This document shows, piece by piece, positions 1-46,462 of a stretch of DNA of 46,462 bases (position 1 is the first letter of the stretch; each line of letters opens with the position of its first letter). Below the pieces are notes generated by a model. The model saw only the letters and a program-made list of their open reading frames with translations, searched no databases and had not been told where the DNA came from. The stretch is from Candidatus Omnitrophota bacterium (GTDB taxonomy: Bacteria; Omnitrophota; Gorgyraeia; Gygaellales; Profunditerraquicolaceae), in NCBI GenBank assembly GCA_026387475.1, contig JAPLLN010000038.1, positions 1-46,462 on the forward strand, given 5' to 3'. The position numbers and the translations under genes are program-made.

Positions 1-561
1 TAAACAGACTGTATCCAGCTTTTGCTTTCTATTCTCCACTACCCATGACTGAAAATCTTTCAGTGTCAGAAGGTCTGGAAAACCATACAAAATATTAATA
101 TTTTTTATTTTCAGGTATTTAGTACTTGCATGCTCTAAAGAAACTATTTGAGCATCTTTTAGTGTAATTTCGAAATCAGTTTTTTTATCGCGACCGCGCA
201 ATATTAGCCATTTAGTAAACTGTCTAACTGACAAAACTTCATTATTATAAGAAGCCCCCAATAAACTACAATAGATTCTATCTTTCAATAACTTTGTATT
301 ATTCACCCAGGGCCATATCGGATTTTCTAATAGATACACCTCGTCTCCATATGACCGAACAAAAATTGGGTTACCATTTCTAAGATTACCTATCCAACCA
401 GCGACAATACATCCAAATATAGCCCATGAGAGTTCAGTCGGCCACTTAAATATTATTAATGAGGCTAATATTAAGGATGCTGTCCATACTTCCCTTAATC
501 TTAAGCTCAACTCCAGGTCTTTACTTAAAAAATCAAAAAATCGATTTATGGTATCCGACAT
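1..561 (-). CDS. Unknown protein with N-terminal hydrophobic hairpin, truncated by the left window edge (about 187 codons visible)
   Basis: Not in the ORF track because no stop lies inside the window. Reverse-strand translation from ATG at 561: MSDTINRFFDFLSKDLELSLRLREVWTASLILASLIIFKWPTELSWAIFGCIVAGWIGNLRNGNP... open to base 1. Starts 10 nt after the stop of the 572..1489 gene. Confidence 0.7.
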   Translation of the reverse strand, partial: MSDTINRFFDFLSKDLELSLRLREVWTASLILASLIIFKWPTELSWAIFGCIVAGWIGNLRNGNPIFVRSYGDEVYLLENPIWPWVNNTKLLKDRIYCSLLGASYNNEVLSVRQFTKWLILRGRDKKTDFEITLKDAQIVSLEHASTKYLKIKNINILYGFPDLLTLKDFQSWVVENRKQKLDTVCL

Positions 562-571
562 AGAATAATTC

Positions 572-1489
572 TTAGTAATACGAGATGAGCATCTTTTCCA
601 GATTGCCGCCTAAGATTCCTTCTTTAACCTCTTCCGAAAGCTCGAGATTCTGCACTGCCTGTATTGAACTTACTACATCTTTTTTCGCCGGCCAGTCGCT
701 ACCCCATAAAATATGCTTAGGACCTAACAACTCAAGTGCTGCAAGAAAATTAGTTTTAGACTTATCACCGCTAGTATCCACATAAATATTTTTTAAATAA
801 TCCGTAGGGCTGCTTTTCAAATCTTTGACGAAATTCATCCCACGCAGCATCTGGTATGTGGCGTCAAAGCGATGCGTCAAAAACGGGATGACCCCGCCAA
901 AATAAGCAAAGACGAATTTAGTTTTAGAATAATCGCGCAGGATATCCGCCATTAAGAGCTTGCCGATACAAATAGTCGTATCGAAGACGTACTCGATTAC
1001 CGGAGTCAACAAGGGATCCTGCACCCGCTCAAAACCTATTGGGTTTACTATCTGGGAGTGCACGAAAATAGGGATATTTCTACGCTCTGCCTCTCTATAT
1101 ATAGGTAAGAAAGCCGCATCATCCAAGTATTTGCCGCTATAACTGGAGGCGAGGGAAATCGCCTTAAAGCCCAACTCATCAAGCGCCCTTTTCAGCTCAT
1201 TCAGCATATTTTCAGGCTCATCGACCGGCAAAACCGCGGCCCCGATAAATCTTTTAGGATAGCGCTTAATGATCTTAGAGACGTTGTCGTTATAAATCCG
1301 GGCGACTTCTTTAAGGCTCCCTAATTTCAGATGCGCATCTGAGGTAGGATACGTTAAAACCGCCTTGCTGATCCCCGCTTCATCCATAATCCTGGCCTGG
1401 GCTTCGATATCCCCCCAACCCTTATGGAAAAAGTGGGCGTTGCTTATGATCTCATCCGGGAGCCAGTGGCTGTGGCTGTCGATTATCAT
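572..1489 (-). CDS. Amidohydrolase family protein (metal-dependent TIM barrel, ACMSD-like)
   Basis: N-terminal IDSHSH metal motif, internal IFVHSQ, C-terminal ILWGSDWP typical of the amidohydrolase_2 family. Confidence 0.85.
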   Translation of the reverse strand: MIIDSHSHWLPDEIISNAHFFHKGWGDIEAQARIMDEAGISKAVLTYPTSDAHLKLGSLKEVARIYNDNVSKIIKRYPKRFIGAAVLPVDEPENMLNELKRALDELGFKAISLASSYSGKYLDDAAFLPIYREAERRNIPIFVHSQIVNPIGFERVQDPLLTPVIEYVFDTTICIGKLLMADILRDYSKTKFVFAYFGGVIPFLTHRFDATYQMLRGMNFVKDLKSSPTDYLKNIYVDTSGDKSKTNFLAALELLGPKHILWGSDWPAKKDVVSSIQAVQNLELSEEVKEGILGGNLEKMLISYY

Positions 1490-1881
1490 TTATGCTCCGC
1501 GCTCTTTAAAATTCGCTCGGTCATCTCTCTTTCATAGAGCGCTTTTATTTTCTCCAGCGCCTTATTGCCCAATTCCTTCTGTATCACCTTTTCAATAGCC
1601 TGCAACTTCATGGCCAGAAAGGTATATTCCGGCCTTATTTGTTTGCCGTCGTATTTTAAGGCAAACCCGTCCAGCTCTTTTTCCAGCATATAGGCCTCAA
1701 AACCGGCGAGCAGTTTCTCTGTTCCCTTAGCCTTATTCTGCTTTTTAAGTTCTTTCAAAATAACTTTATCCACCTCTACCTGGGTGAACTTGCGCTCTAT
1801 CTTATCCAAGGCCTCCTTGGTGGTTTTATAGAACCAGACCAAATAACGCCTTTTAAGATTTTTAATATCCTGATTGTGCAT
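1486..1881 (-). CDS. Hypothetical charged alpha-helical protein in the polyketide operon
   Basis: 131 aa ORF, overlaps the downstream gene by 4 nt and lies 1 nt from the upstream gene; no family recognised. Confidence 0.65.
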   Translation of the reverse strand: MHNQDIKNLKRRYLVWFYKTTKEALDKIERKFTQVEVDKVILKELKKQNKAKGTEKLLAGFEAYMLEKELDGFALKYDGKQIRPEYTFLAMKLQAIEKVIQKELGNKALEKIKALYEREMTERILKSAEHK

Positions 1882-1882
1882 T

Positions 1883-2653
1883 TTATTTCCCCGGATGCTG
1901 CTGCTTAAACGGTATGACGGGCGCTACCCACGGCGTCTGCTGGTTGATAATAGCTATTTCCAGCGGGCAGACATTAGCCGGAACAGTAAGCGCAAACTTT
2001 AGCGCATTTTCAATCGCTTCAGTAGACATTAAACGTGAAGTATCCTCGGTGACATTCTTCAGTTTTCCCGTAAGGTCAGTATCGGTGACGCCGGGGAGCA
2101 GCGAAGTAACCTTGATGCCGTAATCGCGTATCTCCCAGAAAAGCCCCTTAAGAAAAGCGCGCAACCCTACTTTTAACGAGCTATAAACTATAAAGGTGCG
2201 CGGGAGCGGATCGCAAAGCGTAGAGCCGGAAACCATATTGATGATGGCGCCGGACTTCTGCTTGATCATATCATTGATCACCAGGCGGATCAGGCGCACA
2301 TATCCCAGATAATTTGTATGCGCTAATTTCTCGAAATCCTCTATCGGCTGCTTCTCGAAAGGATACTGGCTTGAGATCCCGGCATTATTGATCAGGATAT
2401 CGATACGGCCGTATTTTTCCTTGGTCTTATTGACTAGATTCTCAAGGTCTTCTAACTTGGTCACGTCGCACTCTACCGGGAGGACTTCGACTTTATATTT
2501 CTTGGCGATTTCATCCGCGGTTTCTTTTAAAGGCTCGATCTGGCGCGCGGCAATAGCCAGGTTTATCCCTAAGCTTGCTGCGGTAGAAGCCAGGGCTTTA
2601 CCTATTCCGCGGCTTGCTCCGGTGACAATGGCAACCCTTCCTTTTAAATCCAT
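1883..2653 (-). CDS. SDR-family oxidoreductase, likely polyketide ketoreductase
   Basis: GASRGIGKA Rossmann motif, NNAG, YSSLK catalytic Y-x3-K. Confidence 0.9.
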   Translation of the reverse strand: MDLKGRVAIVTGASRGIGKALASTAASLGINLAIAARQIEPLKETADEIAKKYKVEVLPVECDVTKLEDLENLVNKTKEKYGRIDILINNAGISSQYPFEKQPIEDFEKLAHTNYLGYVRLIRLVINDMIKQKSGAIINMVSGSTLCDPLPRTFIVYSSLKVGLRAFLKGLFWEIRDYGIKVTSLLPGVTDTDLTGKLKNVTEDTSRLMSTEAIENALKFALTVPANVCPLEIAIINQQTPWVAPVIPFKQQHPGK

Positions 2654-2668
2654 GGCATTATTCCTTTC

Positions 2669-3112
2669 TTATTTATTCGCTGCTTTCTCGATAGAATCTT
2701 TAAATATCTTTAAATTATCCTTGGAGTGCTTATTGATAAAACCCTCAACCTGTTCGTCATTAAACTTTGCTTTTTCGTCCATCTCAAAATGCTGGATCCA
2801 AACCAACTCCACCCCTTCCGGCTTAGGAGTATATAACCAGACGATTTTCATGTACTTAAAGGGAAATTTCGGCTCCTGTCTTTCAGCATAAGCGAAATAT
2901 TTGTCTTTAAAGAGCAGGCGCCAGGAGACCCAGGACTTGCCTTCATCATCTGTAAGGCGAAAGGTGATTTTATTATCTTTTTTCTCCACTACTTCCGCCT
3001 TCTGATATTCTCCGCCGAATAATTCCGTCCAGCGCGGGATATCATTAGAAATATCGAATACCTTATCGTAAGGCGCGTTAATAATAATCGAGTTGCAAGT
3101 ATGCCCGGCCAT
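2669..3112 (-). CDS. SRPBCC-family aromatase/cyclase, TcmN ARO/CYC-like
   Basis: IIINAPYDKVFDISNDIPRWTELFGGEYQKAEV...KSWVSWRLL...FPFKYMKIVWLYTP...WIQHFEM...NLKIFKDSIE resembles polyketide aromatase/cyclases. Confidence 0.8.
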   Translation of the reverse strand: MAGHTCNSIIINAPYDKVFDISNDIPRWTELFGGEYQKAEVVEKKDNKITFRLTDDEGKSWVSWRLLFKDKYFAYAERQEPKFPFKYMKIVWLYTPKPEGVELVWIQHFEMDEKAKFNDEQVEGFINKHSKDNLKIFKDSIEKAANK

Positions 3113-3114
3113 AA

Positions 3115-3441
3115 TTATTTCTCCTTTCCCATCAGACTCAATAAAATCGCTAAATTCGAATCCTTATCTGCGCTCAATGAATGGGGCGCCCCTGCCGGCA
3201 TAAAGATAAATACGCCCGGGCTCATCCGGATCTTCTTACCCCCTAAAACAAAAATCCCTTTGCCTTTTAAGACCGTTACTGCCGCTTCGCGGGTCGAAGT
3301 ATGCTCGGAAATATCGGTCCCCTTGGCCAGGCACATCAAGGTATAATTTGAGGTCTCGGTCTTAACCAATACCTTGCTGAAAATCCCTTCCTTGGGAAAC
3401 TCCATTAATCTTTTCAAATCTTTAAGTTCGGATTTAATCAT
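3115..3441 (-). CDS. Cupin-domain protein
   Basis: Small beta-barrel ORF with cupin pattern (AKGTDISEHTSTREAAVTVLKGKGIFVLGGKKIRMSPGVFIFMPAGAPHSL). Confidence 0.8.
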   Translation of the reverse strand: MIKSELKDLKRLMEFPKEGIFSKVLVKTETSNYTLMCLAKGTDISEHTSTREAAVTVLKGKGIFVLGGKKIRMSPGVFIFMPAGAPHSLSADKDSNLAILLSLMGKEK

Positions 3442-3443
3442 TA

Positions 3444-4241
3444 TTATAAGATTGCGACTACGCGCGACCAGGCAGCTCCGGTGCGTTTGATCTTGACCGG
3501 AAAACAGATGACCTTAAAACCAAAATCCGGCAAATTCTCCAAGTTCGCGAGGCGCTCAATGTGAATAAACTCACGCTTCCTGCCGTAAAAATGAGCCGGG
3601 TATAAATATTTGATGTCTTTTTTCTCTAAGAATTCCTTAAGCATAAAACGGTACGGCCGGTCTATCCCCATCGTATCCGTGCCGAATATCTTTACACCCC
3701 GATTCAAAAGGTAATCTATGGCCAGTGGGTCTATACCGGGATAATCCGTAAAATATTTAGGGGAGCCGTGCAATTTATCCGCGCCGGTCTGGATCAAGAC
3801 TATATCGTTAGGCTTAAGGGCGTACTTGATCTTTTTTAGAGCCTCTTCTATATCCTGCGGCCCGATAGTTTCCGCAGGTTTCTTGTGGGTCATATCCAGT
3901 TTTACGCCGTCGTTATAACACCAATCCAGCGGGATCTCTTCCGCGGTCTTGGAAGGCCGGTTTTCTGACTTTGAGCCGTAATGAAAAGAGTAATCCAGGT
4001 GCGTTCCCACATGGACCGGGGCATGCACTATCTCCAAAGAAAGGAATTCTTCGTCCGGAAGGTCTTCCTTTTTAAGGATGCGCGCCCCTAACGCGTATTT
4101 TATTTTGCCGAGCAAAGTTTTACCCATGATCACGCGGTTGAATTTCTCCACCCCGGCTTTATGGGAGATGCGCTCGATATCGACCTTATGCACCTCAAAA
4201 GCCTTCTCGTCGATGGGAAGGCTTATATCGATTATCTTCAT
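3444..4241 (-). CDS. Putative cyclase / kynurenine-formamidase-like metal-dependent hydrolase (PF04199-type)
   Basis: DISLPI N-terminus and HVGTHLD metal motif, GTDTMGID. Confidence 0.85.
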   Translation of the reverse strand: MKIIDISLPIDEKAFEVHKVDIERISHKAGVEKFNRVIMGKTLLGKIKYALGARILKKEDLPDEEFLSLEIVHAPVHVGTHLDYSFHYGSKSENRPSKTAEEIPLDWCYNDGVKLDMTHKKPAETIGPQDIEEALKKIKYALKPNDIVLIQTGADKLHGSPKYFTDYPGIDPLAIDYLLNRGVKIFGTDTMGIDRPYRFMLKEFLEKKDIKYLYPAHFYGRKREFIHIERLANLENLPDFGFKVICFPVKIKRTGAAWSRVVAIL

Positions 4242-4468
4242 TGGCCTATTTTAGACTGAACTACTTTAGCGATATCGCTGATAGTGGAAAACTTAGTGAT
4301 ATCCTTAGGGTTTAACTTAATATTAAACTCCTTGCTTAAGGCAATCACAGTCTCCACCATCTCCGTCGAATCCACGCCTATGGAATCCTGCAAAGACACG
4401 TCGTCTTTAAGCTCTTCCGGCTTGACTCTTAATAATTTTACTAAAACCTCTTTGATCTTATTTTTCAT
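4238..4468 (-). CDS. Acyl carrier protein
   Basis: 76 aa with phosphopantetheine site GVDSTEMVE; typical ACP length and helical pattern. Confidence 0.9.
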   Translation of the reverse strand: MKNKIKEVLVKLLRVKPEELKDDVSLQDSIGVDSTEMVETVIALSKEFNIKLNPKDITKFSTISDIAKVVQSKIGQ

Positions 4469-5928
4469 ATTTGCACCTCACCCTTAGTCGCAGCTGCCTC
4501 CCATTTGTTGATACCATCCATGACATCCTTAAAGCAAAGTTTAGCCAACGGATCGAAATCGCTCTCCATGATCCGGTTTATGCGCCCGGGCTTAGAGAAG
4601 AATTCGCGCATGCACCATGAACCCAGGCGGCCTAAGTCTTCAGTGCTCAAATGATCCGTAGGGATAACCGGATGCAGAAAATCCCAGGTGCTGAAATCCA
4701 CTTTTTTAGGATCGACCCACCCTTTCTTTAAAGCGATCCTCCACATCGGCGAATTCGGCGCGGGAGTTACATAACCGACCCAAAGAATATCCGGATCGAC
4801 CTCGTCGGTAAACTCAAAACGCTGCTTGATGATCTCCTCAGTGTCATAATCAAAACCCATCATGATATCCGCGACAATTGCGATATCGTTTTTTCGCAGG
4901 ATCTCGATGGTCTTTTTGATCTGATCCAGAGTGATGCCTTTGGCGATCTTCTTAAGTTCCGATTGCGTAGTGACCTCGATCCCGAAGACGCCCATAAAAA
5001 GACCGTTCTCTTTCATAAGCGGTAAAATCGATTCGCAGTTGACCCAGTCGATGGCGCGGCCTAAAGAAACCCACTTGATCGGATTATTAGACGCCTTTTT
5101 GAGCTCGCAGAATTTCTGCACCCTCTTGGGGTCGACATTAAAATTATCATCCTGAATAACTACGACCTTTACCCCGTATTTTCTATGCAGGAGATTCAAC
5201 TCCTCCATAACCCTTTCCGGAGATTTTGCGCGCCATTTCAAGAAATCCGAAGGCGAGCGCGGGTCAAACTGGTCCCACTCATAACAAAAAGTACAGGCCG
5301 AAGGGCAGCCGCGGGAAGTAACCATATCCACGAACGGCTTCCAGTAAGTATGGCCCACGTATTTATCCATAGGAAACAGATCATACGCCGGAAGCGGGAG
5401 TTTATCTAAATCCATCATCAGCGGCTTATGCGGCCCCATGATGATCTCGCCGTTGACGCGCGAAGTCACGCCACCTACATCTTTAAGAGGCTTATTCTTA
5501 TCTATTGCCTCGATCAGGTCGCCGAAAGACTCTTCTTCTCCCATGACCACAAAATCCACGGCCGGGTTTTCTTCCAAAGTATGCACAGGCATCGCGGAAT
5601 ACCATAAACCCCCGAAGATGATCTTGGTCTTGGGCAGGGCAACCTTGATTTTAACCGCCGCGTCCTTAAAATGCCTTAGAACTCCGTAACCACCGTATCC
5701 GTGCAACTGTTCGCCCATGACCACAACGTCCGGATTGATAGCCTTGACCTTTTCAACTAGAGCGTCCATCGGGATCTGGTCGGCTTTTCCGTCGATAACC
5801 GCGACATCAGCATAGCCCCTGGTTTCTCTGACGTAAGCCGCCCAATGGGCATAGAGCTGATTAGGCGACCTGTGAATTCCATGGGTAGCCCATGCGCCGA
5901 CTTTCGGCATAACAAATAAAATCTTCAT
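4465..5928 (-). CDS. B12-binding-domain radical SAM protein
   Basis: N-terminal cobalamin-binding-like fold (KILFVMPK...VVVMGEQ...KIIFGG...VDFVVMGEEE) and CxxxCxxC in SRGCPSACTFCYEWDQ. Confidence 0.9.
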   Translation of the reverse strand: MKILFVMPKVGAWATHGIHRSPNQLYAHWAAYVRETRGYADVAVIDGKADQIPMDALVEKVKAINPDVVVMGEQLHGYGGYGVLRHFKDAAVKIKVALPKTKIIFGGLWYSAMPVHTLEENPAVDFVVMGEEESFGDLIEAIDKNKPLKDVGGVTSRVNGEIIMGPHKPLMMDLDKLPLPAYDLFPMDKYVGHTYWKPFVDMVTSRGCPSACTFCYEWDQFDPRSPSDFLKWRAKSPERVMEELNLLHRKYGVKVVVIQDDNFNVDPKRVQKFCELKKASNNPIKWVSLGRAIDWVNCESILPLMKENGLFMGVFGIEVTTQSELKKIAKGITLDQIKKTIEILRKNDIAIVADIMMGFDYDTEEIIKQRFEFTDEVDPDILWVGYVTPAPNSPMWRIALKKGWVDPKKVDFSTWDFLHPVIPTDHLSTEDLGRLGSWCMREFFSKPGRINRIMESDFDPLAKLCFKDVMDGINKWEAAATKGEVQI

Positions 5929-5940
5929 CGTTCTTCTCCT

Positions 5941-7173
5941 TTAGGGTTTCTCTACGACCAGAGCGGAATTTATTCCGCCGCGGCCGCGCGAGATGATCAA
6001 TGCCTTCTCTATTCTTTTTTCTTTGGCTTCCTTACCTATATTATAATTCAAAGACTTATCCGCCGGCTCATCCAGATTGACGGTCGGAGGAATAAGGCTG
6101 TGCTCCATGGCTAAGACCGTTGTGATCATATCCACGGCGCCTGACGCGCCCAGAAGATTTCCGAACATGGACTTGGGGCAGCTGACCGGGATATCCTTAG
6201 CCCTTGCGCCGAAAACACTTTTTATGGCGGCGATCTCCGAGTTATCCCAGATATCCACGGCTAAACCGTCTAAACTTATGTAATCTATTTTATCCGCGCT
6301 CACACCAGCGTCATTCAACGCCATATTAATGGCGCGCGCTAATTCTTTACCGTCGGAAGCAGGCTTGATCCTGTCTACCGCGTCGCAGCTGGTCCCGTAA
6401 CCCGAGATCAAAGCCTGGATGACCGCTTTGCGCGACTTTGCCCGCTCAACGTTCTCCATGACCACGATCCCCGAGCCTTCTCCGATGACAAATCCGTCGC
6501 GTTTCTTATCAAAGGGACGGTATGCTTCAGACGGATGCGCGTTATTTTTTGAAAGCGCGCCGTAAGTATTACAGCACAACAATGCGTAAGGAGTAACCGG
6601 GGCTTCCATGCCGCCGGCAAGGATCATATTTAATTTACTTTTGGATAAAACCTTGCGCGCATACCCTAAGGCCATAAGAGAGCTCGCCCGGTCAGCCACT
6701 ACAGTCTTACTAAAACCTTTAATGCCGTAATAGATGGAGACCTGGCCCTGGGGCGCTGCCGGAAACCACGCCGAGGCCATATAAGGAGAGACCCCTTCGC
6801 GTCCCTCGATGTAAAGGTCGCGTAATTCCGTCTCGGCATAAAGCCATCCGCCGATGGCATTACCTAGAAATATCCCCACGAGATTAGGGTCTTCGTTCTT
6901 TATATCGATGCCCGCGTCCTGAAGCGCCATTTCAGATGCGATCAGGGCCATATGCGAGAAGGCGTCGATCTTTTTTAAGAGCCTCTCCGAGACGTGGGTG
7001 TATTTTTCCAGGTCGTCGATCTGTCCGGCGATATGCGACGGATACTTTGAGGCGTCAAAACGCGTGATCTCTTTGACAAACGACCTTCCGGATTTAATAT
7101 TTGCCCAGAACTGGCGCTTGCCTATTCCGGAGGGAGCGACTATGCCTGTACCCGTGATCGCGATTTTTTCCAT
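5941..7173 (-). CDS. Ketosynthase-like chain length factor (KS-beta), catalytically degenerate
   Basis: Thiolase-fold KS homolog; the active-site Cys region reads VVADRASSLMAL, the HGTST His region reads SLDGLAVD, the second His region reads SMFGNLLGA. Confidence 0.85.
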   Translation of the reverse strand: MEKIAITGTGIVAPSGIGKRQFWANIKSGRSFVKEITRFDASKYPSHIAGQIDDLEKYTHVSERLLKKIDAFSHMALIASEMALQDAGIDIKNEDPNLVGIFLGNAIGGWLYAETELRDLYIEGREGVSPYMASAWFPAAPQGQVSIYYGIKGFSKTVVADRASSLMALGYARKVLSKSKLNMILAGGMEAPVTPYALLCCNTYGALSKNNAHPSEAYRPFDKKRDGFVIGEGSGIVVMENVERAKSRKAVIQALISGYGTSCDAVDRIKPASDGKELARAINMALNDAGVSADKIDYISLDGLAVDIWDNSEIAAIKSVFGARAKDIPVSCPKSMFGNLLGASGAVDMITTVLAMEHSLIPPTVNLDEPADKSLNYNIGKEAKEKRIEKALIISRGRGGINSALVVEKP

Positions 7174-8435
7174 TAGCCACCAAACCTTTTCAAAATTAAA
7201 GCGGAGTGAATCCCCGAAAACCCACTTGAGGTTTTAAGAATAATATTTACTTTTTTTGCGATCGCCTGATTGGGTATGTAGTAGAGATCACACTGCGGAT
7301 CCTTCTCCTCCTGATTTATCGTAGGAGGAAGGATATTCTTCTCAAAGATCATGGCGCAGATGGTAAACTCTACGGCGTTTGCCGCTGCCAACGGATGCCC
7401 GATCATAGATTTAAGCGAGCTGATGGGCAACTTATAAGCATAGTCTCCGAAGATCGCCTTGTAGGCATTGGTCTCAAAGATATCATTCATGCGTGTAGAC
7501 GATCCATGGGCATTGATGTAATCTATTTCCGCGGGTTTAATATTCGCATCTTTTAAACCCAAAGTTATGCAATTCTTCATCGCGTCCCCGTCGCCGGGGA
7601 GATCAGTCATATGAAAGGCGTTGCAGCTGGTCCCGAAACCCATGACCTCGCAATAAATGTGGGCATTGCGCTTGAGGGCGTGATTCAACTCCTCCAAAAC
7701 CAGAAGCCCGGCGCCCTCGGAGAGGACAAAACCGTCGCGTTTGTTATCAAATGGCCGGGACGCCTTTTCCGGCTCATCGTTACGCACTGACAAAACATTT
7801 ACTACGTCGAAAGCGCCGAAGGTGATCGGCGTAATGGGCGCTTCTGCCGCGCCACAGATCATAATATCCTGCTCACCGTCCTGTATGGTCTCCAGCCCAA
7901 AACCCATAGAGTCGGTTCCGGCGGTACATCCCGTAGAAAGGGTATTGCAGATACCTTTAAATCCGTATTTAGAACTAAGTTCGATGGAAGGCGTATTGAA
8001 CATCGCCGCATCATACAAATCAGGCCTGACCAAAGAGGGATCGATCGGCTTTTTGCCGTCGTCGGTGACCAGGGCGAATTCCTCTTCCATATATTTTGTC
8101 CCGCAGATAGCATTTGCGAGGCAGACTCCGATACGCTCCGGGTCTTCTTTAGCGAAATCGATGCCGCTGTCCTTTATCGCCATATTCCCCGCCACGACTC
8201 CGAACTGCACGTATCTATCCATGCGCATCGCTTCTGCGTGCGTAAGTCCTAACTTAAAAGGATCGAAATCGCGCACCTCTGCGGCGATCTTGGTATTAAA
8301 GACCGAAACGTCGAATCCGTCGACCCGCTTGATCCCGGATACGCCTCCGGACATCCCCTTCCAGGCATTATCTTTGCCGATTCCGTTCGGGGAAACCACC
8401 CCTATACCCGTAATAACAACTCTGCGCTTAGGCAT
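7173..8435 (-). CDS. Beta-ketoacyl synthase, KS-alpha, catalytically intact
   Basis: Active-site STGCTAGTDSMG, NAHGSSTRMND, SLKSMIGHPLAAANAVEF. Confidence 0.92.
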   Translation of the reverse strand: MPKRRVVITGIGVVSPNGIGKDNAWKGMSGGVSGIKRVDGFDVSVFNTKIAAEVRDFDPFKLGLTHAEAMRMDRYVQFGVVAGNMAIKDSGIDFAKEDPERIGVCLANAICGTKYMEEEFALVTDDGKKPIDPSLVRPDLYDAAMFNTPSIELSSKYGFKGICNTLSTGCTAGTDSMGFGLETIQDGEQDIMICGAAEAPITPITFGAFDVVNVLSVRNDEPEKASRPFDNKRDGFVLSEGAGLLVLEELNHALKRNAHIYCEVMGFGTSCNAFHMTDLPGDGDAMKNCITLGLKDANIKPAEIDYINAHGSSTRMNDIFETNAYKAIFGDYAYKLPISSLKSMIGHPLAAANAVEFTICAMIFEKNILPPTINQEEKDPQCDLYYIPNQAIAKKVNIILKTSSGFSGIHSALILKRFGG

Positions 8436-8438
8436 GAA

Positions 8439-9044
8439 TTATCTTTTCTCCTCTTCCTTTGCTCTGCTTACCTTAAATACAATGTGCCCCCCGTCCGGAC
8501 AAGTCACCGTATCCAGGGTATCAGGGTTCTTCATAAAGAAAAACTTGGCGCCGAAATTTAAAGCAAATAAAGCCGGAAAGGCGCAGTGAAAAGCCGCGCC
8601 GCAAAAACCCGGAATGCATTTCAAGCCCGTTGTCTCCCATTTATCGCCGACTTTATAGCCAAAAACACATTTGCCGTCAGACTTAAATACTTCAATGACC
8701 ATATTTTTCGGTTTAGGCCCCTTCCAATTCAAGTCCTTAGCCGCGAATTCCGGCTTACCCTCTTTATCGAGGATCTCGGCCTTAAATTCAAGCTTGCCTC
8801 CGTCGGGACAGGTAACTAATAAGGAACGCTGGTTATCCCGGAAAGGGAATTTTGCTCCGAAACTAAGCGCGTAAATTACCGGGAATAACGCATGCGCCAA
8901 GCCTAAGCAGAAAAACTTCGGCGGATGAGTAAAATCTTCCAAAATAAGTTCATCCCCGATCTTATAACCATGATAACAATGCCCCTCCACCTTATTTACC
9001 GTAAGCTTTAATTTAGGAAAAGGGGAATCGATCTTTTCGCTCAT
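8439..9044 (-). CDS. TIGR04076-like protein with two tandem domains
   Basis: Internal duplication: LKLTVNKVEGHCYHGYKIGDELIL...CPDGGKLEFK and MVIEVFKSDGKCVFGYKVGDKWE...CPDGGHIVFK. Confidence 0.65.
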   Translation of the reverse strand: MSEKIDSPFPKLKLTVNKVEGHCYHGYKIGDELILEDFTHPPKFFCLGLAHALFPVIYALSFGAKFPFRDNQRSLLVTCPDGGKLEFKAEILDKEGKPEFAAKDLNWKGPKPKNMVIEVFKSDGKCVFGYKVGDKWETTGLKCIPGFCGAAFHCAFPALFALNFGAKFFFMKNPDTLDTVTCPDGGHIVFKVSRAKEEEKR

Positions 9045-9045
9045 C

Positions 9046-10053
9046 TTAGTCGTATAGTCCTTTAGTAAAATTCAAAAGTTCATCTTTGGTAAAAAACTGT
9101 CCGGTCTCTTCAACCGCGTGCACCAATTCCACTAATTTAGTATTCAAGGGGGCCTTCTGCCCGGTTTTCCTAGCCAGGGCGACAAATGCGCCGTTAATAA
9201 AATCGACCTCCGAGCGCTTGCCTCTTTTGATGCTCTGCAGGATAGATCCGTACAGCGGGTCTTTGCTTAATTTAAGCATTATGCCGGAGAATATCCCCGC
9301 TGCCTGCGCCGGGGGGATACAGATCATTTTAGTGATATTTTCCAACGGGAAACCCGGAAGGGAGACTAAATTTATCCCCGACTTGCAGATAATATCAAAA
9401 CCTTCCTTCCAGATACCGATGCTGATACGGCTTACATCCAGGTCGCCGAACGCCTCCTGCATGCTCAAGCCCAATATCGCGGGGATACAGTTGTTGGCGT
9501 TGACAAAAACTTTCATATATTTCATCCCCATGATGTCATCGCTGATCGTCGTCGGGAAGGCCTTATCCAGGACAAGGCTTACATCGATCAATTTCTGGTC
9601 CGTTCCTTTTTCAAAAGGCCTGCCGATGATCCAGCCGCCTTCGAAATTATGCACGATCAGGCCCGGCTCAATATAGGTCGAACCAAACATCACGATACTT
9701 GAGATTATTCTGTCTTTAGGGATGTATTTTGCCGTTATTTCGTCGGCAGCCACACCATTCTGCGTAGTCAGGACTATCGAGTCTTTTAAAAAAGCGGCGT
9801 TATCTTTCAGCGCGCACTCGATATCCTGGGTCTTGACCGCGAGTATTGCCAGGTCCGGCTTAGAGACCACCTGGCTGTGCGCCGTAACCGACACCTTATG
9901 CTCCCGGCGCGCTCCGGAGACCTTGATACCGGATGAATTTATGGCATCGACCGCATCTTTCCGGCCGACCAGGTAGACATCTTCACCTTTTTCTTTTAAG
10001 TAAGCCGCGACTAAGCCCCCGATCGCTCCGGAGCCGATGACTACTATCTTCAT
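9046..10053 (-). CDS. Ketopantoate reductase (ApbA/PanE)-like oxidoreductase
   Basis: GSGAIGGLVAAYL Rossmann motif, AVKTQD, TTQNGV, C-terminal KRGKRSEVDFINGAF. Confidence 0.9.
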   Translation of the reverse strand: MKIVVIGSGAIGGLVAAYLKEKGEDVYLVGRKDAVDAINSSGIKVSGARREHKVSVTAHSQVVSKPDLAILAVKTQDIECALKDNAAFLKDSIVLTTQNGVAADEITAKYIPKDRIISSIVMFGSTYIEPGLIVHNFEGGWIIGRPFEKGTDQKLIDVSLVLDKAFPTTISDDIMGMKYMKVFVNANNCIPAILGLSMQEAFGDLDVSRISIGIWKEGFDIICKSGINLVSLPGFPLENITKMICIPPAQAAGIFSGIMLKLSKDPLYGSILQSIKRGKRSEVDFINGAFVALARKTGQKAPLNTKLVELVHAVEETGQFFTKDELLNFTKGLYD

Positions 10054-10316
10054 TTGCAGTTTTTGGGGAAACCGTATTTTTTGTAATCGAACCCAGCCTG
10101 CTCCAACAGCCGGACCATCATGCTGTAAAACGGGGAGGGGACATCGGAGAAGAAAGCGCCGACCACATCCTGCTCTTCAACCGCTTCTGCGCTCCGGGAT
10201 CTGGCAAGTTCTTCGGCCTTTTTGGTCACCGCTACTTCGGTTATCCGGCGGTGAAAAACCGGGATCTTGACTATCATCAGCTTTAATTTTTCTTGAGTCT
10301 TGGCATCCCAATTCAT
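10050..10316 (-). CDS. Small protein resembling the light-independent protochlorophyllide reductase C-terminal (PCP_red) domain
   Basis: MNWDAKTQEKLKLMIVKIPVFHRRITEVAVTKKAEELARSR... pattern; first gene of the operon. Confidence 0.6.
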   Translation of the reverse strand: MNWDAKTQEKLKLMIVKIPVFHRRITEVAVTKKAEELARSRSAEAVEEQDVVGAFFSDVPSPFYSMMVRLLEQAGFDYKKYGFPKNCK

Positions 10317-10362
10317 GCGTTAACCCTCTATGATAATTAAGGTTACTTCCCTCTTCCGGAAT

Positions 10363-10380
10363 ATAGTAAAATTTTACTAT
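10363..10380. promoter_or_regulatory. Perfect 18-bp palindrome, candidate operator
   Basis: ATAGTAAAATTTTACTAT equals its own reverse complement; lies just downstream of the minus-strand -10 box. Confidence 0.7.
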
Positions 10381-10393
10381 TCCAATTTTATTA

Positions 10394-10421
10394 ATTATAC
10401 CTCCTAGAACGGGCTTGTCAA
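10394..10421 (-). promoter_or_regulatory. Consensus sigma-70-type promoter for the polyketide operon
   Basis: Minus strand TTGACA (10421..10416) - 16 nt - TATAAT (10399..10394). Confidence 0.8.
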
Positions 10422-10438
10422 GTAAAAATCTTATAAGT

Positions 10439-10951
10439 TTACAGGGCTTTGATGAGACGGGAGAGAAACTGGTATTCTGCCTCCAGCATCTGGAGGTTGT
10501 GTTCAAGGATGAGGGTATGCGGAGAAGACTTCTTTTTCAGGGAAACTATCATCTGGTTAAGCTCGCGGGAGAGGCCTTTGAGGATGACCATCCTGCCGCG
10601 CATGCGGCGCTGCGCTATTTCAGGGTCGATCTTATCTAAAAAATATAAACTTAGGTCCAGGCTGAATTGAGGCCGCTTAAAATTCAAAAAGCTCTTGCTT
10701 AAGAGTTCGTCAAAGCGGAGTTTTCCTTTTGGGGTGAGGCAGTAGACGTGGCGTTCGGGCCTGCGCGTCGGTTTCAAAGCGCGCTTTGCGACCAGCCCCC
10801 TCTTCTCCAGTATGTTCAGGGGATAATATATGGATTTCAGGTCTACTCCGGCGAAGATAGAGAGGATCTTTTTGATCTCTTGTTTTATTTCGTAGCCGTG
10901 TTTAGGGCTCTGGCGCAAAAGCCCTAATAATAAAAGCTCCTGCTCGATCAC
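10439..10951 (-). CDS. PadR-family transcriptional regulator
   Basis: ELLLLGLLRQSPKHGYEIKQEIKKIL...YPLNILEKRGLV... winged-helix PadR pattern. Confidence 0.85.
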   Translation of the reverse strand: MIEQELLLLGLLRQSPKHGYEIKQEIKKILSIFAGVDLKSIYYPLNILEKRGLVAKRALKPTRRPERHVYCLTPKGKLRFDELLSKSFLNFKRPQFSLDLSLYFLDKIDPEIAQRRMRGRMVILKGLSRELNQMIVSLKKKSSPHTLILEHNLQMLEAEYQFLSRLIKAL

Positions 10952-11898
10952 TCTGCCACCACCCCCATCTTGCGGAATTTTTTATAGCGCTCTTTTAATA
11001 GATCCTGCGGGCTTAGTTGTTTCAACTCGCTTAAATTTCTTAACAGGGTTTCTTTTATATTAGCGGCGGTCTTGGCGGGATCGCGGTGCGCTCCACCCAG
11101 AGGCTCGTGGACGACCTCATCGATGATCCCCATCTTTAACAGGCCTTCGGCGGTAAGCTTTAATACCTCGGCTGCTTCCGGCGCTTTCGCTCCGTTCTTC
11201 CAGAGTATCGCAGCACACCCCTCGGGAGAAATAACCGAATAATAAGCATTCTCTAAAACGCAGACCCTGTCGGCTATCCCTACTCCCAGCGCCCCTCCGG
11301 AACCGCCTTCGCCGATGACTACCGCGACGATCGGCACGCCAATACGGGTCATCTCCCTTAGGTTAAGGGCGATCGCCTGGGACTGCCCCCTCTCTTCGGC
11401 TCCGATCCCCGGATACGCTCCGGGGGTATCGATAAAGACCACTATCGGCAGGTTACTCTCCTGGGCCAACTGCATCACCCTTAAAGCCTTACGGTACCCT
11501 TCAGGGTGGGCGCAGCCAAAGTTCCTCTTCAGGTTCTCCTTGGTATCCCTGCCTTTTTGGTGGCCGATCACTGCGATCTTCTGATTATCCAGTTTAGCCA
11601 GGCCGCAGATCATCGCTTTATCGTCGGAGAAGAGCCGGTCACCGTGCAATTCAATAAAATCGGTCATGAGCATCCCGATATAATCTAATGTATACGGCCT
11701 AAGCGGATGGCGCGCCAGCTGGACCTTTTGCCAGGCGCTAAGGCTGCTGTAAGTATCTTTCTTTAAATGTTCAAGCTTCTCCTCCAGCCTTTTGACTTCG
11801 GAAGAAAGATCGATCTTCTTATCGGAGATAAAATTCTTCAATTCCGAGATCTTCTTTTCTAATTCAACGATAGGTTTTTCAAAATCTAGTCCGGCCAT
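10948..11898 (-). CDS. accA: Acetyl-CoA carboxylase carboxyltransferase subunit alpha
   Basis: Full-length AccA pattern (WQKVQLARHPLRPYTLDYI...FGCAHPEGYRKALR...FIDTPGAYPGIGAEERGQ...GEGGSGGALG). Confidence 0.96.
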   Translation of the reverse strand: MAGLDFEKPIVELEKKISELKNFISDKKIDLSSEVKRLEEKLEHLKKDTYSSLSAWQKVQLARHPLRPYTLDYIGMLMTDFIELHGDRLFSDDKAMICGLAKLDNQKIAVIGHQKGRDTKENLKRNFGCAHPEGYRKALRVMQLAQESNLPIVVFIDTPGAYPGIGAEERGQSQAIALNLREMTRIGVPIVAVVIGEGGSGGALGVGIADRVCVLENAYYSVISPEGCAAILWKNGAKAPEAAEVLKLTAEGLLKMGIIDEVVHEPLGGAHRDPAKTAANIKETLLRNLSELKQLSPQDLLKERYKKFRKMGVVAE

Positions 11899-11901
11899 AG
11901 T

Positions 11902-12717
11902 TTAATCGACTATCGTGACTTCCGTCCCGGTAGGGACAATGGTATATAATTCTTCTACGTCGGAGTTCCCCAGCCTTACGCAACCGGCGGTTACCTGTTT
12001 TCCCAGGTTTTGCGGCTCGGTGGTCCCGTGTATCCCGTAACCGGCAAGGTCAAATCCCATCCAGCGCGTGCCCAGCACATTATCCGTGCTCCCCGCGGGG
12101 ATCACCGCCCCGGCTTTAAACCAGGTCGGGTTGACCAGTTTATTGGTTATTTTATAAGTCCCCACCGGAGTGGAATTATTCTTTCCGGTTGAGACGATGT
12201 AGACCTTGATCACTTCCTCGTCGGATTTAAGGGTGAGCGTATTCTGGGATTTATCGACGAGTATGCTAAACGGCGCGTTCCAGACTTTGATCTTTCTTCC
12301 CGGCATGATCTTAGAATCCGTCAGGTTATTGCTCTTAGCAATCAACTCCGGGGTGGTTTTGAATTCCCGCGCGATTTTTGTAAGGGTATCCCCGGGTTTT
12401 ATTTCATAGGCAACGCTCTTAGGGGTAACCGCGGGAGAAAAAAGCAGTTTTATATTCAACTCTTCGACTTTTCTCTGCCAGTTAAGCGCGTCATTTGAAT
12501 TGGTGAATTCGTTAAGCAGTTTTACATAAGCGTCTCTTGACCCCAGCAGGTCTCCCTTGTTCTGCAGATCCCTGGCCTGATTCAACATCCCGGACAAAGA
12601 AACGCCGCTTTTACCTTTGGTCAAAGGGCAAAGCCCCCTCCCGCATTTTAAGAATACGAATAGCCCTAATAAAACAGCTGCGCAAACAGCGACGATGATC
12701 AAGATTTTCTTGTTCAA
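11902..12717 (-). CDS. LysM and L,D-transpeptidase (YkuD) domain protein
   Basis: N-terminal TM, LysM (YEIKPGDTLTKIAREFKTTPELIAKSN), YkuD catalytic HGT...GCVRL. Confidence 0.92.
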   Translation of the reverse strand: MNKKILIIVAVCAAVLLGLFVFLKCGRGLCPLTKGKSGVSLSGMLNQARDLQNKGDLLGSRDAYVKLLNEFTNSNDALNWQRKVEELNIKLLFSPAVTPKSVAYEIKPGDTLTKIAREFKTTPELIAKSNNLTDSKIMPGRKIKVWNAPFSILVDKSQNTLTLKSDEEVIKVYIVSTGKNNSTPVGTYKITNKLVNPTWFKAGAVIPAGSTDNVLGTRWMGFDLAGYGIHGTTEPQNLGKQVTAGCVRLGNSDVEELYTIVPTGTEVTIVD

Positions 12718-12733
12718 GTATATCCTCCTTATC

Positions 12734-13180
12734 CTAATAAGCTACTACGGCGATGATTATTCCCAGTATTAAACCGACGATTACTTCGATAGGGGTGTGT
12801 CCCACAAGCTCGCGCAGGCGCATCTCCTGGATCTTACCCTGCCAATAAATGTCTTCCATTACCTTATTTAATATGCGCGCTTGTTTCCCGGCGGAGCGGC
12901 GCACTCCCTGGGCGTCAAACATTACTACGATGGCAAAAGCCGCGGCGAGGGCAAAGTAGGCGCTGGAGAAACCCTGTTCAATGCCGACGGCAGTAGCCAG
13001 GCACGAGGCGCCGGCTGCGTGCGATGAGGGCATCCCTCCGGAACCGATAAACCAGCGGAAATCGAACCTCTTATGCTGGATGACCCCGATGACCAGCTTG
13101 ATGGTCTGGGTAATGAACCACGCGGATATCGTGGTCATCAATATTTTGTTGCGGGCTATCGCTACGAATACTTCCTTCAT
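12734..13180 (-). CDS. Divergent PAP2-family (DUF212) membrane protein
   Basis: GSGGMPSSHAAGASCLATAVG...DAQGVRRSAGKQARILN. Confidence 0.9.
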   Translation of the reverse strand: MKEVFVAIARNKILMTTISAWFITQTIKLVIGVIQHKRFDFRWFIGSGGMPSSHAAGASCLATAVGIEQGFSSAYFALAAAFAIVVMFDAQGVRRSAGKQARILNKVMEDIYWQGKIQEMRLRELVGHTPIEVIVGLILGIIIAVVAY

Positions 13181-13788
13181 TATTCCTTTGCGGCTGGGGC
13201 AGGGGTTACTTCGATTTTTACTTTAGCGGGGGTCGTGGCAAGTCCGTCTTTTATTACAAAACCCTGATTCCCTTCCAGGGTCTTTTCGCTCTGCGATTTC
13301 TGTATCATATCCACGCCGACCTTGCGCGCCTGCTTTCTTAATTCCCTTATCGCTTTCTTGAGCTCGGCTGCGGAAGACAGCTTTATCTTAAGGGTCTCAT
13401 TCTCCTGCTCTAATTTAGTCTTCTGTTCGGCAAGCGCCGCGTTTTCTGCTTTTAAAAGCGATGCCTGCGAGCTGATCTGGTCAAGGGTCTTCTGGATAAC
13501 GGCAAAATCCATAAAAAGCTTGGAGAGGCGTTTTCTGCCGGCCTTTAAATTCTCTTTAAGCTCATTCTTATCATGGGCCAGCTTGACCCCGAGCGCTTTT
13601 TCTTTCTCCAATTCCTGGGTAAGCCTCTGCTTTTCGCTCTCCAAAAGGACGATCTGCTCTTTTTTCTGGGACAACTCGCTTAAAAGCGCGTATTTCTCCT
13701 TAAGGGCGATCACATACCTGTAAACGCTGAATACGGTGATGCTTATCAGGATGACGATGACGATATTCTTTATCTTGGGCTTATTCAT
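13180..13788 (-). CDS. Membrane-anchored coiled-coil protein
   Basis: N-terminal TM then long heptad-rich E/K/L segment. Confidence 0.7.
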   Translation of the reverse strand: MNKPKIKNIVIVILISITVFSVYRYVIALKEKYALLSELSQKKEQIVLLESEKQRLTQELEKEKALGVKLAHDKNELKENLKAGRKRLSKLFMDFAVIQKTLDQISSQASLLKAENAALAEQKTKLEQENETLKIKLSSAAELKKAIRELRKQARKVGVDMIQKSQSEKTLEGNQGFVIKDGLATTPAKVKIEVTPAPAAKE

Positions 13789-13887
13789 AGTTAAATATTA
13801 TATAGCCTGGCGGTCAAATTGCAAGTTTTTTTATGGTTAGATTTAGCCCGGTCTTTCGTCTATTGTTAATGAAGGGAGGATTTTTAC

Positions 13888-15414
13888 ATGCTGGCAAAAG
13901 TATTTACCTTTGGTTTGTTAGGAATAGAGGCGTATCCCGTTGAAATTGAAGTGGATGTCGCAAGGGGGCTCCCGGCGGTGACCATAGTCGGGATGGCGGA
14001 TACCGCCATACGCGAGAGCAAAGAGCGAGTCAAGGCGGCGATCAAGAATTCGGGGTTTGACTGGCCGGCGGAGCGCATTACCATAAGCCTCGCCCCATCG
14101 GATATCCGCAAAGAGGGCGCGTCTTTTGACCTGGCCATTGCCCTGGGGGTCTTGGCCGCTTCGGAGCAAATAGACAACCTTGGACTTAAAGATTATTTTG
14201 TCCTGGGAGAGCTCTCCTTGGACGGCCTGGTAAGGCCGGTGCGGGGATTATTATCCGTAGGGTTAGCCGCGGCTAAGGCCAAGATCAACAAGATCCTCGC
14301 GCCGGCGGCCAATGCTAATGAAGCAGCGGTAGTATCGGGGATAAAAGTATTCGGGGTCAAGTCGCTTAAGCAGGCGATAGACGCGATTTACGGCGGTAAT
14401 TTACTGAAACCGCTCAAACTTGACTTTGCGACCGCATTTACCCGGAGTTTAAATTACGCGCTGGATTTCGCGGAAGTAAAAGGGCAATATCAGGCCAAGC
14501 GGGCGCTGGAAGTGGCGGTCGCCGGAGGGCATAATATTGCGATGATCGGGCCTCCGGGAGGCGGAAAGACGATGCTGGCGAAAAGAATACCCACGATCAT
14601 GCCGGACTTGACATTGGAAGAAGCGCTGGAGATAACAAAAATACATTCGGCTAGCGGGTCTTTGGCTTACAAGACAAGCGTGGTGGGGACCCGACCCTTC
14701 CGCTCCCCGCACCACAGCATCTCTGATGTCGCCCTGGTCGGAGGTGGCTCGATACCGCAGCCGGGAGAGATCAGCTTAGCTCACGGAGGAGTTTTGTTTT
14801 TAGATGAGCTTCCTGAATTCAGGCGTGACTGCCTGGAAGCGTTGCGCCAGCCGCTGGAAGACGGGACCATTCATATTTCGCGCGCCGCGCGCTCATTGAT
14901 ATTTCCCGCGTCTTTTATGTTGGTGGCAGCGATGAACCCCTGCCCGTGCGGATATTTTAGCGATCCTAAAAGGGCGTGCCGGTGCAATCCGAATAAGATC
15001 GCGAATTATTTAGGAAAGATCTCGGGGCCCCTCTTGGACAGGATCGATATCCACATTGAAATACCGTCGATAAAATATAAGGAATTGACTGACACGAAGG
15101 ACGCAGAGGCATCGTTTGCTATCAAGGCGCGGGTGGAAAAAGCGAGGGCTTTACAGCGGGAAAGATTCAAATCAGAAAGAATATTTTACAACGCCCAAAT
15201 GCCTTCTAAAACAGTAAGGAATTATTGCGCGCTTAATGAGGAGGGGAAGGAACTTTTGAAATTGGCTATGACGGAATTAGGTTTATCTGCCCGGGCTTAT
15301 GACAAGATACTGAAAGTTTCGCGCACCATCGCTGACCTGGCGCAATCAGAGCTCATCCGTCCGGAGCATATCTCGGAAGCGATACAGTACCGTTCGCTTG
15401 ACAGAACGTGGTAA
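13888..15414 (+). CDS. comM: YifB/ComM-family Mg-chelatase-like AAA+ ATPase
   Basis: [19 protein letters not shown] Walker [12 protein letters not shown], typical YifB N-terminus; only large plus-strand CDS. Confidence 0.93.
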
Positions 15415-15417
15415 GGC

Positions 15418-16365
15418 CTATTTCGTCAATACTTCGATGCTGGCGGTGGTACTCGCGGTCTGGGCCTTAGCGTCCGTTACCGTAAGCGTTACGGTGAAAA
15501 TCCGCGAGCCGTAAGTAGCGCTCAAATAAGTATTGACCGGCTTGGCGAGCCTCGAAGTATCTCCGTCGCCAAAATCCCATTCATAGGAAACTATTCTACC
15601 GTTAGCGGAATGCGACTGCGTTGCGTAGAACTGGACCTTTAAAGGAGAGAATCCCTTCATCGGCCGGGCGACGATCACCGGGACCGGCGCCGACAATATT
15701 ACCGGAGGCTTAGTCTCCGGCGGCGGCGGTGTTTCTATTTTCTCGGCAACCGGCTCTACCGGCGGTTGCGCGGGCTTTGCCCCCTCTGCAGGAACAGCTT
15801 CGGGCGCGGCCGTCGGGACAACTTTGACTTCTGGTTGCGGGACAGCCTTGACTTCCGGCGGCGGGACAGCCTTAACTTCGGGCTTCTGCTCTTCGATAAG
15901 CAGGTCCTTCTCTACATAAATATTCAACTCTTCGCGCAAGGCCTTGATGCGGGCCTTTTCTTTCTCAAAATCCTCGTCTTCATTTTTATTGACTTCGGCT
16001 CGGTATTTAGGGTCTCTTTCGTACTTGCGGTCATTGGCCATCACAAAAGGCATGCGGAATATGCCTCCGACCACCTTGACGATAGTGACCGGCGGATTCC
16101 ATAAATATTCTTTAAGGCGGCTCTCGATGATGCCCATATTCATATAATACGATTCCACGGTCTTCCTGCGGCGCTTAAACCTCTCTTTAGCCACATCCAG
16201 GTCCGGAACGGCGTTATTCTTTCCCACGGTATATTCGGGTATCTGATAACCGCTCCTGGTCACAACGTAGCCTTTATCGTAAGGGGCTTTACCCTGTTGG
16301 AACTTATAGGTCACGCAACCGGATAACAAAAATGAAAACAATAATAAAGCAATGGCCTTTTTCAT
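15418..16365 (-). CDS. Lipoprotein with proline-rich linker and C-terminal PKD-like domain
   Basis: Lipobox LLSGC; C-terminal SYEWDFGDGDTSRLAKPVNTY...FTVTLTVTDAKAQTAS. Confidence 0.8.
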   Translation of the reverse strand: MKKAIALLLFSFLLSGCVTYKFQQGKAPYDKGYVVTRSGYQIPEYTVGKNNAVPDLDVAKERFKRRRKTVESYYMNMGIIESRLKEYLWNPPVTIVKVVGGIFRMPFVMANDRKYERDPKYRAEVNKNEDEDFEKEKARIKALREELNIYVEKDLLIEEQKPEVKAVPPPEVKAVPQPEVKVVPTAAPEAVPAEGAKPAQPPVEPVAEKIETPPPPETKPPVILSAPVPVIVARPMKGFSPLKVQFYATQSHSANGRIVSYEWDFGDGDTSRLAKPVNTYLSATYGSRIFTVTLTVTDAKAQTASTTASIEVLTK

Positions 16366-16370
16366 AGATA

Positions 16371-16931
16371 CTACTCCTTTTTCATTAACGAGAGCGCTTC
16401 CGAACGGGTCTTCTGGTTTTCTTTAAATATTCCTCTTACCGCGGAAGTCACGGTCAGGACTCCGGGTTTTTTCACCCCGCGCATGGACATGCACATATGT
16501 TCCGCTTCGATGACCACCATTACCCCCAGGGGCCTGAGCTTGCGCATAATGATCTCGGCGATCTGGGTAGTGAGCCGCTCCTGCACCTGCGGCCTGCGGG
16601 ATAATATATCGACGACGCGGGCGAGTTTGCTTAAACCCGTCACGCGGCCTCTTTTAGGGATGTAGGCGATGTGCGCCCTGCCGGCAAAAGGCAGAAGGTG
16701 GTGTTCGCATACGCTGTACAGAGGGATGCCCTTAAGCAGGATGATCTCATGATGCTTCTGGTCTAAGATTACCTCCAGCTCTTTCTCCGGGTCCTGCTCT
16801 ATCCCGGAGAATATCTCTTCGTACATCTCCGCCACGCGCGAAGGAGTATCCAATAGATCCTTCTTTTTAGGATCCTCTCCTATGGCCACCAATATATCGT
16901 GTATCGCCCTTTCGATCTTTTTCTTATCCAT
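16371..16931 (-). CDS. folE: GTP cyclohydrolase I
   Basis: [21 protein letters not shown]...[11 protein letters not shown]...[10 protein letters not shown]. Confidence 0.96.
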
Positions 16932-16932
16932 T

Positions 16933-18315
16933 TTATTTTCCTATGCAAAACTCGCTGAATATCTTGTCCAATAAATCCTCGGAGAACCTTTTGCCTAAGA
17001 TGCTGTCGATAAGCACCAGCGCATCCTTAACATCCTGGGCAATGAACTCCGGAGGTGTTTTATTATCTAATGAATTACGCGCTTCTGCAATAAGAATCTG
17101 CGCCTCTTTTATAGCGCTTATGTGCCTTAAGTTTGAGACCATGGCCGCCTCGCCGGAAGAGACCTCTCCTTTATAGACCAGATCTGCGATACCATCTTCT
17201 AAAATACCGATATTTTTTGTTTTTTTGGCGGAGACCTCGATCACGCGAGGAAAGATCTGGGAGAGCTTCTCTTTTTTTATCTTCTGGCGCAGGTCCATCT
17301 TGTTGATTACGGCGATAACCGGTTTCTTCGGCAGCTTTTTAATCAAATTAAGGTCTGCCTTATCCAGGGCCCTGCTCCCGTCAAAAATAACGAGGATCAG
17401 GTCGGCAAACCCGATATGTTTCCGGGAGCGCTCGACCGCCTTTTTCTCGACGAGCCCGCGCGGCTCAAGAATACCGGCAGTGTCCATAATCCTCACCGGT
17501 ATCCCTTTGATGTCAATTATCTCTTCGATGGTGTCGCGGGTGGTTCCGGCAACCGGAGTGACTATGGAGCGCTCGCATTTTAAGAGCGCGTTCAATAGAG
17601 AAGATTTACCCACGTTCGGTTTCCCGCATATGACCGCGCGCACCCCTTCCCGGTATATCCGTCCGCGCGCCGAGCCGGCAATGATCTTTTTGAATTCTTC
17701 CTCTGCCTCTTTCAGTTTAGCGTTGTATTCTTGTAGATCTATCTTATTTATCCCCTCCTCCGGGAAATCTATGTTTGCCTCCAGCAACATCAAAATATCC
17801 AAAAGCATCTCTCTTGCCTTGTTCAGCTCCTTAGAGAGCCCGCCCTTAAGCTGCTCTACTCCGAGCTTCAAGGCAGCATCGGTTTTCGCCCGGATAATAT
17901 CCAAGACCGCTTCTGCCTGGGCAAGGTCGATTCGTCCGTTTAAAAAAGCGCGTTTGGTAAATTCCCCGGGCTCGGCGAGGCGGCAGCCGCAAGCTAAAAC
18001 TAAATCTAAAATTGCCCGTAAAGGAATAATACCCCCGTGACAATTAATTTCTACGATGTCTTCCTTGGTAAAAGAACGGGGGGCGCGCATGACAGTAAGA
18101 ATAACCTCGTCGATCATCTTATCCCCGTCGGAGATCCAGCCGTAATGCGTAGTGAAAGTCTTAAAGCCGGAGGGCTTTGAACCGTCTTTCGAACAAAAGA
18201 TCTTATCCGCGACTTTTAAAGCATCTTTACCGCTAAGGCGCACAATACCGATCCCGCCTACCCCCGCAGGAGTAGAGATCGCCGTAATGGTATCGGAATT
18301 ATCGTGTTTTAACAT
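16933..18315 (-). CDS. mnmE: tRNA modification GTPase MnmE
   Basis: [37 protein letters not shown]-terminal CIGK. Confidence 0.96.
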
Positions 18316-19586
18316 CTGGCTTCTCCGACTACGAATAACGAACCGGTGACAAGAATAAGGTCGCCTTTGTTGCTTAACTTCCTAGCTAATGCCATAGCCT
18401 GCCTGACAGAATTAGTTTTATAAATATCGTCTCTTGTAAAATAAGCTGCCATTTTATTTACCGGGGCTGCCCGCGGAGTGTCAGCGCGGGTTAAAACTAC
18501 CTTATCGGCTAAAACCTTTAATTCCCCGCAGATCCCTTTTATATCCTTATCGCCGGATACACCTAAGACCAATATTAATTTTTTATATTTAAAATTGTCT
18601 TTTACCGCTTGTTTTAATACTTTGGCAGAAGCGGCGTTCTGCGCGCCGTCTAAAACGGTTAAAGGATCTTTAGATATAATTTCGCATCTTCCCGGCCACC
18701 GGGTTTTAGTTAATCCCCTGCTTATCGCCGCAGAGCTGATCCCGGCTCCCTCTTTATTTAAAACTTCAATCACTTCTGAACTAACCGCGGCGTTCATCTT
18801 TTGATGCTCGCCGATAAGGCTTAAGCTGACTTTGCTAACCCCGGGAGGGATCTTGTTTACCTGATAAAAGCGGCTCTTTTTTTCTCTACAGCGCTTGCGG
18901 ATAACATCCAGCGCTTCTTTTTTCTGGGGGGCGCAGATAAGCGGCACCCCCGGCTTGATTATCCCGGCCTTCTCTCCCGCGATTTTTCCCAGGGTCTTGC
19001 CTAATTTCTGCGTATGTTCGTAGCTTATCGGTGTGATCACCGAGGCCAGCGGAGTGGCCACATTAGTCGCATCCAGCCTCCCGCCTAAACCCGTTTCCAA
19101 AACAGCAAGGCCTACTCTTTTATCTTTAAAATACTGAAAGGCTAAAGCTGTGCAGACTTCAAAATATGTAAGCGGCCCGTATCGGGAGATTTTGTTGTAT
19201 TTTTTTATCGCCGGCCTTAGCCGGCTGACCAGATCCGCCAGATCTTTGCGGGAGATCATCCCCTCGAAGTCGGTTGTCGGTTGTCGGTTGTCGGTTGTCG
19301 GTTTAAGTATGCGTATACGTTCTCTAAAATCAACCAGGTGCGGAGAGGTATACAGCCCGACTTTGTGGCCCGCCTCCCTTAATATATAGGTAAGGAAAGC
19401 GCAGGTAGAGCCTTTGCCTTTGGAACCGGCCACATGGATGGATTTAAGGTTATCCTGGGGATTACCGACAAGAGCCAAAAATTCTCTGACCCGCTCTAAA
19501 TTAAACGAGTCTTGATACCGGTAGGTTGATAATTCTTCATAGTTGATAAAGCTTTCCAGATATCGGAGCGCTTCTTGATAAGTCAT
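18309..19586 (-). CDS. folC: Folylpolyglutamate synthase / dihydrofolate synthase
   Basis: HVAGSKGKGSTCAFL, YTSPHLVDFRERI, ETGLGGRLDATN. Confidence 0.93.
   Translation of the reverse strand: MTYQEALRYLESFINYEELSTYRYQDSFNLERVREFLALVGNPQDNLKSIHVAGSKGKGSTCAFLTYILREAGHKVGLYTSPHLVDFRERIRILKPTTDNRQPTTDFEGMISRKDLADLVSRLRPAIKKYNKISRYGPLTYFEVCTALAFQYFKDKRVGLAVLETGLGGRLDATNVATPLASVITPISYEHTQKLGKTLGKIAGEKAGIIKPGVPLICAPQKKEALDVIRKRCREKKSRFYQVNKIPPGVSKVSLSLIGEHQKMNAAVSSEVIEVLNKEGAGISSAAISRGLTKTRWPGRCEIISKDPLTVLDGAQNAASAKVLKQAVKDNFKYKKLILVLGVSGDKDIKGICGELKVLADKVVLTRADTPRAAPVNKMAAYFTRDDIYKTNSVRQAMALARKLSNKGDLILVTGSLFVVGEARC
19269..19303. repeat. Heptanucleotide tandem repeat, (GTCGGTT)x5, inside folC
   Basis: Five exact consecutive copies GTCGGTTGTCGGTTGTCGGTTGTCGGTTGTCGGTT; encodes PTTDNRQPTTD on the minus strand. 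Confidence 0.95.
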
Positions 19587-19589
19587 GCA

Positions 19590-21149
19590 TCAATGGCGGA
19601 AATGCCTCATCCCGGTAAAGACCATGGCGATCTTATGCTTATCCGCCATTTTAATTATCGCCTCATCCGCGATAGAGCCGCCCGGCTGGATGATCGCCTT
19701 GATCTTATATTTAGCGGCTAATTGTATGGCGTCTTCTTTAGGGAAGAACGCATCCGACGCCAGGACCGCGCCGGGAGTAGCCTTTCCCGCTTTCTTGGTT
19801 GAGATAAATACGGAATCAACGCGAGACATTTGTCCCGCGCCGATGCCGACGGTCTTAGTCCCCTTGGTCAAGATAATGGCATTGGATTTTACATGCTTGG
19901 CTACTTTCCAGCCAAAGAGCAGGCTCTCCATCTCTTTCTGGGTAGGTTTCTTTTTAGTGACGACTTTCAGATTATTCATATCCAGGGTCGCCGAGTCCTT
20001 ATCCTGGAGGAGAAGGCCTCCGCTTACCCGTTTAAAATCCGTTTCTTTTATCGGCTGTAAATCATTTAACTCGAGGAGCCTTAGGTTTTTCTTATCTTTA
20101 AAAAGCTCCAAGGCGTCTTTATCAAAGCCCGGAGCAATAATACACTCTAAGAATCCGCTCTTAGCCACGACCTTGCCGGTCTTTAAGTCCATCTTGCGGT
20201 TTAATGCCACGATACCGCCGAACGCAGAAAGCTTATCGCACTTCCAGGCCTCCACGAATGCCTTATCTAGAGATTTATCTTCGGCAACACCGCACGGGTT
20301 ATTGTGCTTTACGATCACCGCCGCGGGATTCGAGAATTCCTTGATTAATTCCAAAGTGGCATTTAAATCCAGAATATTATTAAAAGATAATTCTTTTCCT
20401 TGGAGCTGTTTCAGGTTTACCACCCCTTCATTTCTTCCTTTTTCTTTGTAAAATGCGGCTTTCTGGTGGGGATTCTCGCCGTAACGTAACTTCTGGATCT
20501 TTTCAAAACTCAACGTCAGGTCTTTGGGAAAAGCAGAACCGCTATCTGTCTTGCCTTTGAAATAATTGTTAAGGTAAGAGAATATCGCCGCGTCATATTG
20601 CGAAGTCCTGCCATAAACCTCTATACCCAGGTCGCGCAATAATTCCTTAGGGAGGCTCCCTTTATTCTTCTTAAGTTCCGCGATCACCATTTCGTAGCGC
20701 GCAGGATTGCAGATAACCGCCACTGACTGATGGTTCTTAGCCGCGGAGCGCAGCATCGAAGGCCCGCCGATATCTATATTTTCGATCACTTCCTCGATTG
20801 AAACGCCCGGTTTCTGGGTGGTCTTTTCAAACGGGTACAGATTAACGACTACCATATCGATTAAGCCGATGCCGTTTCTTTTTATCGTCTCCATGTGCTC
20901 GGGGTTCTCTCTTAAAGCCAGGAGCCCGCCGTGGATCTTAGGGTGCAGGGTCTTGACCCTGCCGTCGAGCATTTCGGGAAAACCCGTATACGCCCCGACC
21001 TCGATGACTTCAACCCCGGCCTCGCGCAGCATCTTGGCTGTGCCGCCGGTAGAGAGAATCTCTACGTCAAACTTCTTTAATTCTTTGGCTAGATCCAGAA
21101 CACCGGTCTTATCGGAAACACTGATCAACGCGCGCTTAATCTTAACCAT
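19590..21149 (-). CDS. purH: Bifunctional AICAR transformylase / IMP cyclohydrolase
   Basis: RALISVSDKTGVLDLAKEL...STGGTAKMLREAGV; KHNNPCGVA; C-terminal GMRHFRH. Confidence 0.97.
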   Translation of the reverse strand: MVKIKRALISVSDKTGVLDLAKELKKFDVEILSTGGTAKMLREAGVEVIEVGAYTGFPEMLDGRVKTLHPKIHGGLLALRENPEHMETIKRNGIGLIDMVVVNLYPFEKTTQKPGVSIEEVIENIDIGGPSMLRSAAKNHQSVAVICNPARYEMVIAELKKNKGSLPKELLRDLGIEVYGRTSQYDAAIFSYLNNYFKGKTDSGSAFPKDLTLSFEKIQKLRYGENPHQKAAFYKEKGRNEGVVNLKQLQGKELSFNNILDLNATLELIKEFSNPAAVIVKHNNPCGVAEDKSLDKAFVEAWKCDKLSAFGGIVALNRKMDLKTGKVVAKSGFLECIIAPGFDKDALELFKDKKNLRLLELNDLQPIKETDFKRVSGGLLLQDKDSATLDMNNLKVVTKKKPTQKEMESLLFGWKVAKHVKSNAIILTKGTKTVGIGAGQMSRVDSVFISTKKAGKATPGAVLASDAFFPKEDAIQLAAKYKIKAIIQPGGSIADEAIIKMADKHKIAMVFTGMRHFRH

Positions 21150-21171
21150 TTCCTCTCCTTTTAATATTGAA

Positions 21172-21873
21172 TTATTTGTTAAAGCGGAAGTTAACGAGGT
21201 CCGTATCCTGCATCACATATTCTTTCTGCTCTAATCGTAATTTTCCCGCCTGCTTGGCCCGCGACTCTCCGCCGCAAGACATAAAATCCGCGAAACTTAT
21301 TATCTCGGCGCGGATAAAACCCTGCTGGATATCGGAATGTATTGTCCCGGCTGCTTCCCAGGCAGTAGTCCCTTTTCTAATCAGCCAGGCGCGGGTCTCT
21401 TTCTCTCCGGTGGTAAAGAAACTGATATAATTGCTCTCTTTTAAACATCTCGCCAAGAGCCCGTTGATATCTTCTAAATCCTGGGGAACGGCCACCGTGA
21501 CCGGCCGCAGCGTATAAAGCCCGAAGGCGGCAATGATCTTTTTCTGCGCCTCGTCCAGCGCCACCGTTGAGACGAATTCTTCCTTTTCCAGTGCGGCCTT
21601 AAATTTGTTCAATATTACTTTCTCCGCTTCGTCGCTGGCGCGCGAGAGGCGGGTCTCCACAAACTCCAGGTCATTGAGGATCAGGTCCATGCGGGAGTCT
21701 TTGCCTACGATTATTCCGTCGGAATCCAAAGCCTCTTTTTCGCCTACTACTTCTACCTGCACATAAGTCTTCTTCTTGGCCTTAGTGATGCTGTCGACTT
21801 CGTCAAGCCGGGGATCTTTGATATTGTGTTTGCCCGGGTTAATTCCCGGGATGGAATGAACGCTTATCTTCAT
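21172..21873 (-). CDS. YchF-like protein (TGS/YchF C-terminal region) lacking the GTPase core
   Basis: KDPRLDEVDSI..., LNDLEFVETRLSRA, SFFTTGEKETRAWLIRKGTTAWEAAGTIHSDIQQGFIRAEIISFADFM..., YVMQDTDLVNFRFNK match YchF; no P-loop. Confidence 0.85.
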   Translation of the reverse strand: MKISVHSIPGINPGKHNIKDPRLDEVDSITKAKKKTYVQVEVVGEKEALDSDGIIVGKDSRMDLILNDLEFVETRLSRASDEAEKVILNKFKAALEKEEFVSTVALDEAQKKIIAAFGLYTLRPVTVAVPQDLEDINGLLARCLKESNYISFFTTGEKETRAWLIRKGTTAWEAAGTIHSDIQQGFIRAEIISFADFMSCGGESRAKQAGKLRLEQKEYVMQDTDLVNFRFNK

Positions 21874-21881
21874 AGATATAA

Positions 21882-23846
21882 TTAGGCTTCTTCCTGTTTT
21901 TTGGTTGCTTGGTATTTTACGATGATCGGCTGGGCGATCTTATGCGGAACCTCTTCGTAATGCGAGAAACGCATAATATACATCCCCCTGCCTCCGGTTA
22001 TGGAGCGCAGGTCATTGGCATATTTAAACATTTCGGACAAAGGAATCTGGGCCTTGACTACCTGGGACCTTCCCTTGACATCCATTCCCATTACCCTTCC
22101 GCGCCGGGAATTGATATCCCCGGAAATAGCCCCGAGGAATTCTTCGGGGATGCTTATTTCAACATCCATTATAGGCTCAAGCAGGACCGGCCCGGCCTCA
22201 TTGACCGCTTTTCTTAAGGCCATAGCCCCGGCGATCTGAAAGGCCATATCCGATGAATCCACGTCGTGGTACGAGCCGTCGAAGAGTGTAACGCGTATAT
22301 CTTCGATAGGATAACCCGCGACCGCGCCTTCAAGAGCAGCCTGACGCACGCCTTTTTCAGCCGAGGGGATAAAGTTCCTGGGGATAGCCCCCCCGAATAC
22401 CTTATCTACGAACTCCACGCCTTTGCCTCTCTCCAGCGGCTGGACCTCGATCCAGACATCGCCGTATTGGCCGCGGCCACCTGACTGGCGCTTGAATTTT
22501 CCCTGCACCTTGGTGCTCTTAGTAATAGTTTCTTTATAAGAAACTTTGGGCGTGCCTAATTCCACCTGCACGTTAAACCGTTTCTTAAGGCGCCCCACCA
22601 TGACCGCAAGATGCTGATCACCCATTCCGGAAATAATCAGTTCTTTGGTCTGCGGGTCATGCGTGAATTTAAAAGTCGGGTCTTCCGCGCAGAGCTTATG
22701 CAGGGCATCGGATATCTTTTCTTCGTCTTCGCGGGTCTTTGGTTTTACCGAAGCCGAGATCGAGGCCTCGGGGAAAACTACCGCCGGAAATAAAAACTGC
22801 TCCTTATCCTGCGAGACCGAATCCGACATCCCTGTCTCTTTAAGTTTGGCGATGGCGATGATATCACCGCACCCGGCGGAATCTATCTGCCTCTGCTCTT
22901 TACCCTGCAGTATAAAGATCGAACCTATCCTCTCCTTGATCTTCTTGCTGACGTTGTAAAATCCGGTATTGGGAGCCAGCTGCCCGGAGAAGACCCTTAA
23001 CAATGTGAGCTGTCCGACGTAAGGGTCGGATATATTCTTAAAGACAAACGCCGAAAACGGGGCGCTGTCGCTAAACACCACTTCTTTTGCGCTCTCCGGC
23101 TTTAACCCGTCTTTTGCCTCTATCGCAGGGCGCATACCCGGATCAGGCAGATACTGCACGATATCTTCGATCAGGTCCTGAATGCCTTTATCCGCCGCGG
23201 CCGAGCCCGTTACAATGGGAAAGAGCTTGCGTTTGACTACCGCCTGCGCCAGGCCGCTCTTTATCTCTTCCTGCGACAACTTCATCACTTCCAGGTATTT
23301 CTCCAGCAGTTTATCGTCGCTTTCGGCGATAGCCTCCATCAGGTCCGGGTCTTCAAGTGAATCGATTATCAAACAGCTCTTGGAAAAATTCGATTTTAAC
23401 CCTGCGACCACCTTATTCACGTCAACGTCGGGCTTATCTATTTTATTGATAAAGATGATCGCCGGCAGATTCATCTCCTCCGCCATGGCCCAGGCGCGCT
23501 CCGTCCCCACTTCTATCCCGGCGGAGGCGTCGACGACGATCACCGCGCTGTCGACTGCACGCGACGCAGAGATCATCTCCGCGCAGAAATCCGCGTAACC
23601 CGGGGTATCGATAAACTGCAGGCGCGCGCCTTTATATTCGCAAAAGAGCAGGCTTAAATTTATGGAGTTTTTTCTTTCGATCTCGTCGAAGCTGTAGTCG
23701 CTGACGGTAGTCCCGTCTTCCACCCTTCCTTTTCTGGTGGTGGCTTTACAGAAATAAAGCAGGCTTTCGGCAAGGGTTGTTTTTCCTGAGTGGGCATGGC
23801 CTAAGAGGATAAAATTTCTTTTAAACTTGGCGTCCATTGCAGGCAC
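21882..23846 (-). CDS. Elongation factor G-like translational GTPase paralogue
   Basis: P-loop GHAHSGKT, DTPGYADF, NKID, C-terminal SITGGRGMYIMRFSHYEEVP. Confidence 0.9.
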   Translation of the reverse strand: MPAMDAKFKRNFILLGHAHSGKTTLAESLLYFCKATTRKGRVEDGTTVSDYSFDEIERKNSINLSLLFCEYKGARLQFIDTPGYADFCAEMISASRAVDSAVIVVDASAGIEVGTERAWAMAEEMNLPAIIFINKIDKPDVDVNKVVAGLKSNFSKSCLIIDSLEDPDLMEAIAESDDKLLEKYLEVMKLSQEEIKSGLAQAVVKRKLFPIVTGSAAADKGIQDLIEDIVQYLPDPGMRPAIEAKDGLKPESAKEVVFSDSAPFSAFVFKNISDPYVGQLTLLRVFSGQLAPNTGFYNVSKKIKERIGSIFILQGKEQRQIDSAGCGDIIAIAKLKETGMSDSVSQDKEQFLFPAVVFPEASISASVKPKTREDEEKISDALHKLCAEDPTFKFTHDPQTKELIISGMGDQHLAVMVGRLKKRFNVQVELGTPKVSYKETITKSTKVQGKFKRQSGGRGQYGDVWIEVQPLERGKGVEFVDKVFGGAIPRNFIPSAEKGVRQAALEGAVAGYPIEDIRVTLFDGSYHDVDSSDMAFQIAGAMALRKAVNEAGPVLLEPIMDVEISIPEEFLGAISGDINSRRGRVMGMDVKGRSQVVKAQIPLSEMFKYANDLRSITGGRGMYIMRFSHYEEVPHKIAQPIIVKYQATKKQEEA

Positions 23847-23880
23847 TCCTTGTTAACAAAGTATTCTGGCGGGAGAAAAT

Positions 23881-23909
23881 ATTATATAATGCCGGCGTTT
23901 GAGGGTCAA
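23881..23909 (-). promoter_or_regulatory. Sigma-70-like promoter upstream of the EF-G-like gene
   Basis: Minus strand TTGACC (23909..23904) - 17 nt - TATAAT (23886..23881), followed by AAGGAG near the ATG at 23846. Confidence 0.65.
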
Positions 23910-23927
23910 GGCTAAATTAGGCGGGGA

Positions 23928-25112
23928 TTATTCCAGGTAAGTGTAAATTTTACCTTTGTAGTTACGCAGGACGTATTTTCCTTTCGCCTGCGAAAGGATA
24001 TAATTCGGGCCGACGGGGATCTTCCCGCCGCCTCCGGGCCCGTCTATTACGTAAGTGGGCACGGCGTATCCTGAAGTGTGTCCTCGCAATTTTTCAATGA
24101 TGTTAATACCAACGGCAACGGGGGTGCGGAAATGCTGGGTCCCGCGCACAGGGTCACATTGATATATGTAATACGGCCTGACCCGGATCTGAAGAAGCTC
24201 ATGCACCAGTTTCTTCATGATATACGGCCGGTCATTGATGCCTTTTAATAACACGGTCTGGCTCCCTAAAGGAATGCCGGCTTCCGAAAGCATATCGCAG
24301 GCGAGTTTGCAGCGCTTAGTGATCTCTTTGGGATGATTAAAATGTATGCTCATCCAGACAGGAGAATATTTCTTAAGCATGTTCGCCAAACCCTCGGTTA
24401 TCCTCTGGGGAAGCGTAACCGGGACGCGCGTGCCTATCCTTAAGAATTCTACGTGGGATATTTCGCGTATCCTGCTGACAAGGATCTCCAAAACATCGTC
24501 TTCCAGGGTCAGCGGGTCTCCTGCGGAGATCAGGACGTCCCTGACCTTTCTGTTCGCTTTGATATATTCGATAGCGGCGTCGAATTTTGACGCCGAGTTG
24601 TCTTCTTTTTCGTGTTCCCCAACCAGCCTTCTCCTGGTGCAATGGCGGCAATACATGGCGCAATGATCGGTTGCAAGCAAGAGTACCCTGTCCGGATAAC
24701 GGTGCACCAGATGGGGCGCCGGTGAATCGCGGTCCTCGGCGCAAGGGTCGACCATTTCATGCGGGGCGACTATTGATTCGGCAGCGACGGGGACTGCCTG
24801 CCTTCTGATCGGACACGCGGGGTCTTCCGGGTCGATAAGAGTGGCCCAATAAGGAGTGATCGCCAGAGAGAGCCTCCCTTTGGCTTTATCGAGGCCCTTT
24901 TCTTCTTCGGGGGTCAATTTTATTATTTGAGATAACTCATCCTTGGAGCGTATTCTGTGTTTTAACTGCCAATGCCAGTCTTCCCAGTCCAGAGGATTGA
25001 CGTCTTTGTAAAGCGATATCTGCTGATAATCGCGCTGCCTCCTCGATGAACGCGCGGGCGCTGCTATTTCGGCTTGTGTCTTCTGATTTTCGGTTAAAGT
25101 AGGGTTACTCAA
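23928..25112 (-). CDS. kamA: KamA-family radical SAM protein (lysine 2,3-aminomutase-like)
   Basis: DHCAMYCRHCTRRRLVG, SAGDPLTLEDDVLE, YIYQCDPVRGTQHFRTPV, VIDGPGGGGKIPV. Confidence 0.93.
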   Translation of the reverse strand: MSNPTLTENQKTQAEIAAPARSSRRQRDYQQISLYKDVNPLDWEDWHWQLKHRIRSKDELSQIIKLTPEEEKGLDKAKGRLSLAITPYWATLIDPEDPACPIRRQAVPVAAESIVAPHEMVDPCAEDRDSPAPHLVHRYPDRVLLLATDHCAMYCRHCTRRRLVGEHEKEDNSASKFDAAIEYIKANRKVRDVLISAGDPLTLEDDVLEILVSRIREISHVEFLRIGTRVPVTLPQRITEGLANMLKKYSPVWMSIHFNHPKEITKRCKLACDMLSEAGIPLGSQTVLLKGINDRPYIMKKLVHELLQIRVRPYYIYQCDPVRGTQHFRTPVAVGINIIEKLRGHTSGYAVPTYVIDGPGGGGKIPVGPNYILSQAKGKYVLRNYKGKIYTYLE

Positions 25113-26110
25113 TTCAACCTCTCCCTTTCGTGAGCGCTCAACAATATCGCTTCAATAAGGTCTTCGTAATTCATCCCCGCGGCATATGCCATAAGCGGGA
25201 AATTAGATTCCTTGGGGTCTAACCCCGGAAGGGGGTTTATCTCCAAAACGTAAGGCACATTAAATTTATCCAGCCGTATATCGGTGCGCGATATATCAAG
25301 ACAGCCTACGGCGCGATGCGTTTTAAGCGCTACCTCTTTTACCCGCGCCTCGGTTGCCTTATCTAAACGCGCCGGGCAATGAAAAGTCGGGACCAACCCC
25401 AGCTCGCGGTTACCCTGAAACTCTTTCATCCTCCAGGAATAAAAATATTCGCCGCTGTCTTTGCAATTTGAGAAATCTATCTCAAGCACCGGGAGGATCT
25501 CGACCTTGCCGTTTTCCAGAATACCGACGGTAAGCTCCCTGCCTTCGATAAACTCTTCTACCAGCGCCTCCTGGCGGTATAAATCAATAATCTCCCGGAC
25601 CTTAGTATAAAGCTCTTCCTTATTCCGTACCACGTTCGATTTATTTATTCCCTTAGCCGAACCCTCGCAATTAGGCTTTACGATCAGGGGAAATTTTAAT
25701 TCCGCGCTGAGTTCTTCGTCGCCTTTTGAAAAAAGCTGAAAATCAGGAGTAGGGATATTTTCCGCCTTCAATATTTTCTTAGTAGTGGTCTTATTCATGG
25801 CCAACGCCAGCGAAAAGGCCTTTGAACCGGTGTAGGGGATATCCAGATAATCGAGTATGGCCGGCATCTGCGACTCGCGGAACTTGCCACGCTCGCCCTC
25901 CGCGATATTAAAAACCATATCCACCTGGCTCTTACGGAAAAACGAGACCAGGTCAGGGCGTCCCATATCTACCGCCTCCACGACATGCCCGCGCTTTTCT
26001 AACGCCCCCATTATCGCGTTAATGGTCTGCTCGGAATCGCACTCCGAGAAATAATCCGCCGGCTTATTCTCGTCCTTCTTTTTTAAATTATAGGTCAGGG
26101 CTACTTTCAT
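25109..26110 (-). CDS. D-alanine--D-alanine ligase-like ATP-grasp enzyme (copy 2)
   Basis: NIAEGERGKFRESQMPAILDYLDIPYTGS, PLIVKPNCEGSAKGI, LEINPLPGLDP. Confidence 0.9.
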   Translation of the reverse strand: MKVALTYNLKKKDENKPADYFSECDSEQTINAIMGALEKRGHVVEAVDMGRPDLVSFFRKSQVDMVFNIAEGERGKFRESQMPAILDYLDIPYTGSKAFSLALAMNKTTTKKILKAENIPTPDFQLFSKGDEELSAELKFPLIVKPNCEGSAKGINKSNVVRNKEELYTKVREIIDLYRQEALVEEFIEGRELTVGILENGKVEILPVLEIDFSNCKDSGEYFYSWRMKEFQGNRELGLVPTFHCPARLDKATEARVKEVALKTHRAVGCLDISRTDIRLDKFNVPYVLEINPLPGLDPKESNFPLMAYAAGMNYEDLIEAILLSAHERERLN

Positions 26111-27099
26111 TTTATGTTGTATCTTTTTAAAGCGCTGTTAAGTATCTTGCCGATCATCTGTTCATAGGTGATCCCCTGCACTTTGGCAATAAGCATAAAG
26201 ACATCTTCGGTCGACAGAGACGGGAGCGGATTGATCTCTAACACAAAAGGATTACCCGCTTTATCGACGCGGAAGTCCACTCTTCCGAAGTCAAGCGAGT
26301 CTACCGCTTTATAGACCATTAAAGCGTAATCCTGCATCTGCTTAGTCAGTTTCGCGCTTATCGGCGCGGGGCAGACATATTCCAATCTATCGGAGGTGAT
26401 GCGCGCGAAGGTATAGAATTTTTCGTCCAGGTCGAGGCTACCGTCTATCTTTACCTGCACCACGGGTAAAACCTGCGCAGGGTCATTCCCGACGATAGCT
26501 ACCGTAAATTCCTGTCCGGTAATGAACTCTTCGATCAGGGCCGGCTGTTTATAAGTTTTAGTGATCAGGTCAACCTGACGCTCCAGCTCTTTGCTATTAG
26601 CAACGCGGGAGTTATCGCTTAGGCCTTTAGATGAACCTTCAAAACGCGGCTTGACGATCATCGGGAATTTCAAATGATCCAGATCGGCGAGCTTTGCGCT
26701 GGAGTCGACTTCCATGAATTTCGGCGTAGGTATTCCCTCGGCGATAAATACCTTCTTGGCCATGACCTTGTCCAGGGTAAGTCCCAGGGTAAGGGCATCG
26801 GAGCCCACAAAAGGAATGCCGGCCATCTCTAAAAGAATAGGGACCTGCGATTCGCGGTTCCTGCCTAAGGTGTGGCCTTCGGAGATATTAAAGACGATGT
26901 CTACTTTAAGCGAATTCAACCTCTCCAGCAGATTCGAGGCATTCCCGATACGCTCCACGACAAAACCGTTAGCCTCGATAGCATTCGCGATCACGTCTAT
27001 CGTGGAGATATGGTCGAATTCGGCGTTGGCGTCCGGCGGGTCTCCCGGCTTAAACTGGTAATCTGTCTTTAAATCGTAAGTTAATCCTACTTTTTTCAT
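26107..27099 (-). CDS. D-alanine--D-alanine ligase-like ATP-grasp enzyme (copy 1)
   Basis: NISEGHTLGRNRESQVPILLEMAGIPFVGSDALT, PMIVKPRFEGSSKGL, LEINPLPSLS. Confidence 0.9.
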   Translation of the reverse strand: MKKVGLTYDLKTDYQFKPGDPPDANAEFDHISTIDVIANAIEANGFVVERIGNASNLLERLNSLKVDIVFNISEGHTLGRNRESQVPILLEMAGIPFVGSDALTLGLTLDKVMAKKVFIAEGIPTPKFMEVDSSAKLADLDHLKFPMIVKPRFEGSSKGLSDNSRVANSKELERQVDLITKTYKQPALIEEFITGQEFTVAIVGNDPAQVLPVVQVKIDGSLDLDEKFYTFARITSDRLEYVCPAPISAKLTKQMQDYALMVYKAVDSLDFGRVDFRVDKAGNPFVLEINPLPSLSTEDVFMLIAKVQGITYEQMIGKILNSALKRYNIK

Positions 27100-27111
27100 A
27101 GATTATAAATA

Positions 27112-27143
27112 AAAAAGGGCTCTTGCTGCCTTAAGAGAGCCCT
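27112..27143 (-). terminator. Intrinsic terminator-like hairpin with T-tract (minus-strand transcript), directly upstream of the ATP-grasp gene
   Basis: Minus strand AGGGCTCTCTTAAGGCAGCAAGAGCCCTTTTTT; 8-bp stem AGGGCTCT/AGAGCCCT then U-run. Confidence 0.65.
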
Positions 27144-27225
27144 GCGGATATCCTTATTTTCCAATTTATTCTAAACGCCTCCGGAAATTTCGCACAAAAT
27201 ATTGTAATTACGATAATATTTTTCC

Positions 27226-27243
27226 ACAATATATAGATATTGT
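27226..27243. promoter_or_regulatory. Inverted repeat ACAATAT-ATAG-ATATTGT overlapping a TTGACA (-35-like) element
   Basis: 7-bp perfect arms; TTGACA on the minus strand at 27246..27241. Confidence 0.45.
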
Positions 27244-27306
27244 CAAGGTTTTTTTGAAATTTCGGGTACCATCCGGGAGTGATTTTATCGACGGGAAACG
27301 CCTGGA

Positions 27307-28044
27307 TTACGAAGAAGTTTCTATTTTTCCCCAGCTGACCAGATTATTTTTTAAAATTATCGCGATACCTTTGACTTCTTTGACCCCGCGGGCGAAATCC
27401 AGCGCCCTTTGCAGGTCAGGCTTGGAGTTGATCCGGTTAGACGCGCATACCGCAACACCCAGGGCCAGGCCCGTATTTTTGGCAAGCACTACAACATTAT
27501 CGGCGCAGCCAAAGGCGATATCCTGCGAATGGGTTGCGGTCTGTATTGCCAAGCCCAGAGGGGTGTCTTTAGGTTTTAAAATCAGCCTTAATTTGCTCCA
27601 GATCTTGGAGCGGCCGGTGTAGAAATTTATCGCCAGCGATTTTCTGGATTTGATAAAGATGCTCGAGCCGTTCTGGACGACCACATCTTTAAACCCGTCC
27701 TTGAGTAACCCCCTGCCTAGGGACTCGGCGATAGCGCCGGCGAGGGTAGCCATCGGCCCGGAATTTATAGCCAGGGCATAAGAAGCCATTTCTTTGACGA
27801 TGAGCGGCGCGTCTTTCATAACCTCTACCGGTTTGAGGCTGATAAGGAACATACGGTCCCTCTCGATGTAGTTTTCGATATCCATACGCAATAGCCGGAT
27901 CTTTTCTTCGATGTGGCGCTTATCCGCCTTTTTATTAGTAAAGACCTGCAGCTCCGATTCCTTGGCGATGATCTGCGTAACGTATAGATCGTCCCTGCCT
28001 AACCAGTCGCGGGGAAACCTTCTGTGCATTCTTGCGTTTTTCAT
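27307..28044 (-). CDS. UPF0280-family protein
   Basis: APLIVKEMASYALAINSGPMATLAGAIAESLG...NGSSIFI; start placed at MKNARM (28044), just after the hypE stop, rather than the longer ORF start at 28086. Confidence 0.85.
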   Translation of the reverse strand: MKNARMHRRFPRDWLGRDDLYVTQIIAKESELQVFTNKKADKRHIEEKIRLLRMDIENYIERDRMFLISLKPVEVMKDAPLIVKEMASYALAINSGPMATLAGAIAESLGRGLLKDGFKDVVVQNGSSIFIKSRKSLAINFYTGRSKIWSKLRLILKPKDTPLGLAIQTATHSQDIAFGCADNVVVLAKNTGLALGVAVCASNRINSKPDLQRALDFARGVKEVKGIAIILKNNLVSWGKIETSS

Positions 28045-28045
28045 T

Positions 28046-29047
28046 TTAACATATCCTCGGTAGCGGGTCGCTTGCGAGCATATCAACTAAACGCTCTGTC
28101 CCGAATATAGTCTTTAATATCACTCTCCCTTTACGGCCGGAGGTTATTTCTCCGACGCTACGGCTCCCTTTTCCCAACGGATGCCTTCTTAGCGCCGCAA
28201 GAATATTTTTTGCCTCCTTAACTTCAACAACAATCACTGCGCGGCCTTCACAAGCAACATACAAAGGGTCGATGCCCAGCAATTCTCCGGCCGCCCTTAC
28301 CTTTTGCGAAACCGGTATGCTTTTTTCATCAATACTTATCCCCAGGCCGGAAGCCTCGGCTATCTCGTTTAAAGTCGTAGCCAGCCCTCCGCGCGTAGGA
28401 TCACGCATAAATCTTATCCCGGATGCCCTGGTAAGTATCGGCGTAAGCATATTGCTCAAAGGCGCGCAGTCGCTGGTGATACCTAACCCCAGATCCAGGT
28501 CATTTCTTTTTGTCAGGACCGCTAAACCGTGGCGGCCGATATCCCCGGTCAGGATTATTTTATCTCCGGGCTTTATTTTCTTTATTGAGAGCCTTTCTTT
28601 TGCAATTATCCTGCCTATCCCCGAGGTATTGATAAATATCGCGTCCGCAGCCCCTCTCTCTACTACCTTCAGGTCTCCGGTTACGACTTTGACCCCGCAA
28701 GACTTAGCCGCTCCCGCAATAGAATCGACAATCTTGTTAAGGGTCTTTATTTCCAAACCCTCCTCGATAATCAGGCCTAAAGAGAGATACTCGGGCCGGG
28801 CGCCCATCATCGCCAGATCATTGACTGTCCCGAACACGGATAGCTTGCCGATATCGCCGCCAGGGAAAAATATCGGGTTTACCACAAACGAATCCGTGGT
28901 AAAGGCGAGCTTCTCTTTGTAATCTATAAATGCGCCGTCCCCCAGTTCCTTAAGAATAGGATTGTTTAATTTCTTAAGAAGGGTGTCTCTGATGAGGCTG
29001 TGCATCAGCCTCCCCCCGCTCCCGTGGCCTAAGATAATTTTTTCCAT
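28046..29047 (-). CDS. hypE: Hydrogenase expression/formation protein HypE
   Basis: LGHGSGGRLMHSLI N-terminus, RDPTRGGLATTLNEIA, C-terminal PRIC. Confidence 0.96.
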   Translation of the reverse strand: MEKIILGHGSGGRLMHSLIRDTLLKKLNNPILKELGDGAFIDYKEKLAFTTDSFVVNPIFFPGGDIGKLSVFGTVNDLAMMGARPEYLSLGLIIEEGLEIKTLNKIVDSIAGAAKSCGVKVVTGDLKVVERGAADAIFINTSGIGRIIAKERLSIKKIKPGDKIILTGDIGRHGLAVLTKRNDLDLGLGITSDCAPLSNMLTPILTRASGIRFMRDPTRGGLATTLNEIAEASGLGISIDEKSIPVSQKVRAAGELLGIDPLYVACEGRAVIVVEVKEAKNILAALRRHPLGKGSRSVGEITSGRKGRVILKTIFGTERLVDMLASDPLPRIC

Positions 29048-29049
29048 AT

Positions 29050-29676
29050 TTAATTTATATTGAAACCGGCTAGGTCAGCCTTTAGAGCAATGGCAGAACT
29101 AAATACGAAACCGTTCAAGCCCAATTTCCTGGCGCCTTCGATCAAGTCCGCCCTGTCGTCGGTGTAAAAGGTCTCCGCAGGCTGCGTCCCCAGGACTTCC
29201 AGCGCCTTAGAATAAATACGTGCGTCGGGCTTTCTTAATTTTAATTCGCATGAAGCCAGGATATCGTGAAATGCGTCCAGTATCGGGAATGTCTTTTTGA
29301 TATATTCCAGGTGAAGAAAATTAATATTGGAGAGGAGTACTACCCGGTAATTATTTTTAAGCGAGCGCGCAATATTATAGGCCGCGAGGTTCTTTTCGCT
29401 AAAAAAGAATATCTCGTTCCAGATCGGGACAAATTCCTCGAAATTAAGTTTTAAATCCAGCTTTTCTTTGACGATCTTAAAGAAATCTTCGGGAGAGATC
29501 TTGCCTTCTTCAAAAAGCCCCGTGGCGGTAGAATCGAAAAAAAGATCATAGATATCCTCGCCTGACATATCCGTAAATTTAGCTATTTTCGCGGCGGCAA
29601 TGCGATGGTCAAAATCGAGGATGACGTCCCCCAGATCGAAGATTATCCCCTTGATCTTATGATTATCCGGCATCAA
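29050..29676 (-). CDS. HAD-superfamily hydrolase
   Basis: IIFDLGDVILDFD, VVLLSNIN, LRKPDARIYSKAL, FYTDDRADLIEGA. Confidence 0.9.
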   Translation of the reverse strand: MMPDNHKIKGIIFDLGDVILDFDHRIAAAKIAKFTDMSGEDIYDLFFDSTATGLFEEGKISPEDFFKIVKEKLDLKLNFEEFVPIWNEIFFFSEKNLAAYNIARSLKNNYRVVLLSNINFLHLEYIKKTFPILDAFHDILASCELKLRKPDARIYSKALEVLGTQPAETFYTDDRADLIEGARKLGLNGFVFSSAIALKADLAGFNIN

Positions 29677-30644
29677 TTTCCCTTTTCCTTGGATTTACGG
29701 AAGAGATCCAAAAACCTGTCTTCATATTCTTTATAAGCGTTCCATTTATCCAGTTCGACTTTGAGTTCGCCTGCGCGCGTAAGGTCATCCTGGGCTGCAA
29801 GAAACAACTGCTCGATCTTTTCTTTGACGGACGCGGGCAATTTAGTCAACTGGGATAGCGCTTTTTTTATCTTTTCCACTTCGTCTTCGCCTATCGGGCC
29901 CTGCCCGGGCCCGGTACCCGGCCTTAAATAATCCAGCAGTTTATTTATTTCATTCTCCATATTTTGGGCCTGCTCGATAAGGCTGACAGGGTCGATCTTT
30001 ATATCCAGGATCTTTCCCAGAGCGCTAACTACCGCGGCCGAGGCCTTGGGATTTTCTATTTGAATTGTGTAAAGCGGGATCTCGCCCAGGAGGCAAAATC
30101 CTTTTAGCCCTTCCCGCTTGGCAACCCCTAAAAATAATCCGTTCATCCCGCTTATAGCGCCTTCCTTCAATTTACGCAGGCCTAATTTTTCTAAGGCCGC
30201 GCAGAGGTCTTGAGAAGTAGCGGCAAACCAGGCCGAGGACTCCTGCGTATGGTCTATCGGCTGCGGCATGGAAGCAAAACTGATGACCATCTCGGCGTGA
30301 AAACTCTTAGCCATCTGGATTATTCTTTGCGAATAAGTCTCGGCCTTGGAAAGGTCGGGCTGGGCGTTGCTGATAAAGATTATCAGGTCGTTCTTCCCCG
30401 ACTTATTCTTCCAGAAATAAAATTTGCTCTCCGGGAGTTTCGGGATATCCATGATCCCATCCTTGATGACGCTCCCGGTAAGATAAAAGAAATCCTCCGC
30501 GGCAATGCCGGCAAATTCGTTTGCGCCTAATTTTTCCACCAGAAAACCGGCTGCCTTAAAAGCCACTTCGCCCATCCCGGGCCAGGCCACGACAAAGAAC
30601 GGCTTTTTAAGCCGCGGCCTTTTTAAGAATTTAATCCCTTCCAT
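29673..30644 (-). CDS. PAC2-family protein
   Basis: VVAWPGMGEVAFKAAGFLVEKLGA...; ISGMNGLFLGVAK; helical C-terminal extension. Confidence 0.8.
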   Translation of the reverse strand: MEGIKFLKRPRLKKPFFVVAWPGMGEVAFKAAGFLVEKLGANEFAGIAAEDFFYLTGSVIKDGIMDIPKLPESKFYFWKNKSGKNDLIIFISNAQPDLSKAETYSQRIIQMAKSFHAEMVISFASMPQPIDHTQESSAWFAATSQDLCAALEKLGLRKLKEGAISGMNGLFLGVAKREGLKGFCLLGEIPLYTIQIENPKASAAVVSALGKILDIKIDPVSLIEQAQNMENEINKLLDYLRPGTGPGQGPIGEDEVEKIKKALSQLTKLPASVKEKIEQLFLAAQDDLTRAGELKVELDKWNAYKEYEDRFLDLFRKSKEKGN

Positions 30645-31750
30645 AAAAATTCCTCCAATACCTGTGCACCTTTATAAAGATTACTTATTTTGGCAAATTC
30701 ATCGCTGGTATGCGCGCACCCGGATGAACCAAATCCGAATGAGACCGCCGGAATTCCTTTATGCTGAAAGAAAGTTATTACCGTAGCGCCCTCCGAACCT
30801 TTAATTCGGCTTTCAATGCACTGGGTAAGCATTGCCTTTTTTAAGGCCTTCACCAGGGCATGTGTCTGAGCGATATTATAAGGCACCTGGATATCGTTTA
30901 CCTCTATTTTAAATTTATTTGTATGCCTCTTGATGACTTTTTTCAGGTTTTCCAGGATCTTTGCTGCCTTCTGCCCGGGGAGGAACCTGAAATCCAGCTC
31001 AAATTCGCACCAGTCTGCCACGACATTTACTTTATCCCCTCCCCGTATAGTTCCGACATTGATCGTAGGTGGCCGAAGATATTTATTTTTCGGATACGCG
31101 AGCTTTTGCTCTTTCAATTCCTTAATGATATTTACCGCCGCATCGATTGCGTTCTCCCCGCGCCACGGATAAGCCCCGTGCGAGCGCTTCCCCTGGATCT
31201 TCGCCTTGAGATGGATCATCCCCTTCTGGGTGACGATAATGTCAAACTCGTCGGAATCTAGAACAAGCGCGTAATCCGGCTTTATGGCTCCGCTCTTTAG
31301 AAGCGGGATCAGGCCCAGATTCGAACCGCACTCCTCGTCGGCAGTTGCGGCAAAGATCAGGTCCTGCTGCGGAGTCTTTTTATCTTCTACTAGGCTGTTT
31401 AACGCCTCCATCGCGCAGGCGAGGTTTATTTTGCAGTCGGTTGCGCCCAACCCGTAAATCTTATTTCCTTCTATCTTGCCCGCGAAAGGGTCATGTTTCC
31501 AGCTATTACCCGCGCAGACCGTATCTAAATGCGGTGTAAATAAAAGCGAGCCCCGGCCGCCTCTGCCTTTTAGAAAAGCCAAGACATTGCTGCGGCCTTT
31601 TTTAAATTCCACTATCCTTGTCCTAAGGCCGAGCCCGGCAAGATATCCGCGGACAAAATTACCGATCTTCTTCTCGTCTCCCGGAGGATTCTCGGAATTA
31701 ATGCGGATGAGTTTTTGCGTAAGCCCGATCAACCTTTTTTTATTTATCAT
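30623..31750 (-). CDS. M20-family peptidase (ArgE/DapE/CPG2)
   Basis: INSENPPGDE, LLFTPHLDTV, GLGATDCKINLACAMEAL, ATADEECGS. Confidence 0.92.
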   Translation of the reverse strand: MINKKRLIGLTQKLIRINSENPPGDEKKIGNFVRGYLAGLGLRTRIVEFKKGRSNVLAFLKGRGGRGSLLFTPHLDTVCAGNSWKHDPFAGKIEGNKIYGLGATDCKINLACAMEALNSLVEDKKTPQQDLIFAATADEECGSNLGLIPLLKSGAIKPDYALVLDSDEFDIIVTQKGMIHLKAKIQGKRSHGAYPWRGENAIDAAVNIIKELKEQKLAYPKNKYLRPPTINVGTIRGGDKVNVVADWCEFELDFRFLPGQKAAKILENLKKVIKRHTNKFKIEVNDIQVPYNIAQTHALVKALKKAMLTQCIESRIKGSEGATVITFFQHKGIPAVSFGFGSSGCAHTSDEFAKISNLYKGAQVLEEFLWKGLNS

Positions 31751-31770
31751 GGAGATTCCCGCGGGTTTGT

Positions 31771-32460
31771 TTAGAAAGCGTAATTCAGGCCGAAGGCGAG
31801 AGCGGAACTGTCAAAAAACGAACCCTCGAGATTAAGCCAGATCTTTTTATTCAGGGGGACATCAATGCCTACGATAAGCCCTACGCTCTTACCTAAATCC
31901 GACATGACCCTTTTGCGGTCGCCGTTTACCTTGTGTATATAATCCACCCTTGACCAGCGCGTCCCGATATAGGGGGTAGCGAAATCAAATTTATATGAAG
32001 CAAGTAGCGAGGCCTGCCAGTCATCAAGTATGGCCTGATTCTTTACCCCTGCCGACTCCCTGCTTGCGGGATGCACGCTGATATGCTGAAAACCGAATAC
32101 GGATTTTATCCTGTTTTTGTCCAGCAGCCTTACGCGAAAACCATACCCTCCCGCGAAACCCGTATTATAGCGCATCTCTCCGGAATTCTCGGGATGCTGT
32201 TTTATGTCTCCGGCGCCTCCCTTTAGATCGATAGAGAGCCAGTCGAAAACGCCGTATGATACCGTGACAAAATCCTGCAGACTCCGTAATTTTCCGTTAT
32301 CGTCTTTCAGGTCGCGTTTATAAATACTGTAATTCTGGAGCCCGGCAAAAAACTTATTTTTTTCAGGCATCTTAGTGCCGTAACAGGGAGCGGCCTCTGC
32401 AAAATCAAAGATTAAAAACCCTGAAATCAAAAATAAGATTAAAAATTTGAGATTTTTCAT
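31771..32460 (-). CDS. Outer-membrane beta-barrel-like protein with signal peptide
   Basis: MKNLKFLILFLISGFLIFDFAEAA signal; alternating pattern and C-terminal aromatic (LNYAF); start at 32460 gives a 4-nt ATGA overlap with the upstream gene. Confidence 0.65.
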   Translation of the reverse strand: MKNLKFLILFLISGFLIFDFAEAAPCYGTKMPEKNKFFAGLQNYSIYKRDLKDDNGKLRSLQDFVTVSYGVFDWLSIDLKGGAGDIKQHPENSGEMRYNTGFAGGYGFRVRLLDKNRIKSVFGFQHISVHPASRESAGVKNQAILDDWQASLLASYKFDFATPYIGTRWSRVDYIHKVNGDRKRVMSDLGKSVGLIVGIDVPLNKKIWLNLEGSFFDSSALAFGLNYAF

Positions 32461-33089
32461 TTTAACGGACAGACCTGACATTTCGGATTGTTCTTCCGGC
32501 AATAGTCCTTACCCAGCTTGACCAGGAGGGCGTGATACTCGTTGAATAATTTTACACTATTTTTAAGGTTTTTTCTAAACAAATTTTGTATTTCCGCGTA
32601 TTCCGCATCGGGCCTGACAAGCCCGTGGCGCGAGAGTATCCTCCTGGTATAAGCATCGACCACAAAGGCCGGCTTGTTTAAGGCATACAAAAGGATGGAG
32701 TCCGCGGTCTCCGGGCCTACCCCGTGCACCTTGAGAAGCTGCAGGCGCAAGTCCGGGGTTTTTTCGGCTGACAGGCGCGCGATACTTCCGCGATATCCTT
32801 GGCAGAAAAATTTGAGAAACTCTTTTAACCTTTTGGCCTTAATATTGTAATAACCCGCCGGCCGGATCAGTCCGGCCAGGCGTTTATTCTTCATCTTTAA
32901 AAGCCGGCGCGGGTTCAAGGCCTTATTCTTTTTCAGGTTAGCGATGGCCTTTTCCACGTTAACCCAGCTGGTATTCTGGGTAAGTATAGCGCCCACCATC
33001 ACTTCGAATGCCGAAGATGCCGGCCACCAACCCTGCGCTCCGAAGGCAGCGTTTAGTTTAGCGTATATCGCGGTAAGCCTCTTCTTCAA
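32457..33089 (-). CDS. Endonuclease III-like HhH-GPD DNA glycosylase
   Basis: GAILTQNTSWVNVEKAI, LKVHGVGPETADSILLYAL, VDAYTRRIL, C-terminal CRKNNPKCQVCPLK. Confidence 0.9.
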   Translation of the reverse strand: MKKRLTAIYAKLNAAFGAQGWWPASSAFEVMVGAILTQNTSWVNVEKAIANLKKNKALNPRRLLKMKNKRLAGLIRPAGYYNIKAKRLKEFLKFFCQGYRGSIARLSAEKTPDLRLQLLKVHGVGPETADSILLYALNKPAFVVDAYTRRILSRHGLVRPDAEYAEIQNLFRKNLKNSVKLFNEYHALLVKLGKDYCRKNNPKCQVCPLK

Positions 33090-35056
33090 TCTTTTAATTC
33101 CAAAGGATTATAACCGAAGAAAGCAAAAATAGTGTAGGTCGTCCCGGCAAGCGAACCGGTGGACTTGCCTTTAGGGGTCATCCAGCCGTGCCCGGTATCG
33201 ATATATTCCTCGGTGGCATACGGCAGGCAATTACCCCCCTGCCCCGACGGTGAAGGGCTGGAGATGATCATATGCTCAAGGCCGGAGAGGTATTCATCGG
33301 CCTTACGGGAATACAATAATGACTTTTCTTTCTCGCCTCTGGCGGCATGATAATCTGACATAAGCTTAAAACTCATCACCATCTGCGCGGTCCACTCCGA
33401 AGAAACGACCCCTCCCCGCGCCAGATTGCGCTGCGCCGCAAAATCAAAACCCTTTATCCTGACCGGGCCCATCCCCGGCCGGTCATAGACGACGCTAACG
33501 GCGCAGTTCTGCTCGGCAAACTCGATTATATTATCCGGGTCCATCCCGATCTCTTTCAGCTTAGCAGCGCCCAACGCGGCTATCGACCAGGCGTAAGTAT
33601 CGGTAGCTATCGTAGAATCGCCCTTTCCTCTTTTAACCGGGAGCCCTGTTTTATCATACGTGTGCTGCTTGAGCCAATCCAATATCCTGTCGCGCGCCCG
33701 GGCATAGGCCTCTTTGCGGGTGACCTGATACAGCATATTAAAATAGGCGTAAGCGTCTAAATTGTGTTCCGTAGAATACCATTCCACGTCATAACCTCCG
33801 CGCAGTCCGCCGTCTTTATCCTGCAGGGCAATGATATTCTGCGCCAGGTCCTCTGCCAGGCCCAGATATTCGTTAGTGCGTGCCTTGTTCATATACTGCA
33901 TCAAGGCTATGCCGAGCCAGATGTTCGGCCCGATATGCGCGGTATATTCCGCGCTCGTTCCGTCGGTGACATAGTAGGCGTTTAAAAATAATCCCCGTTG
34001 GCGGGTAGCGTGGTCAGCGTAGTAATCCAGTATTTTTTTGGCGCGATCCAGGTCTCCGAAATAAGTAAACGCCTGCGCGACCAGCGATTGGTCGTAAGTA
34101 AAGGCCCAGCCCGAGACATCCCCGTCTCCTTCAAAACTCATCACCAGCCCGGTGCGCGGGTTCTGGTGGACTTTAAGCCAGTCGTATAATTTCTGGAAAT
34201 TGACTTTTTCTAAGGTGGTCTTTTCTTTGGTCAAGGCTATCGCCTCCTCGCTGATCGTTTTTTCCCTGCTCTTTAATGATTCTAATTTACCCAAGAGCTC
34301 GGTCTTCTCGTTATTTAACCGCGTAACCAGGGTATCCAGCTCCGCGATCTTCTTAGTCTCCTTGCTCTTACGCAACTTTTCCGTCTCTCTGCCCTCTAAT
34401 CTTTCTTTTTCGGATAAAGCGGACTTCTCTTCCTGGGTCATACGTATGCGTTCGGCCAAAGTCTTTATTTTTAAAGAGAGCCCTTCTCTCTCGACGCTGA
34501 TCTGGGAAAGTCTTTCTCGGGCAATGCCGGCATCCCGGGAGACCCGCACCAGATTTTCCACCAATGCGCGGTTACCTTCCTCTAATTTCATATTAAAGTA
34601 CAGGCCTAAAGCCAGAGATATGCCGAGAAGGATTATTGCGCCCAACGCAACAGGGATAAAAAGCTTCTTCGTCCAAGCATAACGCATGATCTGCCTGTTC
34701 TGTTCGATATCGATCTGTTCGTATTTAAGCCCGATGCGGTATTTATTGGGTTCTCCCGTTACTTCGCGCACCCAGGCTACCGCTCCCCGCGCCCTCACCG
34801 GCCTTTTGGCAAAAGGCATCTCTATTTCAAGCGCGATACGGGCCTTCTCGCCCTTAAGCAACCCGGCTTGTTCGGGAGAAAAATTATTGACCGACAGGCA
34901 GATCCCGCCCCGGCCTATGTCGCAGGTAAAACCCTGCAGCCAGTTGGTAAAAAATGTTTTACCGTCGTGGCTCTCCAGCCTGAACTGCACCGGAAAGACC
35001 GTATCCAGACGGAGATATTCCCTGCGCTCCTGTCCGGATTCTCCCTGCGTAGGCAT
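33086..35056 (-). CDS. PilZ-domain protein with TM, coiled coil and C-terminal alpha/alpha-toroid-like domain
   Basis: RREYLRLD...CDIGRGGICLSV (PilZ), FIPVALGAIILLGISLALGLYF (TM), coiled coil, then repeating helical segments with W/Y/G-rich turns. Confidence 0.75.
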   Translation of the reverse strand: MPTQGESGQERREYLRLDTVFPVQFRLESHDGKTFFTNWLQGFTCDIGRGGICLSVNNFSPEQAGLLKGEKARIALEIEMPFAKRPVRARGAVAWVREVTGEPNKYRIGLKYEQIDIEQNRQIMRYAWTKKLFIPVALGAIILLGISLALGLYFNMKLEEGNRALVENLVRVSRDAGIARERLSQISVEREGLSLKIKTLAERIRMTQEEKSALSEKERLEGRETEKLRKSKETKKIAELDTLVTRLNNEKTELLGKLESLKSREKTISEEAIALTKEKTTLEKVNFQKLYDWLKVHQNPRTGLVMSFEGDGDVSGWAFTYDQSLVAQAFTYFGDLDRAKKILDYYADHATRQRGLFLNAYYVTDGTSAEYTAHIGPNIWLGIALMQYMNKARTNEYLGLAEDLAQNIIALQDKDGGLRGGYDVEWYSTEHNLDAYAYFNMLYQVTRKEAYARARDRILDWLKQHTYDKTGLPVKRGKGDSTIATDTYAWSIAALGAAKLKEIGMDPDNIIEFAEQNCAVSVVYDRPGMGPVRIKGFDFAAQRNLARGGVVSSEWTAQMVMSFKLMSDYHAARGEKEKSLLYSRKADEYLSGLEHMIISSPSPSGQGGNCLPYATEEYIDTGHGWMTPKGKSTGSLAGTTYTIFAFFGYNPLELKD

Positions 35057-37455
35057 TATTCTTTCTCCAGGACTATTCTTTGTTTGGCGCCCTTGGCTAT
35101 GCGCTCAAAGAACCGCTTAAATTCCGCGTATTCCGACTTTAGGATTGTATGCTTCTTGGTTTCGCTGCGCTGCTTGAATTCTATTCTATTACCGTGATAC
35201 CCGTAATCCAAGGAAAATTTGATCCAGGGGCTTTCTTCGCTGAAGCTCGGAGGAAGATATTTGACCTTCAGGCCCGGAGGTAAATCGATATATAAATCCG
35301 TATCCTTACTCTCCAAAATATTCAGGTCAATGTCGTAGATGCGCTTATCGGTAGCTACCAGCGAGGTATCCACGGAGGCCAGCTGGGGCAAAATATTTAA
35401 GTTCCCGGCGATAGTCGCGTACTCCGGCCCGATAAAATCATAACTTAATACCACCGGCTTGTTCAAATCATCAAGGTTTTCGATATTGTATTTTATAAGC
35501 CTACCACCGATGGAGAATTCCTGGACCTTCTCCTTTATCGTCTGAGCGATCAATTCCGGCTGGGTATAAGTAAGCCAGTAACGCTGCGCCTGGTCGTACA
35601 TTCCCGAAGAATAGATATCTTTGTGCGCCGATATTGTCCCGTCATCGTTCATCTTTAGCTCTAAGACCTGCCGGATAAGATTGTGCCGTGGCGGATACAG
35701 CGGGGTTTCCATCATCTTGTATCCTTCATCCTGAAAAACCAGGACCGTCCTCTCCTGATCATCGGCAGGGAGGTCATCAAAAGAACAGGTTGACGCGGTG
35801 GGGTCCATAAATACTATCCGGCTGTCTAAAGATACGGCGGCTATGCAGTGATTAAACTGGACCGTAGGAAAATCCTCGCTTAAATTATAATCTTCCTTGG
35901 TCGGGATCAATACCGGCCAGGCAAACAGGCCGGCCTCTCTTAACATCGTCACTAAAAGCACTGCCTGATCCTTGCAGTCTCCGTATTTGTTTTTAAATAT
36001 ATCGGAGGCCGCGTGCGGCTCATACCCCGCGTCTCCATACTCTACCGCCACATAACGGATATTCTTCGCGCAGTAATTATAAATGGCTGCTGCTTTGGCC
36101 TTTTCATCAGCCGCTCCCGCGGTAAGCTCTTTTACTTTCGCGCTGATGGCAGAGTCGGCTTTTATTTTATCCCGGCTTAAATCCTGCCACCAGCGGTAGA
36201 CTTCCTGCCAGTCGTTAAAAGTAGACATGAGGACAGTGGGATTTACAAGGACACCCGGAGGCATGCTCGACTCGGGGGTTATCTGCGGAATATTTTTAAA
36301 TACCCAGGTGTAAACGCGGAACTCGGCATCATCCTGGATCTTAGGTTTAAGTTCGGCTCCGAAAGTATTGTAGTCTTCATTGATTATTTTTAAGTGGGGC
36401 GGGGTATTCTTAGGAAAACGCACGCTAAATTTGGCTGAAATCACCGGCTCGGTAGTCTGCAGCGGATAATTTACTACGAAATCTTTTTTATTGATAAGCT
36501 GGTTATTAGTCACCTTGACCTTATACTCGATGATCGCACCTTCCGCTACTTCCGGGAATGAGATAATGAACGCGCGCGCGTTGCTATAAAGAGGAAAGTC
36601 CGTATAACGGGATACGTCCCGGATATGCCGGCCGCCGACCTGGGTGACTTTACCGTCCGGGCTTATGGTGCGCGCGCTCTCCAGTTCGACCTTTTCGTAA
36701 GTAGAATCGTAACCGACCTGCGTTTCGGCAAACTCGTCCTTACCCCGCTCGTTTAAGATCTTGATCAAGTAATGCATATAAGAAATCTGGATGCCTTCCT
36801 TGCTTACTTCGATACCTTCATCCGCCGATAAAATGACCGCTCCGGCCTCGGGGAAATCCTCTTGCGCAGGCGCGGAGGATAATAGGCGCGCGACCTTAAC
36901 GTCGATCTCCTTGGTAGGGCCTGACCCGGCCTGTTTTTCGATCTGATTAATGCGCTCTCCCGCCAGTTTTATAAATTCGGGGTCAGAGCGCACCTGCGCA
37001 TAAGACTTAAGCGCCTGGTCAAAAAGATTGAGCTTTTCGCTCGTCAATGCCCGGTAATAACGGCATTCGTCGTCCCCGCACTCCAAGTTATTAAATGCCA
37101 TGAGGGCGTCGGTAAAATTACCAAGATGATAATAAGAGATAGCCCGAAGTTTTTTAGCTTCTTTCAAACCGGTTTTATTCAGGGTTTCAAGCGCCTCAGC
37201 GAATTTTCCGTGGTTGTAATAGAGGCTCCCTAATTCAAAATTGAGCCGGTCTAAGTCTTTTTGCCCTTTGATCAAGTTTTCATATTCGGTTCTCGCGCGT
37301 TCAAAATACTCCGCGGATTGCCGGGTATATTCTTTAGCCTTGCCTGAATCGACGCTCTGGGCGCAACCGACAGCCGCGATAAGAAATAAAAATACAGCGG
37401 GGAAAAATATAAAACGGATGGTATTGTTCTTAACCGCGGTATCTATAATACGCAT
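35056..37455 (-). CDS. Lipoprotein with TPR-like N-terminus, DUF3857 and transglutaminase-like domains
   Basis: Lipobox AAVGC; RTISPDGKV; YCAKNIRYVAVEYGDAGYEPHAASDIFKNKYGDCKDQAVLL. Confidence 0.85.
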   Translation of the reverse strand: MRIIDTAVKNNTIRFIFFPAVFLFLIAAVGCAQSVDSGKAKEYTRQSAEYFERARTEYENLIKGQKDLDRLNFELGSLYYNHGKFAEALETLNKTGLKEAKKLRAISYYHLGNFTDALMAFNNLECGDDECRYYRALTSEKLNLFDQALKSYAQVRSDPEFIKLAGERINQIEKQAGSGPTKEIDVKVARLLSSAPAQEDFPEAGAVILSADEGIEVSKEGIQISYMHYLIKILNERGKDEFAETQVGYDSTYEKVELESARTISPDGKVTQVGGRHIRDVSRYTDFPLYSNARAFIISFPEVAEGAIIEYKVKVTNNQLINKKDFVVNYPLQTTEPVISAKFSVRFPKNTPPHLKIINEDYNTFGAELKPKIQDDAEFRVYTWVFKNIPQITPESSMPPGVLVNPTVLMSTFNDWQEVYRWWQDLSRDKIKADSAISAKVKELTAGAADEKAKAAAIYNYCAKNIRYVAVEYGDAGYEPHAASDIFKNKYGDCKDQAVLLVTMLREAGLFAWPVLIPTKEDYNLSEDFPTVQFNHCIAAVSLDSRIVFMDPTASTCSFDDLPADDQERTVLVFQDEGYKMMETPLYPPRHNLIRQVLELKMNDDGTISAHKDIYSSGMYDQAQRYWLTYTQPELIAQTIKEKVQEFSIGGRLIKYNIENLDDLNKPVVLSYDFIGPEYATIAGNLNILPQLASVDTSLVATDKRIYDIDLNILESKDTDLYIDLPPGLKVKYLPPSFSEESPWIKFSLDYGYHGNRIEFKQRSETKKHTILKSEYAEFKRFFERIAKGAKQRIVLEKE

Positions 37456-38518
37456 TACAAGCTCCCTCCATTGAAACCATACACGGGCCTAAGGGCTTAT
37501 CCGGCGCGCAGGCTTTGGCAAAAAGCGGGCATTCTTTAGGGGTGACCAATCCCTTTAAAACATCGGCGCATTTACATCTGGTCTCCGGCTCCTTGCCGCT
37601 TGCCGGTTTGATGGAAAATACCTTTTCGCTGTCAAATTCACTAAATGCCTCTTTTATCTTAAGCCCGCTTCCGGAAATTTTACCCATCCCCCGCCAGTAC
37701 GCTCCCGCCGGAGTGAATACGCGCGAGATTATCTTGCGCGCTTCAGGATTGCCTTTTGGCCTGACTACCCGGGAATACTGATTATCCACCTTAGGCTTAT
37801 TAAGTCTCATCTGTTTTAAAAGCATAAGTATCCCTTCCAGAATATCCAGAGGTTCAAATCCCGCGACGCAGCAAGGTACACCGAAATCCCGGGGGATGAA
37901 TTCATAGGGCCTTGTCCCTATGATACTGGATACGTGGCCCGGGCAGAGGAATCCGGAGAGCCTTAACCTTTCGTCATTCAAGAGATGCTTCATTACCGGA
38001 GGCATTAGCTTAAGAGAGACGAAAAATGAGACATTTTTCATCTTCTCCTTCTTCGCCTGAATAATACTTAGAGCAATGGTGGGGGCAGTGGTTTCGAAAC
38101 CAACACCGAGAAAGACCGTTTTTTTACCGGGATTAAGGCGCGCGATTTTTAATGTGTCCAGGGGAGAATACGCGATGCGGATTTGCCTACCCCTGGCCTT
38201 TTCTTTCTCCAGGCTGGAATTAGTACCCGGAACGCGCAACATATCCCCGAAAGTGACGATTATGACATCGTCCCTGCGGGAGAGCCTGATCGCGGCGTCG
38301 ATATAATTCTGGTGGCTGACGCAGACCGGGCAACCCGGCCCGGGGATAAAATGCAGGTTTTCCGGCAAGAGGTCTTTGAGCCCGAAGCGGCAGAAATTCA
38401 TGGTGTGCGTTCCGCAGACCTCCATAATGGTCAGATCTTTGCGCGGCATAAGCTGGCGGATCCGCTGGGCTGCCGCGGCGATCAGTTTCTTGTCCCGGAA
38501 TTCGTCAATGTATTTCAT
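37430..38518 (-). CDS. hypD: Hydrogenase formation protein HypD
   Basis: MEVCGTHTMNFCRFG, IPGPGCPVCVSHQNYID, CPGHVSSIIG. Confidence 0.97.
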   Translation of the reverse strand: MKYIDEFRDKKLIAAAAQRIRQLMPRKDLTIMEVCGTHTMNFCRFGLKDLLPENLHFIPGPGCPVCVSHQNYIDAAIRLSRRDDVIIVTFGDMLRVPGTNSSLEKEKARGRQIRIAYSPLDTLKIARLNPGKKTVFLGVGFETTAPTIALSIIQAKKEKMKNVSFFVSLKLMPPVMKHLLNDERLRLSGFLCPGHVSSIIGTRPYEFIPRDFGVPCCVAGFEPLDILEGILMLLKQMRLNKPKVDNQYSRVVRPKGNPEARKIISRVFTPAGAYWRGMGKISGSGLKIKEAFSEFDSEKVFSIKPASGKEPETRCKCADVLKGLVTPKECPLFAKACAPDKPLGPCMVSMEGACNAYYRYRG

Positions 38519-38714
38519 TAATGATCCTTAATGTCTCTCTCGCCTTTTTAGGGTCGAGCACCTCGATAGCAAAACCCGCGTGCACCAGGACAAAATCATT
38601 TATTTTTATATGCGGGAGCATCTGGATATTAATGGTGCGCGTCAACCTTCCGCTCTCGACTTCGGCAAAGTTTTCTTTGATCTTTTTTACCCTCATGGGT
38701 ATTGCTAAACACAT
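38505..38714 (-). CDS. hypC: Hydrogenase maturation chaperone HypC
   Basis: MCLAIPMRVKKI, VHAGFAIEVLD. Confidence 0.96.
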   Translation of the reverse strand: MCLAIPMRVKKIKENFAEVESGRLTRTINIQMLPHIKINDFVLVHAGFAIEVLDPKKARETLRIINEIH

Positions 38715-38723
38715 AATTTTCTC

Positions 38724-39803
38724 CTAAGACCCCGCGATCACTGCCTGTCCCAATGAAATTCCGGAATCATTAGCGCTTAAATCCTTGTGCAAAAATATCG
38801 TAAATCCTTCTTTATATAATAGCCCCAAGCAGAAGCGAAGTAAAAGGCTATTTTGGAATACCCCTCCGGATAAAGCTACTTTATTGATCCCCGTATCGCG
38901 GCGCAGAGCTAAACTCATTTTTAAAATCATCCAAGCCACGCTCAAGTGAAAACGATAAGAAATTTCTCCCTTAGGCCTCTTGGCTTTTAAATCCCCCGCT
39001 ATGCCCTTAAAAATTCCGGCAGGGTCGATGATGTATCCTGTTTTGTCTTTCAATATCTTGAATTTATAGGCCTGAACTTCGGTTTTGGGACGAAGAGCTA
39101 TTTTCTCTAACGCTATGGCTAATTCTGCCTCAAACTTTGCCTCTAATTTGGCGAGTATCAGGCTTGCGGCCGCGTCAAAGAGCCTCCCCATACTGCTGGC
39201 CAAAGGCGAATTTATGCCTTTATCGCGGATCTTTCTTAGAAGGGCCCATTTTTTCTTATCTATCCCCGGGAGTTTGCCGTCGAGCCAGAATGCGGCTAAA
39301 CGCCACGGCTCTAAGATCGCCCGCTCCCCTCCCAAAAGCGGGATCTCTTTAAGATGCCCCGCTCTTTTGAAGGATTTGTAGCCGCAGATCAGGAATTCCG
39401 CGCCCCAAATATGGTTATCCGTTCCCAGGCCGGTACCGTCAAAAGCTACCCCGATTACTTTTTGATCTTTTAATCCGTTTTCCGCCATACAACTGGCGAT
39501 ATGCGCGTAGTGGTGTTGTATAGGTATCAGGCGATAGGTGTTGGGCGTTAGGTTTAATGCAAATTTAGTAGACTGGTATTCGGGATGGAGATCGTAAGCG
39601 ATAACTCTGGGTTTTTTCCTTAAAAAATATTTTGCGTCTTTTTCAAAAGCAGCCAAATCCCGCGGATCCGTTAAATCCGGATGCACGCGGCTGACATAAG
39701 CTGTCTTTCCGCCGGCAAAACAGACGGTATTTTTAGTTTGCGTCCCGAACGCCAACACCGTTTTCTTTATTTTAAAAGGGAGTTGTATCTTTTTATAAAC
39801 CAT
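38724..39803 (-). CDS. hypF: HypF C-terminal (Kae1-like carbamoyltransferase) domain only
   Basis: VLAFGTQTKNTVCFAGG, DLHPEYQSTKFA, QHHYAHIASCMAENG, GVAFDGTGLGTDNHIWGAEF, LSGGVFQN; acylphosphatase, zinc-finger and YrdC regions absent. Confidence 0.9.
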   Translation of the reverse strand: MVYKKIQLPFKIKKTVLAFGTQTKNTVCFAGGKTAYVSRVHPDLTDPRDLAAFEKDAKYFLRKKPRVIAYDLHPEYQSTKFALNLTPNTYRLIPIQHHYAHIASCMAENGLKDQKVIGVAFDGTGLGTDNHIWGAEFLICGYKSFKRAGHLKEIPLLGGERAILEPWRLAAFWLDGKLPGIDKKKWALLRKIRDKGINSPLASSMGRLFDAAASLILAKLEAKFEAELAIALEKIALRPKTEVQAYKFKILKDKTGYIIDPAGIFKGIAGDLKAKRPKGEISYRFHLSVAWMILKMSLALRRDTGINKVALSGGVFQNSLLLRFCLGLLYKEGFTIFLHKDLSANDSGISLGQAVIAGS

Positions 39804-40522
39804 TTGGTCAATTTGCCCGCTTTACCCCTACCGGTTTTTATATTATTTATTGAAACCAGGGGCATTACGCCCATCAAAGAATTAGTCAAGAACGCTTCAT
39901 CGCCATTCTCCAGGTCTTTTAGCGTAAGCTTGGCCTCAAAAGTCTCAATCCCCTCTTTTGTCGCCATATCAATGACCGCTCTTTTGGTTATTCCGTCCAG
40001 ACAGCCGCATTCAACTGCCGGCGTAAACAACTCTCCGCCTTTAACCATGAATATATTGCTGCGCGAACCTTCCGCAACGTAACCTCGGGAATTTAAAATT
40101 ATAGCCTCGTCAAAACCTCCGGCCTTAGCTTTTGAATAACTCCGCTCATACAAAGAGCGCTCGATAACCTTGACCCGGGCTAAGTATGAGTTTTCATCCT
40201 GGCGCCAGGGAGTAGTTTGAGCCCTGAATCCTTTACGGTATTTTGACAAAGAATACGGCGTGTATTTTTTTATGAGAACCGCGTAGCCGCTAATACCCCC
40301 CTCCAGCCAGACAGAAAGCCGGATATATTTATCACCCAGCGCGGAATTCCCCGCTTCCGCCTTAATTTCTTTTTTTAATTTATCTACGGATACGGGAAGC
40401 CTTATCTTTAGCGCCGCACAACCAATTTTGAGCCTCTCTAAATGCGCGTTAAGGCGGACTATTTTGCCGTTAAGGCTGCGCATACTCTCAAACACTCCAA
40501 AGGTCGACGGGTAGTTTTTCAT
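39767..40522 (-). CDS. pabC: Class IV aminotransferase / aminodeoxychorismate lyase-like
   Basis: FGVFESMRSLNGKIVRLNAHLERL, SRGYVAEGSRSNIFMV, FLTNSLMGVMPL; adjacent to pabB. Confidence 0.8.
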   Translation of the reverse strand: MKNYPSTFGVFESMRSLNGKIVRLNAHLERLKIGCAALKIRLPVSVDKLKKEIKAEAGNSALGDKYIRLSVWLEGGISGYAVLIKKYTPYSLSKYRKGFRAQTTPWRQDENSYLARVKVIERSLYERSYSKAKAGGFDEAIILNSRGYVAEGSRSNIFMVKGGELFTPAVECGCLDGITKRAVIDMATKEGIETFEAKLTLKDLENGDEAFLTNSLMGVMPLVSINNIKTGRGKAGKLTKWFIKRYNSLLK

Positions 40523-41880
40523 TTAGTTAGAAGCGTACGCATTATTCCTTCTGCCTTGACCAGGGTCTCGTCATACTCTTCTTCGGGGTTAGAATCGGCG
40601 ACTATCCCGCCCCCGACCCCGAAATAGATATTATTTTTGCTCTTTAAAATGGTGCGGATGAGGATATTAAAATCCATATCCCCGGAAAAACTAAGATAAC
40701 CCAGCGCTCCGGTATAGATCCCCCGGCGGGACGGCTCTAATTCTTCGATTATCTCCATCGCCCTTATCTTGGGGCATCCGGTGATGGAACCTCCCGGAGA
40801 GCAGGCGCGCAACAAGTCAATGCGGTCCTTTCCTTTATAAAGCCTTCCGTAAATATTCGCCGTAGTCTGAAAAACAGTATTATATTCTTCCAGCTCCCTA
40901 AGCGATTCAACTTTGACCGAGTCGTAATTACAGACCCGGCCCAGGTCATTACGCTCAAGGTCTACGATCATCATCAGCTCTGCTTTATCTTTGGGGCTGG
41001 CTAAAAGCTCATTCTTTAACCTGCTGTCTTCCGCCTCGTCGGACGAACGGGGCCGCGTCCCTTTCATCGGCCGGGTGATCACAATATCTTTGCGTAATGA
41101 TAAGAATCTCTCCGGAGAAGAGCTGATGATCTGGAACGGGCCGGGATCAAAATACGCGCCGAAATAAACCGGTGAATGCATACGCAGCTGCTCGTAAATT
41201 TCGGGTGCGCCCAGGTTCGTACGGGCAGAAAAACGCTGCGAAAGATTTACCTGATATATATCACCGTTTTTAATATAATCTTTGGCTCTCTTTACCGCGG
41301 CAATATATCCGGCTTTGCTGAAGTTAGATCGTGGCTGTGTGGTTTTAATTGCCTTTCCGGTATGGTCTTCCGGGGCATTCTCAAAAATAAGTTTTTCCAG
41401 CTTTGTGATATTCTCCCTGGCTAGCGCTTCCTGCAGGCTCGATCTTTTCTCGGGAAAACCTAGCGCGAATATCCCAAAAATCTTCTTAAAATGGTCGATG
41501 ATGATCACGGTATTATAAAAGGCAAAAAACAGATCCGGGATCTTTAAATCGTCTTTGATGCGCCTCTTAAGTTTCTTCTCAAACAGGAATCCCGCATCAT
41601 AGCTCATATATCCGACAGCCCCGCCCAAAAACGGAGGAGAATTCTTAGGAGCTTCGATCTTATATTTCTCCAGCTCCTCCCGCAACGCGCCCAATCTATC
41701 CCGGTTCTTGGCAGAGACCGTCTTAAAAGGGTTGATCCCAAGAAAAGAATACCTGCCCAGGGTTTGATTTTGCGCGAGGCTTGAGTCTAAGAAAAAACAG
41801 TTCCTCCCGCCTTTTAAAGCCCGGAAAATTTCCAGAGAGCTCTTGTCTAATTTATACGACTTCCAGGTGTAATATGCCAT
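40519..41880 (-). CDS. pabB: Aminodeoxychorismate synthase component I
   Basis: SPERFLSL, TRPMKGTRPR, LMIVDLERNDLGRVC, PGGSITGCPKIRAMEIIEELEP. Confidence 0.93.
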   Translation of the reverse strand: MAYYTWKSYKLDKSSLEIFRALKGGRNCFFLDSSLAQNQTLGRYSFLGINPFKTVSAKNRDRLGALREELEKYKIEAPKNSPPFLGGAVGYMSYDAGFLFEKKLKRRIKDDLKIPDLFFAFYNTVIIIDHFKKIFGIFALGFPEKRSSLQEALARENITKLEKLIFENAPEDHTGKAIKTTQPRSNFSKAGYIAAVKRAKDYIKNGDIYQVNLSQRFSARTNLGAPEIYEQLRMHSPVYFGAYFDPGPFQIISSSPERFLSLRKDIVITRPMKGTRPRSSDEAEDSRLKNELLASPKDKAELMMIVDLERNDLGRVCNYDSVKVESLRELEEYNTVFQTTANIYGRLYKGKDRIDLLRACSPGGSITGCPKIRAMEIIEELEPSRRGIYTGALGYLSFSGDMDFNILIRTILKSKNNIYFGVGGGIVADSNPEEEYDETLVKAEGIMRTLLTK

Positions 41881-42673
41881 CGACTCTAAATGTGCGCTCT
41901 TCCTTTTTCAGGCAGCAGTACCCGACCAGATAACTGCGGCCGTTCTCCTGTTTTATTTCTTTAGGCATTACTTCTCTTTCGGTTACTGCTGCTCCCGAGA
42001 CCGAAAGGTATTTTATTTTGATATGCACCCCCAGGCCTATCGCCTCCTGGATCTCGGAGAGCCTCTGGCTATTAAGATTATCCAGGAAATACGGCTCGAT
42101 ACTGAAGAGCCGGGAAAAGCTGGCAAAATCGAGAATACCTTTGCGCTCCATAATTTCTTTAAGGCGCTCAAAGACTTCCAGGGTCATCTCCACGTCGGAA
42201 AAAGCCCTGTGTTCCTGCTTTAACCGTATCCCCAGTTTATCCGCCACAAACCAGAGCGCGTAGCGCTCCTGGCCGGGGAGCATTCGCCGGGCCATTTTGA
42301 GGATATCCACGACTACGATATCTTTAAGCCCGTCTTTACCCATGACCTTCAGCTCATTATTCAAAAACTCCAGGTCAAAACCGGCATTGTACGAACACAG
42401 GCAGCTCCCTTTGATGAACTCGAGGAATCTTGGCATAACCTCGGGCATACGCGGGGCGCCTTTTAACATGGCCTCCGAAATTTTGTTTACTGCGAATGCC
42501 GCCTCGGAGATTTTTCTATCCGGATTGATCAAAGACTCAAAGGTAGCAAGCTTGTCTTTGCCCTTGAAACGGATAGCGGCGATCTCGACTATCCTATCCC
42601 CTCCTGACGGGTCCAGCCCAGTAGTCTCGGTATCGAATATAGTGATCTCTACTTCGTTAAGGTCTTTGTTCAT
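41852..42673 (-). CDS. DnaQ-like 3'-5' exonuclease fused to a C-terminal WYL-like domain
   Basis: FDTETTGLDP, YNAGFDLEFL, EHRAFSDVEMT; C-terminus IQEAIGLGVHIKIKYLSVSGAAVTEREVMPKEIKQENGRSYLVGYCCLKKEERTFRVDGI. Confidence 0.85.
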   Translation of the reverse strand: MNKDLNEVEITIFDTETTGLDPSGGDRIVEIAAIRFKGKDKLATFESLINPDRKISEAAFAVNKISEAMLKGAPRMPEVMPRFLEFIKGSCLCSYNAGFDLEFLNNELKVMGKDGLKDIVVVDILKMARRMLPGQERYALWFVADKLGIRLKQEHRAFSDVEMTLEVFERLKEIMERKGILDFASFSRLFSIEPYFLDNLNSQRLSEIQEAIGLGVHIKIKYLSVSGAAVTEREVMPKEIKQENGRSYLVGYCCLKKEERTFRVDGILHLEVV

Positions 42674-43559
42674 TTTTTGCGATGTACGCCGGGATGAGCT
42701 TCACCGGTTTGTACGCTAACTTTACTTTTTTCAGGTTCTCAAGCCCCGAATCATCCATCACATTGATATATTTGTATCCTTTAAGTTCTGCGCAATTGCG
42801 GGAAAAGATGAATTGCGCCAAACCTTTAACGGAGAGATCAGTCACTTCATACAAAATACAAAAGGCGTCTTTGTTTAACTCATAGCCGAAGGTAAAGCCG
42901 CATATTTTTTTATTGATCCTGACTACCCCGCCCTTTAAATTCAAGGCGCGGTAATTTGCCAGGGCTGTTTGCAGAGCGATCCGGCTATCTTCCATCATCC
43001 CCTGATAGATATGTCCGGGATTTCCTGTTTTACGCATACCCATCCATGAATCATAAAGGTCCAAGCACCCCTGTTTATCTTTGGCTAAAAGCGTAGAAAA
43101 CTCAAATTCATAGTGGTTGAGAAAATAATTCCTCGCCCAGCGCTGCGACTTTAATTTATTCCCGCTTAAGTCTACCAAATCTTTGCGCAGGCACAGGTAA
43201 TCCTGCGACTTAAGCGGACACTTAAATCCGAGCTTGCGATAAGACGCGATCTCCTTGTCTTCTATGTTCTCGATGCGCGTAACTTCCGGATTTTTATTCA
43301 GGCCGGCAGCGATATCGTAAGAATTCAAAACAGCTTCCGGGCTGAACTTTTTCCCCAGCGGCGGCAGATATAAAAATGTCCCGAAGTTGTCCTTAAAAAA
43401 TATACAGAGATTCCCGTCGATAACAACCCAGGAGATATCAAAGAGGGCTTTCCAGATAAAAATATCGGCAAAAGAATAAACCGCCAGCTCATGGGGGGAG
43501 TATTTCAGGTATTGATTGAATCTGGCTTTGTCTTTAAGCGAGATGCTTTTAAGCTTCAT
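42657..43559 (-). CDS. DUF2156 / phosphatidylglycerol lysyltransferase C-terminal-like protein
   Basis: YSPHELAVYSFADIFIWK..., VVRINKKICGFTFGYEL, GLAQFIFSRNCAEL, YKYINVMDDSGLENLKKVKLAYKP. Confidence 0.8.
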   Translation of the reverse strand: MKLKSISLKDKARFNQYLKYSPHELAVYSFADIFIWKALFDISWVVIDGNLCIFFKDNFGTFLYLPPLGKKFSPEAVLNSYDIAAGLNKNPEVTRIENIEDKEIASYRKLGFKCPLKSQDYLCLRKDLVDLSGNKLKSQRWARNYFLNHYEFEFSTLLAKDKQGCLDLYDSWMGMRKTGNPGHIYQGMMEDSRIALQTALANYRALNLKGGVVRINKKICGFTFGYELNKDAFCILYEVTDLSVKGLAQFIFSRNCAELKGYKYINVMDDSGLENLKKVKLAYKPVKLIPAYIAKNEQRP

Positions 43560-44052
43560 CAGGCGGATTAAGTTCGATCACATCCAGGACGTCTTCATAC
43601 GCAGCAAGCAGATGGGGATTTTCCTTAAGTAATTCCACCTGGGCAGGGGCATTGAGAAAATCGCTCAAATATTCCACATAATCCTTAAATTCTTGGGAAT
43701 TAAGTTTTTCTTTGGCGTAAGGACAATTCAAATCTATGGTCAGATAGACCCTCTTTTGGCGCAAAGATAATAAGAACGGATAAAGCTGGCACTCAAAAGG
43801 GCGGAAACCATAGACCAGACACTTATTGGTTGGGGCATCGAGGAACGCGCAAAGATAACCCTCTCCTTGCTGATTAGGCACGGGGACAATTTTCTTATCC
43901 AAAGAGAGAGTCGCCGGAGGGATTTTATGGTCCAAAAGAACCTGGATGTCTTCGTCCATCAGACAGGGGCTCCAAACAGAATCCTGCACTCTGAATCTGC
44001 AGCAACCCTGGCACTTAAGACAGGCTTCTTGCGGGACAAATTGCCGGATCAT
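43549..44052 (-). CDS. YkgJ-family cysteine cluster protein
   Basis: CLKCQGCCRFR and later Cys residues (CLVYGFRPFECQLYP). Confidence 0.85.
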   Translation of the reverse strand: MIRQFVPQEACLKCQGCCRFRVQDSVWSPCLMDEDIQVLLDHKIPPATLSLDKKIVPVPNQQGEGYLCAFLDAPTNKCLVYGFRPFECQLYPFLLSLRQKRVYLTIDLNCPYAKEKLNSQEFKDYVEYLSDFLNAPAQVELLKENPHLLAAYEDVLDVIELNPPDEA

Positions 44053-44369
44053 TTCACAACGCTTCCTAATTTCTTGGGTTTCTCGGGAGAAACAATCACA
44101 ATCCCCTCTTCATCAGAAGCAGCCAAAATCATCCCCTGGCTCTCCACCCCGCGCAAAACTGCCGGGTCCAGATTATCCACCAGGACCACAAGTTTGCCGA
44201 CCAGGTCTTCCTTAAGATAATTAGCCTTTATCCCCGCGACTACCTGCTTGGTCTTGTCTCCTACATCCAGGGTTATCACATAAAGCCGGTCAGCGTTGGG
44301 ATGATCGTTAACTTCTTTGATTTGAGCGACTTTTAACTCTAATTTCCTGAAATCTTCGATTGTAGCCAT
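44049..44369 (-). CDS. Stand-alone tRNA-binding domain (MetRS C-terminal / Trbp111-like)
   Basis: FRKLELKVAQIKEVNDHPNADRLYVITLDVGD...VAGIKANYLKEDLVGKLVVLVDNL...SQGMILAA. Confidence 0.9.
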   Translation of the reverse strand: MATIEDFRKLELKVAQIKEVNDHPNADRLYVITLDVGDKTKQVVAGIKANYLKEDLVGKLVVLVDNLDPAVLRGVESQGMILAASDEEGIVIVSPEKPKKLGSVVK

Positions 44370-44433
44370 TATAAACCTCCCCTATTGATATCCTTATGAT
44401 ACCACGCCCCAGCCTCAAAAACAAGGCGAAAAG

Positions 44434-44465
44434 AAAGAGCCGCAAAAGTTAATTTGCGGCTCTTT
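44434..44465 (-). terminator. Strong hairpin downstream of tRNA-Asp (minus-strand transcript)
   Basis: AAAGAGCCGCAAA-6 nt loop-TTTGCGGCTCTTT, 13-bp perfect stem. Confidence 0.8.
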
Positions 44466-44471
44466 AAGAAC

Positions 44472-44546
44472 GGGGTCGACGAGATTTGAACTCGCGGTCT
44501 TCGCCGTGACAGGGCGACGTGTTAGACCAGGCTACACCACGACCCC
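44472..44546 (-). tRNA. tRNA-Asp (GTC)
   Basis: Minus strand GGGGTCGTGGTGTAGCCTGGTCTAACACGTCGCCCTGTCACGGCGAAGACCGCGAGTTCAAATCTCGTCGACCCC; anticodon loop CTGTCAC, 7-bp acceptor stem. Confidence 0.96.
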
Positions 44547-44566
44547 AAAGCTAAGGGTGTTTAATT

Positions 44567-46240
44567 CTAAACTAAAAAGGCCCTATTTGCAACTAAATTC
44601 TCTGGTAAAAGCTGGTGGGCGGTAGAGGATTCGGACCCCTGACCTTCTCTGTGTAAGAGAGACGTTCTAACCAGCTGAACTAACCGCCCGATTATCCCTA
44701 TTTTACAGCGGTTTATTTTAGCGCAATCCCTTAATTTCTCGCGCAATGCCTTCAACTCTTTACCCAGTTCATATCTTTCCAAGGCCAGCGCATACATCTC
44801 CGGGTCTTTTTGTTTTAGATTATTAAGCCTCATTTCTTCGGGAGTTTCCGGCCCCCTAAGGAGATATTTCGCCCGGAGGTCCTTAATCTTTTCCGCTTCC
44901 CAGGCTTTCTCCTTATCCGCGGGCGGTTTGTTTATCAACCCGACGTAGGACTTTAATTCCCTCGCCTTTTTCAGGGCTTTGATTTTTTCTTCTACGGGGC
45001 GCAACTCAAGCATCTTCTCCCGTATTTTCGGGGCATATTCAGAGCAGGCGGAAAGTTTTTCTAAATTCAACCTGGAATTAAAAGGCACGGGGTATTGGTA
45101 GAATTGCCTGGCCACGGCAATATTTTCTATGTTAAAACCCAGAGGCCTACCCGACGCTATTTTCTTACGCGCGGAGCGGATTGCCGCCTGCGCGCCTGCC
45201 GGAAGGACGTTTCTCCACCAATCCAGGCGCTCGCCGTAACACCAGGCGTATTCGTCCGTGCTCTTCAGGGCGTAATAAACATTATGCTCAAGCCAACGCA
45301 GCCTCTCCCGCGGGGTCAGAAAATAACTTAAGTAATCTCCCTCGGGCCTGCGCAAGTTTAAGGAGTGGTCCATATAAATGGCTGTCCCTACCTGGACTTG
45401 AGAAGAATACTTCTCCCGGTTGATCGGATCGATAAAAACCAGGGCATCTTCTTTAATAAACTGCCGGGCATCAGAGAATGCCTTGGAGTCAGTGTAATAA
45501 TAAGCGAATTCGTTTCCGTCGATAATGCGCGCGCCCGGGCCTAGAGCATCCAGCATGCCGTTAAGAAAAGCCGGGAGCAGGGCATAGTCATCATTTATCA
45601 GCCGCTTTAACCGGAGCTCCTGGTCAGGCTCCTTGGCTATATTCTTAAGCCAGCTGATCTGAAAAAATGTGAGCAGCCGCAATTCCGGCAATTCTTTTTG
45701 CAGGGCGTTAATAAACTCCATGCCGCGTTTACGCACCTGCGCCTCTACGTCGGAGAACGACCTGTTGCGGTACTCTTCCGAATAAGTCCAGGGGTTATTT
45801 CCGTATGGCTCGGGGTCAAAACAGATCCCCACGCAATGCCCGATCCTCGCGGCCCTTGCCACGAGGCGCAGGTTTGCCGTTATCGTGCGCCACCCCACAT
45901 CGTCAAACCAATTCATCCCCCACCTGTCAGTAGACTGAAGGCAGATAAAATTATCCGTAAACTTCCTCCATTTGATTGCGGCCAGCGCGTCCATTTGCGG
46001 TTTTAATTCAGATTCATTCCAGCGGCGCAATTCAAAAGCGTGGTTAAGCCCGCGCAACCGGAAGATGATCCCGTCAAAAGGCCTCTTCTCCATACTTCTG
46101 ATATTCTTCTCGATAAAATCAGGATACGGAACATCCGAAGAGCCATACTCAATAAGTTTTTTAGGATGTTCCTCCTGCGCCTTAACGCAAGCGGGAATAG
46201 TAATAAACCAAATAGCTAAAAGTAACGGGATAGCGCGCAT
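44567..46240 (-). CDS. Secreted protein, possibly glycoside-hydrolase-like TIM barrel; 3' end of the ORF runs through tRNA-Val
   Basis: Signal peptide MRAIPLLLAIWFITIPACVKA; PFDGIIFRLRG...CVGICFDPEPYG...; C-terminal GRLVQLVRTSLLHREG is translated tRNA sequence. Confidence 0.55.
   Translation of the reverse strand: MRAIPLLLAIWFITIPACVKAQEEHPKKLIEYGSSDVPYPDFIEKNIRSMEKRPFDGIIFRLRGLNHAFELRRWNESELKPQMDALAAIKWRKFTDNFICLQSTDRWGMNWFDDVGWRTITANLRLVARAARIGHCVGICFDPEPYGNNPWTYSEEYRNRSFSDVEAQVRKRGMEFINALQKELPELRLLTFFQISWLKNIAKEPDQELRLKRLINDDYALLPAFLNGMLDALGPGARIIDGNEFAYYYTDSKAFSDARQFIKEDALVFIDPINREKYSSQVQVGTAIYMDHSLNLRRPEGDYLSYFLTPRERLRWLEHNVYYALKSTDEYAWCYGERLDWWRNVLPAGAQAAIRSARKKIASGRPLGFNIENIAVARQFYQYPVPFNSRLNLEKLSACSEYAPKIREKMLELRPVEEKIKALKKARELKSYVGLINKPPADKEKAWEAEKIKDLRAKYLLRGPETPEEMRLNNLKQKDPEMYALALERYELGKELKALREKLRDCAKINRCKIGIIGRLVQLVRTSLLHREGQGSESSTAHQLLPENLVANRAFLV
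44617..44689 (-). tRNA. tRNA-Val (TAC)
   Basis: Minus strand GGGCGGTTAGTTCAGCTGGTTAGAACGTCTCTCTTACACAGAGAAGGTCAGGGGTCCGAATCCTCTACCGCCC; anticodon loop CTTACAC. Confidence 0.96.
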
Positions 46241-46242
46241 TT

Positions 46243-46462
46243 TTAGGAGAGTTGGCTGATAAATTCTTGGCTGGTTTTCAGGGGATCTGCCGCTTCTAAT
46301 ATCGGCCTGCCGATGACCAGATAATTACTCCCTGCCGCAACAGCTTCCTGGACCGTCGCTGTGCGCTTCTGGTCGTCTACGGAAACTTTTCCCGGCCGGA
46401 TACCGGGGGTGACAATAACAAAATCTTTTTTGATCTCTTTTCTCAAAAGGGCGGCCTCTCTC
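46243..46462 (-). CDS. pyrF: Orotidine 5'-phosphate decarboxylase, C-terminal part (truncated by right window edge)
   Basis: REAALLRKEIKKDFVIVTPGIRPGKVSVDDQKRTATVQEAVAAGSNYLVIGRPI; frame open to the edge. Confidence 0.9.
   Translation of the reverse strand, partial: REAALLRKEIKKDFVIVTPGIRPGKVSVDDQKRTATVQEAVAAGSNYLVIGRPILEAADPLKTSQEFISQLS

Follow-up and report, generated by a model that had tools for sequence, protein, structure and literature searches.

The locus and its genes

The window (the whole 46,462-nucleotide stretch of Omnitrophota DNA that was analysed) carries on its minus strand the gene order accA, padR, promoter and operator, 88-aa gene, ApbA, TIGR04076, KS, KS(CLF), B12 radical SAM, cyclase, cupin, SRPBCC, SDR, unknown, amidohydrolase. 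The features are as follows.

10948-11898, minus: accA, acetyl-CoA carboxylase carboxyltransferase subunit alpha (TIGR00513); the accA-padR pair is kept across the class
10439-10951, minus: padR, 170-aa PadR-family regulator (PF03551, E=6.7e-14); its GTG start overlaps the end of accA
10416-10421, minus: -35 hexamer TTGACA; the promoter ahead of the core is also kept in relatives
10394-10399, minus: -10 hexamer TATAAT, after a 16-nt spacer
10378-10393, minus: a further dyad, TAATAAAATTGGAATA, degenerate, directly behind the -10 box and offset from the primary core by 14 bp in the upstream direction
10363-10380, no strand assigned: candidate primary operator ATAGTAAAATTTTACTAT, an 18-bp palindrome at about +8 to +25 from a start assumed at 10387
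10050-10316, minus: first operon gene, 88-aa protein (DUF2621, PF11084, E=8.7e-5, below the cut-off)
9046-10053, minus: ApbA/PanE-type reductase, by family match
8439-9044, minus: two-domain TIGR04076 family protein, by family match
7173-8435, minus: ketosynthase (KS-alpha), with active-site Cys and both His present
5941-7173, minus: chain-length-factor-like KS-beta, with the KS-alpha Cys and both His replaced (R, D, N) in the alignment
4465-5928, minus: B12-binding radical SAM protein (BchE/HpnJ-like), by family match
572-4241, minus: the six remaining operon genes, namely
3444-4241, minus: putative cyclase (PF04199)
3115-3441, minus: cupin
2669-3112, minus: SRPBCC polyketide cyclase
1883-2653, minus: SDR
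1486-1881, minus: protein without a family name
572-1489, minus: amidohydrolase

The gene content bears out the initial annotation of a polyketide operon, with a KS/CLF pair of type II-like character. KS-beta lacks all three catalytic residues, as chain length factors do, and a KS paired with a CLF that has lost the active-site Cys is the arrangement of a type II polyketide synthase. Among the operon open reading frames of 80 aa or longer no ACP gene was recognised; position 1 is also the end of the contig. KS-CLF pairs have already been reported from Candidatus Omnitrophica (PMC10132072). The 88-aa gene is the first or an early operon gene in relatives, and is strongly conserved in KS-containing operons.

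The sigma-70 promoter TTGACA-N16-TATAAT (minus strand, 10421-10394) agrees with the consensus at 12 of 12 positions, and is hence perfect where it had been called near-perfect. It is the single exact consensus promoter in the window, with 0.05 expected at spacings of 15-19, and from its position transcription is predicted to start at about 10387. Another good promoter match, TTGCAA-N16-TATAAT (13797-13824, minus), lies just upstream of a gene at 13180-13788. The palindrome ATAGTAAAATTTTACTAT (minus strand, 10380-10363) was correctly described and placed: it is composed of 9+9 bp, 100% complementary with zero spacer, and lies between the end of padR (10439) and the first operon ATG (10316), both on the minus strand. 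It does follow the -10 box, at a distance of 13 nt rather than the approximately 14 that had been given, and its arms are extended by GGAATA/TATTCC, which had been overlooked. The conserved 16-bp core, TAGTAAAATTTTACTA, occupies 10364-10379 (about +9 to +24). Even allowing three mismatches, the 18-mer has one copy in the window, where 0.05 would be expected by chance, and one in the 1.26-Mb genome; further operator sites, as of a wider regulon, were thus not found in that genome with up to three mismatches.

Conservation of the palindrome and its association with PadR

Conservation of the palindrome in related genomes had been proposed as a check on its function. In an unbiased set of 32 operon-start regions, retrieved via the PadR protein alone and not via the motif, the core was exact in 28, with one mismatch in one region and two mismatches in three. 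As controls, the reversed pattern never came below 4 mismatches, and accA upstream regions never below 5. The separate site profile took exact-core sites only, making its core invariant by construction, and the 32-region set provides the unbiased figure. A promoter matching 11-12 of 12 positions, with a spacer of 16-18, precedes 56 of 65 exact core sites; a full 12/12 promoter precedes 35 of the 65, versus 5 of about 4,000 background positions. AT-rich palindromes are generally common, and an origin by chance in AT-rich intergenic DNA might be considered, but this is ruled out by the conservation and the uniqueness of the element, and its probability is negligible.

Nearly always there is one core site per genome. 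A second exact core in one genome (L122, G051:C37, 3509-3524) has no recognisable promoter or following gene. Secondary sites with one mismatch (L139, L140, L143, L156, L157) look like chance occurrences, lacking the promoter arrangement or standing before unrelated genes. Many PadR-positive genomes without the exact core have a version with one or two mismatches in the same place (L172, L190, L193-L195, L197). PadR orthologues were found in 67 of 98 relatives, mostly just downstream of accA where the contig allows, and in a locus of the same genus (G001) PadR is 95% identical. In several families the core lies approximately 60-180 bp downstream of the padR stop, and this closeness holds for each type of following gene: the 88-aa gene, a CoA ligase or a methyltransferase. 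Most members of the window's own family have a MarR gene and several kb between padR and the core. Family f49 has padR elsewhere in the genome, with no linkage to the core, so that PadR would have to act in trans in that family.

When 84,980 species were scanned for TTGACA-N22-45-core, 110 stretches matched, and among the 80 of these that were listed nearly all are from Omnitrophota. Two listed stretches, one labelled Planctomycetales, are apparently the same as G006:C40 and G076:C233, both loci in the window's class; a match in Christensenella looks like chance. In some twenty bacterial families that carry PadR, the core precedes the matching operon, with roughly one copy in each genome.

The palindrome might instead act in RNA, as a 5'-UTR hairpin that serves in attenuation or affects message stability; a stem that includes the palindrome sequence can indeed form in the leader. 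However, folding is barely better than that of shuffled sequences (z=-1.1), and the centre AAAATTTT, which would be the loop, is conserved as well as the arms. Moreover, in three loci (L059, L126, L130) the core or its one-mismatch form lies 1 nt past the -10 box and would be partly untranscribed. An RNA element is therefore extremely improbable.

Among 334 genomes of the class, 84 have both core and PadR, 2 the core only, 34 PadR only and 214 neither (p=4e-48). The genomes are related and this p-value overstates their independence; the same tally by family (19/0/2/33, p=1e-12) is the fairer one. The two genomes having the core without a PadR match are 84% (G351) and 87% (G375) complete, and in another sample three such genomes (G002, G006, G041) are 75-80% complete. 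KS was found in 98 genomes, 97 of which also have PadR. Where KS is missing, 11 of the 21 genomes with PadR carry the core, versus 1 of the 215 without PadR, which indicates that the core follows PadR and not only the polyketide genes. The sequences themselves, their conservation, co-occurrence and synteny, and the placement of PadR in a DNA-binding family are direct observations.

In the KS-less loci that were read, the first gene of the operon behind the core encodes an AMP-binding CoA ligase, and an MMPL exporter gene often comes next. Seven of these operons (L036, L041, L123, L131, L145, L162, L164), all behind the same operator, comprise a CoA ligase, an MMPL/RND exporter and a small secreted protein that by eye resembles LolA; such content suggests export of a lipid-like product. 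The same seven have the core without a detected copy of the 88-aa gene, and autoregulation by the 88-aa protein was rejected on that ground. In other families (L089, L161, L165-L169, L171-L176 and others) the operon starts with a CoA ligase and a PNP_UDP_1 phosphorylase, in many cases with an IF-2B/MtnA-like gene and in L146 also with a class II aldolase; these operons look like salvage of 5'-deoxyadenosine or methylthioadenosine from radical SAM enzymes.

The alternative to be weighed against this distribution is a genuine operator that is recognised by some other regulator, of MarR type or encoded elsewhere, with PadR only co-travelling. PadR, core and KS are co-inherited, and their co-occurrence would also be compatible with another co-inherited regulator. 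A MarR gene follows padR in many relatives, and the inverted repeat upstream of it has a similar half-site, TAGTTAA. However, MarR occurs independently of the core (46/40/131/117 for both, core only, MarR only and neither; p=1), no MarR match was found in the window's own genome, and the MarR repeats differ from the core (TTAATAGTTAA...TTAACTATTAA); MarR as the binder is ruled out on distribution. More generally, loci that lack both KS and the 88-aa gene still have the core together with PadR, and no other regulator conserved beside the core was noticed among those locus open reading frames that were scanned for HTH domains. A regulator other than PadR is accordingly judged unlikely. The MarR-family gene that often follows padR (L036, L041, L052, L071, L079 and others) has its own inverted repeat, for example TTAATAGTTAAGTATCTTAACTATTAA, together with a strong promoter; this is probably an autoregulated switch in its own right, serving the genes that lie between padR and the operon.

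PadR, the second dyad and the proposed switch

PadR scores 52.1 bits against the N-terminal winged-helix family PF03551 (cut-off 27). Its AF2 model (pLDDT 83.6) has a C-terminal helical domain with helices at 100-107, 110-138 and 144-169; this predicted separate domain would place the protein, at 170 aa, in PadR subfamily 1 (about 200 aa). The best structural matches, over the whole length, are M. tuberculosis Rv0047c (8jxk) and the B. subtilis PadR-operator DNA complex (5x11). Residues Y20 and Y42 are invariant in 91 PadR orthologues, and their equivalents are DNA-contact tyrosines of B. subtilis PadR (PMC6457526). Conservation is higher in the DNA-binding domain (mean entropy 1.33 bits) than in the C-terminal domain (1.89 bits).

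The second dyad TAATAAAATTGGAATA, missed in the initial annotation, has 4 mismatches to the core and extends from about -6 to +10, overlapping the start region. In 36 of 64 sites a dyad no more than 4 mismatches away from the core lies at exactly the 14-bp offset, against 0.4 expected from shuffled flanks. Conservation drops around the core except upstream, where this dyad sits. In three sites the order is reversed and the second dyad is downstream of the core. In two loci (L059, 5076-5091; L126, 670-685) the exact core is 1 nt past the -10 box with a weaker dyad 14 bp downstream, and the rank of the two dyads seems to be swapped. In L050 the core has decayed, and a promoter is followed by two remaining degenerate dyads, again 14 bp apart. 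With a second dyad 14 bp from the first, two PadR dimers may bind; at this distance (about 1.3 helical turns) they could lie side by side on different faces of the DNA.

Taken together, conservation, co-occurrence, synteny and binding-site geometry strongly support the earlier proposal that PadR acts on the polyketide operon with this palindrome as its operator, and very probably the palindrome is the on/off switch through which PadR controls that operon. We consider it highly probable that a PadR dimer on the palindrome, with a second on the weaker dyad, blocks the full-consensus promoter and is released by a ligand; from the sequence we infer that PadR binds here, represses by binding, uses the second dyad and is induced by ligand. 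PadR would be made at basal level together with accA, and one dimer would occupy the perfect palindrome (about +8 to +25) while a second, bound more weakly, would occupy the degenerate dyad 14 bp upstream (about -6 to +10). Initiation or promoter escape at the sigma-70 promoter would thereby be blocked until a small ligand freed it; an acyl-CoA, an intermediate of the pathway or an aromatic product are possible ligands. PadR would have one dedicated target per genome, its own gene pair being without this operator. Since accA upstream regions lack the operator, padR is probably not autoregulated through it. The linkage to accA makes malonyl-CoA or acyl-CoA as plausible a ligand as an aromatic product, and the earlier suggestion that PadR senses the product of the operon is speculation.

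From the position of the sites, repression by PadR of this one operon is very likely. PadR might bind but act as an activator or dual regulator. A full-consensus promoter should need no activator, though, and the operator pair covers about -6 to +25, over and downstream of the start, whereas activator sites normally lie upstream of the -35 box. Precedent for activation is provided by AphA of Vibrio, a PadR-like activator (PMC5992853), and by PrhP of Ralstonia, likewise a PadR-like activator. With both considered, an activating or dual role for PadR is very improbable. Repression by PadR could also be extended to a phylum-specific composite switch, in which two PadR dimers act on overlapping dyads 14 bp apart, preserved near letter for letter across the class, and the accA-padR linkage couples malonyl-CoA supply (or product) to an envelope-relevant polyketide; this fuller reading is doubtful.

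Relation to known PadR systems

Omnitrophota is an uncultured phylum, and the locus offers a candidate pair of transcription factor and operator, resolved to the single base and amenable to tests in vitro or in E. coli with no need to grow the host. The candidate operator is also a sequence tag: in many metagenome-assembled genomes it marks where a widespread and unexplored polyketide operon starts. It further opens a route to the inducer, which would itself be a hint at the product of the operon.

Operators of the PadR family (LmrR, PadR, LadR) have the consensus ATGT-N8-ACAT (PMC4517056, PMC3506622). The candidate operator described here, TAGT-N8-ACTA, shares its GT-N8-AC spacing but has TAGT in place of the exact half-site ATGT (outer TA, not AT), and is thus proposed to be of PadR type by inference rather than by canonical motif. 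Alike in these systems are the winged-helix PadR protein with its contact tyrosines and a GT-N8-AC inverted repeat located at a neighbouring operon's core promoter. Different here are the conserved A4T4 centre, the second dyad at 14 bp, the single target per genome, and the position of padR behind accA without this operator in front. Compared with B. subtilis PadR (5x11) and Rv0047c (8jxk), the protein has the same N-terminal wHTH and C-terminal helical domain, at 21-29% identity and with a whole-chain TM-score of only 0.4-0.6, the C-terminal (ligand) domain having diverged.

With respect to polyketides, SrcmRII and CmmRII are PadR-like repressors of type II (chromomycin) clusters in Streptomyces, and their disruption switched the cluster on (PMC5992853). 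That system likewise links a PadR-family gene to a KS/CLF polyketide cluster, but it is actinobacterial and a SARP activator is also present. We know of no operator common to SrcmRII/CmmRII and the Omnitrophota PadR. The PadR-operator pair, its class-wide conservation and the tandem dyad were not found in the open-access literature searched. In summary, KS-CLF pairs in Omnitrophica and PadR-like repressors of type II clusters were already known, and to these the locus adds a new and unusually well conserved putative PadR-operator pair.
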